NCBI GenBank assembly: GCA_003165335.1
Contig: PLTD01000127.1
Location: 62,001 to 126,000, forward strand
Direction of reading: 5' to 3'
Source: Rhodospirillales bacterium
GTDB lineage: Bacteria; Pseudomonadota; Alphaproteobacteria; BOG-932; Roseiterribacteraceae
Length of the DNA stretch: 64,000 nt
Made by a program: the position numbers and the translations under genes. Below the pieces are notes generated by a model. It was not told the DNA's origin, did no database searches, and saw only the letters and a list, made by a program, of their open reading frames with translations. Shown piece after piece: positions 1 to 64,000 of the stretch (position 1 is its first letter; each line of letters starts with the position of its first letter).

Positions 1-2
1 TG

Positions 3-350
3 ATCGGCCTCATCAGCAAACACGGCATCCTGATGGTCACCTTCGCCAACGACATGCAGAAGAACGAGCAGTCGGACCGGCGTACGGCGATCCAGCATGC
101 CGCGCAGATCCGGTTGCGCCCCATCCTGATGACGACCGCCGCGATGGTGCTGGGCGTGGTGCCGCTGTTGCTGGCTTCCGGAGCCGGTGCCGCCAGCCGC
201 GTGTCGATCGGCATCGTCATCGCCAGCGGCATGACCATCGGCACGCTGTTTACGTTGTTCGTCCTGCCGGCGGTCTATACCGTGCTGGGCCAGGACCACC
301 GCAAGGCGGCGACTTCTCGCCGGACGCTGGAAATCGCGGCGGTTACCTGA
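3..350 (+). CDS. RND efflux transporter, C-terminal fragment (truncated by window start)
   Basis: Frame open from window start; IGLISKHGILMV...RLRPILMTTAAMVLGVVPLLLASGAGAASR...GTLFTLFVLPAVY is the typical RND permease C-terminal TM region. Confidence 0.9.
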   Translation: MGLISKHGILMVTFANDMQKNEQSDRRTAIQHAAQIRLRPILMTTAAMVLGVVPLLLASGAGAASRVSIGIVIASGMTIGTLFTLFVLPAVYTVLGQDHRKAATSRRTLEIAAVT

Positions 351-389
351 CAATTTCCGGTAGTTGCTCCACGCAACCATTTTGGAACG

Positions 390-1397
<1,008 letters not shown>

Positions 1398-1424
1398 CCG
1401 GCGGAACTAAAGAGGGGGGAGGCG

Positions 1425-1913
1425 ATGGGCAAGAGCATCGAAGAACGGCTCCGCATCATCGAGATCAAGGACGCGGCGGCAATGGCGATGTACCGCTATT
1501 GGCGTTGTCTTGACTATAAATTGTTCGACGAACTGCCCGATGTCTTCACGCAAGATGCCTATGGTGACTGGGGCATGCCGAGCTGGCGCAAAACCGGCCG
1601 CGCCGAAATTTGCGAATGGCTGCATGCAAACGAAAGCCAATCCGATCTCAGGCTCAGCCATTTCGGTCATAATCCGGAAATCTTCGTCATCAACGACAAA
1701 GAGGCGCACGGCATTTTCAAGCTTCAGGACCTGGTGATGGTCGGCGGCATGAAGATCATGGCCGGCTTCGGCCAATATCGGATGGTCTTCGTCGAATGCG
1801 ACGACGGTGTCTGGCGGATCAATCGGTTAAACCTCAATTACGCCTATCGTGAATCCACTCAGCATTTTGTCGACGACAAGATGCTGACGACCACGCCGGA
1901 ACTCAGCCAATAA
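1425..1913 (+). CDS. SnoaL-like / NTF2-fold family protein
   Basis: 162 aa, KDAAAMAMYRYWRCLDYKLFDELPDVFTQDA... typical SnoaL_4 N-terminus. Confidence 0.75.
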   Translation: MGKSIEERLRIIEIKDAAAMAMYRYWRCLDYKLFDELPDVFTQDAYGDWGMPSWRKTGRAEICEWLHANESQSDLRLSHFGHNPEIFVINDKEAHGIFKLQDLVMVGGMKIMAGFGQYRMVFVECDDGVWRINRLNLNYAYRESTQHFVDDKMLTTTPELSQ

Positions 1914-1918
1914 AGACC

Positions 1919-2281
1919 ATGTCGGCACCGGCCTTACCGGTGACCAAGCTCCAAATCTTTTGGGGCTTCTGGTCGATCATCGGGCTGGGCGTGGTCGGCT
2001 GGGCATCGCTGCATATAGGCGGTACCGCTGCGATGCTGGACGACCTTTCCCATGGGTGGGGGGCGCTTGCCATCGCGCTGGACCTGCTGTTCGTCGCGAT
2101 CCCGGTTGTGGCGTTCATGGTCATAGAATCACAAAGGCTGGGCATGCGCTGGCCCTGGATCTGGGTGCCGCTCATTCTGCCCCTGCCCGGTGCATTCGTG
2201 ATCCCTCTGTTCTTTCTTTTGCGCGAACGCGCCCTCTTGCGCATAGCATCGCGACAACATTCGGCCAAAGGAAACGCCTGA
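1919..2281 (+). CDS. Small integral membrane protein, unknown function
   Basis: 120 aa with about 3 hydrophobic segments; 5 bp after preceding ORF, stop overlaps next ATG (TGATG). Confidence 0.6.
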   Translation: MSAPALPVTKLQIFWGFWSIIGLGVVGWASLHIGGTAAMLDDLSHGWGALAIALDLLFVAIPVVAFMVIESQRLGMRWPWIWVPLILPLPGAFVIPLFFLLRERALLRIASRQHSAKGNA

Positions 2282-3003
2282 TGATCGAGCTTCTGGGCAT
2301 GTCGAGCCCGAACGTCCAGAAAATCCAGATCATGCTGGAGGAAACCGCTCTGCCTTATCGGGTCAGGCGGATCGATGTTTGGAAGGGCGAGAATTTCACG
2401 TCCGAGTTCGAGGCGCTGAACCCCAACCGCAAGGTCCCTGTCATCATCGACGACGACGGCCCTGATGGGCAGCCCTGCACCGTATTCGAATCCGGCGCGA
2501 TCCTGATCTATCTGGCGGAAAAGACCGGCCGATTCCTGCCCGCCAACGGGACTGCCCGCTATCAGGTGCTGGAATGGTTGGCCGTGCAAATGTGCGGGGT
2601 CGGGCCGATGTTCGGCCAATATACGCATTTCCGGGTTTTCGCGCCCAAAGGCAACGACTATGCGGAAAGCCGCTATCGTACCCAGGCTGTGCGTCTGTTC
2701 GAGGCGCTGGATCACCGTTTGGGCCAGACCCGCTTCCTCGGTGGCGAGGACTACTCCATTGCCGATATGGCGACCTTTCCCTGGACTCGCGACCGTTCGG
2801 GTAAATGGGGCGGTGATTGGGGCGGCTATAGGAACTTCAACCGCTGGTTTGACGAGGTGTCAGCCCGTCCGGCGGTCAGTCGCATGACTGCCGAGATGGA
2901 CAAGGTTTGGCAGGAAGACCTCGTGTCCATCGGCACTGCATCGGACGAGATCAGGGACCGGCTGTTGGGCCGGGGCGATTTCACCAAGGCACCCTCGCCA
3001 TGA
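2281..3003 (+). CDS. Glutathione S-transferase family protein
   Basis: Internal ATG at 2281; MIELLGMSSPNVQKIQIMLEETALPYRVRRIDVWKGENFTSEFEALNPNRKVPVIID, GAILIYLAEKTGRFLP. Confidence 0.92.
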   Translation: MIELLGMSSPNVQKIQIMLEETALPYRVRRIDVWKGENFTSEFEALNPNRKVPVIIDDDGPDGQPCTVFESGAILIYLAEKTGRFLPANGTARYQVLEWLAVQMCGVGPMFGQYTHFRVFAPKGNDYAESRYRTQAVRLFEALDHRLGQTRFLGGEDYSIADMATFPWTRDRSGKWGGDWGGYRNFNRWFDEVSARPAVSRMTAEMDKVWQEDLVSIGTASDEIRDRLLGRGDFTKAPSP

Positions 3004-3551
3004 GTCCCGACGATCCCGTGGTCCGGGACTTGCTGGCGCGTCAAGACCGCAGCGAGTCTAAGGAGGCGATCCGCGATTGCCTCTATCGCTATTGTCGCGG
3101 GATAGACCGGGCTGATGCCGAGATGTTGCGATCGGCCTATTGGCCAGACGCAATCGACGATCATGTGCTGTTCAACGGCAACGCCTACGAGTTCATCGAC
3201 TGGTGCGTCCCATTGCTGGCACAGGTCGAGCACAGCCAGCATATGCTGGGGAATATCCTGATAGAGATCGACGGCAACGAGGCGCGGGTAGAGACCTATT
3301 ACCATGCCTATGAACGGCGGCGGCGCCCCTCAGGCGCGCCTTACGAGATGTTCGTCGGCGGTCGCTATCTCGATCGCTTCGTCCGGAGGGAGTGGGAGTG
3401 GCGAATTCTCCGTCGTACAGTGATGTGGGACTGGTTCCGCCACTTCAAGGACTCCGCGGATCTGGACAAGGGCGTGTTCGGCAGCGGACCTGTCAGGATG
3501 AGCGGCAAATATCCCGACGATCCGTCATATGCGCTGTTCGGGCGGCGCTGA
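3000..3551 (+). CDS. SnoaL-like / NTF2-fold family protein
   Basis: ATG at 3000 overlaps GST stop (ATGA); KEAIRDCLYRYCRGIDRADAEMLRSAYWPDA. Confidence 0.8.
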   Translation: MSPDDPVVRDLLARQDRSESKEAIRDCLYRYCRGIDRADAEMLRSAYWPDAIDDHVLFNGNAYEFIDWCVPLLAQVEHSQHMLGNILIEIDGNEARVETYYHAYERRRRPSGAPYEMFVGGRYLDRFVRREWEWRILRRTVMWDWFRHFKDSADLDKGVFGSGPVRMSGKYPDDPSYALFGRR

Positions 3552-3594
3552 ATTCAGTGTAGTGTGCCGATCAACGATAAACCGGGAGGAAACT

Positions 3595-4278
3595 GTGTTT
3601 CATTTGACGACTAGACCGTTTCTTATTGCATTGGCGCTTACCGCCACGGGCTGTGCTTCGATGCATGCCAACCAGCAGGCTGCTGCGCCGGTTGCTCCGG
3701 CCCCTGTTGCCGCGGCTCCGGCCCCGGCCGCCCAGCCGGCCCCGCCAGTGCGGGTGCGCGGGGCTATTGCAGAACTGACCGACACTTCAATCACGATCAT
3801 CAAAAAGAACGGCGAGAAGCAGGTGGTTCAGCTTCCGGCCAAATATGCCGTGAACGCGCTGGTCAAAGCCAAATTGTCCGACATCAAGCAAGGCGTCTTC
3901 ATCGGAACGACCGCGCGTCCGAAGAAGGACGGTACGCTCGTGGCCGACGAGGTCCATATCTTCCCGGACAGCATGCGCGGCGCGGGCGAAGGCCATTATC
4001 CTTGGGACACCGATGCGGATGCGACCATGACCAATGCTTCGGTCACCGAGATTACTAAGGCGGTCAAGGTCAAGGGAAAGACCCTGACGCTGACCTATAA
4101 GGGCGGAGAAACCAAGGTAACCGTCGTGCCCAAGACCTCGATCGTTATGGTTTCGCCGGGTTCCAAGGCCGATCTCAAGAAGGGCGCGTCCGTCTTCGCG
4201 ATAGCCAGCGTGACGCCGGATGGGGGCCTCAAGACCGGCTTCCTGCTGGTCGGCAGGGGCATTCACCCGCCGATGTGA
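3595..4278 (+). CDS. Putative lipoprotein with Ala/Pro-rich linker, unknown function
   Basis: GTG start at 3595 after GGGAGG; VFHLTTRPFLIALALTATGC lipobox, then AAAPVAPAPVAAAPAPAAQPAPPV linker and beta-rich domain. Confidence 0.6.
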   Translation: MFHLTTRPFLIALALTATGCASMHANQQAAAPVAPAPVAAAPAPAAQPAPPVRVRGAIAELTDTSITIIKKNGEKQVVQLPAKYAVNALVKAKLSDIKQGVFIGTTARPKKDGTLVADEVHIFPDSMRGAGEGHYPWDTDADATMTNASVTEITKAVKVKGKTLTLTYKGGETKVTVVPKTSIVMVSPGSKADLKKGASVFAIASVTPDGGLKTGFLLVGRGIHPPM

Positions 4279-4298
4279 TCTGATTGGGCGAGGGCGGC

Positions 4299-5192
4299 TT
4301 AACCGTTAAAGCTGCCTTCGCCGACAATTACGGATTTACCCCCGACGCGGATCGCCACGACGCGCCCGTCCCCTTTTTCGGCCGACGCGGTGATGAAGCT
4401 CGGCCGTCCGATTTCGGCCCCTTGTTCTACCGTCCAGGTAAAGACGCCATCTCGGTCGGGCAGGCCGGCAGCGAGGCTGGAGGCGAGAATTCCCGCCGCC
4501 GAACCGGTTGCCGGATCTTCGGCTACGCCCACACCAGGCGCCCACATCCTGACCTTGATCGTGCCGCCCGGCGCAAAGTCGCCTGCAAGCGCGTAAATCT
4601 GACGTGTCCAGGCGTCTGGCGGGAAAGCCGTCTCCCACGTGGCAGTATCGAACCGGGCGGCTGCGACTGCGTCTAAATCAGCCAGCGGAATGCAGCAGAA
4701 TCGAATGCCGATTCCGGCCATCCATGGCGCGCGGTGATCCATCCTTTCCTCTCGTAACCCGAGCATATGCGCGAGCGTCTCGCGGGGCAGCGGGCACTCC
4801 CTGATTTCGGCATCGCCAGCCAGCGTCAATTCGGCGAAGCGATGCCCATCCGCGATTCTGGCAGTGACATGCACAGTGCCGACTTCCTCGTCGAACACGA
4901 AGCGGCGCCCAGCGCCGGCTTCCTTGTCCTGCGAAGCGAGAACGACCGCGGTGCCGACATTCGGGTGCCCCGCGAACGGGAGTTCCTCATGCGGCGTGAA
5001 AATCCGTACGCGATGCGTGTGACCGGGCTTGCGCGGCGGCAGGACGAATGTGGTTTCGGAAAAATTCAGTTCGCGCGCATAGGATTGCATCAGCGCATCG
5101 GGAATGCCCTGCGCATCGGGAAACACGGCAAGCTGATTGCCGCCGAAGGGACGGTCGGTGAAGACGTCGACCAGGACAAAGCGATGAGACAT
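4299..5192 (-). CDS. PhzF family phenazine biosynthesis-like isomerase
   Basis: MSHRFVLVDVFTDRPFGGNQLAVFPDA, FAGHPNVGTAVVL, EDPATGSAAG. Confidence 0.95.
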   Translation of the reverse strand: MSHRFVLVDVFTDRPFGGNQLAVFPDAQGIPDALMQSYARELNFSETTFVLPPRKPGHTHRVRIFTPHEELPFAGHPNVGTAVVLASQDKEAGAGRRFVFDEEVGTVHVTARIADGHRFAELTLAGDAEIRECPLPRETLAHMLGLREERMDHRAPWMAGIGIRFCCIPLADLDAVAAARFDTATWETAFPPDAWTRQIYALAGDFAPGGTIKVRMWAPGVGVAEDPATGSAAGILASSLAAGLPDRDGVFTWTVEQGAEIGRPSFITASAEKGDGRVVAIRVGGKSVIVGEGSFNG

Positions 5193-5204
5193 GCCCAATC
5201 CTAA

Positions 5205-5246
5205 TAAAAACGCCGCGCCAGGGTAACCCGGCGCGGCGGACTTTTA
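5205..5246 (-). terminator. Rho-independent terminator of the DegP-like gene
   Basis: CGCCGCGCC..GGCGCGGCG stem (loop AGGGTAACCC); followed on minus strand by TTTTTATT. Confidence 0.75.
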
Positions 5247-5268
5247 TCGGACAAGGCCAAACTCAGGG

Positions 5269-6744
5269 TCAACCGGCATCCTTGGCCAGTGGAATGGCGA
5301 GGAAGATGTTGGTTCCGTCTCGGTTGATCAGAACTGCGACTGCCTTTTTCCCGGCCTTGGTTGCCTTCTTCACGGCGCCCGCTGCATCTGATGGGCTGCT
5401 GACGGGCGTATTATCCACTCGGACAATAAGATCGCCGGTACGTATACCCTGCTGTTCGGCCGGGCTGTCGGGCTTTACGCCGGCGACGACTGCGCCGGTC
5501 GCCGATTCTGATAGGCCGAGTTGCTGGCGGGCGTCCTTGTCCAGCGGCGCCAGATTGAGGCCGAGTCCGCCTGATTCACCCTCTTGCGGTCCCGCATCGC
5601 CGCCGTTTTTGCCGCGCTTCAGCGTTTCGATCGTGACAGAGATGGTCTGTTCCTTCCCGTCGCGCAGAACCTTGGCGGGGACCATCGTGCCGGGCTTGGT
5701 ATTGCCGACCGCAAGCGCCAACTCATGCGTGCTTTTGACCGACTGGTCGCCGAACCCGATGACGACGTCGCCGCTCTTGAGACCAGCCTTCGCGGCCGGT
5801 CCGTCGGCAACGACATCGGCGACGACGACGCCGTTCGTGCTGGAGAGTCCCAGCGCATCTTCCATGTCAGGCGTAACGGCCTGCATCTGAACGCCTAGCC
5901 AGCCGCGAGTCACGGTGCCGCTCTTTTCCAGTTCATCGACGATCGGCTTGGCGATGTTGGAGGGGATCGCGAACCCGATACCGACGCTGCCGCCGCCGTT
6001 GGGCGAATAGATCGCCGTGTTGATGCCGATGACCTTGCCGTCCTCGTTGAAGGTCGGCCCGCCGGAATTGCCCTGATTGATGGGGGCGTCGATCTGCATA
6101 TAGTCGACATAGGCGGAGTGTTCTTCGCTGGGTACATCGCGACCGTTGGCCGAGACGATGCCCGCGGTTACCGTGCCGCCCAGGCCGAAGGGATTGCCGA
6201 CTGAAACCACCCAGTCGCCGACGCGTGCCTTCTGGCTGTCGCCGAACTGGACGCTGGGCAGCGGGTGTCCGGCCTCAACCTTCAGCACGGCGATATCCGC
6301 GACCGAGTCCGTTCCGACGACTTTGGCGTTCAGGGTCGTGCCGTCTTGGAGCGTTACTTTGATATCCTTGCCGTTCTTGACGACGTGATTGTTGGTAACC
6401 ACAAAACCCGACGGGTCGACGATAAAGCCCGAACCGGCAACCTTGACTGGGCCTGAATGGAACTGGCGCATGCCTTGGCCGCCACCGAACCGCCGCATGA
6501 ATTCCTGCATCCCTGGGGGAAGGTGCTGTGGACTATCGTCATCGCTTTCCGCGCTGACGTTCTGTTCGACTTCGGTAGCCGCGATATTGACGACGGCGCC
6601 CTTCACCTGCTCGACCAGCGGTGCAAAGCTCGGGGCGAATTCCGCCGCGGCGTCCTTTGGCAAAGCGCCCATTCCAACGCATAAAGCCAGCACTGCGGTC
6701 GCCGCCAGGGCGTTTGTGCGCGCGCCTTCAATCTTGTGTTTCAC
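5269..6744 (-). CDS. degP: Do/DegP (HtrA)-family periplasmic serine endoprotease
   Basis: Signal peptide then VKGSGFIVDPSGFVVTNNHVV, DIAVLKV, QIDAPINQGNSGGPTFN, two PDZ domains; GTG start at 6744 favoured over the longer ORF. Confidence 0.93.
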   Translation of the reverse strand: MKHKIEGARTNALAATAVLALCVGMGALPKDAAAEFAPSFAPLVEQVKGAVVNIAATEVEQNVSAESDDDSPQHLPPGMQEFMRRFGGGQGMRQFHSGPVKVAGSGFIVDPSGFVVTNNHVVKNGKDIKVTLQDGTTLNAKVVGTDSVADIAVLKVEAGHPLPSVQFGDSQKARVGDWVVSVGNPFGLGGTVTAGIVSANGRDVPSEEHSAYVDYMQIDAPINQGNSGGPTFNEDGKVIGINTAIYSPNGGGSVGIGFAIPSNIAKPIVDELEKSGTVTRGWLGVQMQAVTPDMEDALGLSSTNGVVVADVVADGPAAKAGLKSGDVVIGFGDQSVKSTHELALAVGNTKPGTMVPAKVLRDGKEQTISVTIETLKRGKNGGDAGPQEGESGGLGLNLAPLDKDARQQLGLSESATGAVVAGVKPDSPAEQQGIRTGDLIVRVDNTPVSSPSDAAGAVKKATKAGKKAVAVLINRDGTNIFLAIPLAKDAG

Positions 6745-6997
6745 GATCAACCCACTCCATGTTGTCCGCCGCACTGGTCTGTCCGCAGAGGATCGCCCAG
6801 ATGCGCGGCTTCTGGCGTTAAATCGGCGTGCGAAGGCATCTGCGCAAGGGAGGCACCCCCGCAAATCAGCATTGCACGGGACGTGCGCAGGGAATCCAAA
6901 GCCACGAAACGGCCTTATTTGCTTGGGAATGTCCGGAAATCGGTCAGGCAGTTCTATTTTTCTTAACGGAGTTGAGAAAAAACATCATTCCGGGTTA

Positions 6998-7012
6998 TGC
7001 TGCGTCGCAGCA
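6998..7012. promoter_or_regulatory. 15-bp palindrome upstream of RND operon
   Basis: TGCTGCG T CGCAGCA, perfect 7-1-7 dyad in degP/RND intergenic region. Confidence 0.4.
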
Positions 7013-7109
7013 AACGGTGAAAATGCTTAGACCGCCGTTTGGCATGTTTCATGCCTCTCTTGAGTGTAATGCCGGTCTGCCCCTTGCAGTACGTTCAAAA
7101 AGTAAATAA

Positions 7110-7122
7110 TTCACGTAGTGAA
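7110..7122. promoter_or_regulatory. Candidate operator just upstream of RND adaptor gene
   Basis: TTCAC GTA GTGAA perfect dyad 5 bp before the ORF start. Confidence 0.4.
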
Positions 7123-7127
7123 GCATA

Positions 7128-8444
7128 TTGAGGCACGTTATGTCCGCGCAACTGAAGTCCGTACCACCAGTTACCCTTCGAGACTCAACCCAAAAGCCGC
7201 GCGCGGATTCCATTGGCGCTGTTGCGCGCGGCGTATCGTCTGTTGCTCTCAATCGTTTGGTTCGTGCGCACCGCAGTCGAATCTTCATTGGCGTCGGAGT
7301 TGTGATCGTGGCGATTGCCGCCATCGTGGCGAGTCAGCTTCTGGCGCATAAGCATAGTTTGGCTCCGCCTGCTCCCGTGCAGACCATTTCGGTCGGCCCC
7401 GTTGCCAGGGGGCCGATGCAGCGTTCGCTGGTCGTCAACGGTTCGCTTGCTGCCTGGGATGAATTGCCCGTCGGCGCCGAAGCCGGCGGTTTGGCGATCA
7501 CCCAGGTTGCGGTCGAAGAGGGCGACCGGGTAACCAAAGGGCAGTTGCTGGCGCAGCTGGACGATTCTGTCCTGCGTGCACAGCTGGCCCAGGCTCACGC
7601 GTCGGTCGCCCAGGCGGAGGCCGAATTACGCAAGGCCGAGGCCATGTCCGCGACGGCAACTTCGGATGTGCGCCGTTCGAAGGAGCTTTCGAAGAACGGG
7701 TATATCAGTGGTCAAGCGGCAGAACAGCGCGAAACCGCCCTTGCCGGCGCCGTGGCGGATGTGAATGTCGCCCGCCAAAATCTCGTGACCGCCAAGGCCG
7801 TCGCTGACGAACGGGCGGCCCAGCTTGCCCAGACGGAAATTCGTGCGCCGACCGACGGCATCGTGTCCAAGCGGACCGCCACACTTGGGAATGTCGTTTC
7901 CATCGGCCAGCAGCTTTTTCGGCTGATTCGCGACGGCCGGGTCGAGCTTAGGGCCGAGGTCCCGGAAATGGACCTGCCGCGCCTGAAGCCGGGACAGGTG
8001 GCGACGATTATCGTCAACGATACCGACCCACAGCAGTTTGAAGGAAAGATCCGACTGATTGGTGCGACGGTCGATGCCCAGACGCGTATCGGCATGGTCT
8101 ATATCGCCCTACCGGACGACCCGGTGCTCAAGCCCGGCATGTTTGTCCATGGAGAAATCAAGATCGGCTCGGGTGACGTGTTGCAGATCCCAGAAGAAGG
8201 GCTCGTCTTTAAGGACGGGAAGCCGGCGGTGTTCGTCATCGGAGCGGACGATCGTGCCAAACTGCGCATGGTAGAAACCGGTGCGCGCTTGAATGGGCTT
8301 GTCGAGATCACAGGCGGCGTCTCAGCCGGGGAGCGTATTGCGCTCGCCGGGGCCGGCTATCTCAAGGACAACGACCTGGTGCGGATTGAACAGGCGCTGC
8401 CGCAGCCTGCTGCGCTTCCGTCTCCGGCTGGGGCCGCGCAGTGA
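7128..8444 (+). CDS. Efflux RND transporter periplasmic adaptor subunit (HlyD/MFP family)
   Basis: LPVGAEAGGLAITQVAVEEGDRVTKGQLLAQLDDSVLRAQLAQAHA, coiled-coil, IRAPTDGIVSKRTATLGNVV; start possibly 7140. Confidence 0.93.
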   Translation: MRHVMSAQLKSVPPVTLRDSTQKPRADSIGAVARGVSSVALNRLVRAHRSRIFIGVGVVIVAIAAIVASQLLAHKHSLAPPAPVQTISVGPVARGPMQRSLVVNGSLAAWDELPVGAEAGGLAITQVAVEEGDRVTKGQLLAQLDDSVLRAQLAQAHASVAQAEAELRKAEAMSATATSDVRRSKELSKNGYISGQAAEQRETALAGAVADVNVARQNLVTAKAVADERAAQLAQTEIRAPTDGIVSKRTATLGNVVSIGQQLFRLIRDGRVELRAEVPEMDLPRLKPGQVATIIVNDTDPQQFEGKIRLIGATVDAQTRIGMVYIALPDDPVLKPGMFVHGEIKIGSGDVLQIPEEGLVFKDGKPAVFVIGADDRAKLRMVETGARLNGLVEITGGVSAGERIALAGAGYLKDNDLVRIEQALPQPAALPSPAGAAQ

Positions 8445-11400
8445 AATTCAATGTTTCGGCGATCTCGATTCGCCATCCGATTCCGCCGATCGTTCTGTTC
8501 ATATTGCTGACGATTGCCGGGGTTCTGTCGTTTCTCGCGCTCGATGTGACCGATATGCCCGACATCGACGTGCCGATTGTGTCGGTCAATGTCGCGCGTC
8601 CGGGCGCGGCGCCCAGCGAACTCGAAATACAGGTGACGCGAAAGATCGAAGACGCGGTCGCCGGCCTCGGAAATATCGACCATATCCACTCGACCGTCTC
8701 GGACGGAAGCTCAGTAACCACGGTGGAATTTGCCCTGGGAACCAATACCGACCGCGCCCTGAACGATGTGCGCGACGCCGTCGCCAAGATCCGCCAAAAT
8801 CTGCCTCAGGACATCCTTGAGCCGGCGGTACAGCGCGTCAACGTCGCCGGTATGCCGATACTCTACTATAGCGTATTCGCACCGTCGTTGACGACCGAAC
8901 AGCTGTCCTGGCTGATCGACAACGAGGTTTCCCGTGCGATGCTGTCGGTCAAGGGCGTGGCCCTGGTCCAACGGATCGGCGGTGTCGATCGCGAAGTTCG
9001 AATCGAACTGGATCCCCAGCGTCTGATTGCTCTGGGCATCACTGCGGACGCAGTTAACGCACAGCTGGTCGGACTTAATGTCGACATCCCCGGTGGACGC
9101 GGGACAATCGGCGGCGCGGAGCAATCCATCCGCACCTTAGGCAGCGCCCGGACGGTCGATGACCTGCGCAATACCGAAATCGCATTGCCAAGTGGGCGTA
9201 AGGCCCGTCTTTCGGAGCTGGGCAAGGTCATCGACGGTCCCAGCGAACAAAGGCAATTGGCGCGCTATGACGGACAACCGGTGGTGTCGTTCAATATCCA
9301 GCGATCGCCAAATACCAGCGATCTCACCATCGCAGCAGGCGTTTACAAGCAGGTCGATGCCCTGCGTGCGCGCTATCCCGACATCGAATTCAAGCAGATC
9401 TATTCGACGACCGAGTTCACCAAGGAAGCCTATAATGCATCCGTCGATGCGCTGAGCATCGGCGCCTTGCTGGCAATCGTTGTGGTGTTCTGGTTCCTGC
9501 GGGATTGGCGGGCCACGCTGATCTCGGCGGCTGCGATGCCGCTGTCGGCCATTCCGACCTTTGCCGTCATGAAAATGCTGGGCTTTACGCTGAACGGCAT
9601 TTCGATGCTGGCTCTGTCTCTGGTCGTCGGCATCCTGGTGGATGACGCGATCGTCGAGATCGAAAATATCGTTCGCCATATCAGGCAGGGCAAGTCGCCC
9701 TATCAGGCCGCGCTGGAGGCGGCGGACGAGATCGGCCTGGCGGTTATCGCAACCACGGCGACGATTATGGTCGTCTTCCTGCCGGTCAGTTTCATGGGCG
9801 GTGTGCCCGGCCAGTTTTTCCGGCAGTTCGGCATAACGGTTGCGGTTGCCGTCTTCTTCTCACTGCTGGTGGCGCGGCTGATTACGCCGATGATGGCTGC
9901 CTATTTCTTGCAAGCCCATCCGCAGGAGGCACCGCCGCGCTGGCTCGGCTTCTATATTCGGTCGCTGCGCTGGTGCCTTGCCCATCGTGGATTGACGATA
10001 TTGGGCGCGATCGGGATTTTTGCCGCTTCATTGGCACTGATACCGCTAATACCGACGGGGTTTTTCCCTGACGCCGATCAGGGCCAATCGGAGTTGCAGA
10101 TAGAGCTTTCGCCGGGCGCGACGCTGGCCGACAGCAACGGTGTGACCAGCCATATTTCCGATATGCTTCGCACACGTCCCGAGGTGCGCCACGTCCTGGT
10201 GTCGGTGGGCGGGCAAGGCGACATCCGCAAGTCTAACCTTTTCGTCAAACTGGCCCCGCGCAGCGAACGCAAATTGACCCAAAAGCAGTTTGAGACTGCG
10301 ATTCGCCCGGTATTGCTTTCCGTGCCGGGGATTCGTTTCGGGTTCGTCGGCACCGGCTTCGGTGAGAAAGACATTTCGGTGATCTTGTCCGGCGACGATG
10401 GTCCGGCCCTGGAACAGGTGTCGGAACGGCTGCTGAACGAGATTCAGACGATCCCCGAAGTTGTGAACGTCGCCTCTACTGCCAGCCTGCTCCGGCCGGA
10501 AGTGCTGATCAAACCCCTGTTTGACCGGGCGGCGCAGGTCGGCGTGTCGGTTCAGCAGATTGGCCGCGTCGCGATGCTCGCCACACTGGGTGATCTCGAT
10601 CAGAATTTGGCGAAGTTCAATATGGGCGACCGGCAGATTCCCATTCGCGTTCAACTGGACCCCAGCACGCGCAATGACATTGGGACGATCGAAAATTTGC
10701 GGGTAATAACATCTACCGGCGCGTCTGTACCGCTCAAATCGGTCGCCGACGTCAGTCTGGGTGCCGGGCCGGCACAGATCGACCGTTTCGACCGCAGCAG
10801 AAAGATCGCGGTCGAGGGCGACCTGCTGGCGGGCGCCGAAATCGGGCCGGTGCTGGCAAAAATATATGCCTTACCGGTGCTGCAGAATTTACCACCCGAG
10901 GTACATCTGTCGAAATACGGCAATGCCGAGCAGATGGGCGTGCTGCAGCATGATTTCGGCACGGCGCTCGCCGCGTCTCTTCTGCTGATATTCGCCGTGC
11001 TGGTTCTGCTGTTCGGCAATTTCTTTCAGCCGCCGACAATCATGATGGCGTTGCCGCTGTCCATTGGCGGCGCGCTGGTGGCCTTGCTGATTGCCGGAAA
11101 GGCCTTGTCGATGCCATCGATGATCGGCCTGCTGATGTTGATGGGCATCGTCACCAAGAACTCCATCCTGTTGGTCGAATATGCCATCGTCGCGATGCGC
11201 GATCGGGGTTTGGGTCGATCCGAAGCGCTGATCGATGCAGGGCGCAAGCGCGCTCGGCCGATCATTATGACGACGGTCGCTATGATCGCCGGAATGACTC
11301 CGATTGCGGCAGGTCTTGGCGCTGATTCCGATTTCCGGTCGCCGATGGCGATCGCGGTGATCGGCGGTCTGGTTACGTCGACCCTGCTCAGTCTGGTCGT

Positions 11401-11539
11401 GATTCCCGCAGTGTTCACCTATTTCGACGATCTTCAGCTTTGGGTCGTGCCGCGCCTGAAGCGAATGTTGACCATCGATCAAGCGCATGCGCCCAAATCG
11501 GGCGGACCTCATACGCCGGTTCTCCCCGCGGCGGAGTAG
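8441..11539 (+). CDS. Efflux RND transporter permease subunit (AcrB/MexB-like)
   Basis: 1032 aa; [68 protein letters not shown]; overlaps adaptor by 4 bp. Confidence 0.96.
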   Translation: [1032 protein letters not shown]

Positions 11540-11551
11540 TCCGGTCGTAAT

Positions 11552-11575
11552 CCGCGCCATAGCCTTATGGCGCGG
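11552..11575. terminator. Stem-loop after RND operon, possible terminator
   Basis: CCGCGCCATA GCCT TATGGCGCGG perfect 10-bp stem; no strong T tract. Confidence 0.45.
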
Positions 11576-11625
11576 CGTTGCTTAGCATTGCCGAGTCGCA
11601 CGTCTAAGCGGGGAGTGGGTCGCGC

Positions 11626-12282
11626 ATGGATTTCTATACCGTCCTGATTTTTGTCCATGTACTGCTGTTCGCGGGCTGGTTCGGTGGACATTTGGGCGTC
11701 CTGGCTCTGCTGCGTCAGGCGCGATCGTCCCGGCTGGATCCCGAACATCGCGGCTTCACCCTTCGACTGGCGATGCGGCTTGACCGCATTCCGCGCACCG
11801 CCTTCGCTCTGATGCCCGCCGTCGGCCTTACGCTTGCACAAAGCTGGGGCTCTCCCGTCCGCGGCCCCTTCCTGGTTCTGGTTTGGGCGATTACCGCCGT
11901 CTGGGTCGTATTTGTTTGGGCAGTACCGCGCGAATCGGAAACGCCCCGCGCCCAGTTGCTGCGCAAGATCGAGGGGACGCTCATGGTGCTGGGCGGTCTC
12001 GCCTTCATCGCCTATGGCGGTTACCAACTCTATTGGGGTGACCAGCTCACAGGGAAATGGCTGGCGCTCAAGATGGCGCTGTTCGGGCTGGTTCCTTTGC
12101 CCACTTTGGAAATTGGCGAAGGGATGCATCGCCTTAGGCCTGCCCTGGATGAATTGTCGGCCACCCGCCAGCCGATCCCGCGCGAGATCGGGCGGGCGAT
12201 CGATATTGCATCTGTTGCGTCGATCGTTCTCTACGGGCTGCTGATCGCCGCGGCCTTCATCGGGGCGACCAAACCGATCTAA
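11626..12282 (+). CDS. Multi-pass membrane protein (CopD/DUF2269-like)
   Basis: MDFYTVLIFVHVLLFAGWFGGHLGVLALL; several TM segments. Confidence 0.55.
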   Translation: MDFYTVLIFVHVLLFAGWFGGHLGVLALLRQARSSRLDPEHRGFTLRLAMRLDRIPRTAFALMPAVGLTLAQSWGSPVRGPFLVLVWAITAVWVVFVWAVPRESETPRAQLLRKIEGTLMVLGGLAFIAYGGYQLYWGDQLTGKWLALKMALFGLVPLPTLEIGEGMHRLRPALDELSATRQPIPREIGRAIDIASVASIVLYGLLIAAAFIGATKPI

Positions 12283-12331
12283 ATCACCCGATTTCATATG
12301 AGATCGTAGAAGCCTGGGGTAACCCACTCAG

Positions 12332-12387
12332 GAGTCGATTAGAATCGCGAAGCATGCTTGTGCTGATTCGCGTCTCCGCGTAGAATC
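12332..12387. promoter_or_regulatory. Cluster of four GANTC (CcrM-type) sites upstream of aminotransferase-ftsK
   Basis: GAGTC 12332, GAATC 12342, GATTC 12365, GAATC 12383, with AAGCATGCTT palindrome at 12350-12359. Confidence 0.6.
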
Positions 12388-12431
12388 CGTTGCTGATTTG
12401 TCCGCGGGACGACCTGAAGGCAGGCTGTGAG

Positions 12432-13646
12432 ATGCTGAACGCTCGGCTGAGCGGAATGACCGACTATCCCTTTACCCGGCTTGCCGGGCTATTGGGAAAG
12501 GTCCCGCCCTATACAGGACGGCTGCCGCTCAATCTTGCGGTCGGCGAGCCGCAATCCCCACCCCCGGCCATGGTCGCCGACACGCTCGCGCGCCACGCGG
12601 ACGAATGGGGTCGATACCCACCCATCGCCGGCACGCCTGAGTTTCGCGCCGCGGTCGCGGGTTGGCTCGGCCGACGCTATAAACTTCCCACCGGGTCGAT
12701 CGACGTCGATCGCGCCATTCTGCCGGTCCAGGGTACCCGCGAGGCACTGTTTCAGATCGCCACGGTGGCCGCGGCCCATAACGGCCGCGACGATGCCGTC
12801 GTCCTGTTTCCCAATACCAGCTATGCCACCTATGCCGCCGCAGGTTATCTAGCCGGGGCCGAGGCGGTCGCGCTGTCCACGCGGCGTGAGAACAGTTTCC
12901 TGCCCTATCTGGATCAGCTCGATCCCGATCTGCTCGATCGTGCCGCTTTGATGTATCTGTGTTCTCCATCCAACCCGGAAGGTGCAGTCGCGGATATCGA
13001 TTATCTGCAAACGGCCATCGCGTTGGCGCGGAGACATAATTTTGTCCTTGCCGTCGATGAATGCTATGCGGAAATCTGGGATGAAGCGCCGCCGCCGGGC
13101 ACGCTTGAGGCCGCTGTTGGGCTCAAGGTCGAAGGCGACGATCCATTCGCCAATATCATCGTTTTCCACAGCCTGTCGAAGCGCTCGAGTGCTGCAGGAT
13201 TGCGCTCCGGCTTTGTCGCCGGCGACAGGCGGATCATCGCCCTGATGCAGCGATTGCGCACCTATTCGTCCAGCGCGCCGCCGCTGCCGATCTTGGCTGC
13301 CTCCGCGGCACTATGGTCGGACGAGGCTCATGCCGCCGAAATTCGCGACAGCTACCGCGCCAAGATCGATCTTGCTGAGACCGCGCTAGAAGGCGCCGTA
13401 GGTTTCTATCGACCCGCAGGCGGATTCTTCCTCTGGCTCGAAGTCGGCGATGGGGAACAGGCAGCGGTTCGCCTGTGGCGCGACGCGGCCATTCGCGTGC
13501 TGCCGGGCGCCTACCTGGGCCGTCCCGATGCGGACGGGGTCAATCCCGGTGACAGATTCATTCGTTTGGCTTTGGTCCACGACAATGCGACGCTCGGTCC
13601 TGCCTTAGGGCGCGTTGCCGAATTGCTTTCAACGGGGGGCCACTGA
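12432..13646 (+). CDS. dapC: Pyridoxal-phosphate aminotransferase (class I/II; DapC-like succinyldiaminopimelate aminotransferase)
   Basis: LNLAVGEPQSPPPAMV, RYPPIAGTPEFRAAVAGWLGRRY, VDECYAEIWDE, HSLSKRSSAAGLRSGF; ATG at 12432 preferred. Confidence 0.85.
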   Translation: MLNARLSGMTDYPFTRLAGLLGKVPPYTGRLPLNLAVGEPQSPPPAMVADTLARHADEWGRYPPIAGTPEFRAAVAGWLGRRYKLPTGSIDVDRAILPVQGTREALFQIATVAAAHNGRDDAVVLFPNTSYATYAAAGYLAGAEAVALSTRRENSFLPYLDQLDPDLLDRAALMYLCSPSNPEGAVADIDYLQTAIALARRHNFVLAVDECYAEIWDEAPPPGTLEAAVGLKVEGDDPFANIIVFHSLSKRSSAAGLRSGFVAGDRRIIALMQRLRTYSSSAPPLPILAASAALWSDEAHAAEIRDSYRAKIDLAETALEGAVGFYRPAGGFFLWLEVGDGEQAAVRLWRDAAIRVLPGAYLGRPDADGVNPGDRFIRLALVHDNATLGPALGRVAELLSTGGH

Positions 13647-13649
13647 TCG

Positions 13650-16046
13650 ATGCCTGCTTCAAGCGCCCGCACATTATCTCGCGGCTTGCCGCAACGCAGC
13701 CGCCCTTCGCGGTTTGCCGGGTTCGTGCCGACCAGCGCGGAGGCGTTTTTCCGCCGCCGACTGACCGAATTGACAGGCCTCGGCCAGATCGCGCTCGCAG
13801 CAGCCCTGATCGCAGCGCTGGTCACTTTCTATGCCGCCGACCCGTCCTGGGATTCGGCCCTGCCGGCGCGCTGGGCCCACCATGCACATAATCTGCTTGG
13901 GCTGCCGGGGTCTTATTTCGCCGATATCTTCATCCAGACGCTGGGCCTGGCGGCTTATCTTTTGCCAGCAGCGATTGCGGTCTGGGGCATGCGCCAATTG
14001 CGTCATCGCCGCAATGCGCCCTTGTGGCGGCGATTGGTTCTGCTGTTTCCCGGGCTGCTGTTCGCCGCTGCGGCCCTGTCCCCGCTGACGCCGTTTCCCG
14101 CGTGGCCGCTGGCCGCCAGCATGGGAGGCAGTGTCGGTCAGGCGATTCTCACTCTAGCCGCTAAAGGCCTGTCGCCCTTCCTCGGGGCCGTTGGCATTTG
14201 GGTCGCCTGGGCGATCGCCACAATTATGGGACTTATTCTGCTGTCGGCGGCGCTCGGAATCAGCTTCTCCGATTGGCGCGCCGGCTTTGCCGCCGTCGCG
14301 GGCGCTTTCAGCTGGCTCGGCAGACGGGTCGGCGCACTCAGGCCCGTTCGCGATGATGATTTGGCCCTTCCGGTTCGACCGAGGTCCGGCCAGCGGCGGC
14401 AGGAACCTGAGCTCGGCGGCAAGGTGACAGTCTTCGCGCCGGCTAAGGATCGCAAGCCGCCGCGCATTACAGCGGGCGCCAGGAAAGCCGAAGCGTCCGA
14501 TTCGCGCCAGCCGGCGCTGAACTTGCCTGAGCCCAGCGACTATATGCTGCCGCCGCATGACTTGCTGCAGGTCGCCCCGGCCGAATCCCGTTCCCCCGAA
14601 TTGAACGAGGATTTTCTGCAGCGCAATGCCGAACTGCTGGCCGGCGTGCTGGCAGACTTCGGTGTGAAGGGCGACATCGTCAATATCCGCCCCGGACCTG
14701 TCGTAACACTCTATGAACTCGAGCCGGCACCGGGCACCAAATCGTCCCGCGTCATCGGCCTTGCCGACGATCTGGCCCGCTCGATGAGCGCGCTGGCCGT
14801 GCGCGTTGCTGTCGTTCCCGGCCGCAATGTCATCGGTATCGAACTCCCGAACCAGAAGCGCGAAACAGTTTATATGCGCGAGATTCTGGAAAACGATAAT
14901 TACCAGGCCGGCCCGATCAAGCTGCCCCTGATTCTGGGTAAGGATATCGGCGGCCTGCCGGTTGTGGCCGATCTGGCGCGCATGCCGCACCTGCTGGTTG
15001 CAGGTACCACCGGCTCGGGCAAATCGGTCGCAATCAACACGATGATTCTGTCGCTGCTCTATCGCTTGCCGCCCGAACGCTGCCGCTTCATCATGGTCGA
15101 CCCCAAGATGCTGGAACTCTCAGTCTATGAGGGTATTCCGCACCTGTTGGCGCCGGTCGTGACCGATCCCCGAAAGGCTGTGGTCGCGCTCAAATGGACA
15201 GTGCGGGAAATGGAAGACCGCTATCGTGCCATGTCGAAGCTCGGCGTGCGCAATGTCGAAGGCTTCAATCAGCGTCTGCGCGAGGCGCGCGAAAACGGCG
15301 AGATGCTGACTCGCAAGGTCCAGACCGGATTCGACGCCGACACCGGCAAACCGGTGTTCGAGGATCAAGCCTTCGACCTGAAGGAACTGCCCTATATCGT
15401 GGTGGTGGTCGACGAGTTCGCCGACCTGATGCTGGTCGCGGGCAAAGACATCGAGGGCGCAATCCAGCGTCTGGCGCAGATGGCGCGCGCCGCCGGCATT
15501 CATCTGATCATGGCTACCCAACGCCCGTCGGTCGATGTCATCACCGGCACTATCAAGGCCAACTTTCCCACCCGAATCAGCTTCCAGGTCACCTCCAAGA
15601 TCGACAGCCGCACTATCCTGGGCGAATCCGGAGCCGAACAGCTTCTGGGTCAGGGCGACATGCTCTATATGGCGGCCGGCGGCAGGGTGACCCGCGTGCA
15701 CGGGCCTTTCGTGCGCGACCAGGAGGTCGAAAAGGTCGTCGCCTATCTCAAGACCCAGGGCGAGCCAGACTATGTCGATGAGGTGACCGAGGACGACGAA
15801 CTGCTCGACGACATGGCTTTGGCCTTGGGCGAAGAGGGCGGCGGGTCGGGCGACGATCTCTATGATCAGGCGGTTGCCTTGGTTGCCCGCGAAGGCAAGG
15901 CCTCGACCAGCTTCGTCCAGCGCCATCTTCAGATCGGCTATAACCGCGCTGCGCGATTGATCGAAAAGATGGAAAAGGAAGGCGTGGTCTCGACCGCCAA
16001 CCATGTCGGCAAACGCGAGGTCCTGGTCGGCAATCACGCGGACTAG
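13650..16046 (+). CDS. ftsK: DNA translocase FtsK/SpoIIIE
   Basis: N-terminal TMs; HLLVAGTTGSGKSVAINTMI (Walker A), IVVVVDEFADLMLVAGKDIEG, IMATQRPSVDVITGTIKANFPTRISFQV; C-terminal gamma winged helix. Confidence 0.97.
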   Translation: MPASSARTLSRGLPQRSRPSRFAGFVPTSAEAFFRRRLTELTGLGQIALAAALIAALVTFYAADPSWDSALPARWAHHAHNLLGLPGSYFADIFIQTLGLAAYLLPAAIAVWGMRQLRHRRNAPLWRRLVLLFPGLLFAAAALSPLTPFPAWPLAASMGGSVGQAILTLAAKGLSPFLGAVGIWVAWAIATIMGLILLSAALGISFSDWRAGFAAVAGAFSWLGRRVGALRPVRDDDLALPVRPRSGQRRQEPELGGKVTVFAPAKDRKPPRITAGARKAEASDSRQPALNLPEPSDYMLPPHDLLQVAPAESRSPELNEDFLQRNAELLAGVLADFGVKGDIVNIRPGPVVTLYELEPAPGTKSSRVIGLADDLARSMSALAVRVAVVPGRNVIGIELPNQKRETVYMREILENDNYQAGPIKLPLILGKDIGGLPVVADLARMPHLLVAGTTGSGKSVAINTMILSLLYRLPPERCRFIMVDPKMLELSVYEGIPHLLAPVVTDPRKAVVALKWTVREMEDRYRAMSKLGVRNVEGFNQRLREARENGEMLTRKVQTGFDADTGKPVFEDQAFDLKELPYIVVVVDEFADLMLVAGKDIEGAIQRLAQMARAAGIHLIMATQRPSVDVITGTIKANFPTRISFQVTSKIDSRTILGESGAEQLLGQGDMLYMAAGGRVTRVHGPFVRDQEVEKVVAYLKTQGEPDYVDEVTEDDELLDDMALALGEEGGGSGDDLYDQAVALVAREGKASTSFVQRHLQIGYNRAARLIEKMEKEGVVSTANHVGKREVLVGNHAD

Positions 16047-16054
16047 GTCGGAAC

Positions 16055-17278
16055 TTGACCGCTCCCGGATCCCGGATTCAGCGATACTTCTCCGGGCTAT
16101 CGCGCAACACCTATCTTCTCGCGTTATCCAGTCTGTTCAGCGACATCTCGACCGAGATGCTCTACCCGGTTTTGCCGGTCTATCTGACGCAAATGCTGCA
16201 CGCGACGGGCGGCGTCATCGGCCTGATCGACGGCTTTGCCCAGGCCACTCAGAATATCGTGCAGGGCTTCTCCGGCACGTTTTCGGACAGGCTGCAACGG
16301 CGCAAATCGGTTGCGCTTGCCGGCTATTTTCTTGCGGCGATCGCAAAGCCGCTGATGGGGTTTTCCACAGTTTGGCAAGGCGTCTTCGGCGCTCGATTGC
16401 TGGATCGGCTTGGCGCCGGAATCCGCTCCGCCCCGCGCGACGCGCTTATCGCGTCCTCAGTTGAGCGAAAGGACAGAGGCAGAGCTTTCGGGCTGGAGGG
16501 TTTCGGCGATAATGCCGGTGCCTTTCTGGGCCCGCTGCTGGCTGTTTCCCTGCTTTATGTGCTGCACATCGGGATGCGCCCCATTTTTTATCTGGCGATC
16601 ATTCCCGGGCTATTGGCGTTTTTTATGGTTCTGCTGGTAAAGGAGCACCCAACAGCGACAAAGGCCGCATCGAAGATCAGTTTCGGGCTGGGACAGTTTC
16701 CGAAAAGCTATTGGCGGTATCTGCTGGTGACCGCCCTATTCGGTATCGGCAACTCCAGCAACGCATTTCTGATTCTGCGGACACGCGAAATCGGCATCCC
16801 GCTGGAAACGACGATTCTGATCTATGCGGCATTCAATCTCGTGGCGGCTTTGATTTCCTACCCGGCAGGGACGTTTTCGGACAGTTGGGGAAGAAAGACG
16901 ATCCTGCTCGCGGCTTTCGTCATCTTCTTGATCGTCTATCTCGGCTTTGCCCTCACTCAAAACGTGCTTCTGATCGGCGCCTTGTTCGTCTTCTACGGGT
17001 TGTATCAAGGGATATTCCGTGCGGTCGGCAAAGCGCTTGCCCTGGACTTTGTGCCGGACCATCTGCGGGCCAGCGGTGTGGGCTGGTACAGCACCACGGT
17101 GGGTCTGCTGCAACTTCTTGCCAGCATCGTCGCAGGAACCCTGTGGGACCGATTGGGACACGTCGCGGTGTTCTATTATGGTGCTGTCTTCGCAACAGTC
17201 GGCAGCATTGCATTGCTTTTGCTTATTCCGGGGGAACCCGATCGCTCCGACCGGGCAACGCAATCGGCACCTAAGTGA
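16055..17278 (+). CDS. MFS transporter
   Basis: 12-TM pattern, LSSLFSDISTEMLYPVLPVYL, GAGIRSAPRDALIA; TTG start at 16055. Confidence 0.9.
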   Translation: MTAPGSRIQRYFSGLSRNTYLLALSSLFSDISTEMLYPVLPVYLTQMLHATGGVIGLIDGFAQATQNIVQGFSGTFSDRLQRRKSVALAGYFLAAIAKPLMGFSTVWQGVFGARLLDRLGAGIRSAPRDALIASSVERKDRGRAFGLEGFGDNAGAFLGPLLAVSLLYVLHIGMRPIFYLAIIPGLLAFFMVLLVKEHPTATKAASKISFGLGQFPKSYWRYLLVTALFGIGNSSNAFLILRTREIGIPLETTILIYAAFNLVAALISYPAGTFSDSWGRKTILLAAFVIFLIVYLGFALTQNVLLIGALFVFYGLYQGIFRAVGKALALDFVPDHLRASGVGWYSTTVGLLQLLASIVAGTLWDRLGHVAVFYYGAVFATVGSIALLLLIPGEPDRSDRATQSAPK

Positions 17279-17730
17279 ACCGCGGCAATCCTCCAAAGCC
17301 CGAGGTCATCGGTATCGACCATATCTATATCGCCGTTTCGGATGTGGCGACGTCTGAGGGTTTCTACGACCGACTGATGGGTGTTCTGGGGTTCCGCAAG
17401 AACAGCTTCGACATCGGCCGCGACCACCATATCCAATATTACAATCGCCATTTCGGCTTTGTGTTGAGACCGGCGCGAGGCGGAACGCACGATCCCTATA
17501 GTCCCGGTCTGCATCATCTATGCTTGCGCGTGGATAGCGCCGAGGACGTCGCCGATGCAGCGGCCGGGATCCGGCAGGCGGGCATCGATGTAACAGAGCC
17601 CAAACTCTACCCCGAATATGCGCCGGACTATTGCGCCATATTCCTATCCGACCCCGATGGGGTGCGGCTCGAGATCACGAACTATCGCCAGGAACGACGG
17701 GATCGGCACGATCGGTGGACGGAATCATAG
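17275..17730 (+). CDS. VOC (glyoxalase/bleomycin resistance/dioxygenase) superfamily protein
   Basis: IDHIYIAVSDVATSEGFYDRLMGVLGF, HHLCLRVDSAEDV, DPDGVRLEITN; overlaps preceding stop. Confidence 0.9.
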   Translation: MNRGNPPKPEVIGIDHIYIAVSDVATSEGFYDRLMGVLGFRKNSFDIGRDHHIQYYNRHFGFVLRPARGGTHDPYSPGLHHLCLRVDSAEDVADAAAGIRQAGIDVTEPKLYPEYAPDYCAIFLSDPDGVRLEITNYRQERRDRHDRWTES

Positions 17731-18163
17731 GCGCCGTCACGCCGAATTTATTCAGCAGCGACCGCACCAGCCCAAAGACCGGCTCAAGCACATAGGCCAG
17801 CCGGTGGCTGTACCCGACCTCATAGAGGCCGTGGCTGGTTTCCCAGTTCAAGAGGGTTTCGCGGGCCATTTCGTTGATCATCGCCTCAAGTTCGCGCACT
17901 CGTGTCGCTGCGGCCAGCGTATCGAATTCGATCAGCCTGAAAACGAAATACAGCAGGCTGCAGATGATAAGGAACAGGATGACGCCAGCCGGCGGGAAGG
18001 CCGTATAGACCAGCGTGGTGGCGGCGAGGGTCGCGGGCACGCTGATGACGCAATATTGGTTGAACACCGAGTTTCTCTGCATGATCTCGGTACGCAGCGA
18101 GTTGTACTCAAACAGCAAGGCTTGGACCTTGTCTGTCGTCGACATCGGCGAATGAGCAGTCAT
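17675..18163 (-). CDS. Hypothetical membrane protein (two TM segments)
   Basis: 162 aa, ISVPATLAATTLVYTAFPPAGVILFLIICSLLYFVF; converges with and overlaps VOC gene by 56 bp. Confidence 0.55.
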   Translation of the reverse strand: MTAHSPMSTTDKVQALLFEYNSLRTEIMQRNSVFNQYCVISVPATLAATTLVYTAFPPAGVILFLIICSLLYFVFRLIEFDTLAAATRVRELEAMINEMARETLLNWETSHGLYEVGYSHRLAYVLEPVFGLVRSLLNKFGVTAPMIPSTDRADPVVPGDSS

Positions 18164-18317
18164 CGGCGCCCCACCTCATCATGGCCAGCGATCAGCTTAC
18201 GGTAACCCCGAATTATGTTGGATCGCAATAACATCGCTGGGCGAGCCGGCAGGAATATTGCGCGCTTTGCCCCAACTGCTAGGTTGCACAAAGCAGACCG
18301 AAGGAAGGAAACGCCGA

Positions 18318-19292
18318 ATGGCGAACTGGACGCATCGTTACGGGAAAATCAACGGCATCGACATGCATTGGGTTGAGGAGGGCGAGGGGCCGCTCGTCAT
18401 TCTCTGCCATGGTTTCCCCCATCTTTGGTTCAGTTGGCGACACCAGATTGCGGTCATTGCGGCGGCAGGCTGGCGGGTGCTCGCACCCGACATGCGCGGC
18501 ATGGGCCAAACCGAGGCGCCGGCGGACACCAGCCAGTATGACTGCGATCATACGGTCGGCGATCTGATCGGGCTGATGGATCATTACGGAGAAAAGCAGG
18601 CCGTATTCGCCGGTCTCGATTTCGGTGTCTTCGCGGCCTATGACCTCGCCTTCCGTCATCCCGAACGGGTGCGGGCCCTGATCGGGCTGGAGAACCCAGT
18701 GACCCCCCACAACCCCGCTATTTCACCCTTGGACGAATCGCGGGAGATGTCGAAGAAGCATTTCACCCACATCACCTATTTCGAGCCCTACGGCCCCGCC
18801 GACGCAGACCTTGGAAACAACGTGCGGGACTTTCTGACGAAGGTCTATTACGCGCTCTCGGGAGATTATCATCTGCTCGATATGTGGAATCACCCGCCCG
18901 GTACGAGCTATCGCAACGCCTTGCCGCCGAACCCGCCGCCCCTTCCCTGGTATTGGCTGAGCGAGCTGGAGTTGGAGTTTTATATCTCCGAATATAGCCG
19001 CTCCGGCTTCACCGGCGGGCTGAACTGGTATCGCGCGATGGACTTGCGATGGCATCAGCGCAAGCAGTTCGAGGGCAAGAAGAACTCTGCGCCTTTCTTC
19101 TTCATCGGCAGTGAGCACGACGTTGATCTTGAGGGCTTTCACGGCGACGATCCGTTGGGTCAGCTCAAGAACCAATACAGCGACATTCGTGCAGTCGAGA
19201 TGATCGGCCATGCCGGTCATATGGTTCAGATGGAGCGGGCCGAGGAGGTTAACGCCCTGATGCTGAAGTTCCTGGCGACGCTGAAGGCTTAA
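18318..19292 (+). CDS. Alpha/beta hydrolase (epoxide hydrolase / haloacetate dehalogenase-like)
   Basis: ILCHGFPHLWFSWRHQIAVIAAAGWRVLAPDMRGMGQTEAP, FAGLDFGVFAAYDLAFRHPERV, C-terminal GHAGHMVQME; ATG 18318. Confidence 0.93.
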   Translation: MANWTHRYGKINGIDMHWVEEGEGPLVILCHGFPHLWFSWRHQIAVIAAAGWRVLAPDMRGMGQTEAPADTSQYDCDHTVGDLIGLMDHYGEKQAVFAGLDFGVFAAYDLAFRHPERVRALIGLENPVTPHNPAISPLDESREMSKKHFTHITYFEPYGPADADLGNNVRDFLTKVYYALSGDYHLLDMWNHPPGTSYRNALPPNPPPLPWYWLSELELEFYISEYSRSGFTGGLNWYRAMDLRWHQRKQFEGKKNSAPFFFIGSEHDVDLEGFHGDDPLGQLKNQYSDIRAVEMIGHAGHMVQMERAEEVNALMLKFLATLKA

Positions 19293-19757
19293 CTAACGCC
19301 GGCTGGCCTGCACCGCGCGGCCGAGACTCTCGAGCGCAGCGCGCAACTCGCCGTCGGGAACGGCCTGGGTCAGTTCGACCAGCTGGGATTCCTCGACGGG
19401 GCTCAAGGGGCGCAGATTGGCCATCGGCGGCATGCGCGTCGGCGGACGCTGCACCAGCTTGATCCGCGCCACGGCGCGATAGCCGAAAACGGCGTTTACC
19501 CGCTCGATCAACTGGGGCATCGAATGCTGCACCTCGATGGCACGGGCCGGAACGATATCGATGGTGAGCGTGGCATCCGTGCGCTCGCCGCGCGGGAAGG
19601 CGAGCTTCACCGGCGCCGTCACCTGGCCCAGATCGGCACCAACGATCAGCGGCCAGTCGGTGACCAGCTTTCCATAGCCCAGGCCTTTTTTTCCCAGAGC
19701 TTTGCCGGCGACACCGGGAATCATGCGTGACATATGGCGGGGACCGGACATGGTCAT
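19293..19757 (-). CDS. DUF721 (DciA-like) family protein
   Basis: KGLGYGKLVTDWPLIVGADLGQVTAPVKL..., LTIDIVPARAIEVQHSMPQLIERVNAVFGYRAVARIKL; divergent from mutY. Confidence 0.8.
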   Translation of the reverse strand: MTMSGPRHMSRMIPGVAGKALGKKGLGYGKLVTDWPLIVGADLGQVTAPVKLAFPRGERTDATLTIDIVPARAIEVQHSMPQLIERVNAVFGYRAVARIKLVQRPPTRMPPMANLRPLSPVEESQLVELTQAVPDGELRAALESLGRAVQASRR

Positions 19758-19771
19758 GTTATAGGCTTCTC

Positions 19772-20847
19772 ATGCCTACGACCGCTAGAGCAACGAAGAC
19801 GCAGGATCTCTCAAGCCAGTTATTGGACTGGTACGATCGGCACCGCCGCGTATTGCCTTGGCGCGCGCCTGCGGGGAAGCTGACTGAGCCTTACGCCGTC
19901 TGGCTGTCGGAAATCATGCTTCAACAGACCACCATTGCTGCGGTCATCCCCTATTTCCTGCGTTTCCTGCAACGCTGGCCGTCGGTCGCCGATCTGGCTG
20001 CGGCTCCATTGGACGACGTGCTGACCGAATGGGCGGGCCTGGGCTACTACGCGCGTGCCCGCAATCTGCACGCCTGCGCCAAGGCCGTGGTCGAGCGCCA
20101 CGGCGGCATCTTCCCTGCCGACCGAGAGGCGCTGAAGGCTCTGCCGGGCATCGGCGATTATACCTCCGGCGCGATTGCCGCGATCGCCTTCGATATTCCG
20201 GCTGCTGCTATCGACGGGAATGCCGAACGCGCTCTTTCGCGCCTGTTCGATATCGAAACGCCGATGCCGCTCGCCAAACCCGAACTGCGGCGGATCGGCG
20301 AATCGTTGGTGCCGGCGGATCGGCCGGGTGATTTCGCCCAGGCTCTGATGGACCTGGGGTCGACAGTCTGCACGCCGCGCAAGCCGGGCTGCGTGCTGTG
20401 CCCCTGGCGTGAACCGTGCCGTGCCCTTGCTTTGGGCATCGCCGAGAGCCTGCCGCGCAAGGCTGAGAAAGCCGTCAGGCCTCACCGGGCCGGAACCGCC
20501 TTCTGGGTTGTCGACGACACAGGCGCGGTATTGCTTAGGCGGCGGGCGGAAAAGGGGCTGCTGGGGGGCATGATCGAGGTGCCGTCGACCGAATGGGGGC
20601 CGACGCCGCCTTCGCCATCCGACGCCAGGTCCGCCGCACCGCTGGAAACCGACTGGCGGGTGCTTCCGGGCCAGGTGCGGCATGTCTTTACCCATTTCGA
20701 GCTGACCTTGACCGTCTGGACGGGGAGGGTCTCAGGGCGCGGCGACGCAAAGCTGGGCATGTGGGTAAAACCCGATAAGTTCGGGGACTATGCCCTACCT
20801 AGCCTCATGATGAAGGTCGTGAGACACGCTATGACTAAGGCCGGCTG

Positions 20848-20851
<4 letters not shown>
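19772..20851 (+). CDS. mutY: A/G-specific adenine glycosylase
   Basis: LPWRAPAGKLTEPYAVWLSEIMLQQTTIAAVIPYF, HhH LPGIGDYTSGAI, CTPRKPGCVLCPWREPC 4Fe-4S ligands, NUDIX-like C-term. Confidence 0.96.
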
Positions 20852-22397
<1,546 letters not shown>

Positions 22398-22399
<2 letters not shown>

Positions 22400-23027
22400 A
22401 GAGGCTTGCCGCAAAGCACTCGCGTACCGGCGCAAAAGAGGTGCGATGATGCGGCGTGGGACCGAATCTTTTCAACGCGTTGCGATGGGCGAGCGTGCCG
22501 TAGCCGACATTCGTGGTCCAGCCATACTCAGGATGGGTTTCGGCCAATTTCTGCATCAGCCGGTCGCGGACCACCTTGGCGACGATCGAGGCAGCGGCGA
22601 TCGACAGGTGAATTCCGTCTCCGCCGATGACCATTCGGCACTGCATAGGCAGGCCGGGGTGTTGATTCCCATCCACCAATGCCAGATCCGGCAATACGGT
22701 CAGACCCGCTACGGCGCGACGCATCGCCAGGAATGAGGCCTGTAGAATATTGATGCTGTCGATCTCGGCGACGCTGGCCTGGCCTACGCCCACCATCGCA
22801 CAGCCGCGAATCTCCAGGTCCAGCCGCTCTCGGGCGCACAGCGTCAGCTTCTTGGAGTCGTCGACTTCGCGTGCCACTGAGCGGGGCAGTTTGCGCGGCA
22901 AAATTACCGCTGCCGCCACGACCGGACCGGCCAGCGGCCCGCGCCCGACCTCGTCGATACCCGCGACGATTCCGGCGAAGGCGCTCTCGAATTGAAAATG
23001 GGGCAGGCGGGACTCGCGCATAGGCAA
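22398..23027 (-). CDS. rnhB: Ribonuclease HII
   Basis: [53 protein letters not shown]. Confidence 0.95.
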
Positions 23028-23067
23028 AGCTAGCCCAAGGTGGACCGGCGAAAAAGCAAAACATCGA

Positions 23068-24183
23068 TCAGAAAAGCGACAATTGTGCCTTCGCTGGGCT
23101 GCCGCTCCTGAACAAGGTCAGGTTCAGCGCCGGCCTGGGTTTGTCCAGGTGAAGTCGCTTTACCACCAGGGCAAAGCGCTGCTGGAGCAATTGGGCATAG
23201 GGTCCGGTGCCGGTCATGCGGGTGCCGAAGCCGGCCTGGTTCAATTTACCGTCCCGGCATTGGCGAATCAGACTCAGAACCTTGTCCGCGCGGTCGGGGA
23301 AATGACCGCGCAACCATTCTTCGAACAGGGTTTTGATCTCATAGGGCAGGCGTACGATGATCATGCCTGCGCGCTCGGCCCCTGCCTCGGCCGCTGCTTC
23401 CAATATAGATTCCAGCTCATGGCAGGAAAGGCCTGGCACGATCGGCGCGGCCATGACGCTGACCGGCACACCGGCTGACCTCAGCACCCTAATCGTCTCG
23501 ATTCGCTTTTGCGGCGTTGCCGCCCTGGGTTCCATAGTTCGGGACAGTTCGCGGTCCAGCGTTGTGATCGATACGCCGCATCTGACCAGCCCCTTGGCCG
23601 CCATCGGCCCCAATATGTCCAGGTCGCGCTGGATCAGCGCCGATTTGGTCAGAAGCCCGACCGGATGTTCGAATTCGGACAGCACCTGAAGAATGCGGCG
23701 GGTCAACATCTCCGTGCGCTCGACCGGCTGATAGGCATCGGTATTGATGCCCAGTTGAATGACGGCGGGCGTGTAGTTCTTGGCCGACAGTTCCGCGCGC
23801 AGCAATTCCGGCGAGTCGGGCTTGCGAAATATCCGGGTCTCGAAATCCAACCCCGGCGACAAGTTCAAATAGGCGTGGGTCGGCCGGGCAAAACAATAGA
23901 TGCAGCCGTGTTCACAACCCTTATAGGGGTTGATCGAGCGGTCGAAGCCGACATCGGGCGAGTTGTTGCGGGTGATGATCCGCTTGGCCGTGTCGATGCC
24001 CAGGATGGTCTGGGACGGTGCGCTTTCCCATTCGTCGGGTTCGGCGCCGCCCCAGCCGTCGTCAGTCGTTATCCGGTCCGGCGAATCGAACCGCCCGCTC
24101 GGCCGGTTCGAAACTGCTCCCCGGCCCTTGCGCGGAACATCCGGCAGGGCGTCGATCTCAGTTCTGATGCGCAACTCGGCCAT
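23068..24183 (-). CDS. PA0069-family radical SAM protein
   Basis: [51 protein letters not shown]. Confidence 0.92.
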
Positions 24184-24231
24184 GGACCGAATATAGCGCG
24201 CAGATCAGAACTTACAATGAACAAATAGAGA

Positions 24232-26883
24232 TTAAGGCGCGAGACTCTTGTTCACGACCTCGAAGATGTCCCGCGACTTCACGCGTCCGGCCAAATCCTT
24301 CAGCACCGCCTCCATCCGGCTGCGCTGCGGTTCGGCGAAGCGCCGCCACTGGCGGATCGGTCCCAGCATGCGGGCGCCGACCTGCGGGTTGGTCGTGTCG
24401 AGATGAGCGACGATATCGGCCAGCAGGCGATATCCTTCGCCCGCCGGGTCGTGAAATCGCGCGAAGTTGCCGTCGGCAAAGCTGCTGATCAGTGCGCGTA
24501 GTCGGTTCGGGTTGCCGGTCGTGAAGTCGGGGTGGCGCATCAGCCGGCGGACATCGCCCAGGGTCTGCGGCCGGTCTGCGCGCGCCTGGACCGAAAACCA
24601 TTTATCCAGGGTCAGCGCATTGTCCTTGTGCCGGTCATAGAAGGCAGCAAGCGCCGCCTCCCGTTCCGGTCCGTCGGTGTCCGCCAGCGCAGCCAGAGCG
24701 CCGATGCGCAGGGTCATGCCTCGGGCAGCATGGAACTGCCGGTCCGCCAGCGCCACGATCTCCGCATCGGGTGCGGCCATCAGCAATCTAAGGGCTGCAT
24801 TGTGCAGGGCACGCCTGCCGATCGCCTCAGCCGACAGGTCGCTCTCGCTGTCCTCGTTACCGGGGCCGGTTCGGTTGTAGACCTCAAGCAAAACCGGGCG
24901 CAGCCGATGGGCGAGCGTCTCGCGGATTGTGTTGGTGACGGACGTCAAGATCGCGACATCGACCGGCGTCGCATATTCGGCCAGCGCCGCGGCATCGGGC
25001 AGCATCAGCATGACCGCGCCCAGGCCGGGGTCCAGCCCACGGTCCTGCAGCATCGTCCGGGTCGCGTCGGTCAACAGGTCGATCAGTTTTGCCGCATCTG
25101 GATGGGCAGGACGCGCCGCGCTGGCGAGCAATGTGCGGATAGCCAGTTCCTGCCCTGAATCCCACCGCGCAACCGGGTCGTCGTCGTGGGCGGCCAGGAA
25201 TGCCAGTTCGGACCCGCCGAGGTCGGTTGTAAGCCGGACCGGCGCTGAAAATCCGCGCAGCAGCGATGGCGTCGGCGCGGCCGGAATATTGTCGAATTCG
25301 AATCGCGCGCTGGCGGTTTTCAGCTCCAGAACTTGTTCGGTCTCACCGTTCGCGCTCAGCGCAAAGGCTTGGCCGTCGGGTCCGATCAGGGCGATGCGGA
25401 TCGGCATATGCAACGGCGCCTTGTCCGGCTGGCCGGGCGTCGGCGCAGTGGTTTGGCTGAGCGTCAGGCTGAATCGCTTCGCCTGGGCGTCATAGCTGCT
25501 GCTCGCGCTCACCAAGGGTGTGCCGGCCTGGCTATACCAGGTACGAAACTGGCCGAGATCGACGCCCGAAGCATCTTGCATCGCCTGAACGAAGTCGTCA
25601 CAGGTGACGGCCTGACCGTCGTGGCGCCCGAAATAGAGATCCATCCCGGCGCGGAACCGAGATGGACCCAGCAGTGTGCGGATCATTCGAATGATTTCCG
25701 CGCCCTTTTCATAGACCGTGGGCGTGTAGAAATTATTGATCTCGATATAGCTGTCCGGGCGGATCGGATGGGCCATCGGCCCCGAATCCTCAGGGAACTG
25801 CGACCGCCGAAGCCTGTCGACTTCGCTGATCCGTTTGACGGCCTCGCCCGATTGGTCGCCGGAAAATTGCTGGTCGCGAAAGACCGTCAGCCCTTCCTTC
25901 AGGCTGAGTTGGAACCAGTCGCGGCAGGTGACGCGGTTGCCGCTCCAATTGTGGAAATATTCATGGGCGATGACGCCTTCGACGCCGGTATAGTCGGCAT
26001 CGGTCGCTGTATCGGGGGTGGTCAGCACATATTTCGTGTTGAAGATATTGAGGCCGGTGTTCTCCATGGCCCCCATATTGAAATCTCCGACGGCGACGAT
26101 ATTGAACACGTCCAGCTGATATTCCCGCCCATAGGTTTGTTCGTCCCAAACCATCGACGCCTTCAGCGAGCGCATCGCATGGTCCAGCTTGTCCAGATCG
26201 GCCGGCGCGGCATAGATGCCCAGCGTCACAGTGCGGCCTGAGGCAGTCACGAATGTATCGTTGATATGCGACAGCTTGCCGGCGACCAGCGCGAATAGAT
26301 AGCTCGATTTCGGGAAGGGGTCGTCCCACACCGCATAGTGGCGGCCCTCCGGCAGATCGCCTGCTTCAATCGGATTGCCGTTCGACAGCAGGACCGGATA
26401 TTCAGCCTTGTCGGCGGCCATCCTGACCGTCATCGGCGCCATCACGTCAGGCCGATCGAAATAATAGGTGATCTTGCGAAAGCCTTCCGGCTCGCACTGG
26501 GTGCAAAAGGAACCGGACGAACGATAGAGCCCGTCCAGCGACGTGTTCGCCGCCGGGTCCAGCCGGGTCACGATCTCCAGCACCGCTTGCTGCCCTACGC
26601 CGGGGATCGTCAGATGCTCTGAGTCGCGCGTGTAACGGGCTTCGTTCAGTATCTTTCCGTCCAGCGCCACCGACACCAGTTCAAGCTTGCGTCCATCGAG
26701 CACCAGCGGGGCCGTTGCGTTGCCGGCGCGTTCCAGCTGGATGCGCGCTTTGACCGTTGTCGCGTGGGGTTCCAGGTCAAAATCGAGGTCGAGACGGCGA
26801 ACGCGAAAATCGGGCGACTGATAATCGCGCCGCTGAATTGTGCGGGGTGTCGCGGCGGGGGCCAGGCTTGCTTGGTCCATCAT
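24232..26883 (-). CDS. pepN: Aminopeptidase N (M1 family)
   Basis: GAMENTGLNIF, VIAHEYFHNWSGNRVTCRDWFQLSLKEGLTVFRDQ (HExxH-x18-E), 883 aa. Confidence 0.97.
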   Translation of the reverse strand: MMDQASLAPAATPRTIQRRDYQSPDFRVRRLDLDFDLEPHATTVKARIQLERAGNATAPLVLDGRKLELVSVALDGKILNEARYTRDSEHLTIPGVGQQAVLEIVTRLDPAANTSLDGLYRSSGSFCTQCEPEGFRKITYYFDRPDVMAPMTVRMAADKAEYPVLLSNGNPIEAGDLPEGRHYAVWDDPFPKSSYLFALVAGKLSHINDTFVTASGRTVTLGIYAAPADLDKLDHAMRSLKASMVWDEQTYGREYQLDVFNIVAVGDFNMGAMENTGLNIFNTKYVLTTPDTATDADYTGVEGVIAHEYFHNWSGNRVTCRDWFQLSLKEGLTVFRDQQFSGDQSGEAVKRISEVDRLRRSQFPEDSGPMAHPIRPDSYIEINNFYTPTVYEKGAEIIRMIRTLLGPSRFRAGMDLYFGRHDGQAVTCDDFVQAMQDASGVDLGQFRTWYSQAGTPLVSASSSYDAQAKRFSLTLSQTTAPTPGQPDKAPLHMPIRIALIGPDGQAFALSANGETEQVLELKTASARFEFDNIPAAPTPSLLRGFSAPVRLTTDLGGSELAFLAAHDDDPVARWDSGQELAIRTLLASAARPAHPDAAKLIDLLTDATRTMLQDRGLDPGLGAVMLMLPDAAALAEYATPVDVAILTSVTNTIRETLAHRLRPVLLEVYNRTGPGNEDSESDLSAEAIGRRALHNAALRLLMAAPDAEIVALADRQFHAARGMTLRIGALAALADTDGPEREAALAAFYDRHKDNALTLDKWFSVQARADRPQTLGDVRRLMRHPDFTTGNPNRLRALISSFADGNFARFHDPAGEGYRLLADIVAHLDTTNPQVGARMLGPIRQWRRFAEPQRSRMEAVLKDLAGRVKSRDIFEVVNKSLAP

Positions 26884-27299
26884 AGATATGCCTCCAGCGC
26901 CTGGCGCTCTTCAGCTGTGAAGGGCTTGGACCCTCGTGCTTCGGCATCGAAGCGCACCGCGATCGACTGCGATGTGGAGGCGCACACATCGCCGTCGAAA
27001 ATCGCGCAGGCCAGGGTCAAGGAACTGGTCCCCAACCGGCACAGCCGAACCCCCAGTTTCAGTACCGCCGGAAAGCGGATTTCCTTGCGATAGTCGATTT
27101 CGAGGCGAACCATCGCCATCCCGACCTTGGCCCCGTCGGATAGGCCGCAAGAGGCCATGAAGCTTACCCGCGCGGTCTCAAAATAGGTCGCATAGGCCTT
27201 GTTGTTGACGTGGCCCAGCATGTCGAGGTCGGCAAAGCGCACATGTTCGGTCGCCCAGAAGCGATAGCTCTCAGGGGCGGTCGCGTCGAAATCGCTCAT
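26880..27299 (-). CDS. Acyl-CoA thioesterase (4HBT hotdog family)
   Basis: VRFADLDMLGHVNNKAYATYFETARVSF. Confidence 0.9.
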   Translation of the reverse strand: MSDFDATAPESYRFWATEHVRFADLDMLGHVNNKAYATYFETARVSFMASCGLSDGAKVGMAMVRLEIDYRKEIRFPAVLKLGVRLCRLGTSSLTLACAIFDGDVCASTSQSIAVRFDAEARGSKPFTAEERQALEAYL

Positions 27300-27810
27300 C
27301 GCTTTTGAATCAGTTGGACGATCGTGATCGGGTCGCCGTTGTCCGAGGCCTGGGCCTGGGCAAGGGTGAAGCTGCGCCCCTCGGGCTGTTTCAGAAGCCA
27401 GGTTCGAAATATCGCCCCGATCTGGTTCGAACTGATGCTGGGTGTACCCAGCCTCTGTTCCAATGCCGCAGCCAACCCATCGAAGGTAAAGCCCGGCTGA
27501 TCGACCAGTTCGAACGCGACCGAGAACAGCGGCATTGCTTCACCGCCATGGGGAAGCGCGCCCACGTCGAAATGCGCCTGGGCATGGCGGATATAGCCGT
27601 CGGTGGAACCGCCATCGGTGTAGAGCACCATGCCGTTTGCTTCGTGGCGGACAAATTTGGTCAGTCTGGCGAAGTCGTCCGGCAGGCTTTCGGCGGTAAT
27701 GGGCTTGGCGCCGGCTTGGACCAAGGCATCGGCGATATCGTCTGTCGGGGCGGCCGACGACACGCCGCCGAATGCCAGCAGCATCGATAATGTCAGGACG
27801 GCCAGAATTC

Positions 27811-27814
<4 letters not shown>
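27296..27814 (-). CDS. Hypothetical exported protein
   Basis: 172 aa with signal peptide MRILAVLTLSMLLAFGGVSSAA; 4-bp overlaps on both sides. Confidence 0.6.
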
Positions 27815-30028
<2,214 letters not shown>

Positions 30029-30071
30029 CTAAAGCGCGCCGGCGACCGGGCCTCCAAGGCCCGGTAACAGG

Positions 30072-30353
<282 letters not shown>

Positions 30354-30364
30354 GGCTCTCTACC

Positions 30365-30667
30365 TTACGCTGCGGAGATTTCGGTGATGCGCAGGACGGT
30401 AATGTCCTGGCGATGACCGTTCTTGCGGCGATAATTCTGCCGCCGCTTCTTCTTGAAAACGATGATCTTGGGGCCGCGATCCTGGGCCACGACCTCGGCC
30501 GCGACGCTGGCGCCCTGGACCAGCGGCGTGCCGATCTTGTCGCCTACCATCAGAACCTGGTCGAGCGCGATGGTCGAACCGGCTTCGACCTCAAGCTTCT
30601 CGACCTTAATCACGTCGCCGGGGACGACCCGATACTGCTTACCGCCGGTCTTGATGACTGCGAACAT
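30365..30667 (-). CDS. rplU: 50S ribosomal protein L21
   Basis: [25 protein letters not shown]..., [16 protein letters not shown]. Confidence 0.98.
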
Positions 30668-30841
30668 CGCTTAAATCCTGAAACTGCGCCGGGCCTGACG
30701 AAAATCCGGCAACGGCCTGGGCAAAAAAATAGTCTGGGCCCCCGTCGCCATCAAGCGCCGGTCCCAAGCAAGCCGCGCAATCTAACGATTGTTGCGCCGC
30801 TGTCAATGCGCGGCGCTTATTTTCGCAGGTTTGCGGGCGCT

Positions 30842-31360
30842 TCACCCCATCAGCCAGCCCGGCACATTATGGCCGTCGCCCCGGGGTGTCGCACCCATCG
30901 GGAAATTGCCCATGCCCAGAACCTCGGGATTGCCGTCGTACCAGACGGCGGTGCCGATGCGCTTGGTAATGCGCCATCCGTCCTTGGTGCGCACCAGATC
31001 GTCCGTGTACCAGCCGCCGATCATCAGGAAGGGCTTGGGCGCCAGGTCGTTGCGGACATGCTGCGCCAAGAAATAGCAGCGGACATGGGCATGATCGCCT
31101 TCCAGATCGATCACCGGCAGGCCCAGATGATGCTGGGTGGCGCTGAGTGCGCCCAAGGCCGCTCCCGCCATCGCCTTATAGCTGGCGGGCGTCATCTCCC
31201 CCACGCCGCCCAGGATAATCTGCGCTTCGGGTACAAAGACCTGGTCGAACAGAGACATTTCCCGCGTATCGACGGCCAGAACATAGAGGCCCAGAGCCCG
31301 CTGGATGTCCTGAATGTCCAAAAGCCGCTGGACGGCATCGTCGTTCACGCTCGTTGTCAT
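30842..31360 (-). CDS. SnoaL-like / NTF2-fold family protein
   Basis: 172 aa, DIQDIQRALGLYVLAVDTREMSLFDQVFVPEAQI, GGWYTDDLVRTKDGWRITKR. Confidence 0.8.
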   Translation of the reverse strand: MTTSVNDDAVQRLLDIQDIQRALGLYVLAVDTREMSLFDQVFVPEAQIILGGVGEMTPASYKAMAGAALGALSATQHHLGLPVIDLEGDHAHVRCYFLAQHVRNDLAPKPFLMIGGWYTDDLVRTKDGWRITKRIGTAVWYDGNPEVLGMGNFPMGATPRGDGHNVPGWLMG

Positions 31361-31528
31361 GGCCTATATTCCCCTGGGTCTGGCTTGAATCCGATTTTGC
31401 CCGATCCTGGCGCAGGGCGCGCCTCAGATCAATCTCGGATCGCCATCTTCGGCGAACGGGCCTCACCGCCTTGCGGTGGCTTGGGCGATTTGCTATGCCC
31501 CCTGCACCTCAGAGCCGGTGGCTCCCGT

Positions 31529-31615
31529 GCGGTCGTGGCGGAACTGGTAGACGCGCAGCGTTGAGGTCGCTGTGGGCTAACCCCCGTGGAAGTTCGAGTC
31601 TTCTCGACCGCACCA
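31529..31615 (+). tRNA. tRNA-Leu, anticodon GAG
   Basis: GCGGTCG acceptor pairs with CGACCGC, anticodon stem CAGCG/CGCTG with loop TTGAGGT, long variable arm, TTCGAGT T-loop, encoded CCA. Confidence 0.95.
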
Positions 31616-31677
31616 ATATTCCCTGTCCGAGCCGGACAGAACCCGGAAGCTAAGGCCCCTGAAACTGAAGGTGGTCC

Positions 31678-33090
31678 TTAGTTCTTCCCCTCCTTCCCGA
31701 TCCTGGCGTGCGTGCGGACATAGTTCTGCACCGTCGCCAGGTCGTTGGGCAGTGTCACAATGCGTTCGGGCCGTTCGAACAGATCCGCCATATGCGGCGG
31801 CAGGGCCGGATGAACGCCGGTGGCTTCGGTCACAACCTCAGGAAATTTGGCGGCATGGGCGCAGGCCAGCGCGACGATTGCGGTGTCGTGCGATTCCTTA
31901 GCGCGCGCTGCCGCTTGGACCGCAACCGCACTATGCGGGTCGAGTACATTGCCGGTCTTGGCATAAGTTTGCGCGATCGTCGCCTTCGTTGCCGCATCGT
32001 CGACTGCCGTGCCGGTGAACAGGCTGCTGACTTCGGCGAAAACCGATGGCGTCACGCCGAAGGCGCCGGTCGCCTGGAATTCGGCCAGCTTTGCCTCGAC
32101 GGCGGACCCATCACGGCCCAGAAGCTCGAACAAAAGACGCTCGAAATTGCTCGAGACCTGGATGTCCATGCTGGGGCTATAGGTCGGAACAACCGTTTCC
32201 TTGCGCATTTCAGAGGTGGCGAAAAAGCGCGCGAGAATGTCGTTGCTGTTGGTGCCGACGATCAGCCGCTCGATCGGCAGGCCCATCCGCTTCGCGGCAT
32301 AGGCGGCATAGACATTGCCGAAATTTCCGGTCGGCACGGCAAAGGCGACTTTCCGGTGCGGCGCGCCCAGTGCCACGGCGGCGGCCACGTAATAGACGAT
32401 CTGGGCCATGATCCGCGCCCAGTTGATCGAATTGACCGCTGCCAGCGCGAGCGTCTCGCGGAAATCCGCATCGCCGAACATCGCCTTCACCAGGGCCTGG
32501 CAGTCGTCGAAATTGCCCTCGATGGCGATGGCGTGGACATTGGCGCTGGGCACCGTCGTCATCTGCTTGCGCTGAACGTCCGAGGTGCGACCGGCAGGAT
32601 AAAGGATGAAAATATCGACAGCATCGCGGTCGCGGCAGGCCTCGATCGCGGCCGAACCGGTATCGCCCGACGTCGCGCCGACAACCGTGATCCGCGCCCC
32701 GCGCTTGGCCAGAATATGATCGAACAGCTGCCCTAAAAGCTGAAGCGCCACATCCTTGAAGGCCAGCGTCGGTCCATGGAACAGTTCCAGCAGCCAGGTT
32801 TTCTGATCCAGCTGGATAAGCGGCGTCACCGCCCTGTGGGCGAAGCGGGAATAGGCGTTGCGGACCAGACCGGCAAATTCTTCGCGGCTGATCGAGTCGC
32901 CCAGAAAGGGCAACATGACCTCGACCGCGACCTCTTCGTAAGGCCGGCCGGCGAGGCTCTCCAGAAAGCCGGGGGCAAAGCTCGGCCATACCTCCGGCAC
33001 GAACAGCCCGCCATCGGGCGCGAGACCGGCCAGGAGCACGTCCTCAAAGCTGCGGACACCAGCTTGTCCACGGGTGCTGATATAATTCAT
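31678..33090 (-). CDS. thrC: Threonine synthase
   Basis: MNYISTRGQAGVRSFEDVLLAGLAPDGGLFVPE, FHGPTLAFKDVALQLLGQL, GATSGDTGSAAIEA. Confidence 0.97.
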   Translation of the reverse strand: MNYISTRGQAGVRSFEDVLLAGLAPDGGLFVPEVWPSFAPGFLESLAGRPYEEVAVEVMLPFLGDSISREEFAGLVRNAYSRFAHRAVTPLIQLDQKTWLLELFHGPTLAFKDVALQLLGQLFDHILAKRGARITVVGATSGDTGSAAIEACRDRDAVDIFILYPAGRTSDVQRKQMTTVPSANVHAIAIEGNFDDCQALVKAMFGDADFRETLALAAVNSINWARIMAQIVYYVAAAVALGAPHRKVAFAVPTGNFGNVYAAYAAKRMGLPIERLIVGTNSNDILARFFATSEMRKETVVPTYSPSMDIQVSSNFERLLFELLGRDGSAVEAKLAEFQATGAFGVTPSVFAEVSSLFTGTAVDDAATKATIAQTYAKTGNVLDPHSAVAVQAAARAKESHDTAIVALACAHAAKFPEVVTEATGVHPALPPHMADLFERPERIVTLPNDLATVQNYVRTHARIGKEGKN

Positions 33091-33800
33091 TCGTTATCGC
33101 TCGATCGGGGGCGGCTTCGGCTCGACATCAGATAGATGAGGGCCAGCACCGCCGCCATGCTGTACCAGAAAATTGCGTAATTGAGATGCTCGTTGCGCAC
33201 CCCGGTGCCCTCGCTGCCGCCTGTCGCCGCAGGCCAGCCTGCCGCTCCGGTAGGTTTGGCGGTGATATAGACCGGGGCCAGCGGAAGGCCCGCCGCCTTT
33301 GACATGGCGGGGATATCGACGGTGTACCAGATATTGGCCTCGGGCTGGTTCGAAGGCACGAACAGTCCGCCTGGTTCCGGCAGGCGGACCACGCCGTCGA
33401 TCTCAGCTGGGCCGTCGGCGGGGGTGTAGGTCGCAAGCTCGCTGGCATGGTCGAACGGGATAAAGCCGCGGTCGACCAGGATGGCGTCCCCTTCTTGCCT
33501 GATCAGCGGCACCAGAAGGTGAATCCCGGCCTTGCCGTCGTAGGTTCGGCCATAGAGCCAGAGCGCGTGGTCGGCCGCGAAACGCCCGCCGTCATGAACA
33601 TGACGGAAAGCCCAGTCGGGCGGGTTCGATATCTCGACGGGTAGCGCCACTGCGTCGCCGTTCATGCGTGCGGCTATCGTGGCGAGCAGCTCAGTCTTCC
33701 AGGCCAGACGATGGATCTGCCAGGTGCCGAGCGAAATCATGATCGATATCATGACAAGGGCGACGAGGGTGGGCCAGAATCGCGGCCGAAATCCCATCAT
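33087..33800 (-). CDS. SURF1 family cytochrome c oxidase assembly protein
   Basis: MISIMISLGTWQIHRLAWKTELL, ILVDRGFIPFD, NEHLNYAIFWYSMAAVLALIYL; overlaps thrC. Confidence 0.93.
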   Translation of the reverse strand: MMGFRPRFWPTLVALVMISIMISLGTWQIHRLAWKTELLATIAARMNGDAVALPVEISNPPDWAFRHVHDGGRFAADHALWLYGRTYDGKAGIHLLVPLIRQEGDAILVDRGFIPFDHASELATYTPADGPAEIDGVVRLPEPGGLFVPSNQPEANIWYTVDIPAMSKAAGLPLAPVYITAKPTGAAGWPAATGGSEGTGVRNEHLNYAIFWYSMAAVLALIYLMSSRSRPRSSDNE

Positions 33801-33864
33801 CCAATGGTCCTAAAGGGCTGTCGCCCGGGACCGCGCAACGCGACCCCGGGGATACCCAGGAACA

Positions 33865-34725
33865 TTAACCGGCGGCGGGCGCTATCGGATTGATCGGCGT
33901 ACCGTGGGGCATGCCGCCCCAGAAATAGATGGCGATGAACAGAAACAGCCATACCACGTCGACGAAATGCCAATACCAAGCGGCAGCCTCGAAGCCGAAA
34001 TGGCTCTTGGGCGTGAATTGCAGCTTGTAGGCGCGCCACAGGCAGACCGACAGGAAGATCGTGCCGACCAGGACGTGGAAGCCGTGGAAGCCGGTCGCCA
34101 TGAAGAAGGTCGAACCAAAAATCCCCTGGCGGAAGCCGAATTCGGCGTGGGTGTATTCCCACAACTGACACATCGTGAAGAAGACGCCGAGGCCGATCGT
34201 AAACCAGAGTGCCTTCTTGGCCTCGTCGTTGCGGCCTTCGATGAAGCAGTGGTGAGCCCAGGTGGCGGTGGTGCCCGACAGAAGTAAGACCATCGTCATC
34301 AGCAAGGGGAAGTGGAACGGATCGACCGGGGTGATGCCGGGCGGGGGCCAGACGCCGTTGATTCCGGCATTGGGAAACAGGCTCTGGCTGAAGAAGGCCC
34401 AGAAGAAGGCGACGAAAAACATCACTTCCGAGGCGATGAACAACGACATGCCGTAACGAAGGCCCAGTTTCACGACCGGACTGTGGGCTTTTTCAACGAC
34501 CGATTCATGGATGACGTCGCGCCACCAGGCGAACATCGTGCCCAGAACGCAGAGAAAGCCGAAGATGAACAGCCAGGGGAAGTGCGCATGCATCAGCAGA
34601 ATCGCACCGACCATCATCGTGCCGGCCGAAAACGCGGCCACAAGCGGCAGCGGACTGGGTTTCAGGAGGTGATAGGGCTGCTTGGGCCCGCCTTCCAGTT
34701 GCACTTCGGTCAGAGCTTCCGACAT
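33865..34725 (-). CDS. ctaE: Cytochrome c oxidase subunit III
   Basis: KQPYHLLKPSPLPLVAAFSAGTMMVG, WWRDVIHES, FHGFHVLVGTIFLSVCLWR, WYWHFVDVVWLFLFIAIYFWG. Confidence 0.98.
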   Translation of the reverse strand: MSEALTEVQLEGGPKQPYHLLKPSPLPLVAAFSAGTMMVGAILLMHAHFPWLFIFGFLCVLGTMFAWWRDVIHESVVEKAHSPVVKLGLRYGMSLFIASEVMFFVAFFWAFFSQSLFPNAGINGVWPPPGITPVDPFHFPLLMTMVLLLSGTTATWAHHCFIEGRNDEAKKALWFTIGLGVFFTMCQLWEYTHAEFGFRQGIFGSTFFMATGFHGFHVLVGTIFLSVCLWRAYKLQFTPKSHFGFEAAAWYWHFVDVVWLFLFIAIYFWGGMPHGTPINPIAPAAG

Positions 34726-34768
34726 GTTCGCCTCAAACGAATCTTAGAGAAAAGACTTGGCGCAGACA

Positions 34769-35446
34769 CTATTCGACACGAGGGCTGGCAGCAAGCGCAG
34801 CGGGCATCGATGCCGCGTCAGCGGGCGTTTTCGCCGCAGGTGCGGGCGTATCGGCAGAAACGGATTTGACAATTTCCTGGGTTTCGGCGGCGCGCCCTTC
34901 CGCGCCGACAGCCTTATCCAGGGCCTGACTCTGGGATCTATAGAAAGTGTAGGACAGAGTGATGACGCTGATGTCGTCGAGATTACGATCATCGGCTATG
35001 GCTGGGTCGATATAGAACGCGACCGGAAGATCGGCGGATTCCTGGGGCTTCAGAACCTGCTGCGTGAAGCAGAAACACTGGATCTTGTCGAAATAGAGCC
35101 CGGCTTTATCCGGAGTCACATTATAGACGGCGGTCCCGACGATGGGGGTGGCGCTGCTGTTATGCGCATGGAAGGTCGCCATCCCGGTCTGACCGACCTT
35201 GAGCATTACGCTGCGCTGATTGGGTTTGAACTCCCAAGGCAGGCCGCTGTCGACCGAAGTGTTGAAGCGGATCTCGATTGTTCGGTCGATCGTTTTCTTG
35301 GCTGCGTGTGCGACCCGCTGCGTTGTTCCGCCAAAGCCGGTCGCCTTGCAGAAGATCGAATAGAGCGGCACCGCTGCGAAGGACAGGCCTACCATGCCGA
35401 CCACGACGCCCGCCAAGGCGACCATGACGACGCCATTGCGGCTCAT
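34769..35446 (-). CDS. ctaG: Cytochrome c oxidase assembly protein CtaG/Cox11
   Basis: AAVPLYSIFCKATGFGGTTQ, NVTPDKAGLYFDKIQCFCFTQQVLKPQESADLPVAFYIDP. Confidence 0.97.
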   Translation of the reverse strand: MSRNGVVMVALAGVVVGMVGLSFAAVPLYSIFCKATGFGGTTQRVAHAAKKTIDRTIEIRFNTSVDSGLPWEFKPNQRSVMLKVGQTGMATFHAHNSSATPIVGTAVYNVTPDKAGLYFDKIQCFCFTQQVLKPQESADLPVAFYIDPAIADDRNLDDISVITLSYTFYRSQSQALDKAVGAEGRAAETQEIVKSVSADTPAPAAKTPADAASMPAALAASPRVE

Positions 35447-35589
35447 TAGTGACCGCCCATCATCTTTACGATCGAGATGACGAAGATCAGGATCACAAAG
35501 GCCATCAAGGCCCCGAATATGGCCCAGTTGCGCAGCTTTTGCCGGCGCAGAGCCTCGGGGTTGAGGCGAATTGGTGTCGGTGTCAGCAC
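35446..35589 (-). CDS. Small single-TM CoxF-like protein (47 aa), not in supplied ORF track
   Basis: Hand translation from GTG at 35589: MLTPTPIRLNPEALRRQKLRNWAIFGALMAFVILIFVISIVKMMGGH; stop overlaps ctaG ATG (TAATG). Confidence 0.75.
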   Translation of the reverse strand: MLTPTPIRLNPEALRRQKLRNWAIFGALMAFVILIFVISIVKMMGGH

Positions 35590-35593
35590 AGCT

Positions 35594-36529
35594 CTATCCC
35601 CCCAGGCGGGCGATCAGCCCCGGGCCGGCGTCGATCATCAACAATCCAAAGATCAGAAACAGATACAGGATCGAGAACCCGAACATACGCTTTGCCGAGG
35701 AATCCGTCTCGTCACGAATGACCGCGACGGCGGCGGCGATGAACATCAGCCCGAGCAGTGTGCTGCCAGCCAGATAGATAGGGCCGGCGGCGCCCAGGAA
35801 ATAGGGCGCGACACCGAACGGGAACAGAAGCAGCGTATAGACCAGCATCTGGCGCTTGGTGCTTTTGGGCCCGGCGGTCACAGACATCATCGGGACGCCG
35901 GCCCGGGCGTAGTCCTTGCAACGATAGAGCGACAGCGCCCAGAAATGCGGCGGGGTCCACAGGAAGGTGATCAGGAACAGAGAGATTGCGGTCATGCCGA
36001 CATGGTTCGTCGCCGCGGCCCAGCCGATCATCGGGGGAAATGCGCCCGAAGCGCCGCCGATGACTATATTCTGCGGCGAGCGGCGCTTCAGCCAGATCGT
36101 ATAAACGAAGACGTAGGTAAAGGACGCCGCAGCCAGGATGCCGGCGGACAGCCAGTTGACCGCCAAACCCATCATGCAGATGGAGGCGATCGTGACAATA
36201 ACACCGAAGGCCAGAGCGTTGGACGGCTCGATCAGCCCCAATGGAATAGGACGGGCGCGTGTGCGCTCCATGATCGCGTCGATATCGCGATCGTACCACA
36301 TATTGATCGCACCGGCGCCGCCGGTGGCGAGTGCAATTGCCAGCACCGCAACCGCGGCCAGGATGGGATTGATCGATGTGGGCGCCGCGACCAATCCCGC
36401 CAAGCCCGTAAAGACAACGAGAAACATCACCCTGGGTTTCATCAGGGTGATGTAGTCTCCCGGCAGGGCGTCAGAAAATGACTGCTCCTGCCCGGCCGTG
36501 AGGCCGGGCGAAGCGCTGATATCAACCAT
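35594..36529 (-). CDS. ctaB: Protoheme IX farnesyltransferase
   Basis: DYITLMKPRVMFLVVFTGLAGL, NMWYDRDIDAIMERTRARPIPLG, KDYARAGVPMMSV. Confidence 0.97.
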   Translation of the reverse strand: MVDISASPGLTAGQEQSFSDALPGDYITLMKPRVMFLVVFTGLAGLVAAPTSINPILAAVAVLAIALATGGAGAINMWYDRDIDAIMERTRARPIPLGLIEPSNALAFGVIVTIASICMMGLAVNWLSAGILAAASFTYVFVYTIWLKRRSPQNIVIGGASGAFPPMIGWAAATNHVGMTAISLFLITFLWTPPHFWALSLYRCKDYARAGVPMMSVTAGPKSTKRQMLVYTLLLFPFGVAPYFLGAAGPIYLAGSTLLGLMFIAAAVAVIRDETDSSAKRMFGFSILYLFLIFGLLMIDAGPGLIARLGG

Positions 36530-36532
36530 GGA

Positions 36533-38191
<1,659 letters not shown>

Positions 38192-38220
38192 TCAAACTTT
38201 TGATAGTCTTGCCGGTATTG

Positions 38221-39192
38221 CTACCGGCTGGCGGTCACACGTTGATCGGATGCCCCGGCTGGCGGAGCAACTTCAGCCGTCTTGGAAGGCGAATCCATCC
38301 ACTTATAGTCCAATCCAAGCACCTTCTCATTCGCATCGCGCATCTTGTCCTTGGCGGTCGAATGCTGAACCAGATCAGTCCATTGGGCGAACTTCTCCTT
38401 CGAGATCGCATGAACTTCGATCGGCATATAGCCGTGGCGGTCGCCGCAAATCTGCGTGCACTGGCCGTAATAAGTGCCTTCCTTGTCTATCTTCATCCAG
38501 GTTTCGTTAGTGCGGCCCGGAAAAGCAGACTTCTGAACACCCAAGTCGCCGACCAACCAGGAGTGGATAACGTCCGCGCCGTTGATCAGGATCTGGATCG
38601 TGGTGTCGACGGGAACGACCAGAGGATAATCGACCGATAGCAGGCGGATTTGACTGGGTCCGATCTTGTCGTCGGGAATGAGGTTGCTGGAATATTCCTC
38701 GACCTTCTGATCCGGCAGCTCATAATTCCAGTACCACTGATGGCCGGTGATCTTCAAAGTCATCTCAGGCTTTTCGGCCCGATCCATGTAGTAAAGCAGC
38801 TTGAACGATGGAAAGGCGATGACCGCGAGGATCAGCACCGGCACCACGGTCCAGATCACCTCGATGGTGAAATTATGCGTGGTGCGCGTGGGGACCGGAT
38901 TGGCGCTGCGGCGAAAGCGGATCGCCACATAGGCCAAAAGTATGAATACGAAAACCGTGATCGCGGTGATGATGATCAGCAGTTCCTGGTGGAAGCTGGC
39001 CAGCTGTCGGCCGATGACGGTCGCCCCGGAAGGCAGATCCAACTGCCACGGCACCGGGGTGCCGTTACCTTCCCAGGCGAGGGCTGACGAAAGGGGCGCG
39101 CCGGCAATTATACCGGTCAGTGCGGCCATAAAGGCCGCCACGCGCAACTTTGCGAAGCGCAAATTCTTCAATAGGCCAAGCGGACCCATCAT
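38221..39192 (-). CDS. ctaC: Cytochrome c oxidase subunit II
   Basis: HNFTIEVIWTVVPVLILAVIAFPSFKLLYYMDR, GHQWYWNYE, VIHSWLVGDLGVQKSAFPGRTNETW, YYGQCTQICGDRHGYMPIEV (CuA). Confidence 0.98.
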   Translation of the reverse strand: MMGPLGLLKNLRFAKLRVAAFMAALTGIIAGAPLSSALAWEGNGTPVPWQLDLPSGATVIGRQLASFHQELLIIITAITVFVFILLAYVAIRFRRSANPVPTRTTHNFTIEVIWTVVPVLILAVIAFPSFKLLYYMDRAEKPEMTLKITGHQWYWNYELPDQKVEEYSSNLIPDDKIGPSQIRLLSVDYPLVVPVDTTIQILINGADVIHSWLVGDLGVQKSAFPGRTNETWMKIDKEGTYYGQCTQICGDRHGYMPIEVHAISKEKFAQWTDLVQHSTAKDKMRDANEKVLGLDYKWMDSPSKTAEVAPPAGASDQRVTASR

Positions 39193-39381
39193 TATTCCAT
39201 CCATAGCTAGGCAGGCCATGCTTGGCCGAACGCGTAAGGCCCTGTACCCTGGGCCGGCCGCACTCTACAGGGCGGTAGACACTAGATACAACCGCCAAGG
39301 CTTAAGGGGGCTGCTGCAAAATCGTCGCAACCTCCCCATGTCAGTCCTATAGCGCATCCGCAAGCCCTCCAGGAAGTCCCG

Positions 39382-40815
39382 ATGACCGCACTCGACCGCA
39401 CCGACTCGATATTTTTTGACAAGGCCGGATTGGATCTGACCAGGGTCGAGGGGATAGCCGCAGAGGCGCTGGCCCATGCCGATGATGGCGAGCTTTTCCT
39501 TGAATACAGCCAGTCCGAGGCCCTCGCCTGGGACGACGGTCGTCTTAAAAGCGCCAGTTTCGATACCAGCCAAGGCTTCGGACTGCGCGCCGTCGTCGGC
39601 GAAATGCAGGGCTATGCCCATGCGGCGGACCTATCCGAACCGGCGCTGCGTCGGGCGGCTGAAACGGTGAAGGCTGTGCAGGCCGGCTATGGCGGAAGCG
39701 TCTCTGCCAGCCCCCCCGGCACGAATCGGCAGCTTTATATCGACGAGAACCCGCTGGGACTCGAGCCGTTCGAGGCCAAGGTTAAGCTGTTGGCCGAGAT
39801 TGATGCTTACGCCCGCGCCAAGGATCCGCGCGTGCGCCAGGTTATGGCCTCGGTCGCCGGCTCCTGGCAGGCCGTGTCGATCATCCGTCCGGACGGCCAC
39901 CGAATGGCCGATATTCGACCGATGGTCAGGCTCAATGTCACGATCATGGTCGGTGAGGGCGATCGCCAGGAAACCGGCAGCTACGGCACCGGCGGCCGGC
40001 GGACCTATGGGGAGTTCTTCGAGACTGGAACATGGCGGCGCGCAGTTGATAATGCACTGCGCGAGGCCTTGGTCAATTTGGATTCAGTGCCGGCGCCTGC
40101 CGGTGAGATGACCGTGGTTCTCGGGCCCGGCTGGCCCGGTGTGATGCTGCATGAGGCAATCGGCCACGGGCTGGAGGGGGATTTCAACCGCAAGAAGACC
40201 TCGGCATTCGCCGGTCTGATGGGCGAACGCGTCGCCGCCCCGGGCGTGACGGTTGTGGATGACGGCACCATCGAAAATCGCCGCGGCTCTCTTACCATCG
40301 ATGATGAAGGAACGCCCAGCAACTGCACCACGCTGATCGAGGACGGCATTCTTGTCGGCTATATGCAAGATCGGCTGAATGCCCGGCTCATGAACATGCG
40401 GCCGACAGGGAACGGGCGGCGCCAAAGCTATGCGCACGCCCCGATGCCCCGCATGACCAATACCTATATGCTGGGCGGCAAGCGCGACCCGGCAGAGATT
40501 CTGGCTTCAGTGAAGAACGGTCTTTACGCCGTGAATTTCGGCGGCGGACAGGTCGATATTACGTCGGGTAAGTATGTATTCAGCATGACTGAGGCCTATC
40601 TGATCGAAAACGGCAAGATCGGTCCGGCCGTAAAAGGGGCGACTCTGATCGGAAATGGTCCGGAAGACCTGAAGAAGATCAGCATGATCGGCAATGATCT
40701 GAAGCTGGACGACGGCGTCGGGACCTGCGGCAAGGACGGGCAGGGTGTCGCGGTCGGCGTCGGTCAGCCGACTCTACGCATGGACGGGATCACCGTTGGC
40801 GGCACCGCCGCCTAA
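39382..40815 (+). CDS. tldD: Metalloprotease TldD
   Basis: GVMLHEAIGHGLEGDFNRKKTSAFAGLMGERVA, GTCGKDGQGVAVGVGQPTLRMDGITVGG. Confidence 0.97.
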   Translation: MTALDRTDSIFFDKAGLDLTRVEGIAAEALAHADDGELFLEYSQSEALAWDDGRLKSASFDTSQGFGLRAVVGEMQGYAHAADLSEPALRRAAETVKAVQAGYGGSVSASPPGTNRQLYIDENPLGLEPFEAKVKLLAEIDAYARAKDPRVRQVMASVAGSWQAVSIIRPDGHRMADIRPMVRLNVTIMVGEGDRQETGSYGTGGRRTYGEFFETGTWRRAVDNALREALVNLDSVPAPAGEMTVVLGPGWPGVMLHEAIGHGLEGDFNRKKTSAFAGLMGERVAAPGVTVVDDGTIENRRGSLTIDDEGTPSNCTTLIEDGILVGYMQDRLNARLMNMRPTGNGRRQSYAHAPMPRMTNTYMLGGKRDPAEILASVKNGLYAVNFGGGQVDITSGKYVFSMTEAYLIENGKIGPAVKGATLIGNGPEDLKKISMIGNDLKLDDGVGTCGKDGQGVAVGVGQPTLRMDGITVGGTAA

Positions 40816-40830
40816 ACCCGCTGAGGCGGA

Positions 40831-41025
40831 TTAAAAATCCCGAAGTCGGGGTTTGCGTTCGAGTCGCGACATCTGTTCGATCTTCTGATCGTAACCCTTG
40901 AACCACTCGTTCCTGGAGTTGATGTCGGATTGAGGAAATGGATTCGTGCTGCGGCCGCGTCCCGAACTTGCGGCTTCCGCGCCTTCCCATTCGGCCTGAG
41001 TGACCATATTTCCGGTTTTTGCCAT
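40831..41025 (-). CDS. Small RMF/CrpP-like protein
   Basis: 64 aa: EWEGAEAASSGRGRSTNPFPQSDINSRNEWFKGYDQK resembles the RMF/CrpP pattern (G..A...G...NP[YF]....R..W..G[WY]). Confidence 0.6.
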   Translation of the reverse strand: MAKTGNMVTQAEWEGAEAASSGRGRSTNPFPQSDINSRNEWFKGYDQKIEQMSRLERKPRLRDF

Positions 41026-41168
41026 ATCTGCTTATGGCGCGCGCTATGGCCGAAAGCAAGACCCCAGGCTTGGGTTTCGCCACAGAAATCAGCTGTGTTT
41101 TTTGGATCCGCCCAAGAGATGCAGTGGTTACGGCTTCGCCCGGAACATACCTCCGAATCGCCCCTTTT

Positions 41169-41218
41169 TTGACATTATCGGTCCCCAACTCTGAGTCCGA
41201 GGGGGCTCGTTTAGCCCC
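41169..41218 (+). promoter_or_regulatory. Candidate promoter (-35 TTGACA) and 5'UTR hairpin for downstream small exported protein
   Basis: TTGACA at 41169-41174; hairpin GGGGCT-CGTTT-AGCCCC at 41202-41218. Confidence 0.4.
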
Positions 41219-41240
41219 GGTAAGAGAATTGGAGGCAGTG

Positions 41241-41543
41241 ATGCTCTCGTCGAATAAAAAGGGTTTTGGTTTACACGTCACGCTCGGCGCTCTCGCACTT
41301 GGTGTAGCTCTGGCAGGTGCCTCGGCGGCACCAGCCAAGGCGGATGGCTGGCACCATGTAGGGCATGATCGCGGCCGGGCGCACGGCTGGTACGGCCCGC
41401 GCTTCGGTCTAGGCTTCGGCGTTTATCCGCCGGCCTATTATTACCCGCCGAGCCCGAAGGTCTATTATCCGCCAGCCTATTACGCCCCGACCTATTATGG
41501 TCCGGCCTACGGCGGACTGAACGTCACGATCCCGATTCGGTAA
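41241..41543 (+). CDS. Small exported Tyr/Pro/Gly-rich protein, unknown function
   Basis: ATG 41241 after GGAGG; signal peptide LALGVALAGASAAPAKA, then GWHHVGHDRGRAHGWYGPRFG...PPAYYYPPSPKVYYPPAYYAPTYYGPAYGG. Confidence 0.7.
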   Translation: MLSSNKKGFGLHVTLGALALGVALAGASAAPAKADGWHHVGHDRGRAHGWYGPRFGLGFGVYPPAYYYPPSPKVYYPPAYYAPTYYGPAYGGLNVTIPIR

Positions 41544-41566
41544 CTCGAGACGGCTGAGTGCAAACG

Positions 41567-41596
41567 AAAGCGGCGCCCTCGGGCGCCGCTTTTTAT
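41567..41596 (+). terminator. Rho-independent terminator
   Basis: AGCGGCGCC CTCG GGCGCCGCT followed by TTTTTATTT. Confidence 0.85.
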
Positions 41597-41627
41597 TTAC
41601 CGATAATTCGGATCGGATTGCCGATTC

Positions 41628-42083
41628 CTATTTCGTATCCAGGGCCGATTTTGGTTTGGGCATATCGGCCGCGCGACTCAAGATTTGGTGCGGGTCGGTC
41701 GGTTCGCTCCAGCGCTTTTTCTCCCACCCGTCGTCACCGACCAGCACCACACGAAAGCCGGTGTCATCGACATGGTAATGCTTACGCAACTCGCCGCCCG
41801 AAACGGTTTTCATGTCCGGCGGAGGCAGTTTCACCATATGGTCGCCGATAACATAGACGACATCGACATCTTCCGATTCGACCTCGCCGATATCGCGCTC
41901 CAGCTGCTGGTACTGGTCGATGAGCGATTTGTTGTTTTCGTCCGGCGCAAACACGAGAAGCATGCGGCCGCGTTGTGGGCCATCCCCATGTTTTTGGGCG
42001 ATGGCGCTGCCGGCTATCGCCGTCGCCAGCGCAAATGACAAGATGCCGAGACCGGCGGTTCGATTGAATTTCGAAAGTATCAT
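41628..42083 (-). CDS. DUF4174 domain-containing exported protein
   Basis: Signal peptide; RMLLVFAPDENNKSLIDQYQQLERD...DVDVVYVIGD...LRKHYHVDDTGFRVVLVGDDGWEKKRW. Confidence 0.75.
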   Translation of the reverse strand: MILSKFNRTAGLGILSFALATAIAGSAIAQKHGDGPQRGRMLLVFAPDENNKSLIDQYQQLERDIGEVESEDVDVVYVIGDHMVKLPPPDMKTVSGGELRKHYHVDDTGFRVVLVGDDGWEKKRWSEPTDPHQILSRAADMPKPKSALDTK

Positions 42084-42095
42084 GATGCAGTTTCC

Positions 42096-42908
42096 CTACG
42101 GGGCGATCATTCCATTATGCAGGTAAGACTCGTCATAGGCGAAGACGATATTCGGGTTCGGCGTTAATAGTGCCTCATCGGGATCGGGATAACCCAGCCG
42201 CACAAGAAGATCGCGAATCAGATTGAGCCGCGCCTGGCGCTTGTCGTCGGCGCGAACGACGATCCAGGGCGAGAGCATGCTGTGGGTGCGTGCGAACATG
42301 GCGTTTCGCGCGCGGCTATAGTCCTTCCAATGCTTCGTGGCCTGCGCGTCGATCGGGCTGATTTTCCATTGTTTGAGGGGGCTGTCGCGGCGTGCCTTCA
42401 GCCGCTTTTTCTGCTCGTCCCGGCCAATATCGAGATAATATTTGACTACAGCGATGCCGGAACTGCTCAGCAATGCCTCCAGGTCCACGACCGCGGTCAT
42501 GAATTCCTCGTATTGCGCGTCGGTACAAAACCCCATCACATGCTCGACACCCGCGCGATTATACCAGCTGCGATTGAACAGGACCAATTCCTGGGCAGCG
42601 GGCAGATGGGCGATATAGCGTTCGAAATACCATTGGCTTGCTTGACGGTCGGACGGTTTCGGCAGGGCGACGACACGCGTTTCACGCGGGCTCAGATGCT
42701 TGGTAATGCGTTTGATCGCGCCATCTTTCCCCCCCGCGTCGCGACCTTCGAGGATGATCAGAATCTTCCGGCCCAGATTGATTACGTCCCTCTGCAGTTT
42801 GACCAGCTCGATCTGCAGCTTGATCAACATTTTTTTGTAATCGTCATGACCGATCTCAGGGATCGCCGGGATCGGCAGACGGGGCGGGGGCGTTAGTTTC
42901 TTCGACAT
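42096..42908 (-). CDS. ppk2: Polyphosphate kinase 2
   Basis: ILIILEGRDAGGKDGAIKRITKHLSPRETRVVALPKPSDRQASQWYFERYIAHLP, FNRSWYNRAGVEHVMGF. Confidence 0.97.
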   Translation of the reverse strand: MSKKLTPPPRLPIPAIPEIGHDDYKKMLIKLQIELVKLQRDVINLGRKILIILEGRDAGGKDGAIKRITKHLSPRETRVVALPKPSDRQASQWYFERYIAHLPAAQELVLFNRSWYNRAGVEHVMGFCTDAQYEEFMTAVVDLEALLSSSGIAVVKYYLDIGRDEQKKRLKARRDSPLKQWKISPIDAQATKHWKDYSRARNAMFARTHSMLSPWIVVRADDKRQARLNLIRDLLVRLGYPDPDEALLTPNPNIVFAYDESYLHNGMIAP

Positions 42909-43003
42909 GCGGGCTCATCTATCCGTTCAACCGCCAAGAGATTGCGGCGGAAGCCTCTCCAACACCAGTCTAATTATATCTTCCGACCCGGCGCTGGGGA
43001 AGC

Positions 43004-43034
43004 GAGGGGGCCTGTGAGGGGGCCTGTGAGGGGG
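43004..43034. repeat. 12-bp tandem repeat, about 2.6 copies
   Basis: (GAGGGGGCCTGT)x2 + GAGGGGG. Confidence 0.8.
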
Positions 43035-43111
43035 TGCTTCAGAAGGTTGACGTAGGCGGTACAGGCATGAGATGGAAAACCAACTCGAACATAAAGGAAA
43101 GTTGTCGTGAA

Positions 43112-43384
43112 GTGAGCACGATAGCCGAAAATTGGAAGCTGATTTTCTTCGCCGAAGGCGACGACGCCGCCGAATATCTCGACCTTCTGGATGAAGAGGA
43201 CGAGGCATCGGTCATCGATCAGATCGTCGGCGGAAAATTGGACGAGATCGAAGACGACGACATCGCCGAACCGGACGAAGAAGACGATATGTTCGAGCAC
43301 GAAGATGGCTATGTCCTCGTCTATAGCCGGCAGTTGGAACGGCTTTGGCTCTATGAGCTGACCGACCTTGAAGATCCGTTCTAA
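43112..43384 (+). CDS. Small highly acidic protein, unknown function
   Basis: GTG start; VSTIAENWKLIFFAEGDDAAEYLDLLDEEDEASVIDQIVGGKLDEIEDDDIAEPDEEDDMFEHEDGYVLVYSRQLERLWLYELTDLEDPF. Confidence 0.55.
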   Translation: MSTIAENWKLIFFAEGDDAAEYLDLLDEEDEASVIDQIVGGKLDEIEDDDIAEPDEEDDMFEHEDGYVLVYSRQLERLWLYELTDLEDPF

Positions 43385-44223
43385 TCGGCGATCAGACGTG
43401 CTTCCTGGACGCCGAGTCCTTCGACGCAAAGCCTGACAATGTTTCCGGGCTGCAGGAACTTCGGCGGCTTCTGACCCATGCCTACGCCGGGCGGCGTGCC
43501 GGTGGCGATAATGTCGCCGGTGCGCAGTGTGAAGAGCTGACTCAAATAGCTGATCAGAAAGGCGACCCCGAATATCATCGTGCCGGTGTTGCCGTCCTGG
43601 AAGCGTTTGCCGTCTACCTCCAGCCACAGGTTGAGGTTTTGCGGATCCGCAACCTCGTCCGCAGTCACCAACCAAGGGCCGATGGGGCCGAAAGTGTCGC
43701 AGGCCTTACCCTTGACCCATTGCCCGGTGCCTTCGCTCTGGAACGCGCGCTCCGAGACGTCGTTGATGGTGCAATAGGCTGCGACGTGGTTTAGCGCCTC
43801 GGCTTGGGTGACATATTTCGCCGGCTGGCCGATGATGACGCCGAGTTCGACTTCCCAGTCGGTCTTGGCCGATCCGCGCGGAATGCGGATATCGTCGTTG
43901 GGGCCGACGATACAGTGTGTCCCCTTCATAAAAAGGATCGGCTCGCGTGGCGGTTTTGCGCCGATTTCCGCCGCATGGTCCGAATAATTGAGGCCGATGG
44001 CGAGAAATGCGCCCGGCTTGGCGATCGGCGGCCCAAGGCGGGGCTTGCCCCGCACCGCGGGCAGGGTGGCCGGGTCGATAAGCGTCAAGCGGGACAGGCT
44101 GTCGGCAGCAAGCGACGTGGGGTCGATATCCGGGATGGCGCCCGACAGGTCGCGGATAATGCCATCGCGGTCAAGAAGCCCGGGCTTTTCGAAGCCGGGT
44201 GGGCCGTAACGCAAAAGTTTCAT
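43381..44223 (-). CDS. Fumarylacetoacetate hydrolase family protein
   Basis: AIGLNYSDHAAEIGAKPPREPILFMKGTHCIVGPNDDIRIPRGSAKTDWEVELGVIIG, GDIIATGTPPGVGMGQKPPKFL. Confidence 0.96.
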   Translation of the reverse strand: MKLLRYGPPGFEKPGLLDRDGIIRDLSGAIPDIDPTSLAADSLSRLTLIDPATLPAVRGKPRLGPPIAKPGAFLAIGLNYSDHAAEIGAKPPREPILFMKGTHCIVGPNDDIRIPRGSAKTDWEVELGVIIGQPAKYVTQAEALNHVAAYCTINDVSERAFQSEGTGQWVKGKACDTFGPIGPWLVTADEVADPQNLNLWLEVDGKRFQDGNTGTMIFGVAFLISYLSQLFTLRTGDIIATGTPPGVGMGQKPPKFLQPGNIVRLCVEGLGVQEARLIAD

Positions 44224-44226
44224 CGG

Positions 44227-44922
44227 TCAGCGCTTCTCGAACTGTTTTTTGCCATACAAAATCTCACGAGTCTTCTCATCCATCTTTTCCGGCGGCGGCG
44301 CCTGCCTGTCCTTCAACAGCGCCATGCCGCGCTGGACGCCGGGGCCGGCCGCCATGGTTGCCTGCCAGCGCACCACATTCGGAAAATCGTCAACCGGAAT
44401 TTCCAACCAGGGTGCGGCCAGAGTCCAGGGATAGGACATCATATCGGCGATCGTATATTTTCCGGTGATGAATTCCTTGTCGGCAAGCTGCTTGTCCAGT
44501 ACGCCGAAAAGCCGCTTCGATTCGTTGGTATAGCGTTCGATCGCGTATGGAATCTTTTCCGGAGCGGCCCGCTTGAAGTGGCCTGCCTGCCCCAACATGG
44601 GCCCCAAACCACCCATCTGCCACATGACCCATTCGGCTGCCTTATAGCGCGCGTGCGGCTCCAGCGGCCAGAACTGGCCGGTCTTCTCGGCCAGATACAT
44701 CACAATCGCACCCGATTCGAAAATCGACAACGGGCCGCCGATGGCATCGTGGTCGACGATCGCCGGCATCCGGTTATTGGGGCTGATCTTCAGAAACGAC
44801 GGCTCGAATTGCTCTCCCGCACCGATATTTACCGGCACGACATTATAAGGCAGCCCAGTCTCCTCCAGCATGATCGAAACCTTATAGGCATTGGGCGTGG
44901 GCCAGGCGTAGAGATCGATCAT
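44227..44922 (-). CDS. Glutathione S-transferase family protein (Ure2/YghU-like N-terminus)
   Basis: MIDLYAWPTPNAYKVSIMLEETGLPYNVVPVNIGAGEQFEPSFLKISPNNRMPAIVDHD, GAIVMYLAEKTGQFWP. Confidence 0.93.
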   Translation of the reverse strand: MIDLYAWPTPNAYKVSIMLEETGLPYNVVPVNIGAGEQFEPSFLKISPNNRMPAIVDHDAIGGPLSIFESGAIVMYLAEKTGQFWPLEPHARYKAAEWVMWQMGGLGPMLGQAGHFKRAAPEKIPYAIERYTNESKRLFGVLDKQLADKEFITGKYTIADMMSYPWTLAAPWLEIPVDDFPNVVRWQATMAAGPGVQRGMALLKDRQAPPPEKMDEKTREILYGKKQFEKR

Positions 44923-45086
44923 CGAAGACTCCGGGTTCTGTTAGGGCCACGCGTTTATGTAGGCAGCACAATGTGCATCGACTAGTCTAGAAGTTAAGAC
45001 TGCTTCGCGGCGCGAACGCCGGCGCAGTCGATCGGTTGCAACCCGACCGAAAAATTCTTGGGAAATGTCCAGTCAGAGGGAAATTC

Positions 45087-45338
45087 ATGAGGCAATTGAA
45101 ATTCGCAGCAGTGGTCGCCGTCATTGTGCTGGCCGGCTGCAATTCTGTCGGCGTCTTCCCCGCGCAGAACGGAAAGCCGTGGAACGACGTCGACGAGAAC
45201 GGCGTACCGCTGGGCAAAGGCGGGGCCGAATGCAAATATCAGGCTAAGGCCAGTTCCGCGGCCGTCACCGGGATCGCTCAGCAGGCGGATGTTGCCGGCG
45301 ATCTCTATGAACAATGCATGCGCCGCCGCGGTTACTGA
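45087..45338 (+). CDS. Small putative lipoprotein
   Basis: MRQLKFAAVVAVIVLAGCNSV lipobox; 83 aa; RBS AGAGGG. Confidence 0.65.
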   Translation: MRQLKFAAVVAVIVLAGCNSVGVFPAQNGKPWNDVDENGVPLGKGGAECKYQAKASSAAVTGIAQQADVAGDLYEQCMRRRGY

Positions 45339-46690
45339 GCGAGTTTCTCCAGCAAGGGCTTCCTGCCGAACCAGAAGGCGACGGCGCCCAAGGTCGGAAA
45401 GATCGCCGCCACCAAGGCCAGCGAGTAGCCGACCATATTGTCGTCGTGGAAAATATGGGTGGTGGCGAAGCCGATGGCGCTGGGACCGAATGCGAAGCCG
45501 ACAAAGGCGGCAACGGCCAGGAACAGCGACGAGATCAGTCCACGCATACGCACCGGTGTCAGGATTTGTAGCGCCGCCGCCACGATTCCGATGATTGTAT
45601 TTGAGAAGGCAAGGCTGATCGCGATCAGCGGGAAGCAGATCCAGGGTGACGTCGATGACGACCCTACGGCGCCGGTGACGGCGAACGCGAGGCAATAGCC
45701 GACCGATACCAGATAATGCCCGTCGGGCCGTCCGCGCGCCACGAGACGATCGGAGAGCCATCCGGCGAAAAGACCGCCGCCGATGCCGAAAACAAGGGTC
45801 GAGATGCCAAGGAACATGCTGGCCTGCCCGACGGTCAGTCCGTAAACGCGTTCAAGAAACGTCGGATACCAAGCGTTGCAGCCATAGCCGTACATCGCCA
45901 GCAGCCCCATGCCCATGAACAGTCCGGCATAGGCACGGATGTTGGCTCCAAAGAATAACAGCGCCTCCCCGATTGTCGGCTTGTTTTCCGCCTCAACGGT
46001 GGACACGTGCCGTTTGGGTTCGGCAACGACGAAGATCGCCAGCAAAGCCAGCAGCAGACCAGGAAGGCCGATTGTCAGAAAGACGGTCTGCCAGGGCCGC
46101 GTCATGCCGATCACAGGAATGTCGATCGAACCGATCGCTGCGATCGCGGTTACGACCTGTCCGCCGATGACCAGCGCCAAACCCGAGCCGATCGGAATGC
46201 CCAGGCCGTAGAGCGACAGCGCCCTACCGAGCTTGTCCTTCGGGAAGATGTCGCTGATCAACGAATAGGAAGCCGGCGACAGCGTCGCCTCGCCGATCCC
46301 GACACCGATGCGCGTCAAGAAAAGCGAGGAAAAGGAGGTGGTGAGTCCACAGGCCGCAGTCAGCAGCGACCAGGCGGTGACGCCGATAACGATGACGCCC
46401 TTACGCGACCAACGATCGACGAGGACGCCGATCGGCAGGCCCGCGATCGAGTAGGTGCCGACGAAAGCCAAACCGGTCAGCAACCCGTATTGGAAATCGT
46501 CTATCTTGAAGTCGGAGCGGATGGGTTTGACCAGAAGGGCGAGAATCTGCCGGTCGATAAAGCTGGAGGTATAGAGCACCATCAGGAAAACGACGGTCAG
46601 CCAGGAATAAAGCAAATTGGGCCGGGCCGAATCGTTCACCACGATTTCCGGCGTAACTGCCTCTGGCGGTAATTCTGTCGCAAACGTCAT
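45332..46690 (-). CDS. MFS transporter (Spinster-like)
   Basis: LTVVFLMVLYTSSFIDRQILALLVKPIRSDFKIDDFQYGLLTGLAFVGTYSIAGLPIGVLVDRWSRKGVI. Confidence 0.93.
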   Translation of the reverse strand: MTFATELPPEAVTPEIVVNDSARPNLLYSWLTVVFLMVLYTSSFIDRQILALLVKPIRSDFKIDDFQYGLLTGLAFVGTYSIAGLPIGVLVDRWSRKGVIVIGVTAWSLLTAACGLTTSFSSLFLTRIGVGIGEATLSPASYSLISDIFPKDKLGRALSLYGLGIPIGSGLALVIGGQVVTAIAAIGSIDIPVIGMTRPWQTVFLTIGLPGLLLALLAIFVVAEPKRHVSTVEAENKPTIGEALLFFGANIRAYAGLFMGMGLLAMYGYGCNAWYPTFLERVYGLTVGQASMFLGISTLVFGIGGGLFAGWLSDRLVARGRPDGHYLVSVGYCLAFAVTGAVGSSSTSPWICFPLIAISLAFSNTIIGIVAAALQILTPVRMRGLISSLFLAVAAFVGFAFGPSAIGFATTHIFHDDNMVGYSLALVAAIFPTLGAVAFWFGRKPLLEKLAQ

Positions 46691-46700
46691 TCCCACTCCT

Positions 46701-46764
46701 CCGGGCTCAACCGGTGATTGCTGCGAGATCGCTTCTGCTCGGCGATCTTGGGTGTTGAGCCCGG
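46701..46764 (-). promoter_or_regulatory. Large two-tier stem-loop directly 5' of MFS gene
   Basis: Outer CCGGGCTCAA/TTGAGCCCGG (10 bp perfect) enclosing AGATCGC/GCGATCT (7 bp perfect). Confidence 0.55.
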
Positions 46765-46848
46765 CGCAACCTAGTCATGTCGGGGGATACCCGGCAAGCG
46801 GATTTCGTCCCGGTTCGCAGACTGATTTGTAGCTTTTACCGGTGCCGA

Positions 46849-47631
46849 TCAGGTGATAACGCGCAGCTCTACCGGCGGCATGTCGTCCACTTCGAAGACC
46901 AGGACATCGCCCGCCACCGGAAACTGCGTTTCGATGATGCTTCCGGTAATCACCGGCTGTCCGGCCTTCAGGCTCTTGCCGCGCTTGCCCAGATGGCCGA
47001 TCAGCCAGACCATGACATGGAGCGGATTGCCGCCCATCGTCTCGCGCGTCGTGCCTTCCTTGGTGACCTTGCCGTTGACCTTCAGCCGCCCGGCCCGGTT
47101 CTCCAACACCAGGTCGACCGGCCCCGGCGGGCCGATGACGATGCCGCCGTTCCAGCTATTGTCGGAAACGAGGGATCTGGCATCGAGCCTGGTCAGATCG
47201 GCGCCGCGGTCCTCGACCAGCTCATAGGCACAATGGATCGAGCGCAAATTGCGGCGGACATCGTCGATTGTGCATTCGCCCGCCATATCGCGGTCCAGCA
47301 CGACGCAGATTTCCGTTTCCATGCTGAAGCGCACATAGTCGGACAGGTGGACCGTGTAGGGCGACTGGTGGATGCGGTTGCTTAAGACCTGACCGGCGCA
47401 GGGATGGTCGATCTTCAGCCAGTCGCGCGTCGATTTGGAGGTCAGGGCGATCTTGTAGCCGCCGACCTCGGTTCCCTGCGTCTGGCAGAGCAGAGCCACA
47501 TAGGCGTCCTGCACGTCGTTGGCGTCGTCCAGCGTCGGGACCCGTTCGGGGAAATTGGCGAAGGTTTCCTTCCGCGCGTGCTGCCCCAGCAAATCATGTG
47601 CGATTGCTTGGACTTCGGCCTTGCTGAGCAT
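46849..47631 (-). CDS. 2-keto-4-pentenoate hydratase / fumarylacetoacetase-fold protein
   Basis: MLSKAEVQAIAHDLLGQHARKETFANFPERVPTLDDANDVQDAYVALL...GYKIALTSKSTRDWL; ATG at 47631. Confidence 0.85.
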   Translation of the reverse strand: MLSKAEVQAIAHDLLGQHARKETFANFPERVPTLDDANDVQDAYVALLCQTQGTEVGGYKIALTSKSTRDWLKIDHPCAGQVLSNRIHQSPYTVHLSDYVRFSMETEICVVLDRDMAGECTIDDVRRNLRSIHCAYELVEDRGADLTRLDARSLVSDNSWNGGIVIGPPGPVDLVLENRAGRLKVNGKVTKEGTTRETMGGNPLHVMVWLIGHLGKRGKSLKAGQPVITGSIIETQFPVAGDVLVFEVDDMPPVELRVIT

Positions 47632-47735
47632 CTGCTTCCTTCCCCGTATATAATGGCGTGCTATTTCAACTGGCGCGCCGTGCATCAACAATGTCATCGT
47701 CGGCCGGGTCGGACAAGCGGCTAGGGGAGGGAACT

Positions 47736-48524
47736 TTGGATCTGGGATTGAACGGTAAAGTCGCACTGGTTTGCGCCTCGAGCCACGGGCTGGGTTTCGC
47801 GACCGCGCATCGTTTGGCGCGCGAAGGTGCGTCGGTTGTCGTCTGCGGCCGAGACGCCATGGCTGTCGACGCGGCGCGGCAGCGCATCGAGGCCGACGGC
47901 GGCAAGGTGCTGGGCATTCCCGTCAATCTCTCCGACGCGGCCGAACGCGTCAGGCTGGTCAAGGAAATCGAAGCGGGCCTTGGGCCCATCGATATTTGCG
48001 TGCTGAATACCGGCGGCCCGCCGGTGGGCACTTTCGAAACGCTGACCCTCGACCAATGGCGGGATGCCTATGACCTGCTGGTGCAGTCTGTCGTGCATCT
48101 CGCCCAACTGGTGCTGCCCGGCATGGCTGAGCGCAAATGGGGCCGCGTGCTGGCAGTGACCTCCTTCGTTGCGCGGGAGCCCGCGAACTTGATGGTGTTG
48201 TCCAACAGCCTGCGCGCCTCGGTGAACGGCCTGATGCGAACGCTCGCCAATGAATACGGGCCGCACGGCGTCACCGTGAACAGCATTCTGCCAGGCTATA
48301 TCCTGACCGACCGGATGCAAAAAGTCGTCCGTGCCCAGGCGGAAGCCCGAGGTCTGCCGCCGGATCAGGCGCTGGATCCCATCGCCAACAACGCAGCGCT
48401 GAGAAGGGTGGGCCAGCCCGACGAGTTCGGCAATCTGGCCGCGTTCCTGGTCAGCGAAGCCGCCAGCTATGTGACGGGGACCGCCATCACGATCGATGGC
48501 GGTCTGTCACGCGGAGTCTATTGA
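47736..48524 (+). CDS. SDR family oxidoreductase
   Basis: NGKVALVCASSHGLGFATAHRLAREGASVVVCGRD, LNTGGPPVGTF, C-terminal YVTGTAITIDGGLSRGVY; TTG 47736 after GGGGAGGG (longer ORF from 47658 possible). Confidence 0.93.
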   Translation: MDLGLNGKVALVCASSHGLGFATAHRLAREGASVVVCGRDAMAVDAARQRIEADGGKVLGIPVNLSDAAERVRLVKEIEAGLGPIDICVLNTGGPPVGTFETLTLDQWRDAYDLLVQSVVHLAQLVLPGMAERKWGRVLAVTSFVAREPANLMVLSNSLRASVNGLMRTLANEYGPHGVTVNSILPGYILTDRMQKVVRAQAEARGLPPDQALDPIANNAALRRVGQPDEFGNLAAFLVSEAASYVTGTAITIDGGLSRGVY

Positions 48525-48527
48525 CGG

Positions 48528-49400
48528 CTATTCCGCAGCCATCGCCATGGCGGCATGTTCCGGGCGCGGGTCTTCGCTGACCGTGGTGGTCCAGCGCCAG
48601 GTGCCTGACGGAATGGTCGGGGTGATGCCGTATTCGGCCCGGATATCGCTGATCTGCGTGTTCACCAGGTCGCGATAGGGCAGCATCATCAGCGGCATTT
48701 TCCAGTTTCGGCCCTGTTCGGCGCCGAAATCCTCGGCATCCAGCTCGATCTTGAAACATTCGGGATAAAACAGCCCGCTCTTCATGGTCGTCTTGGCTTT
48801 CAGGTAACTCCCGACCCGGTTGAAGAACGCCGCCAATTCGGGCCGGAAATATCGGTAATAGGCGCGCGTGTTGGCCGCCAGCAGCGCGATTTCGCCGGCA
48901 TGGTCGGTTTCAAAGCTGGTGATCAGATGCTCCATGTCGTGCGTCAGCGCGCGCTGTTTCAGGTAGAAATCGAATTCGGTCTCGATCTTCATGCCCTGGA
49001 AGAACAGGTCCATGTTGTAGCCGCTGTTGGCCATAAAGTCGTAGATCACCGAGCCCAGAGTGCCCGGGGCGCAATCCTTGACTTCCTCGACCTTGAAATC
49101 CGCAAATTGCCGTCGTTTCAGCCACGCCCTGAACTCTGGCAGCCGCTGCTTTTCCTCCTCGAACAGGCGCAGAATTTCTGCGTGGTTTTCCAGCCGGTGC
49201 AGAATCTGCGCGACTTCGGGAATGAAGGCGGTGTTCGGCATGTCGGGGCCGTTCCGGCGCAGCATCTCCTGCGCGATCAACTGGCGCAGCGCAGGGTCGT
49301 TCAGATAGGGCGAGGACGAAACCAGCGTTGAACTGTCGGTCGTGATCTTCTTGATCGAGCCGTTGAAATAATCGAAGTCTGCCTGGCTGACTTCCACCAT
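48528..49400 (-). CDS. Coq4-like family protein
   Basis: THDMEHLITSFETDHAGEIAL matches the HDxxH-x11-E metal-binding motif of COQ4; 290 aa. Confidence 0.75.
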   Translation of the reverse strand: MVEVSQADFDYFNGSIKKITTDSSTLVSSSPYLNDPALRQLIAQEMLRRNGPDMPNTAFIPEVAQILHRLENHAEILRLFEEEKQRLPEFRAWLKRRQFADFKVEEVKDCAPGTLGSVIYDFMANSGYNMDLFFQGMKIETEFDFYLKQRALTHDMEHLITSFETDHAGEIALLAANTRAYYRYFRPELAAFFNRVGSYLKAKTTMKSGLFYPECFKIELDAEDFGAEQGRNWKMPLMMLPYRDLVNTQISDIRAEYGITPTIPSGTWRWTTTVSEDPRPEHAAMAMAAE

Positions 49401-49454
49401 GATCGTCTCCTCCGGTTGCGCGCTCCCGGCGAAGTGCCGTCGAGTGCGTTAACT

Positions 49455-49485
49455 TTACATATGTCTAGATTATAGACGAATGTAA
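49455..49485 (-). promoter_or_regulatory. 31-bp dyad overlapping a TATAAT box upstream of Coq4-like gene
   Basis: TTACAT-AT-GTCTA-GATTA-TAGAC-GA-ATGTAA; minus strand centre contains TATAAT (49469-49474). Confidence 0.65.
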
Positions 49486-49513
49486 GGCAATCGAGCCGGG
49501 TGCGACATGATGG

Positions 49514-52500
49514 TTAAGCTGCCACCGCCTCCACCGGTGCTTTGTACCGCGCCATCAGCTCAGCTTCCTTTGCCTTAGCAGTCACAACGCTAGCCGCTTT
49601 GACCGGACCGTAACCGCGGATCTGGTCGGGGATACCCGCCAGCGCCACCGACAAGGCATGGTTGGCGGGAGTCAGGCCTGCCGTCAGTTCGTCGACCAGC
49701 GCTTCATACTCGGCGATCAGCCGGCGTTCGGTCTTGCGGTCTTCGCTATGGCCGAAGAAGTCGAAGTGCGTGCCGCGCAGACCCTTCATCGCCGCCAGCA
49801 ACTTGAAGAGGCTCATCGCCCAGGGACCGAATTTGCGTTTCTTCGGTCGGCCGGTAACCGGGTCGGGCTTGTTCAGGATTGGCGGGGCAAGGTGAAACTC
49901 CAAGGAAAGCTTACCCTCGAATTCCTTCTCGATCGCCGCTCCGAAACTGCCGTCGGTATAAAGACGCGCCACCTCGTACTCGTCTTTATAGGCGAGCAGC
50001 TTGAAATAGTTGCGCGCTACCGCACCGGCCAGGCTGTTGAAGCCGGGCGTCTTAGCAGACTCTGCAGCGCGAACCCGTTCGACCAATGTGCGATAGCGCT
50101 CGGCATAGGCTGAGTTCTGATAAGCGGTGAGGAAGTCGGCGCGTCGGGTAATCGCCTCGTCCAGGGTCTCGATTGGTTTGGCCTGCGGCTTCAATTCGGC
50201 CTCGGCTGCGACCAGATCAGGCTCCTGGGCCGCCAACCGGCCCCAGGCAAAGGCGCGCTTGTTGGCATCGACTGCCGCGCCGTTCAGTTCGATCGCCCGC
50301 AGCATCGCCTCGGCCGTGACGGGCACGAGCCCACGCTGCCAGGCGAAGCCCAGTATCATCATATTGGCGTAGATCGCATCGCCCAGCAGGCGCGTTGCGG
50401 CCGAATGGGCATCGAACTCGGCAACCTCGCGCGCCGCGGACTTAAGCAAGCGTCGGATGTCGGCGATATCATATTCTGTATCGCGGTTCTGGACGAACTC
50501 TGCCGTCGGGGCGATTGCGCTGTTCATTACGGTCACGGTGCGGTCGCTGCCGCCCGCCCGCAGCGCCAGCGGCGTTTCACCGACGATCGGGTCGGCGACC
50601 AACAAAAGGTCGGCCATCGCCGTGCCGATACGCGAACCGTTAATGGCCTGCGAGCCGTCGTTGATCCGCATATGCGACAGCACGGCGCCGCCTTTCTGCG
50701 CCAGCCCAGTCATGTCCAACGAAGAGAAACCGTTTCCGTCCAGATGTGCCGCCATGCCCAGTATTGCAGCCAGTGCGGTAATTCCGGTGCCGCCGATTCC
50801 GGCGATCAGAATATTATAGGGCTCGACGCCCAGCGCCGGCAGGTCGGGGACCGGCAACGGCCGGGTTGTCGGGTCCAGCTTGGCCTTCAGCTTGCGCGGC
50901 TTGCCGCCATGCACGGTGACGAAGCTGGGGCAAAAGCCGTTTACGCAGGAAAAATCCTTGTTGCAGGACGATTGGTCAATGTGCCGTTTGCGGCCGAATT
51001 CGGTGTCCACCGGCTCGACCGACAGGCAGTTGGATTGGGTGCTGCAGTCGCCGCAGCCCTCGCACACGGACTGGTTGATAAAGACCCGCTGATCGGGGTC
51101 GGGAAAGGTATGGCGCTTGCGGCGGCGGCGCTTTTCCGCCGCGCAGGTCTGATCATAGATGATGGAGGTGACGCCTTCGATGTCGCGCAACTCACGCTGG
51201 ACCGCGTCCATCCGCTCACGATGTTCGACTGTGACGCCGGGCGCCAATCCGCTGCCGGCGTCGTATTTCTCCGGCTGGTCGGTGACCACGACGATCTTGC
51301 CGACTCCTTCGTCGGCCAATTGCCGGCTCAGCATGGGCACCGTCAACGTGCCGTCGACATGCTGTCCCCCGGTCATCGCCACGGCATCGTTGAACAGCAG
51401 CTTGTAGGTAATGTTGGCCTTTGCGGCGACCGCGAAACGAATCGCCAGCAGGCCGGAATGGAAATAGGTGCCGTCACCCAAGTTGGTGAATATATGCGGC
51501 GTCGTAACGAAAGGAGCTTCGCCGATCCAGGTCGTACCTTCGCCGCCCATTTGAGTAAATGTGTCGGTGTTGCGGTCCGGCATCGTCCAGGTAACCAGAT
51601 AATGGCAGCCGATGCCGCCGGCTGCGCGGCTGCCCTCGGGAAGTTTGGTCGATGTATTGTGCGGGCAGCCGGAGCAGAAATAAGGCAGGCGCTCGTTCTT
51701 GGCGATCAGAGTCTTTAATATGTCGTCGTTGAACTGCAGCCGCTCCAGCCGCGTACGGATCTGTTCCTCCAGGGACTCTTCGCGCGGCAAGCAATAGGCG
51801 ATGGCACGTGCGATTTCCGCAGTCGAAAGATCGCCGACGGAGGGCAGCATCGGTTTGCCCTCGCGGTCGTGCTTACCGACGATACGCGGCCAATGGCCGC
51901 CCGGCAGTCCGTAGAGCACGTCGCGCAACTGCCGCTCCATCAGTTCGCGCTTTTCCTCGATGACCAAGACCTGCTCCAGGCCGCGGGCGAAGTTACGCGC
52001 GCCTTCCGGTTCGATCGGCGCCGTCATGCCGACCTTGTACAAGCGAATTCCGTGCTCCGCCGGGTCGGTGATGCCCAGATCGTGCAGCGCCTGAATGACG
52101 TCGAGATAGGATTTTCCGGCAGTCATGATGCCCAGTCGGGCATTCGGCGGGTTGCTGACGATTCGGTCGATGGGGTTGGCACGAGCAAACGCCAGCGCCG
52201 CCGGCACCCGAAACTCCCGTAGCAGGCGTTCCTTTTCCAGCGCTCGCATGCCGAGCCGGATATGCAGCCCACCTGGCGGCATCTCGAAGTCGGTCGGCAG
52301 AACGATATGCGGCTCGCCTGGGCGCAGATCCACTGTCGCGGTGGAGTCCATAGTGTCCGACAGGGCTTTTAGACCTACCCAAAGGCCGGCGAATCGCGAC
52401 ATAGCCCAACCGTAAAGGCCGAACTCGAGCACTTCCTGGATGCTGGCGGGGTTAAGAACCGGTATTTCGAGGTCCAGCAGTGCGAATTCGCTCTGACCGG

Positions 52501-52966
52501 CCAAAGTCGAAGATTTTGCGGCATGATCGTCGCCGGCCACAAGCAGCACGCCGCCATGCTTGGCCGTGCCGTCCGAATTGGCATGGCGGAACGCGTCGCC
52601 CGAACGGTCGACGCCTGGAGCCTTGCCGTACCATAGGCCGAAGACGCCATCGTAGCGCGCGTCGCCGTGCAAGCCGGCCTGTTGGCTGCCCCAGACCGCC
52701 GTTGCCGCCACCTCTTCATTCACGCCCGGCTTAAAGACGATATTTTCCGAATCGAGAAACTTCTGAGCGTTCCAAAGCTGTTGGTCGAAGCCGCCGAGCG
52801 GCGACCCGCGATAGCCGGAGATGAAACCCGCGGTATTGAGGCCGGCGGCGCGGTCGCGTGCCTTTTGCAGCAAAGGCAGTCGGACCAGAGCCTGCGTGCC
52901 CGTCATCATCACGCGTCCGGACGCGGCGGTATATTTATCGTCTAAAGCGACATCGCGCAGCGCCAT
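49514..52966 (-). CDS. Indolepyruvate ferredoxin oxidoreductase family protein (fused, 1150 aa)
   Basis: RVMMTGTQALVRLPLLQKARDRAAGLNTAGFISGYRGSPLGGFDQQLW; YFCSGCPHNTSTKLPEGSRAAGGIGCHYL; QSVCEGCGDCSTQSNCLSVEP; IAGIGGTGITALAAILGMAA. Confidence 0.95.
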   Translation of the reverse strand: MALRDVALDDKYTAASGRVMMTGTQALVRLPLLQKARDRAAGLNTAGFISGYRGSPLGGFDQQLWNAQKFLDSENIVFKPGVNEEVAATAVWGSQQAGLHGDARYDGVFGLWYGKAPGVDRSGDAFRHANSDGTAKHGGVLLVAGDDHAAKSSTLAGQSEFALLDLEIPVLNPASIQEVLEFGLYGWAMSRFAGLWVGLKALSDTMDSTATVDLRPGEPHIVLPTDFEMPPGGLHIRLGMRALEKERLLREFRVPAALAFARANPIDRIVSNPPNARLGIMTAGKSYLDVIQALHDLGITDPAEHGIRLYKVGMTAPIEPEGARNFARGLEQVLVIEEKRELMERQLRDVLYGLPGGHWPRIVGKHDREGKPMLPSVGDLSTAEIARAIAYCLPREESLEEQIRTRLERLQFNDDILKTLIAKNERLPYFCSGCPHNTSTKLPEGSRAAGGIGCHYLVTWTMPDRNTDTFTQMGGEGTTWIGEAPFVTTPHIFTNLGDGTYFHSGLLAIRFAVAAKANITYKLLFNDAVAMTGGQHVDGTLTVPMLSRQLADEGVGKIVVVTDQPEKYDAGSGLAPGVTVEHRERMDAVQRELRDIEGVTSIIYDQTCAAEKRRRRKRHTFPDPDQRVFINQSVCEGCGDCSTQSNCLSVEPVDTEFGRKRHIDQSSCNKDFSCVNGFCPSFVTVHGGKPRKLKAKLDPTTRPLPVPDLPALGVEPYNILIAGIGGTGITALAAILGMAAHLDGNGFSSLDMTGLAQKGGAVLSHMRINDGSQAINGSRIGTAMADLLLVADPIVGETPLALRAGGSDRTVTVMNSAIAPTAEFVQNRDTEYDIADIRRLLKSAAREVAEFDAHSAATRLLGDAIYANMMILGFAWQRGLVPVTAEAMLRAIELNGAAVDANKRAFAWGRLAAQEPDLVAAEAELKPQAKPIETLDEAITRRADFLTAYQNSAYAERYRTLVERVRAAESAKTPGFNSLAGAVARNYFKLLAYKDEYEVARLYTDGSFGAAIEKEFEGKLSLEFHLAPPILNKPDPVTGRPKKRKFGPWAMSLFKLLAAMKGLRGTHFDFFGHSEDRKTERRLIAEYEALVDELTAGLTPANHALSVALAGIPDQIRGYGPVKAASVVTAKAKEAELMARYKAPVEAVAA

Positions 52967-53101
52967 CACGCAGGCCTCCCAAACGGTTGTCTTACATAAT
53001 ATATGCTCAGCCTATTGAAGAATCTCGTCAAAATGGGTCGGGGGCTCTAACTATGTTGGAGAATCTATCGAATATTGATCAAGTTTCTGGTATGATAATC
53101 C

Positions 53102-53572
53102 ATGCAACTCGATAATTTCGATAAGAAGATACTGGAACGGCTGCAAAAAGATGCAACCGTTGCTGTGGCGGCGTTGGCGGAACAGGTCGGCTTATCTCAG
53201 TCCACCTGCTGGAGGCGGATCAGCCTCTTGGAGCAGGCCGGGATTATCGGACCGCGTGTGGCGATTTTGAATGCCAAGGCATTGGGCCTCGAAGTGACGG
53301 TATTTGCCAATATCAAACTCTCGGCCCACGGACGACGCTCCCTCAATGAGTTCGAGGAGGCAATCGCCGTCTGCCCCGAAGTTGTGGAGTGCTACACTAT
53401 GAGCGGCGAGATGGATTTTCTCTTGCGGATCGTTTCGCGCGATATCGAATCCTATGAACGGTTTCTGCGCCAAACCTTGCTGCAGATGCCTTCAGTCCAG
53501 GAGGTCCATTCCCATATCGCGCTCAGCCAGGTGAAACAGACGACGGCCTTGCCGATTGCCGCTGTCCGATGA
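53102..53572 (+). CDS. Lrp/AsnC family transcriptional regulator
   Basis: LDNFDKKILERLQKDATVAVAALAEQVGLSQSTCWRRISLLEQAGIIGPRVAILNAKALGLEVTVFANIKL. Confidence 0.96.
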   Translation: MQLDNFDKKILERLQKDATVAVAALAEQVGLSQSTCWRRISLLEQAGIIGPRVAILNAKALGLEVTVFANIKLSAHGRRSLNEFEEAIAVCPEVVECYTMSGEMDFLLRIVSRDIESYERFLRQTLLQMPSVQEVHSHIALSQVKQTTALPIAAVR

Positions 53573-54072
53573 TCGACCGGATCACAGTCTCGGGCGGCAC
53601 CCTCACCTGGTCCGGCGGACAGGTTCGAGCCGCCATCGGCAAGGGCGGCCTCAAGGCGGACAAACGAGAGGGAGACGGCGCGACCCCGGTCGGTATTTTT
53701 GCGCTGAGGACCCTGTGGTACCGCGCGGATCGAGTCGGGCTCCCCGCGACGATGCTGGAACGGTTTTCGATCAGCCAGAGTGCAGGTTGGTGCGACGATG
53801 CTTCCGATCCCGGCTACAACAAACCGGTGCGCCTGCCCTCTAAAGCGCGGCACGAGCGTCTGTGGCGCGAAGATGGGCTTTACGATCTGATCGTGCCGTT
53901 GGGCTATAACGACGATCCTGCTGTCCCAGGTTTGGGCAGCGCCATCTTCTTGCATTGCGCCAGGCCGGATTACGGCCCGACCGAGGGGTGCGTCGCGGTC
54001 GCTCGCGCCGATCTTCTCGTCCTGTTGCCCAGCTGTGGACCGGCGACCCGCATCGACATACGGCCAGGGTGA
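53569..54072 (+). CDS. L,D-transpeptidase (YkuD) family protein
   Basis: GKGGLKADKREGDGATPVGIFALRTLWYRADR, IFLHCARPDYGPTEGCVAVARADLLVLL (HxxxxxxxxTEGCVAV); ATGA overlap with lrp-like gene. Confidence 0.9.
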   Translation: MIDRITVSGGTLTWSGGQVRAAIGKGGLKADKREGDGATPVGIFALRTLWYRADRVGLPATMLERFSISQSAGWCDDASDPGYNKPVRLPSKARHERLWREDGLYDLIVPLGYNDDPAVPGLGSAIFLHCARPDYGPTEGCVAVARADLLVLLPSCGPATRIDIRPG

Positions 54073-54085
54073 AAAGCTTCTATGA

Positions 54086-54784
54086 TCAAGAGGCGGCGCT
54101 TGAAGAATCAGCCCCATTGATATCGCTGGCCTCGCGATTCGACCGGAAAAGCGTGGGTGCGCCTGCGCGCACCCGGCGCAGCAGCGCCAGACCGATAAGA
54201 CCACTGCCCAAGATCGTTAAGGTAGCCGGCTCCGGTACGCTTTGAGCATAGACTGTGTTTGCGGCGATGTTCCCTGTGCCACCCGCCGGACCGATAACGT
54301 CGGACGAGAAATAATAGCCACCCGCGTTGGCGACGAAGTCGCTGATTTTAATCCCCGTCGAATCGACGACGCTGAAGGTAAGCGGACCGGGATTGGCGTT
54401 GCTCGAGCCCGGACCGCAGCCTGGGCAGTCGATGACATAGCCGAAATTGCCATAGGGCGTGTTCGACGCCCCATCGTCTGAGGCAATAAAAATATTGCTC
54501 AATGACGGCGGAATGCCGATGGCGATAGCTGTCTCCAGATCGAGGTTGAATGCGAAGGCGTTGTGCGACCCGCTGGTCGAAATGAAGTCGGTATTCGCGG
54601 CCAGCGCAACGGTAACGTCGACCTCGTTGGCACCGTTCTGGGTCAAGGTCACCGTACCCAATGTTCCGGTTCCGATGCTCGGGCTCGAGATCAGGGTGAA
54701 GGATGCCGTATCATAGGCCTGTGCGCTTGCCAGAGACACGAAAATGGCCGCGACTGCGATCGATAATTTAAGAATTTGCTTCAT
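54086..54784 (-). CDS. PEP-CTERM sorting domain-containing exported protein with C-terminal extension
   Basis: Signal peptide MKQILKLSIAVAAIFVSLASAQA; C-terminal SVPEPATLTILGSGLIGLALLRRVRAG followed by about 23 extra residues. Confidence 0.85.
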   Translation of the reverse strand: MKQILKLSIAVAAIFVSLASAQAYDTASFTLISSPSIGTGTLGTVTLTQNGANEVDVTVALAANTDFISTSGSHNAFAFNLDLETAIAIGIPPSLSNIFIASDDGASNTPYGNFGYVIDCPGCGPGSSNANPGPLTFSVVDSTGIKISDFVANAGGYYFSSDVIGPAGGTGNIAANTVYAQSVPEPATLTILGSGLIGLALLRRVRAGAPTLFRSNREASDINGADSSSAAS

Positions 54785-54930
54785 TTGCGCTCTCGGGATG
54801 CATCGGTGTTCGATTGCCTCCCCAACAGCAAAACCCGTGCCAAGCGGTAGCGCCCTGAAAAATCAATAAAAGTTTAGTATGTTTGACTGAAACAACGCGA
54901 AAGCCTCGCAAAAAGCCAGGGTGGCCGTCG

Positions 54931-54970
54931 CATTTTGCGACTGACCATGCGGGATCCCGACCGCAAAATG
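54931..54970. repeat. Inverted repeat enclosing a perfect 10-bp palindrome
   Basis: CATTTTGCG (54931-54939) / CGCAAAATG (54962-54970), enclosing CGGGATCCCG; ends 8 bp from the yggS 3' fragment. Confidence 0.7.
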
Positions 54971-54977
54971 GCTCAGT

Positions 54978-55150
54978 GCTCTCCGAAAATCGCCGTTCCT
55001 ACCCTTACATGGGTGGCACCGGCAGCGATGGCGGCGGGATAATCGCCGCTCATCCCCTGGTTCAGAATCGGCAAATGGTGAGCCTTTGCCAAGGCAGCCA
55101 TTTCATTGAAATAGGGCGTCGGGTCCTGCCGGCCGGCGGGATGCACATCA
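54978..55150 (-). pseudogene. Truncated duplicate of yggS 3' end (copy A)
   Basis: Near-identical to 56105-56278: 3 substitutions and 1-bp deletion (CTGCCGG vs CTGCCCGG) by manual alignment; encodes DPTPYFNEMAALAKAHHLPILNQGMSGDYPAAIAAGATHVRVGTAIFGE. Confidence 0.93.
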
Positions 55151-55320
55151 TTTTGGCGGCGTGATCGACATTCCTTATAGTTAATTGGTATTGCCAACGG
55201 CTTGATTGGGATCACTGCCTGTCCTTGCCGGTCAGGGAACTCCCTGCCTGTGGCAGGTTTGTCCGGCCGATTCGAACTGCTGACCGCATCACATTCAATG
55301 CAACTCTTGTCGAGGGCGCT

Positions 55321-56103
55321 ATGAAGTTTTCAGTGATCGCGGTCATTACGACACTGCTATTGGCCGGTTGTATCGCTCAACCGTCACCCCAACCACAACT
55401 GCAACCGATGCGGCTTGCCTGTCCCGACGGCGGAGCCGCTCAACTCTCTGCCGGAATAGCGGCTTACAACAGTCGCGACCTGCAGGCCGCTTTTCGTAAT
55501 CTGCGGACATCGGCGGATTGCGGCAATCAGGATGCACAGGTGAACCTGGGATACATCTATGCGCGCGGCGAAGTTGGCGGTCAGCCCAATCAGCAGGAGG
55601 CTCTTCACCTATACAAACTGTCGGCTGCTCAGGGAAACGGCGAAGGCATGAATGCTATCGGATACAAATATCAGTTTGGCACCGGCGTTGCGCCGGATAT
55701 AGGCACGGCAGTGCGTTGGTATTGTAAGGCGGTCGCAAAAGGCAACGGTAGGGCGCTGAACAATCTTGCGATCCTTTACGATCATGGAATAGGTGTCCCG
55801 CAAAATAGTGATGCCGCCCGGGATTTGTGGCGACAAGCGGGTGAACACGGCCATTCGAACGGCTTTTTTAATTTGGGGCTCAGCTACATCCAAGGGCCAG
55901 GCAAGCTTGACCCCAAACAAGGGGAGCAGTTTCTGATTCAGGCAGCACGGGCTGGGAACATGCCGGCACAAGTCGCCCTACGCCGTAGCGGTTACAAGGA
56001 GCCGCTGCCTCCGTCCGTGGACGAAAGTCGTGCCATGGTGATCCAGCCCGTGAATCCGTCCCCGGGTCATGCTCCTGTCTGCGACGGCGCGCTTATCAGT
56101 TAG
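55321..56103 (+). CDS. Sel1-repeat (TPR-like) putative lipoprotein
   Basis: MKFSVIAVITTLLLAGC lipobox; repeats ...AQVNLGYIYARGEVGGQPNQQEALHLYKLSAAQGNGEGMNAIGYKYQFGTGVAPDIGTAVRWYCKAVAKGNGRALNNLAILYDHGIGVPQNSDAARDLW. Confidence 0.9.
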   Translation: MKFSVIAVITTLLLAGCIAQPSPQPQLQPMRLACPDGGAAQLSAGIAAYNSRDLQAAFRNLRTSADCGNQDAQVNLGYIYARGEVGGQPNQQEALHLYKLSAAQGNGEGMNAIGYKYQFGTGVAPDIGTAVRWYCKAVAKGNGRALNNLAILYDHGIGVPQNSDAARDLWRQAGEHGHSNGFFNLGLSYIQGPGKLDPKQGEQFLIQAARAGNMPAQVALRRSGYKEPLPPSVDESRAMVIQPVNPSPGHAPVCDGALIS

Positions 56104-56795
56104 CGCTCTCCGAAAATCGCCGTTCCTACCCTTACATGGGTGGCACCCGCAGCGATGGCGGCGGGATAATCGCCGCTCATCCCCTGACTCAGAATCGGCA
56201 AATGGTGAGCCTTTGCCAAGGCAGCCATTTCATTGAAATAGGGCGTCGGGTCCTGCCCGGCCGGCGGGATGCACATCAGACCGACGATCGGCAGGCCATA
56301 ATCGTCCCGTGACAGGGTCAGCAGCGCACTTAGGTTCTCGGGAGCGACGCCGGCCTTCTGCGACTCGTTGCCGATATTCACCTGGATATAACACTGCGGA
56401 TGGCGGCCGGAGCGTTGCATCTCCTCTGCCAGTTTCTCAGCCAGCTTGGGCCGGTCAACTGTTTCGATGACATCGAACAAGGCTACCGCGTCTTTGACCT
56501 TATTGGTTTGCAGCGGCCCGATAAGATGCAGGACCAAGTCGGGAAACTCCGCCCGCAACTGCGGAAATTTCGATGCCGCTTCCTGGACACGATTTTCGCC
56601 GAAAATCCTCTGGCCTGCCGACAGTGCCTGCCGGACGGCGTCGATGCTGTGGTTTTTGCTGACCGCCACCAGCGCGACGGAATGCGGATCGCGACCGATT
56701 GCCTTGGCCGCCTCGACGATTTTTTCCCGCACTTCCTTTAGATGGGTGACGGTGGCGTCGGCGGCAGATTCCGTGGCAAGATCGTTTCTATCCAT
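56100..56795 (-). CDS. YggS family pyridoxal phosphate-dependent protein (PLPBP)
   Basis: VALVAVSKNHSIDAVRQALSAGQRIFGENRVQEAASKFPQL, HLIGPLQTNKVKDAVALFDVIETVDR, GMSGDYPAAIAAGATHVRVGTAIFG. Confidence 0.96.
   Translation of the reverse strand: MDRNDLATESAADATVTHLKEVREKIVEAAKAIGRDPHSVALVAVSKNHSIDAVRQALSAGQRIFGENRVQEAASKFPQLRAEFPDLVLHLIGPLQTNKVKDAVALFDVIETVDRPKLAEKLAEEMQRSGRHPQCYIQVNIGNESQKAGVAPENLSALLTLSRDDYGLPIVGLMCIPPAGQDPTPYFNEMAALAKAHHLPILSQGMSGDYPAAIAAGATHVRVGTAIFGER
56105..56278 (-). repeat. Direct repeat copy B (3' end of intact yggS)
   Basis: Matches 54978-55150 in the same orientation; 954 bp between the two copies. Confidence 0.93.
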
Positions 56796-57873
56796 GGTTG
56801 CACTCTATAACGATTTCAGCCGCTTTAGTCTGCGCGGCCTCCACTGGCTTTCGCTATTTGCCGCTCTGGTTCCGTCTGCCGCTTATTCTGCCGATATCGA
56901 CACCAGTCTGGGCGGCTTCGTCAAATTCCAATCCGCGTTCCTTGATCCCGCGCGCCCACCGATCGGCAGCGACGGGGCGCGGCTGGACGGCGAGGCCCAT
57001 GTGGAGATCCAGGCGCAGACGGACACCGGTGTAACCTATGGCGGTCGGCTGCAATTGCTGCGTGCGGCCAAGGCCGGTGACAACGGCAGTTTCGCCGATA
57101 TCGGCTGGGCATGGGGCGAGTTTCGGCTCGGCGACTATGGCGGCGCGGCTCGGGAACTGACCGTGTCTGCGCCGACCATTGGCATCGGTCAGATCGGTGG
57201 CGATTTGGACCGATTCGGTGCACCGTCGGCGCTGTTGGCGCCTTATGCGCTGAATAACGACGATTCGGCCAAGCTGACCTATCTATCCCCGGCTGTTCTG
57301 GGATTTCGTCTGGGCATATCCTACACGCCTGAACTGACCGGTGGGGGGATCGAGTTGGTATCCGAACCGCACGTCGCGGGCATCGATCGGCATCGCAACG
57401 TGGCGGAGATTGCGCTGGGTTCGACCCGGGATGTCGGGGCGGTCACGGTGACAACCGGAGCATCCGCCGTCTTCGGGGATAGTGTGCCAGGGTCCCATCT
57501 GCACGATCTGGCGGGCGGCTCGGCCGGCGTTAAGGCTGCCTGGAACGGTTTTACCGTTGGCGGCGGCTTTGTCTATGACGGCGCCGGCACTTTGCCATTG
57601 GACGGGCGGCCGGGTCATGTCGATGTCGATAGCATCGTCAGCGAATTCAATCTGGGCGCCACCTACGATCTAGACCGCTGGTCGTTCGGTGTTTCGTGGG
57701 CGCATGACTATCGAAAAGCGCAGGCATCCACCGATCTTGTTTCCGCAGGCTTAACCTACCGGATCGTGAGAGGACTGACGGTCGGGGCGGATTTGGCGCA
57801 TTTCTCGAGGCCCGCAGGACTGGGCAATGCCCAGACGAGCGCGCTGTTGGCCGAGACCGCGATCCATTTTTAG
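56794..57873 (+). CDS. Porin-like outer membrane protein
   Basis: Signal-peptide-like N-term (LSLFAALVPSAAYS), DIDTSLGGFVKFQSAF, beta-barrel pattern, LTYRIVRGLTVGADLAHFSRP; terminal F. Confidence 0.75.
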   Translation: MVALYNDFSRFSLRGLHWLSLFAALVPSAAYSADIDTSLGGFVKFQSAFLDPARPPIGSDGARLDGEAHVEIQAQTDTGVTYGGRLQLLRAAKAGDNGSFADIGWAWGEFRLGDYGGAARELTVSAPTIGIGQIGGDLDRFGAPSALLAPYALNNDDSAKLTYLSPAVLGFRLGISYTPELTGGGIELVSEPHVAGIDRHRNVAEIALGSTRDVGAVTVTTGASAVFGDSVPGSHLHDLAGGSAGVKAAWNGFTVGGGFVYDGAGTLPLDGRPGHVDVDSIVSEFNLGATYDLDRWSFGVSWAHDYRKAQASTDLVSAGLTYRIVRGLTVGADLAHFSRPAGLGNAQTSALLAETAIHF

Positions 57874-58511
57874 CGGTGGCGCTTCCCGCCGTTCGGGTCC
57901 TGAAATTTGAATAGACCCGGGTCCAGCGTCGCGCCGAACGTCCAGTCGGAAAAGCTGACGTCCGTGATTTGCCCCTGGCCATCGATAAGTCGCCATCCGC
58001 GCAATTCGAGCGGAGAATCCGAAAAGGCGACCGTCACCGTACCGTCGGCATCTTTTTGGGCCTGTGTCAGCGTTACCCGGATAACGCCTGCCGTGTGCTC
58101 GAACGCCGTCACGCGCACGCCGTCAGTCAGCGAAATCTTCGGCCTTAAGAGGAAATCGAGCGGTGTCGACCCAATCGGCAGATTGGACGCCTCCTTTTGC
58201 TGGGCATCCCAAAAGATAACGTAATCGCCGTCCGCGATCAGAAGATTGCCCTTGGGCTGCGTGTACTCGAACCGAAGCTTGCTGGGACGGCTAAGATAGA
58301 AGATACCACGCGTCGGGTTCCCGTCGGGTCCGACGAATGTGAAGTTCGCCTGTGCGGTGGTCAGACCGTTCAAATAGCCTTCTATGCGGGTAAGATCGGC
58401 GGCCTGACCGGCTGTGACGGCCTGCGGTCCGGCTTGCGCCTGTGCATGGCTCGGTCCCCCGAATGTTATCGCGAAAACAATAAGAGCTGGGACGATTTGA
58501 TTGAACTTCAT
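57870..58511 (-). CDS. lolA: Outer membrane lipoprotein carrier protein LolA
   Basis: Signal peptide; ADLTRIEGYLNGLTTAQANFTFVGPDGNPTRGIFYLSRPSKLRFEYTQPKGNLLIADGDYVIFWD. Confidence 0.92.
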   Translation of the reverse strand: MKFNQIVPALIVFAITFGGPSHAQAQAGPQAVTAGQAADLTRIEGYLNGLTTAQANFTFVGPDGNPTRGIFYLSRPSKLRFEYTQPKGNLLIADGDYVIFWDAQQKEASNLPIGSTPLDFLLRPKISLTDGVRVTAFEHTAGVIRVTLTQAQKDADGTVTVAFSDSPLELRGWRLIDGQGQITDVSFSDWTFGATLDPGLFKFQDPNGGKRHR

Positions 58512-58689
58512 GCCGTATCTATCGGTCACGATGGTGGCAATACAAGGGCGAAACGAGGAGCGGGCTCTCAACGAACTTGCAGCCGGTACGGGTAAAATAT
58601 ATCTAAAACTGTCGATATTTTTAACACCCGGAGTGATCCGGTTCGCGAGAAATAGCGTAAAGCCATTTGTTACAGTGCTTTAGTTAAAG

Positions 58690-58705
58690 TGGCATCGCCT
58701 TTGCA
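58690..58705 (+). promoter_or_regulatory. Candidate sigma-54 promoter upstream of MaoC gene
   Basis: TGGCATCGCCTTTGCA = GG-N10-GC with good -24/-12 context. Confidence 0.4.
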
Positions 58706-58812
58706 TCTAAGTTCGAGGCGGCGATTTAAGCTTAGTGTTTGATCGACCGACTGAATTTGGACTGTCGCCGGCGACCAGCTGGCAGCGGGTCGATGTCGTT
58801 GAGGGTGAGCGA

Positions 58813-59298
58813 ATGACCGGTACAAAGATGGCGCACTCCACAGTGATTCCCTGGAAGGGCGCCAAGCCGAGGGACACGAAGGCCACGATGACTGTCGGAG
58901 ACAGTTTTTCCAAAAGCGTGCGGTTCGATGCCAATAGCATCGCCTCATTTGCGCTTTTGACCGGCGATACCAACCCTCTTCATCACGACGCGGTCTATGC
59001 CCGGCAAAGCAGGTTTGGCGGAATTATCGCGTCCGGCAGCCATGTCACTGCCTTGCTCACCGGAATGGTCGCGGGCCATTTTGCCGATAAGGGCATGAAT
59101 GTCGGCCTCGATTTTTCGTTTCGCTTCCAGGCCCCGATTCGTCTCGACGATGTCATACAGATGCGCTGGACCATGACAGGCCGGATGCCGAAAATGTCGC
59201 TCAAGGGCGATATCGTCACTTTGGAGGGCGAGGCTGTTCGCTCAGATGGGATCGTCGCCGTATCAAGCACAGCGCACGTCCTTCTGCTCGGCTCCTGA
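58813..59298 (+). CDS. MaoC/(R)-specific enoyl-CoA hydratase-like protein
   Basis: FALLTGDTNPLHHDAVYARQSRFGGIIASGSHVTALLTGMV hotdog hydratase motif; ORF can start at 58735. Confidence 0.9.
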   Translation: MTGTKMAHSTVIPWKGAKPRDTKATMTVGDSFSKSVRFDANSIASFALLTGDTNPLHHDAVYARQSRFGGIIASGSHVTALLTGMVAGHFADKGMNVGLDFSFRFQAPIRLDDVIQMRWTMTGRMPKMSLKGDIVTLEGEAVRSDGIVAVSSTAHVLLLGS

Positions 59299-59412
59299 CG
59301 CACTTCTAAGGCGTCTAACGCCATCGGAAATCTTCATCGATCATATTTGATGGCCGTGGCCATCTGATCGCCTTGCATTCCTGCCACCCTGGTCGGTATC
59401 GTCGCGCGACGG

Positions 59413-59449
59413 CCCGAAATCGAGATTCGCTCAAGAATCGGCGTTCGGG
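59413..59449. promoter_or_regulatory. 37-bp dyad with two symmetric GANTC sites upstream of dsbA-smc
   Basis: CCCGAAATCGAGATTCGCTCAAGAATCGGCGTTCGGG: CCCGAA/TTCGGG arms and GATTC/GAATC inner arms. Confidence 0.55.
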
Positions 59450-59499
59450 CTCCATGGTCGCGCGCCAGGCCGCGTGCACCGCCGGGGAGTGACATAGCC

Positions 59500-60120
59500 A
59501 TGAATCGCATCGTTTCAGCCATAATGTTTGCAGCGCTCGCGCTTTGCACTGCGCCGAAAGCCTTCGCGGCTGACGCGCCTGCCGATCCGCGCATGGCAGA
59601 ACATGCGCTGGGCAACCCGAAGGCCCCGGTGCGGATCGACGAATATTATTCTCTGGATTGTCCGCACTGTGCGGCCTTCGTGGTCGAAACCCTGCCGCAG
59701 CTTACATCAGACTTTATCGACAAGGGTAAGGTCTACCTCGTCTTGCATGATTTCCCGCTGCACGAGATGGCGCTTCGGGCCACAATGTTGGCGCGTTGCG
59801 CCCCGCCGGAGCGCTTCTTTCCAATGGTCGATACGCTGTTCCACGTTCAACGCGGCTGGCTTCTTCAGACCGAGGGGGCATCGATGGACGCCCTGAAGCA
59901 GCAGGCGAAGTTCGCCGGGCTGACCGACAGCCAGATAGACAGTTGCCTGAACGACAGGGGTCTTGAGGATGCAATTCTTGCGGAACGGCTCGACGCTGAA
60001 AAATCCGTGCAGATCGAGGCAACCCCAACCTTCATCTTCAACCAGAACAATTCGGATCGGATCGTTTCTGCTGCGCCGTTCGATACGTTTAAAGACAAGA
60101 TCAACTCGCTGCTGAAATAG
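59500..60120 (+). CDS. DsbA-family thioredoxin-fold protein
   Basis: Signal peptide; DEYYSLDCPHCAAFVVETLPQL (CPHC), IEATPTFIFN cis-Pro region. Confidence 0.95.
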   Translation: MNRIVSAIMFAALALCTAPKAFAADAPADPRMAEHALGNPKAPVRIDEYYSLDCPHCAAFVVETLPQLTSDFIDKGKVYLVLHDFPLHEMALRATMLARCAPPERFFPMVDTLFHVQRGWLLQTEGASMDALKQQAKFAGLTDSQIDSCLNDRGLEDAILAERLDAEKSVQIEATPTFIFNQNNSDRIVSAAPFDTFKDKINSLLK

Positions 60121-60148
60121 CCGCAACAGATTGCGGCAAGGTCCCCAC

Positions 60149-63100
60149 GTGCAATTCACGCGTCTTCGCCTCGCGGGCTTCAAATCTTTCGTAGATCCGA
60201 TCGATCTCGAAATAGCCCCGGGCATGACCGGAATCGTCGGGCCCAACGGCTGCGGCAAGTCAAATCTTGTCGAGGCCCTACGCTGGGTCATGGGCGAGAC
60301 CTCGGCCCGGCGCATGCGCGGCGGCGATATGGAAGACGTCATTTTCGGCGGAACCACGACCCGGCCCGCACGCAATATCGCCGAAGTCACGCTGGTTGCC
60401 CTTGACGAGGACGGCTCGCTTCCAGCCGGCGTGACACGCCTGTCAGGCCCGGGCGAGTTCGAGATCGCTCGACGGATCGAGCGTGGCCAGGGGTCGGACT
60501 ATCGGGTCAGCGGCCGGCCGGCACGGGCGCGCGATGTCCAGACTTTATTCGCCGACGCCGCCAGTGGTTCGTCGTCACCCGCATTGGTCAGCCAAGGGCG
60601 GGTATCGGGCCTGATCAACGCCAAGCCGACAGAACGCCGTCAGGTGCTGGAAGACGCCGCAGGCATTTCCGGGCTGCACGCGCGGCGGCACGAGGCCGAA
60701 CTCAAGCTGCGGGCGGCCGAAACCAATCTAGAACGGTTGGACGATGTTCTGGGCACGATGCAGACTCAGCTGGCGGGGCTGAAAAAGCAGGCACGCCAGG
60801 CAATCCGCTACCGGGAGCTCAGCGAAGAGATCAGGCGGGCCGACGCCATGCTGCTCGCTCTGCGCTGGCAGACGTTACTGAGCCGCGCAAGCGACACGCG
60901 AAATCATTTTACACAGGCCGATAATGCCGTCCGTGAGGCAATGCTGGACGTGGCACAGGCGACGACACGCAATTCCGAGTGCGCCGCGGCCATGCCGCCG
61001 TTGCGCAAGGAAGAGGCGGCCCTGGCGCATGCCTATTCGACCGTTATAGCCAGACGGGACACGTTGATCGCCGAGGAACGCCAGCTTGCCGCGGCGGTGG
61101 CCGAAGCAGACCAACAGGCCCGCCAACTGGCGGCGGATCATGCCCACGAAAACCGCCAGCAGTCCGAGGCCCAATCCGTGGAGGCAAGGCTGGCAGCGGA
61201 AGCCGAAAGCCTGGCCGATCAGGCAAAGGGCCATCCTGCGCGGCGAGACGCGGCGCAGAGTGACCTGGCACAGGCGCGCGCGAAGGTTTCCGAATTCGAC
61301 GCCGCGCTCGCCAAACTGACTGAAAGCGTTGCCACCGCCGAGGCCGAATCTGCATCGCTCGGTCGACAAAAACGCGATCTGGAGCAGCGACTGGCGACCT
61401 TGGAACGCCGCATCGCCGACGAAAAGCGCAGGCTCGATTCCTTGCCGGCAGACCAGGCCGATGCAGATGCGATCGCCAATGCCGCTGCGGCGCAGGCACT
61501 CGCCGAAAAATCCGCGGCCGCAGCGCGGGAAAATCTGACACTCGCCGAAAAGCGCCGCTTCGACTCCGAGGGCGCAGTCGCGACAGCACGCACTGCAGAG
61601 CGTCAGGCGTCAGGTGAGGCAACCCGCCTTGCCGCCGAGCAAAAGGCGCTTGCGGGTCTGCTGAAAAGCACGTCGGCCGGGAACTTTCCTCCGGTGCTTG
61701 ACCAGATGCGCGTCGCGCGGGGCTATGAAACCGCCCTCGCAGTTGCGCTGGCGGACGGGCTGGAGGCTGCTCTCGATCCGGATGCGCCGACCCATTGGCG
61801 CGGCGAAGCGCCGACTGGAACGGACGCGGCTCAATTCCCGCCGGATATCGAGCCGCTTGCTCCTAGAATTACCGCACCGAAGGCGCTGTCCTGGGCCTTG
61901 GCCCATATCGGGCTGGTCAAGGATGATGCAACCGGCGACCGGCTGGCAGCCACTCTAAAGCCGGGACAGATATTGGTTACACGCCAGGGGGCATTGTGGC
62001 GCTGGGACGGTCTGGTTCGGCGGCCCGGTGCGGTATCGCCGGCCGCAGCACGCCTCGAACAGCGCAACCGGCTTGAGCAGGTCGAACGCGAATTCGCCGA
62101 GGCCGATCAGGCGTCGAAGGCCGCGAGCGGAAATCTTTCGGCCGCGGAAGCGGCTTTGGCTTCAGCTTCCGCGGCCGAGAAAGACGCTCGTGGCGCGGTC
62201 ATGGCCGTGACGGCGGCGCTCGAACGCGCGCGCGGCGATCACGCCCAACGTAAACGCGAAGCCGAATCGCGCGCCGTGACGCGCCAGGCGCTTGCCGGGT
62301 CGCTCGGCCTGGCTGAGACCGACAGGTCCGGTGTCGTGTCAGCGATGGCTGCTTTGACGGAAAATCTCAAATTACTGCCTGACTCGGCGGACGCGCGCCG
62401 CGAGTTGGAGGTTCTAAGGGCCAATCTCTCGTCAGAGCGCAACCGCCTTGGCCTGTGTCTGGCCGCGGTTGAACAGCTTGGGCGCGAAGATTCGGCGCGC
62501 AATACGCGTTTGGCCACGATCGCCGGAGAACGGCAGGAATGGCGGGATCGCGCCGGTCGGGCATCGGTGCGCGTGGCCGAACTCGGGCAACGTGAATCAG
62601 TATTGAGTACAGCACGCGCACGTTTGGCCGAGGAGCCGGCCCGCCTTGCGACCGCGCGCGAGAAAATCCTGTCCGAGTTGGAGATCGCCGAAAAGGCGCG
62701 TGCCCAAGCGTCTGACCGTGTCGTGGCCGGAGAAGCGGCCCAGCAGGCGAGCGAACGTGCATTACGCCTCGCCGAATCCGGCCTTGCCGATATGCGCGAG
62801 GCGCGTGTGCGGGCCGAGGCCGCAGTCGCAGCGGTGATTGAAGAAATGGAACAGCTGAAACAGCGTGCCGTCGAGAGGCTGGGCGATGTGGCGCCGGCAA
62901 GCATCGATTTGACCATGCTGGCGGGGCTCGCCGGATTGGCGCCGGACAAACTGCCTGAGCCTGCCTCGGCAGAGGCGCGCCATGCCAAACTGACCCGGGA
63001 TCGCGACTCGATCGGTCCGGTCAACCTGCGCGCCGAAATGGAAGTCGCCGAGCTGGACGGCGAAATTACCCGCATGACGAGCGAGCGAGACGACCTTATC

Positions 63101-63634
63101 GCCGCCATCGCCAGGCTGCGGCAAGCTGTCCATGGTCTGAACCGCGAGGCGCGGGAAAGACTGCTTGCGTCGTTCGGCACCATCGATGCGCATTTCCGCC
63201 GACTGTTCGAAAGATTGTTCGGCGGCGGTTCGGCGGAACTGAGACTGACCGAGGCCGACGACCCGTTAGACGCCGGGCTCGAAATCCTCGCCAGCCCGCC
63301 CGGAAAAAAACTTCAGCAATTGTCTTTGCTATCGGGCGGTGAACAGGCCCTGACGGCTATCGCGCTGATTTTCGCCATGTTTTTGACCAACCCGTCGCCG
63401 GTTTGCGTTCTCGACGAGGTCGATGCGCCGCTGGACGATGCCAATGTCGATCGTTTTTGCGCCCTGGTGCAGGAGATCGCGCGGGATGTCGGCACGCGAT
63501 TCCTGATCATTACGCACCATCGTTTGACCATGGCGCGGATGGATCGCCTCTATGGTGTTACAATGGCGGAGCGCGGCATTTCGCAACTGGTATCGGTCGA
63601 TTTGCGCCGCGCAGACGCCCTTACGGCCGCATAG
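60149..63634 (+). CDS. smc: Chromosome segregation protein SMC
   Basis: FTRLRLAGFKSFVDPIDLEIAPGMTGIVGPNGCGKSNLVEALRWVMGE; long coiled coils; LSLLSGGEQALTAIALIFAMFLTNPSPVCVLDEVDAPLDDANVDRF; GTG at 60149. Confidence 0.98.
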   Translation: MQFTRLRLAGFKSFVDPIDLEIAPGMTGIVGPNGCGKSNLVEALRWVMGETSARRMRGGDMEDVIFGGTTTRPARNIAEVTLVALDEDGSLPAGVTRLSGPGEFEIARRIERGQGSDYRVSGRPARARDVQTLFADAASGSSSPALVSQGRVSGLINAKPTERRQVLEDAAGISGLHARRHEAELKLRAAETNLERLDDVLGTMQTQLAGLKKQARQAIRYRELSEEIRRADAMLLALRWQTLLSRASDTRNHFTQADNAVREAMLDVAQATTRNSECAAAMPPLRKEEAALAHAYSTVIARRDTLIAEERQLAAAVAEADQQARQLAADHAHENRQQSEAQSVEARLAAEAESLADQAKGHPARRDAAQSDLAQARAKVSEFDAALAKLTESVATAEAESASLGRQKRDLEQRLATLERRIADEKRRLDSLPADQADADAIANAAAAQALAEKSAAAARENLTLAEKRRFDSEGAVATARTAERQASGEATRLAAEQKALAGLLKSTSAGNFPPVLDQMRVARGYETALAVALADGLEAALDPDAPTHWRGEAPTGTDAAQFPPDIEPLAPRITAPKALSWALAHIGLVKDDATGDRLAATLKPGQILVTRQGALWRWDGLVRRPGAVSPAAARLEQRNRLEQVEREFAEADQASKAASGNLSAAEAALASASAAEKDARGAVMAVTAALERARGDHAQRKREAESRAVTRQALAGSLGLAETDRSGVVSAMAALTENLKLLPDSADARRELEVLRANLSSERNRLGLCLAAVEQLGREDSARNTRLATIAGERQEWRDRAGRASVRVAELGQRESVLSTARARLAEEPARLATAREKILSELEIAEKARAQASDRVVAGEAAQQASERALRLAESGLADMREARVRAEAAVAAVIEEMEQLKQRAVERLGDVAPASIDLTMLAGLAGLAPDKLPEPASAEARHAKLTRDRDSIGPVNLRAEMEVAELDGEITRMTSERDDLIAAIARLRQAVHGLNREARERLLASFGTIDAHFRRLFERLFGGGSAELRLTEADDPLDAGLEILASPPGKKLQQLSLLSGGEQALTAIALIFAMFLTNPSPVCVLDEVDAPLDDANVDRFCALVQEIARDVGTRFLIITHHRLTMARMDRLYGVTMAERGISQLVSVDLRRADALTAA

Positions 63635-63670
63635 CGACACCGGAATGACCCCCAAATCCGGGAAACCGGC

Positions 63671-63699
63671 TTGACAGGAATTGATGCCGCTCATACGGT
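63671..63699 (+). promoter_or_regulatory. Candidate promoter for atp operon
   Basis: TTGACA (63671-63676), 17-bp spacer, TACGGT. Confidence 0.4.
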
Positions 63700-63765
63700 C
63701 GCGCCGCTTTCAGCGCCGAGGGGTGCTGAGGGTTTTTTGGCTGCGCTTTCAAGAAAGATGCGCCG

Positions 63766-64000
63766 ATGAACCCGAACGACCTCGAGAATCGAATCGCTCA
63801 GGCTCGCGCCAGGGCTGATCGCCATGGTCCGGCATCTTCGGATGGCGGCGCGGACCCGGGGATCGAGAGTGCGATGAGTTTCGGATTGCGCGCCGGAGCG
63901 CAGTTCGTATCGGCAGTTCTGCTGGGCGGAGGACTTGGGTGGGCGATCGATCGCTGGCTCGGGACCAAACCGTTCGGAATGCTGATCCTGATGGTGCTGA
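63766..64000 (+). CDS. atpI: ATP synthase subunit I (AtpI), truncated by window end
   Basis: MNPNDLENRIAQARARADRHGPASSDGGADPGIESAMSFGLRAGAQFVSAVLLGGGLGWAIDRWLGTKPFGMLILMVL. Confidence 0.85.
   Translation, partial: MNPNDLENRIAQARARADRHGPASSDGGADPGIESAMSFGLRAGAQFVSAVLLGGGLGWAIDRWLGTKPFGMLILMVL

Follow-up and report, generated by a model that had tools for sequence, protein, structure and literature searches.

The 31-bp dyad at positions 49455-49485 of the window (the whole 64-kb stretch of DNA analysed here) is, as judged from its conservation in three species, a real conserved operator, and we regard an unlinked, autoregulated TetR-family repressor, encoded at G000:C140:22269-22874 (G000 being the window's own genome), as the likely protein that binds it. 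This regulator probably controls a small and scattered set of genes that includes the coq4-like gene next to the dyad.

The dyad (TTACATATGTCTAGATTATAGACGAATGTAA, unstranded) has 11 matched pairs in blocks of 6+5, and its coordinates, letters and two blocks per arm are exactly as reported in a preliminary description of this DNA. The genome-wide motif search proposed there returned 49455-49485 and, with up to 3 mismatches allowed, no other match in the 5.19-Mb genome, and the specific sequence had 0 matches in 100 shuffles of the window. Rarity is exaggerated by a statistic on the dyad's fixed sequence. Any dyad of the 6+5 architecture is expected ~0.025 times per 64 kb, or ~2 times per genome, and when the 113-bp intergenic region was dinucleotide-shuffled 3000 times, 3 of the shuffles reached the same pairing. 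The evidence from the single sequence is moderate, and the significance of the dyad therefore rests on its conservation, which is strong. When the pattern was relaxed to the GTCTA-N5-TAGAC core alone, perfect palindromes were also found at G000:C234:16455 and G000:C256:8092, in the promoter regions of TonB/OmpA-domain receptor and malate synthase genes; both were discarded, as neither has the outer ACA/TGT blocks.

To follow the element in relatives, we compared G000 with the other two genomes of its genus (G001 and G002) and with two genomes of a sister genus (G003 and G004). The putative target gene (48528-49400, minus strand) encodes a Coq4-like protein of 290 aa (Pfam PF05019, E = 1.1e-6) whose orthologues in G001 and G002 are 81% and 76% identical. 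Its start lies 70 bp from the operator centre, in line with the distance of about 70 bp described previously, and in all three genomes of the genus the dyad precedes the coq4-like ATG, 70-74 bp away (read along the gene: ACATTCGTCTATAATCTAGACATATGT, ACATTCGTCCATAAATTAGACGATTGT and ACAGACGTCTATAAATTAGACATCTGT). With the three sequences aligned without gaps and the dyad as anchor, 19 of the 27 columns of the operator core ACANNNGTCTA-N5-TAGACNNNTGT (own sequence ACATATGTCTAGATTATAGACGAATGT; 49457-49483, unstranded) are invariant over the three species, versus 7 of the 100 columns directly upstream; just downstream of the core the count is 4/10, and then 1/23. The three sites are palindromic, with 10/13, 9/13 and 10/13 pairs. 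The gene upstream in the window, on the same strand, encodes an indolepyruvate ferredoxin oxidoreductase (IOR; 49514-52969, minus strand), which is not next to coq4 in G002. In G001 the gene directly upstream is pentapeptide-repeat-like, with IOR beyond it, and on the 17-kb coq4-like contig of G002 no IOR gene was found anywhere and the dyad is kept. Because the upstream neighbour differs between genomes while the dyad stays, the element belongs to the coq4-like gene and not to the gene upstream. The earlier proposal that the dyad is an operator is thus borne out by conservation in three species, and the dyad passed the check set there for its loss upstream of orthologues; this conservation extends over the genus, and more distant orthologues do not have the dyad. 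G001 also carries, at L045:3270-3965 (G001:C276), a decayed second coq4-like copy with 57% identity and four in-frame stops.

Searching the three genomes of the genus for the core with up to 3 mismatches gave few matches, with no excess over a reversed-pattern control. The sole match besides the coq4-like site in both G001 and G002 is one orthologous site, on another contig, upstream of a TetR-family gene, and G000 has the orthologous tetR-promoter site as well, again on a contig other than that of the coq4-like gene. The regulator has an N-terminal TetR_N helix-turn-helix domain (PF00440, E = 6.4e-17), and the site lies in its own promoter in all three genomes. When these tetR promoters are aligned, the site stands out sharply as a block (CTTTACAAATGTCGAGTCATTTTACGGGTGTTCA) from surroundings that have diverged, with 23 of the 27 core columns invariant, although the tetR sites are poor palindromes (7/13 pairs). 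Taken together, the six coq4-like and tetR sites share 17 invariant columns, including the flank CTWTACA, and differ in their core half-sites (GTCTA versus GTCGA/GTAAA). The window's own flank, AACTTT (49451-49456, plus strand), falls within this extended motif, which the tetR sites have too; in alignment A1, columns C3, T4 and T6 are invariant. Another TetR gene, near the coq4-like locus of G001 (L041:5052-5735), was considered as the regulator and rejected, its promoter being without a matching dyad.

A sparse pattern of 12 fixed bases, derived from the coq4-like and tetR sites after the latter had been seen, recovers only these two sites in G001 and G002 and adds one site in G000, in the promoter of an OmpW-type porin gene, with 0 matches for the control. 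A sequence-only model of the six sites, applied to five genomes of the family, finds the same two sites in each genome of the genus (E 1e-7 to 3e-6; the match in the window spans 49451-49486, 31.7 bits). Among held-out sites in G000 it finds the OmpW promoter (E 0.0014) and the promoter of a Rieske oxygenase gene (E 0.045), with no match in the sister-genus genomes G003 and G004 and nothing further in G001 or G002. G000 is the only genome in which the OmpW and Rieske sites turned up. The operator-like site before the Rieske gene lies at G000:C263:58640-58666 (L075:8640-8666), its centre 77 bp from the ATG; the Rieske gene is followed by genes for an amidohydrolase and a CitE-like lyase. A class-wide scan with the motif gave only two further matches, no excess over the reversed-pattern control.

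As a control against circularity, we built matrices from each set of sites separately and took their statistics from 99 Mb of simulated sequence, with a background modelled on the window. With the matrix from coq4-like sites only, the OmpW site outscores everything in the 99 Mb, and with the matrix from tetR sites only it again lies above all simulated sequence. Under the coq4-only matrix with the window background, 0.05 sites like the Rieske one are expected per genome. When the background is made more AT-rich, the OmpW site keeps its standing, whereas the expectation for the Rieske site under the coq4-only matrix rises to ~1 per genome, so that of these two the Rieske site is the weaker. By the coq4-only matrix, ~8 sites equal to the tetR site of G000 are expected per genome, so that the direct resemblance between coq4-like and tetR sites is modest. 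The link between them leans on the conserved position of the tetR site, ahead of a TetR gene in all three species, and on the fit of the OmpW site to both matrices.

The gene content around these sites adds a functional connection. Divergent from tetR is an operon encoding a HiPIP, an unknown secreted protein, a DUF1592/1588 protein and a DUF1552 protein (domains DUF1587/1595/1592/1588/1585 and DUF1552). A second operon, at L062:8691-13931 (G000:C140:48691-53931), has the order coq4-like, unknown secreted protein, DUF1592, DUF1552, and is paralogous to the tetR-divergent operon plus the window's coq4-like gene. As this operon joins a coq4-like gene to the unknown, DUF1592 and DUF1552 genes, the Coq4-like proteins and the tetR-linked operon are probably one system, and their joint control is plausible. 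Next after this operon comes a gene of secreted-repeat lipoprotein-like type. The OmpW site has a DUF1552 gene at a distance of ~6 kb, and the Rieske site has another at ~8.5 kb. A secreted family of ~410 aa (ETRGYVVSWFGVSTYYG...; L058:6497-7753, minus strand, with orthologues in L059 and L060) adjoins the DUF1592/DUF1552 pair in the four full loci examined, and it has no match in Pfam or NCBIfam. Among 385 genomes of the class, the Coq4 orthologue, the dyad and the TetR orthologue are all confined to the genus, a co-occurrence that agrees with joint control but is confounded by common ancestry.

Within the dyad spacer the preliminary description had emphasized a TATAAT on the minus strand (49469-49474). 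The hexamer is present, yet it does not hold up as the key feature: its counterparts in the orthologues are CATAAA and TATAAA, and the tetR, OmpW and Rieske sites have no TATAAT at their centres. We consider it probably incidental. Just downstream of the dyad, TAAAGT (49452-49457, minus strand) corresponds to TATAGT and TATAGC in the orthologues, and this conserved TAWAG(T/C) would be an equally good -10 candidate, but it also lies within the extended motif. A search for sigma-70-type pairs found none at the dyad, in agreement with the previous remark that no good -35 is visible. In the tetR promoters of G000 and G001, a TTTACG-17 bp-TATAGG pair overlaps an operator arm, which fits what autorepression would need.

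Several other readings of the dyad have to be weighed against the TetR repressor. It could be the operator of a different regulator, a paralogue or an unrelated protein encoded elsewhere in the genome, with the tetR-promoter site being a distinct site of TetR itself that resembles the dyad by chance. This would explain why the tetR site does not stand out with the coq4-only matrix and why the core half-sites differ, but we consider it rather unlikely, given the columns that stay invariant over all six sites, flank included, the fit of the OmpW site to either matrix, the lack of any further fit in G001 and G002, and the functional connection between coq4-like and the tetR operon. We judge it improbable that the protein at the dyad, whether of TetR type or not, activates a promoter without a -35 element. 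The empty sigma-70 search agrees with such a role, and a few TetR-family proteins do activate; however, the operator shares sequence with both -10 candidates, and its centre lies only 70 bp before the ATG, where repressors typically act; the tetR-promoter site, for its part, overlaps the TTTACG-17 bp-TATAGG pair in G000 and G001.

It is very unlikely that the dyad answers to the Lrp/AsnC protein encoded beyond the IOR gene. That gene is the sole regulator gene noticed near the dyad in the parts of the window examined, and the preliminary description had allowed for it, but the dyad does not accompany this locus in G002, where the contig that keeps it is without IOR, the gene searched for there, and the motif recurs on other contigs before the tetR, OmpW and Rieske genes. 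There is equally little to be expected of a function as RNA, in a 5'-UTR hairpin or a terminator. On the plus strand the substitutions in the arms would still pair as G-U, but that strand is antisense to coq4. A terminator search at the dyad and an Rfam search of 48000-51000 gave no match, the tetR sites are too poorly paired, and the motif is found in both orientations relative to genes.

The TetR repressor thus remains the reading we favour; a TetR-class repressor was among the regulators suggested before, and the candidate is now the unlinked tetR gene, whose own promoter holds a site of this kind. Proteins of the TetR family act mostly as repressors, through promoter occlusion, and ligand binding frees them from DNA; we assumed the repressor mode, as opposed to activation, from this family membership. 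A TetR dimer, or a pair of dimers in view of the 27-bp core with its two-block arms, would sit on the coq4-like promoter region and block RNA polymerase there, and the unlinked TetR would in this way repress both coq4-like and itself. A small molecule related to the pathway would then release TetR, and the scattered regulon would be switched on together. The two blocks per arm would suit two dimers, one extended dimer site being the alternative. More tentatively, the putative regulon of Coq4-like protein, HiPIP, planctomycete-type cytochrome (DUF1592/1588), DUF1552 protein, OmpW porin and Rieske oxygenase might serve the periplasmic or outer-membrane oxidation of a hydrophobic, possibly isoprenoid, substrate in this alphaproteobacterial lineage, with TetR as the substrate sensor.

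Outside the genus, orthologues of the coq4-like gene in Sphingomonas, Sphingorhabdus, Sphingobium and Novosphingobium lie inside operons or after a TonB receptor gene, near a gene for an XRE-like HTH protein, and no dyad was found at these loci. This implies that the wiring of dyad and coq4-like gene is lineage-specific. The orthologous gene there adjoins a regulator of a different type, the XRE-like HTH family (L038:7306-8349, minus strand, in Sphingomonas; L040:7370-8377, minus strand, in Sphingorhabdus; L056:6249-6899, minus strand, in Novosphingobium; L055:5438-6187, plus strand, in Sphingobium). Attractive as these proteins are as cognate regulators of the dyad, they were rejected, since their loci are without it.

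The motif provides a handle on families without an assigned function, namely the bacterial Coq4-like paralogues, DUF1592/DUF1588, DUF1552 and the unnamed secreted family, which the common operator and the paralogous operon tie together. Naming a single regulator opens a route to the functional test of several uncharacterised families at once, and the case illustrates that a comparison of patterns over just three genomes can suffice to propose a regulator for an orphan operator.

The mechanism proposed here is ordinary, while the regulon appears to be undescribed. A literature search covering DUF1552/DUF1592, TetR together with HiPIP in sphingomonads, and Novosphingobium proteins of the Coq4 family found nothing relevant. 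TetR reaches no equivalog cut-off in NCBIfam. The solved relatives nearest to it by sequence include Mce3R, AcrR, TtgR, KstR2 and QacR, mostly through the DNA-binding domain. It shares with autoregulated TetR/AcrR repressors of the AcrR/TtgR/MtrR type the TetR_N domain, a palindromic operator, a site in its own promoter and a divergent target operon, and differs in that an important putative target is unlinked and the putative targets include no efflux pump. With its 27 bp and two conserved blocks in each arm, the core may be likened to the long operators of QacR and CprB and would be compatible with two dimers; CprB occupies 22 bp and, like QacR, binds as a dimer of dimers (PMC4150764). With its DUF1587/1595/1592/1588/1585 and DUF1552 proteins, the divergent operon resembles the gene pairs of planctomycete-type cytochrome c (PSCyt)/DUF1592 and DUF1552, but here its partners are HiPIP and Coq4-like proteins, and its regulator would be a TetR.
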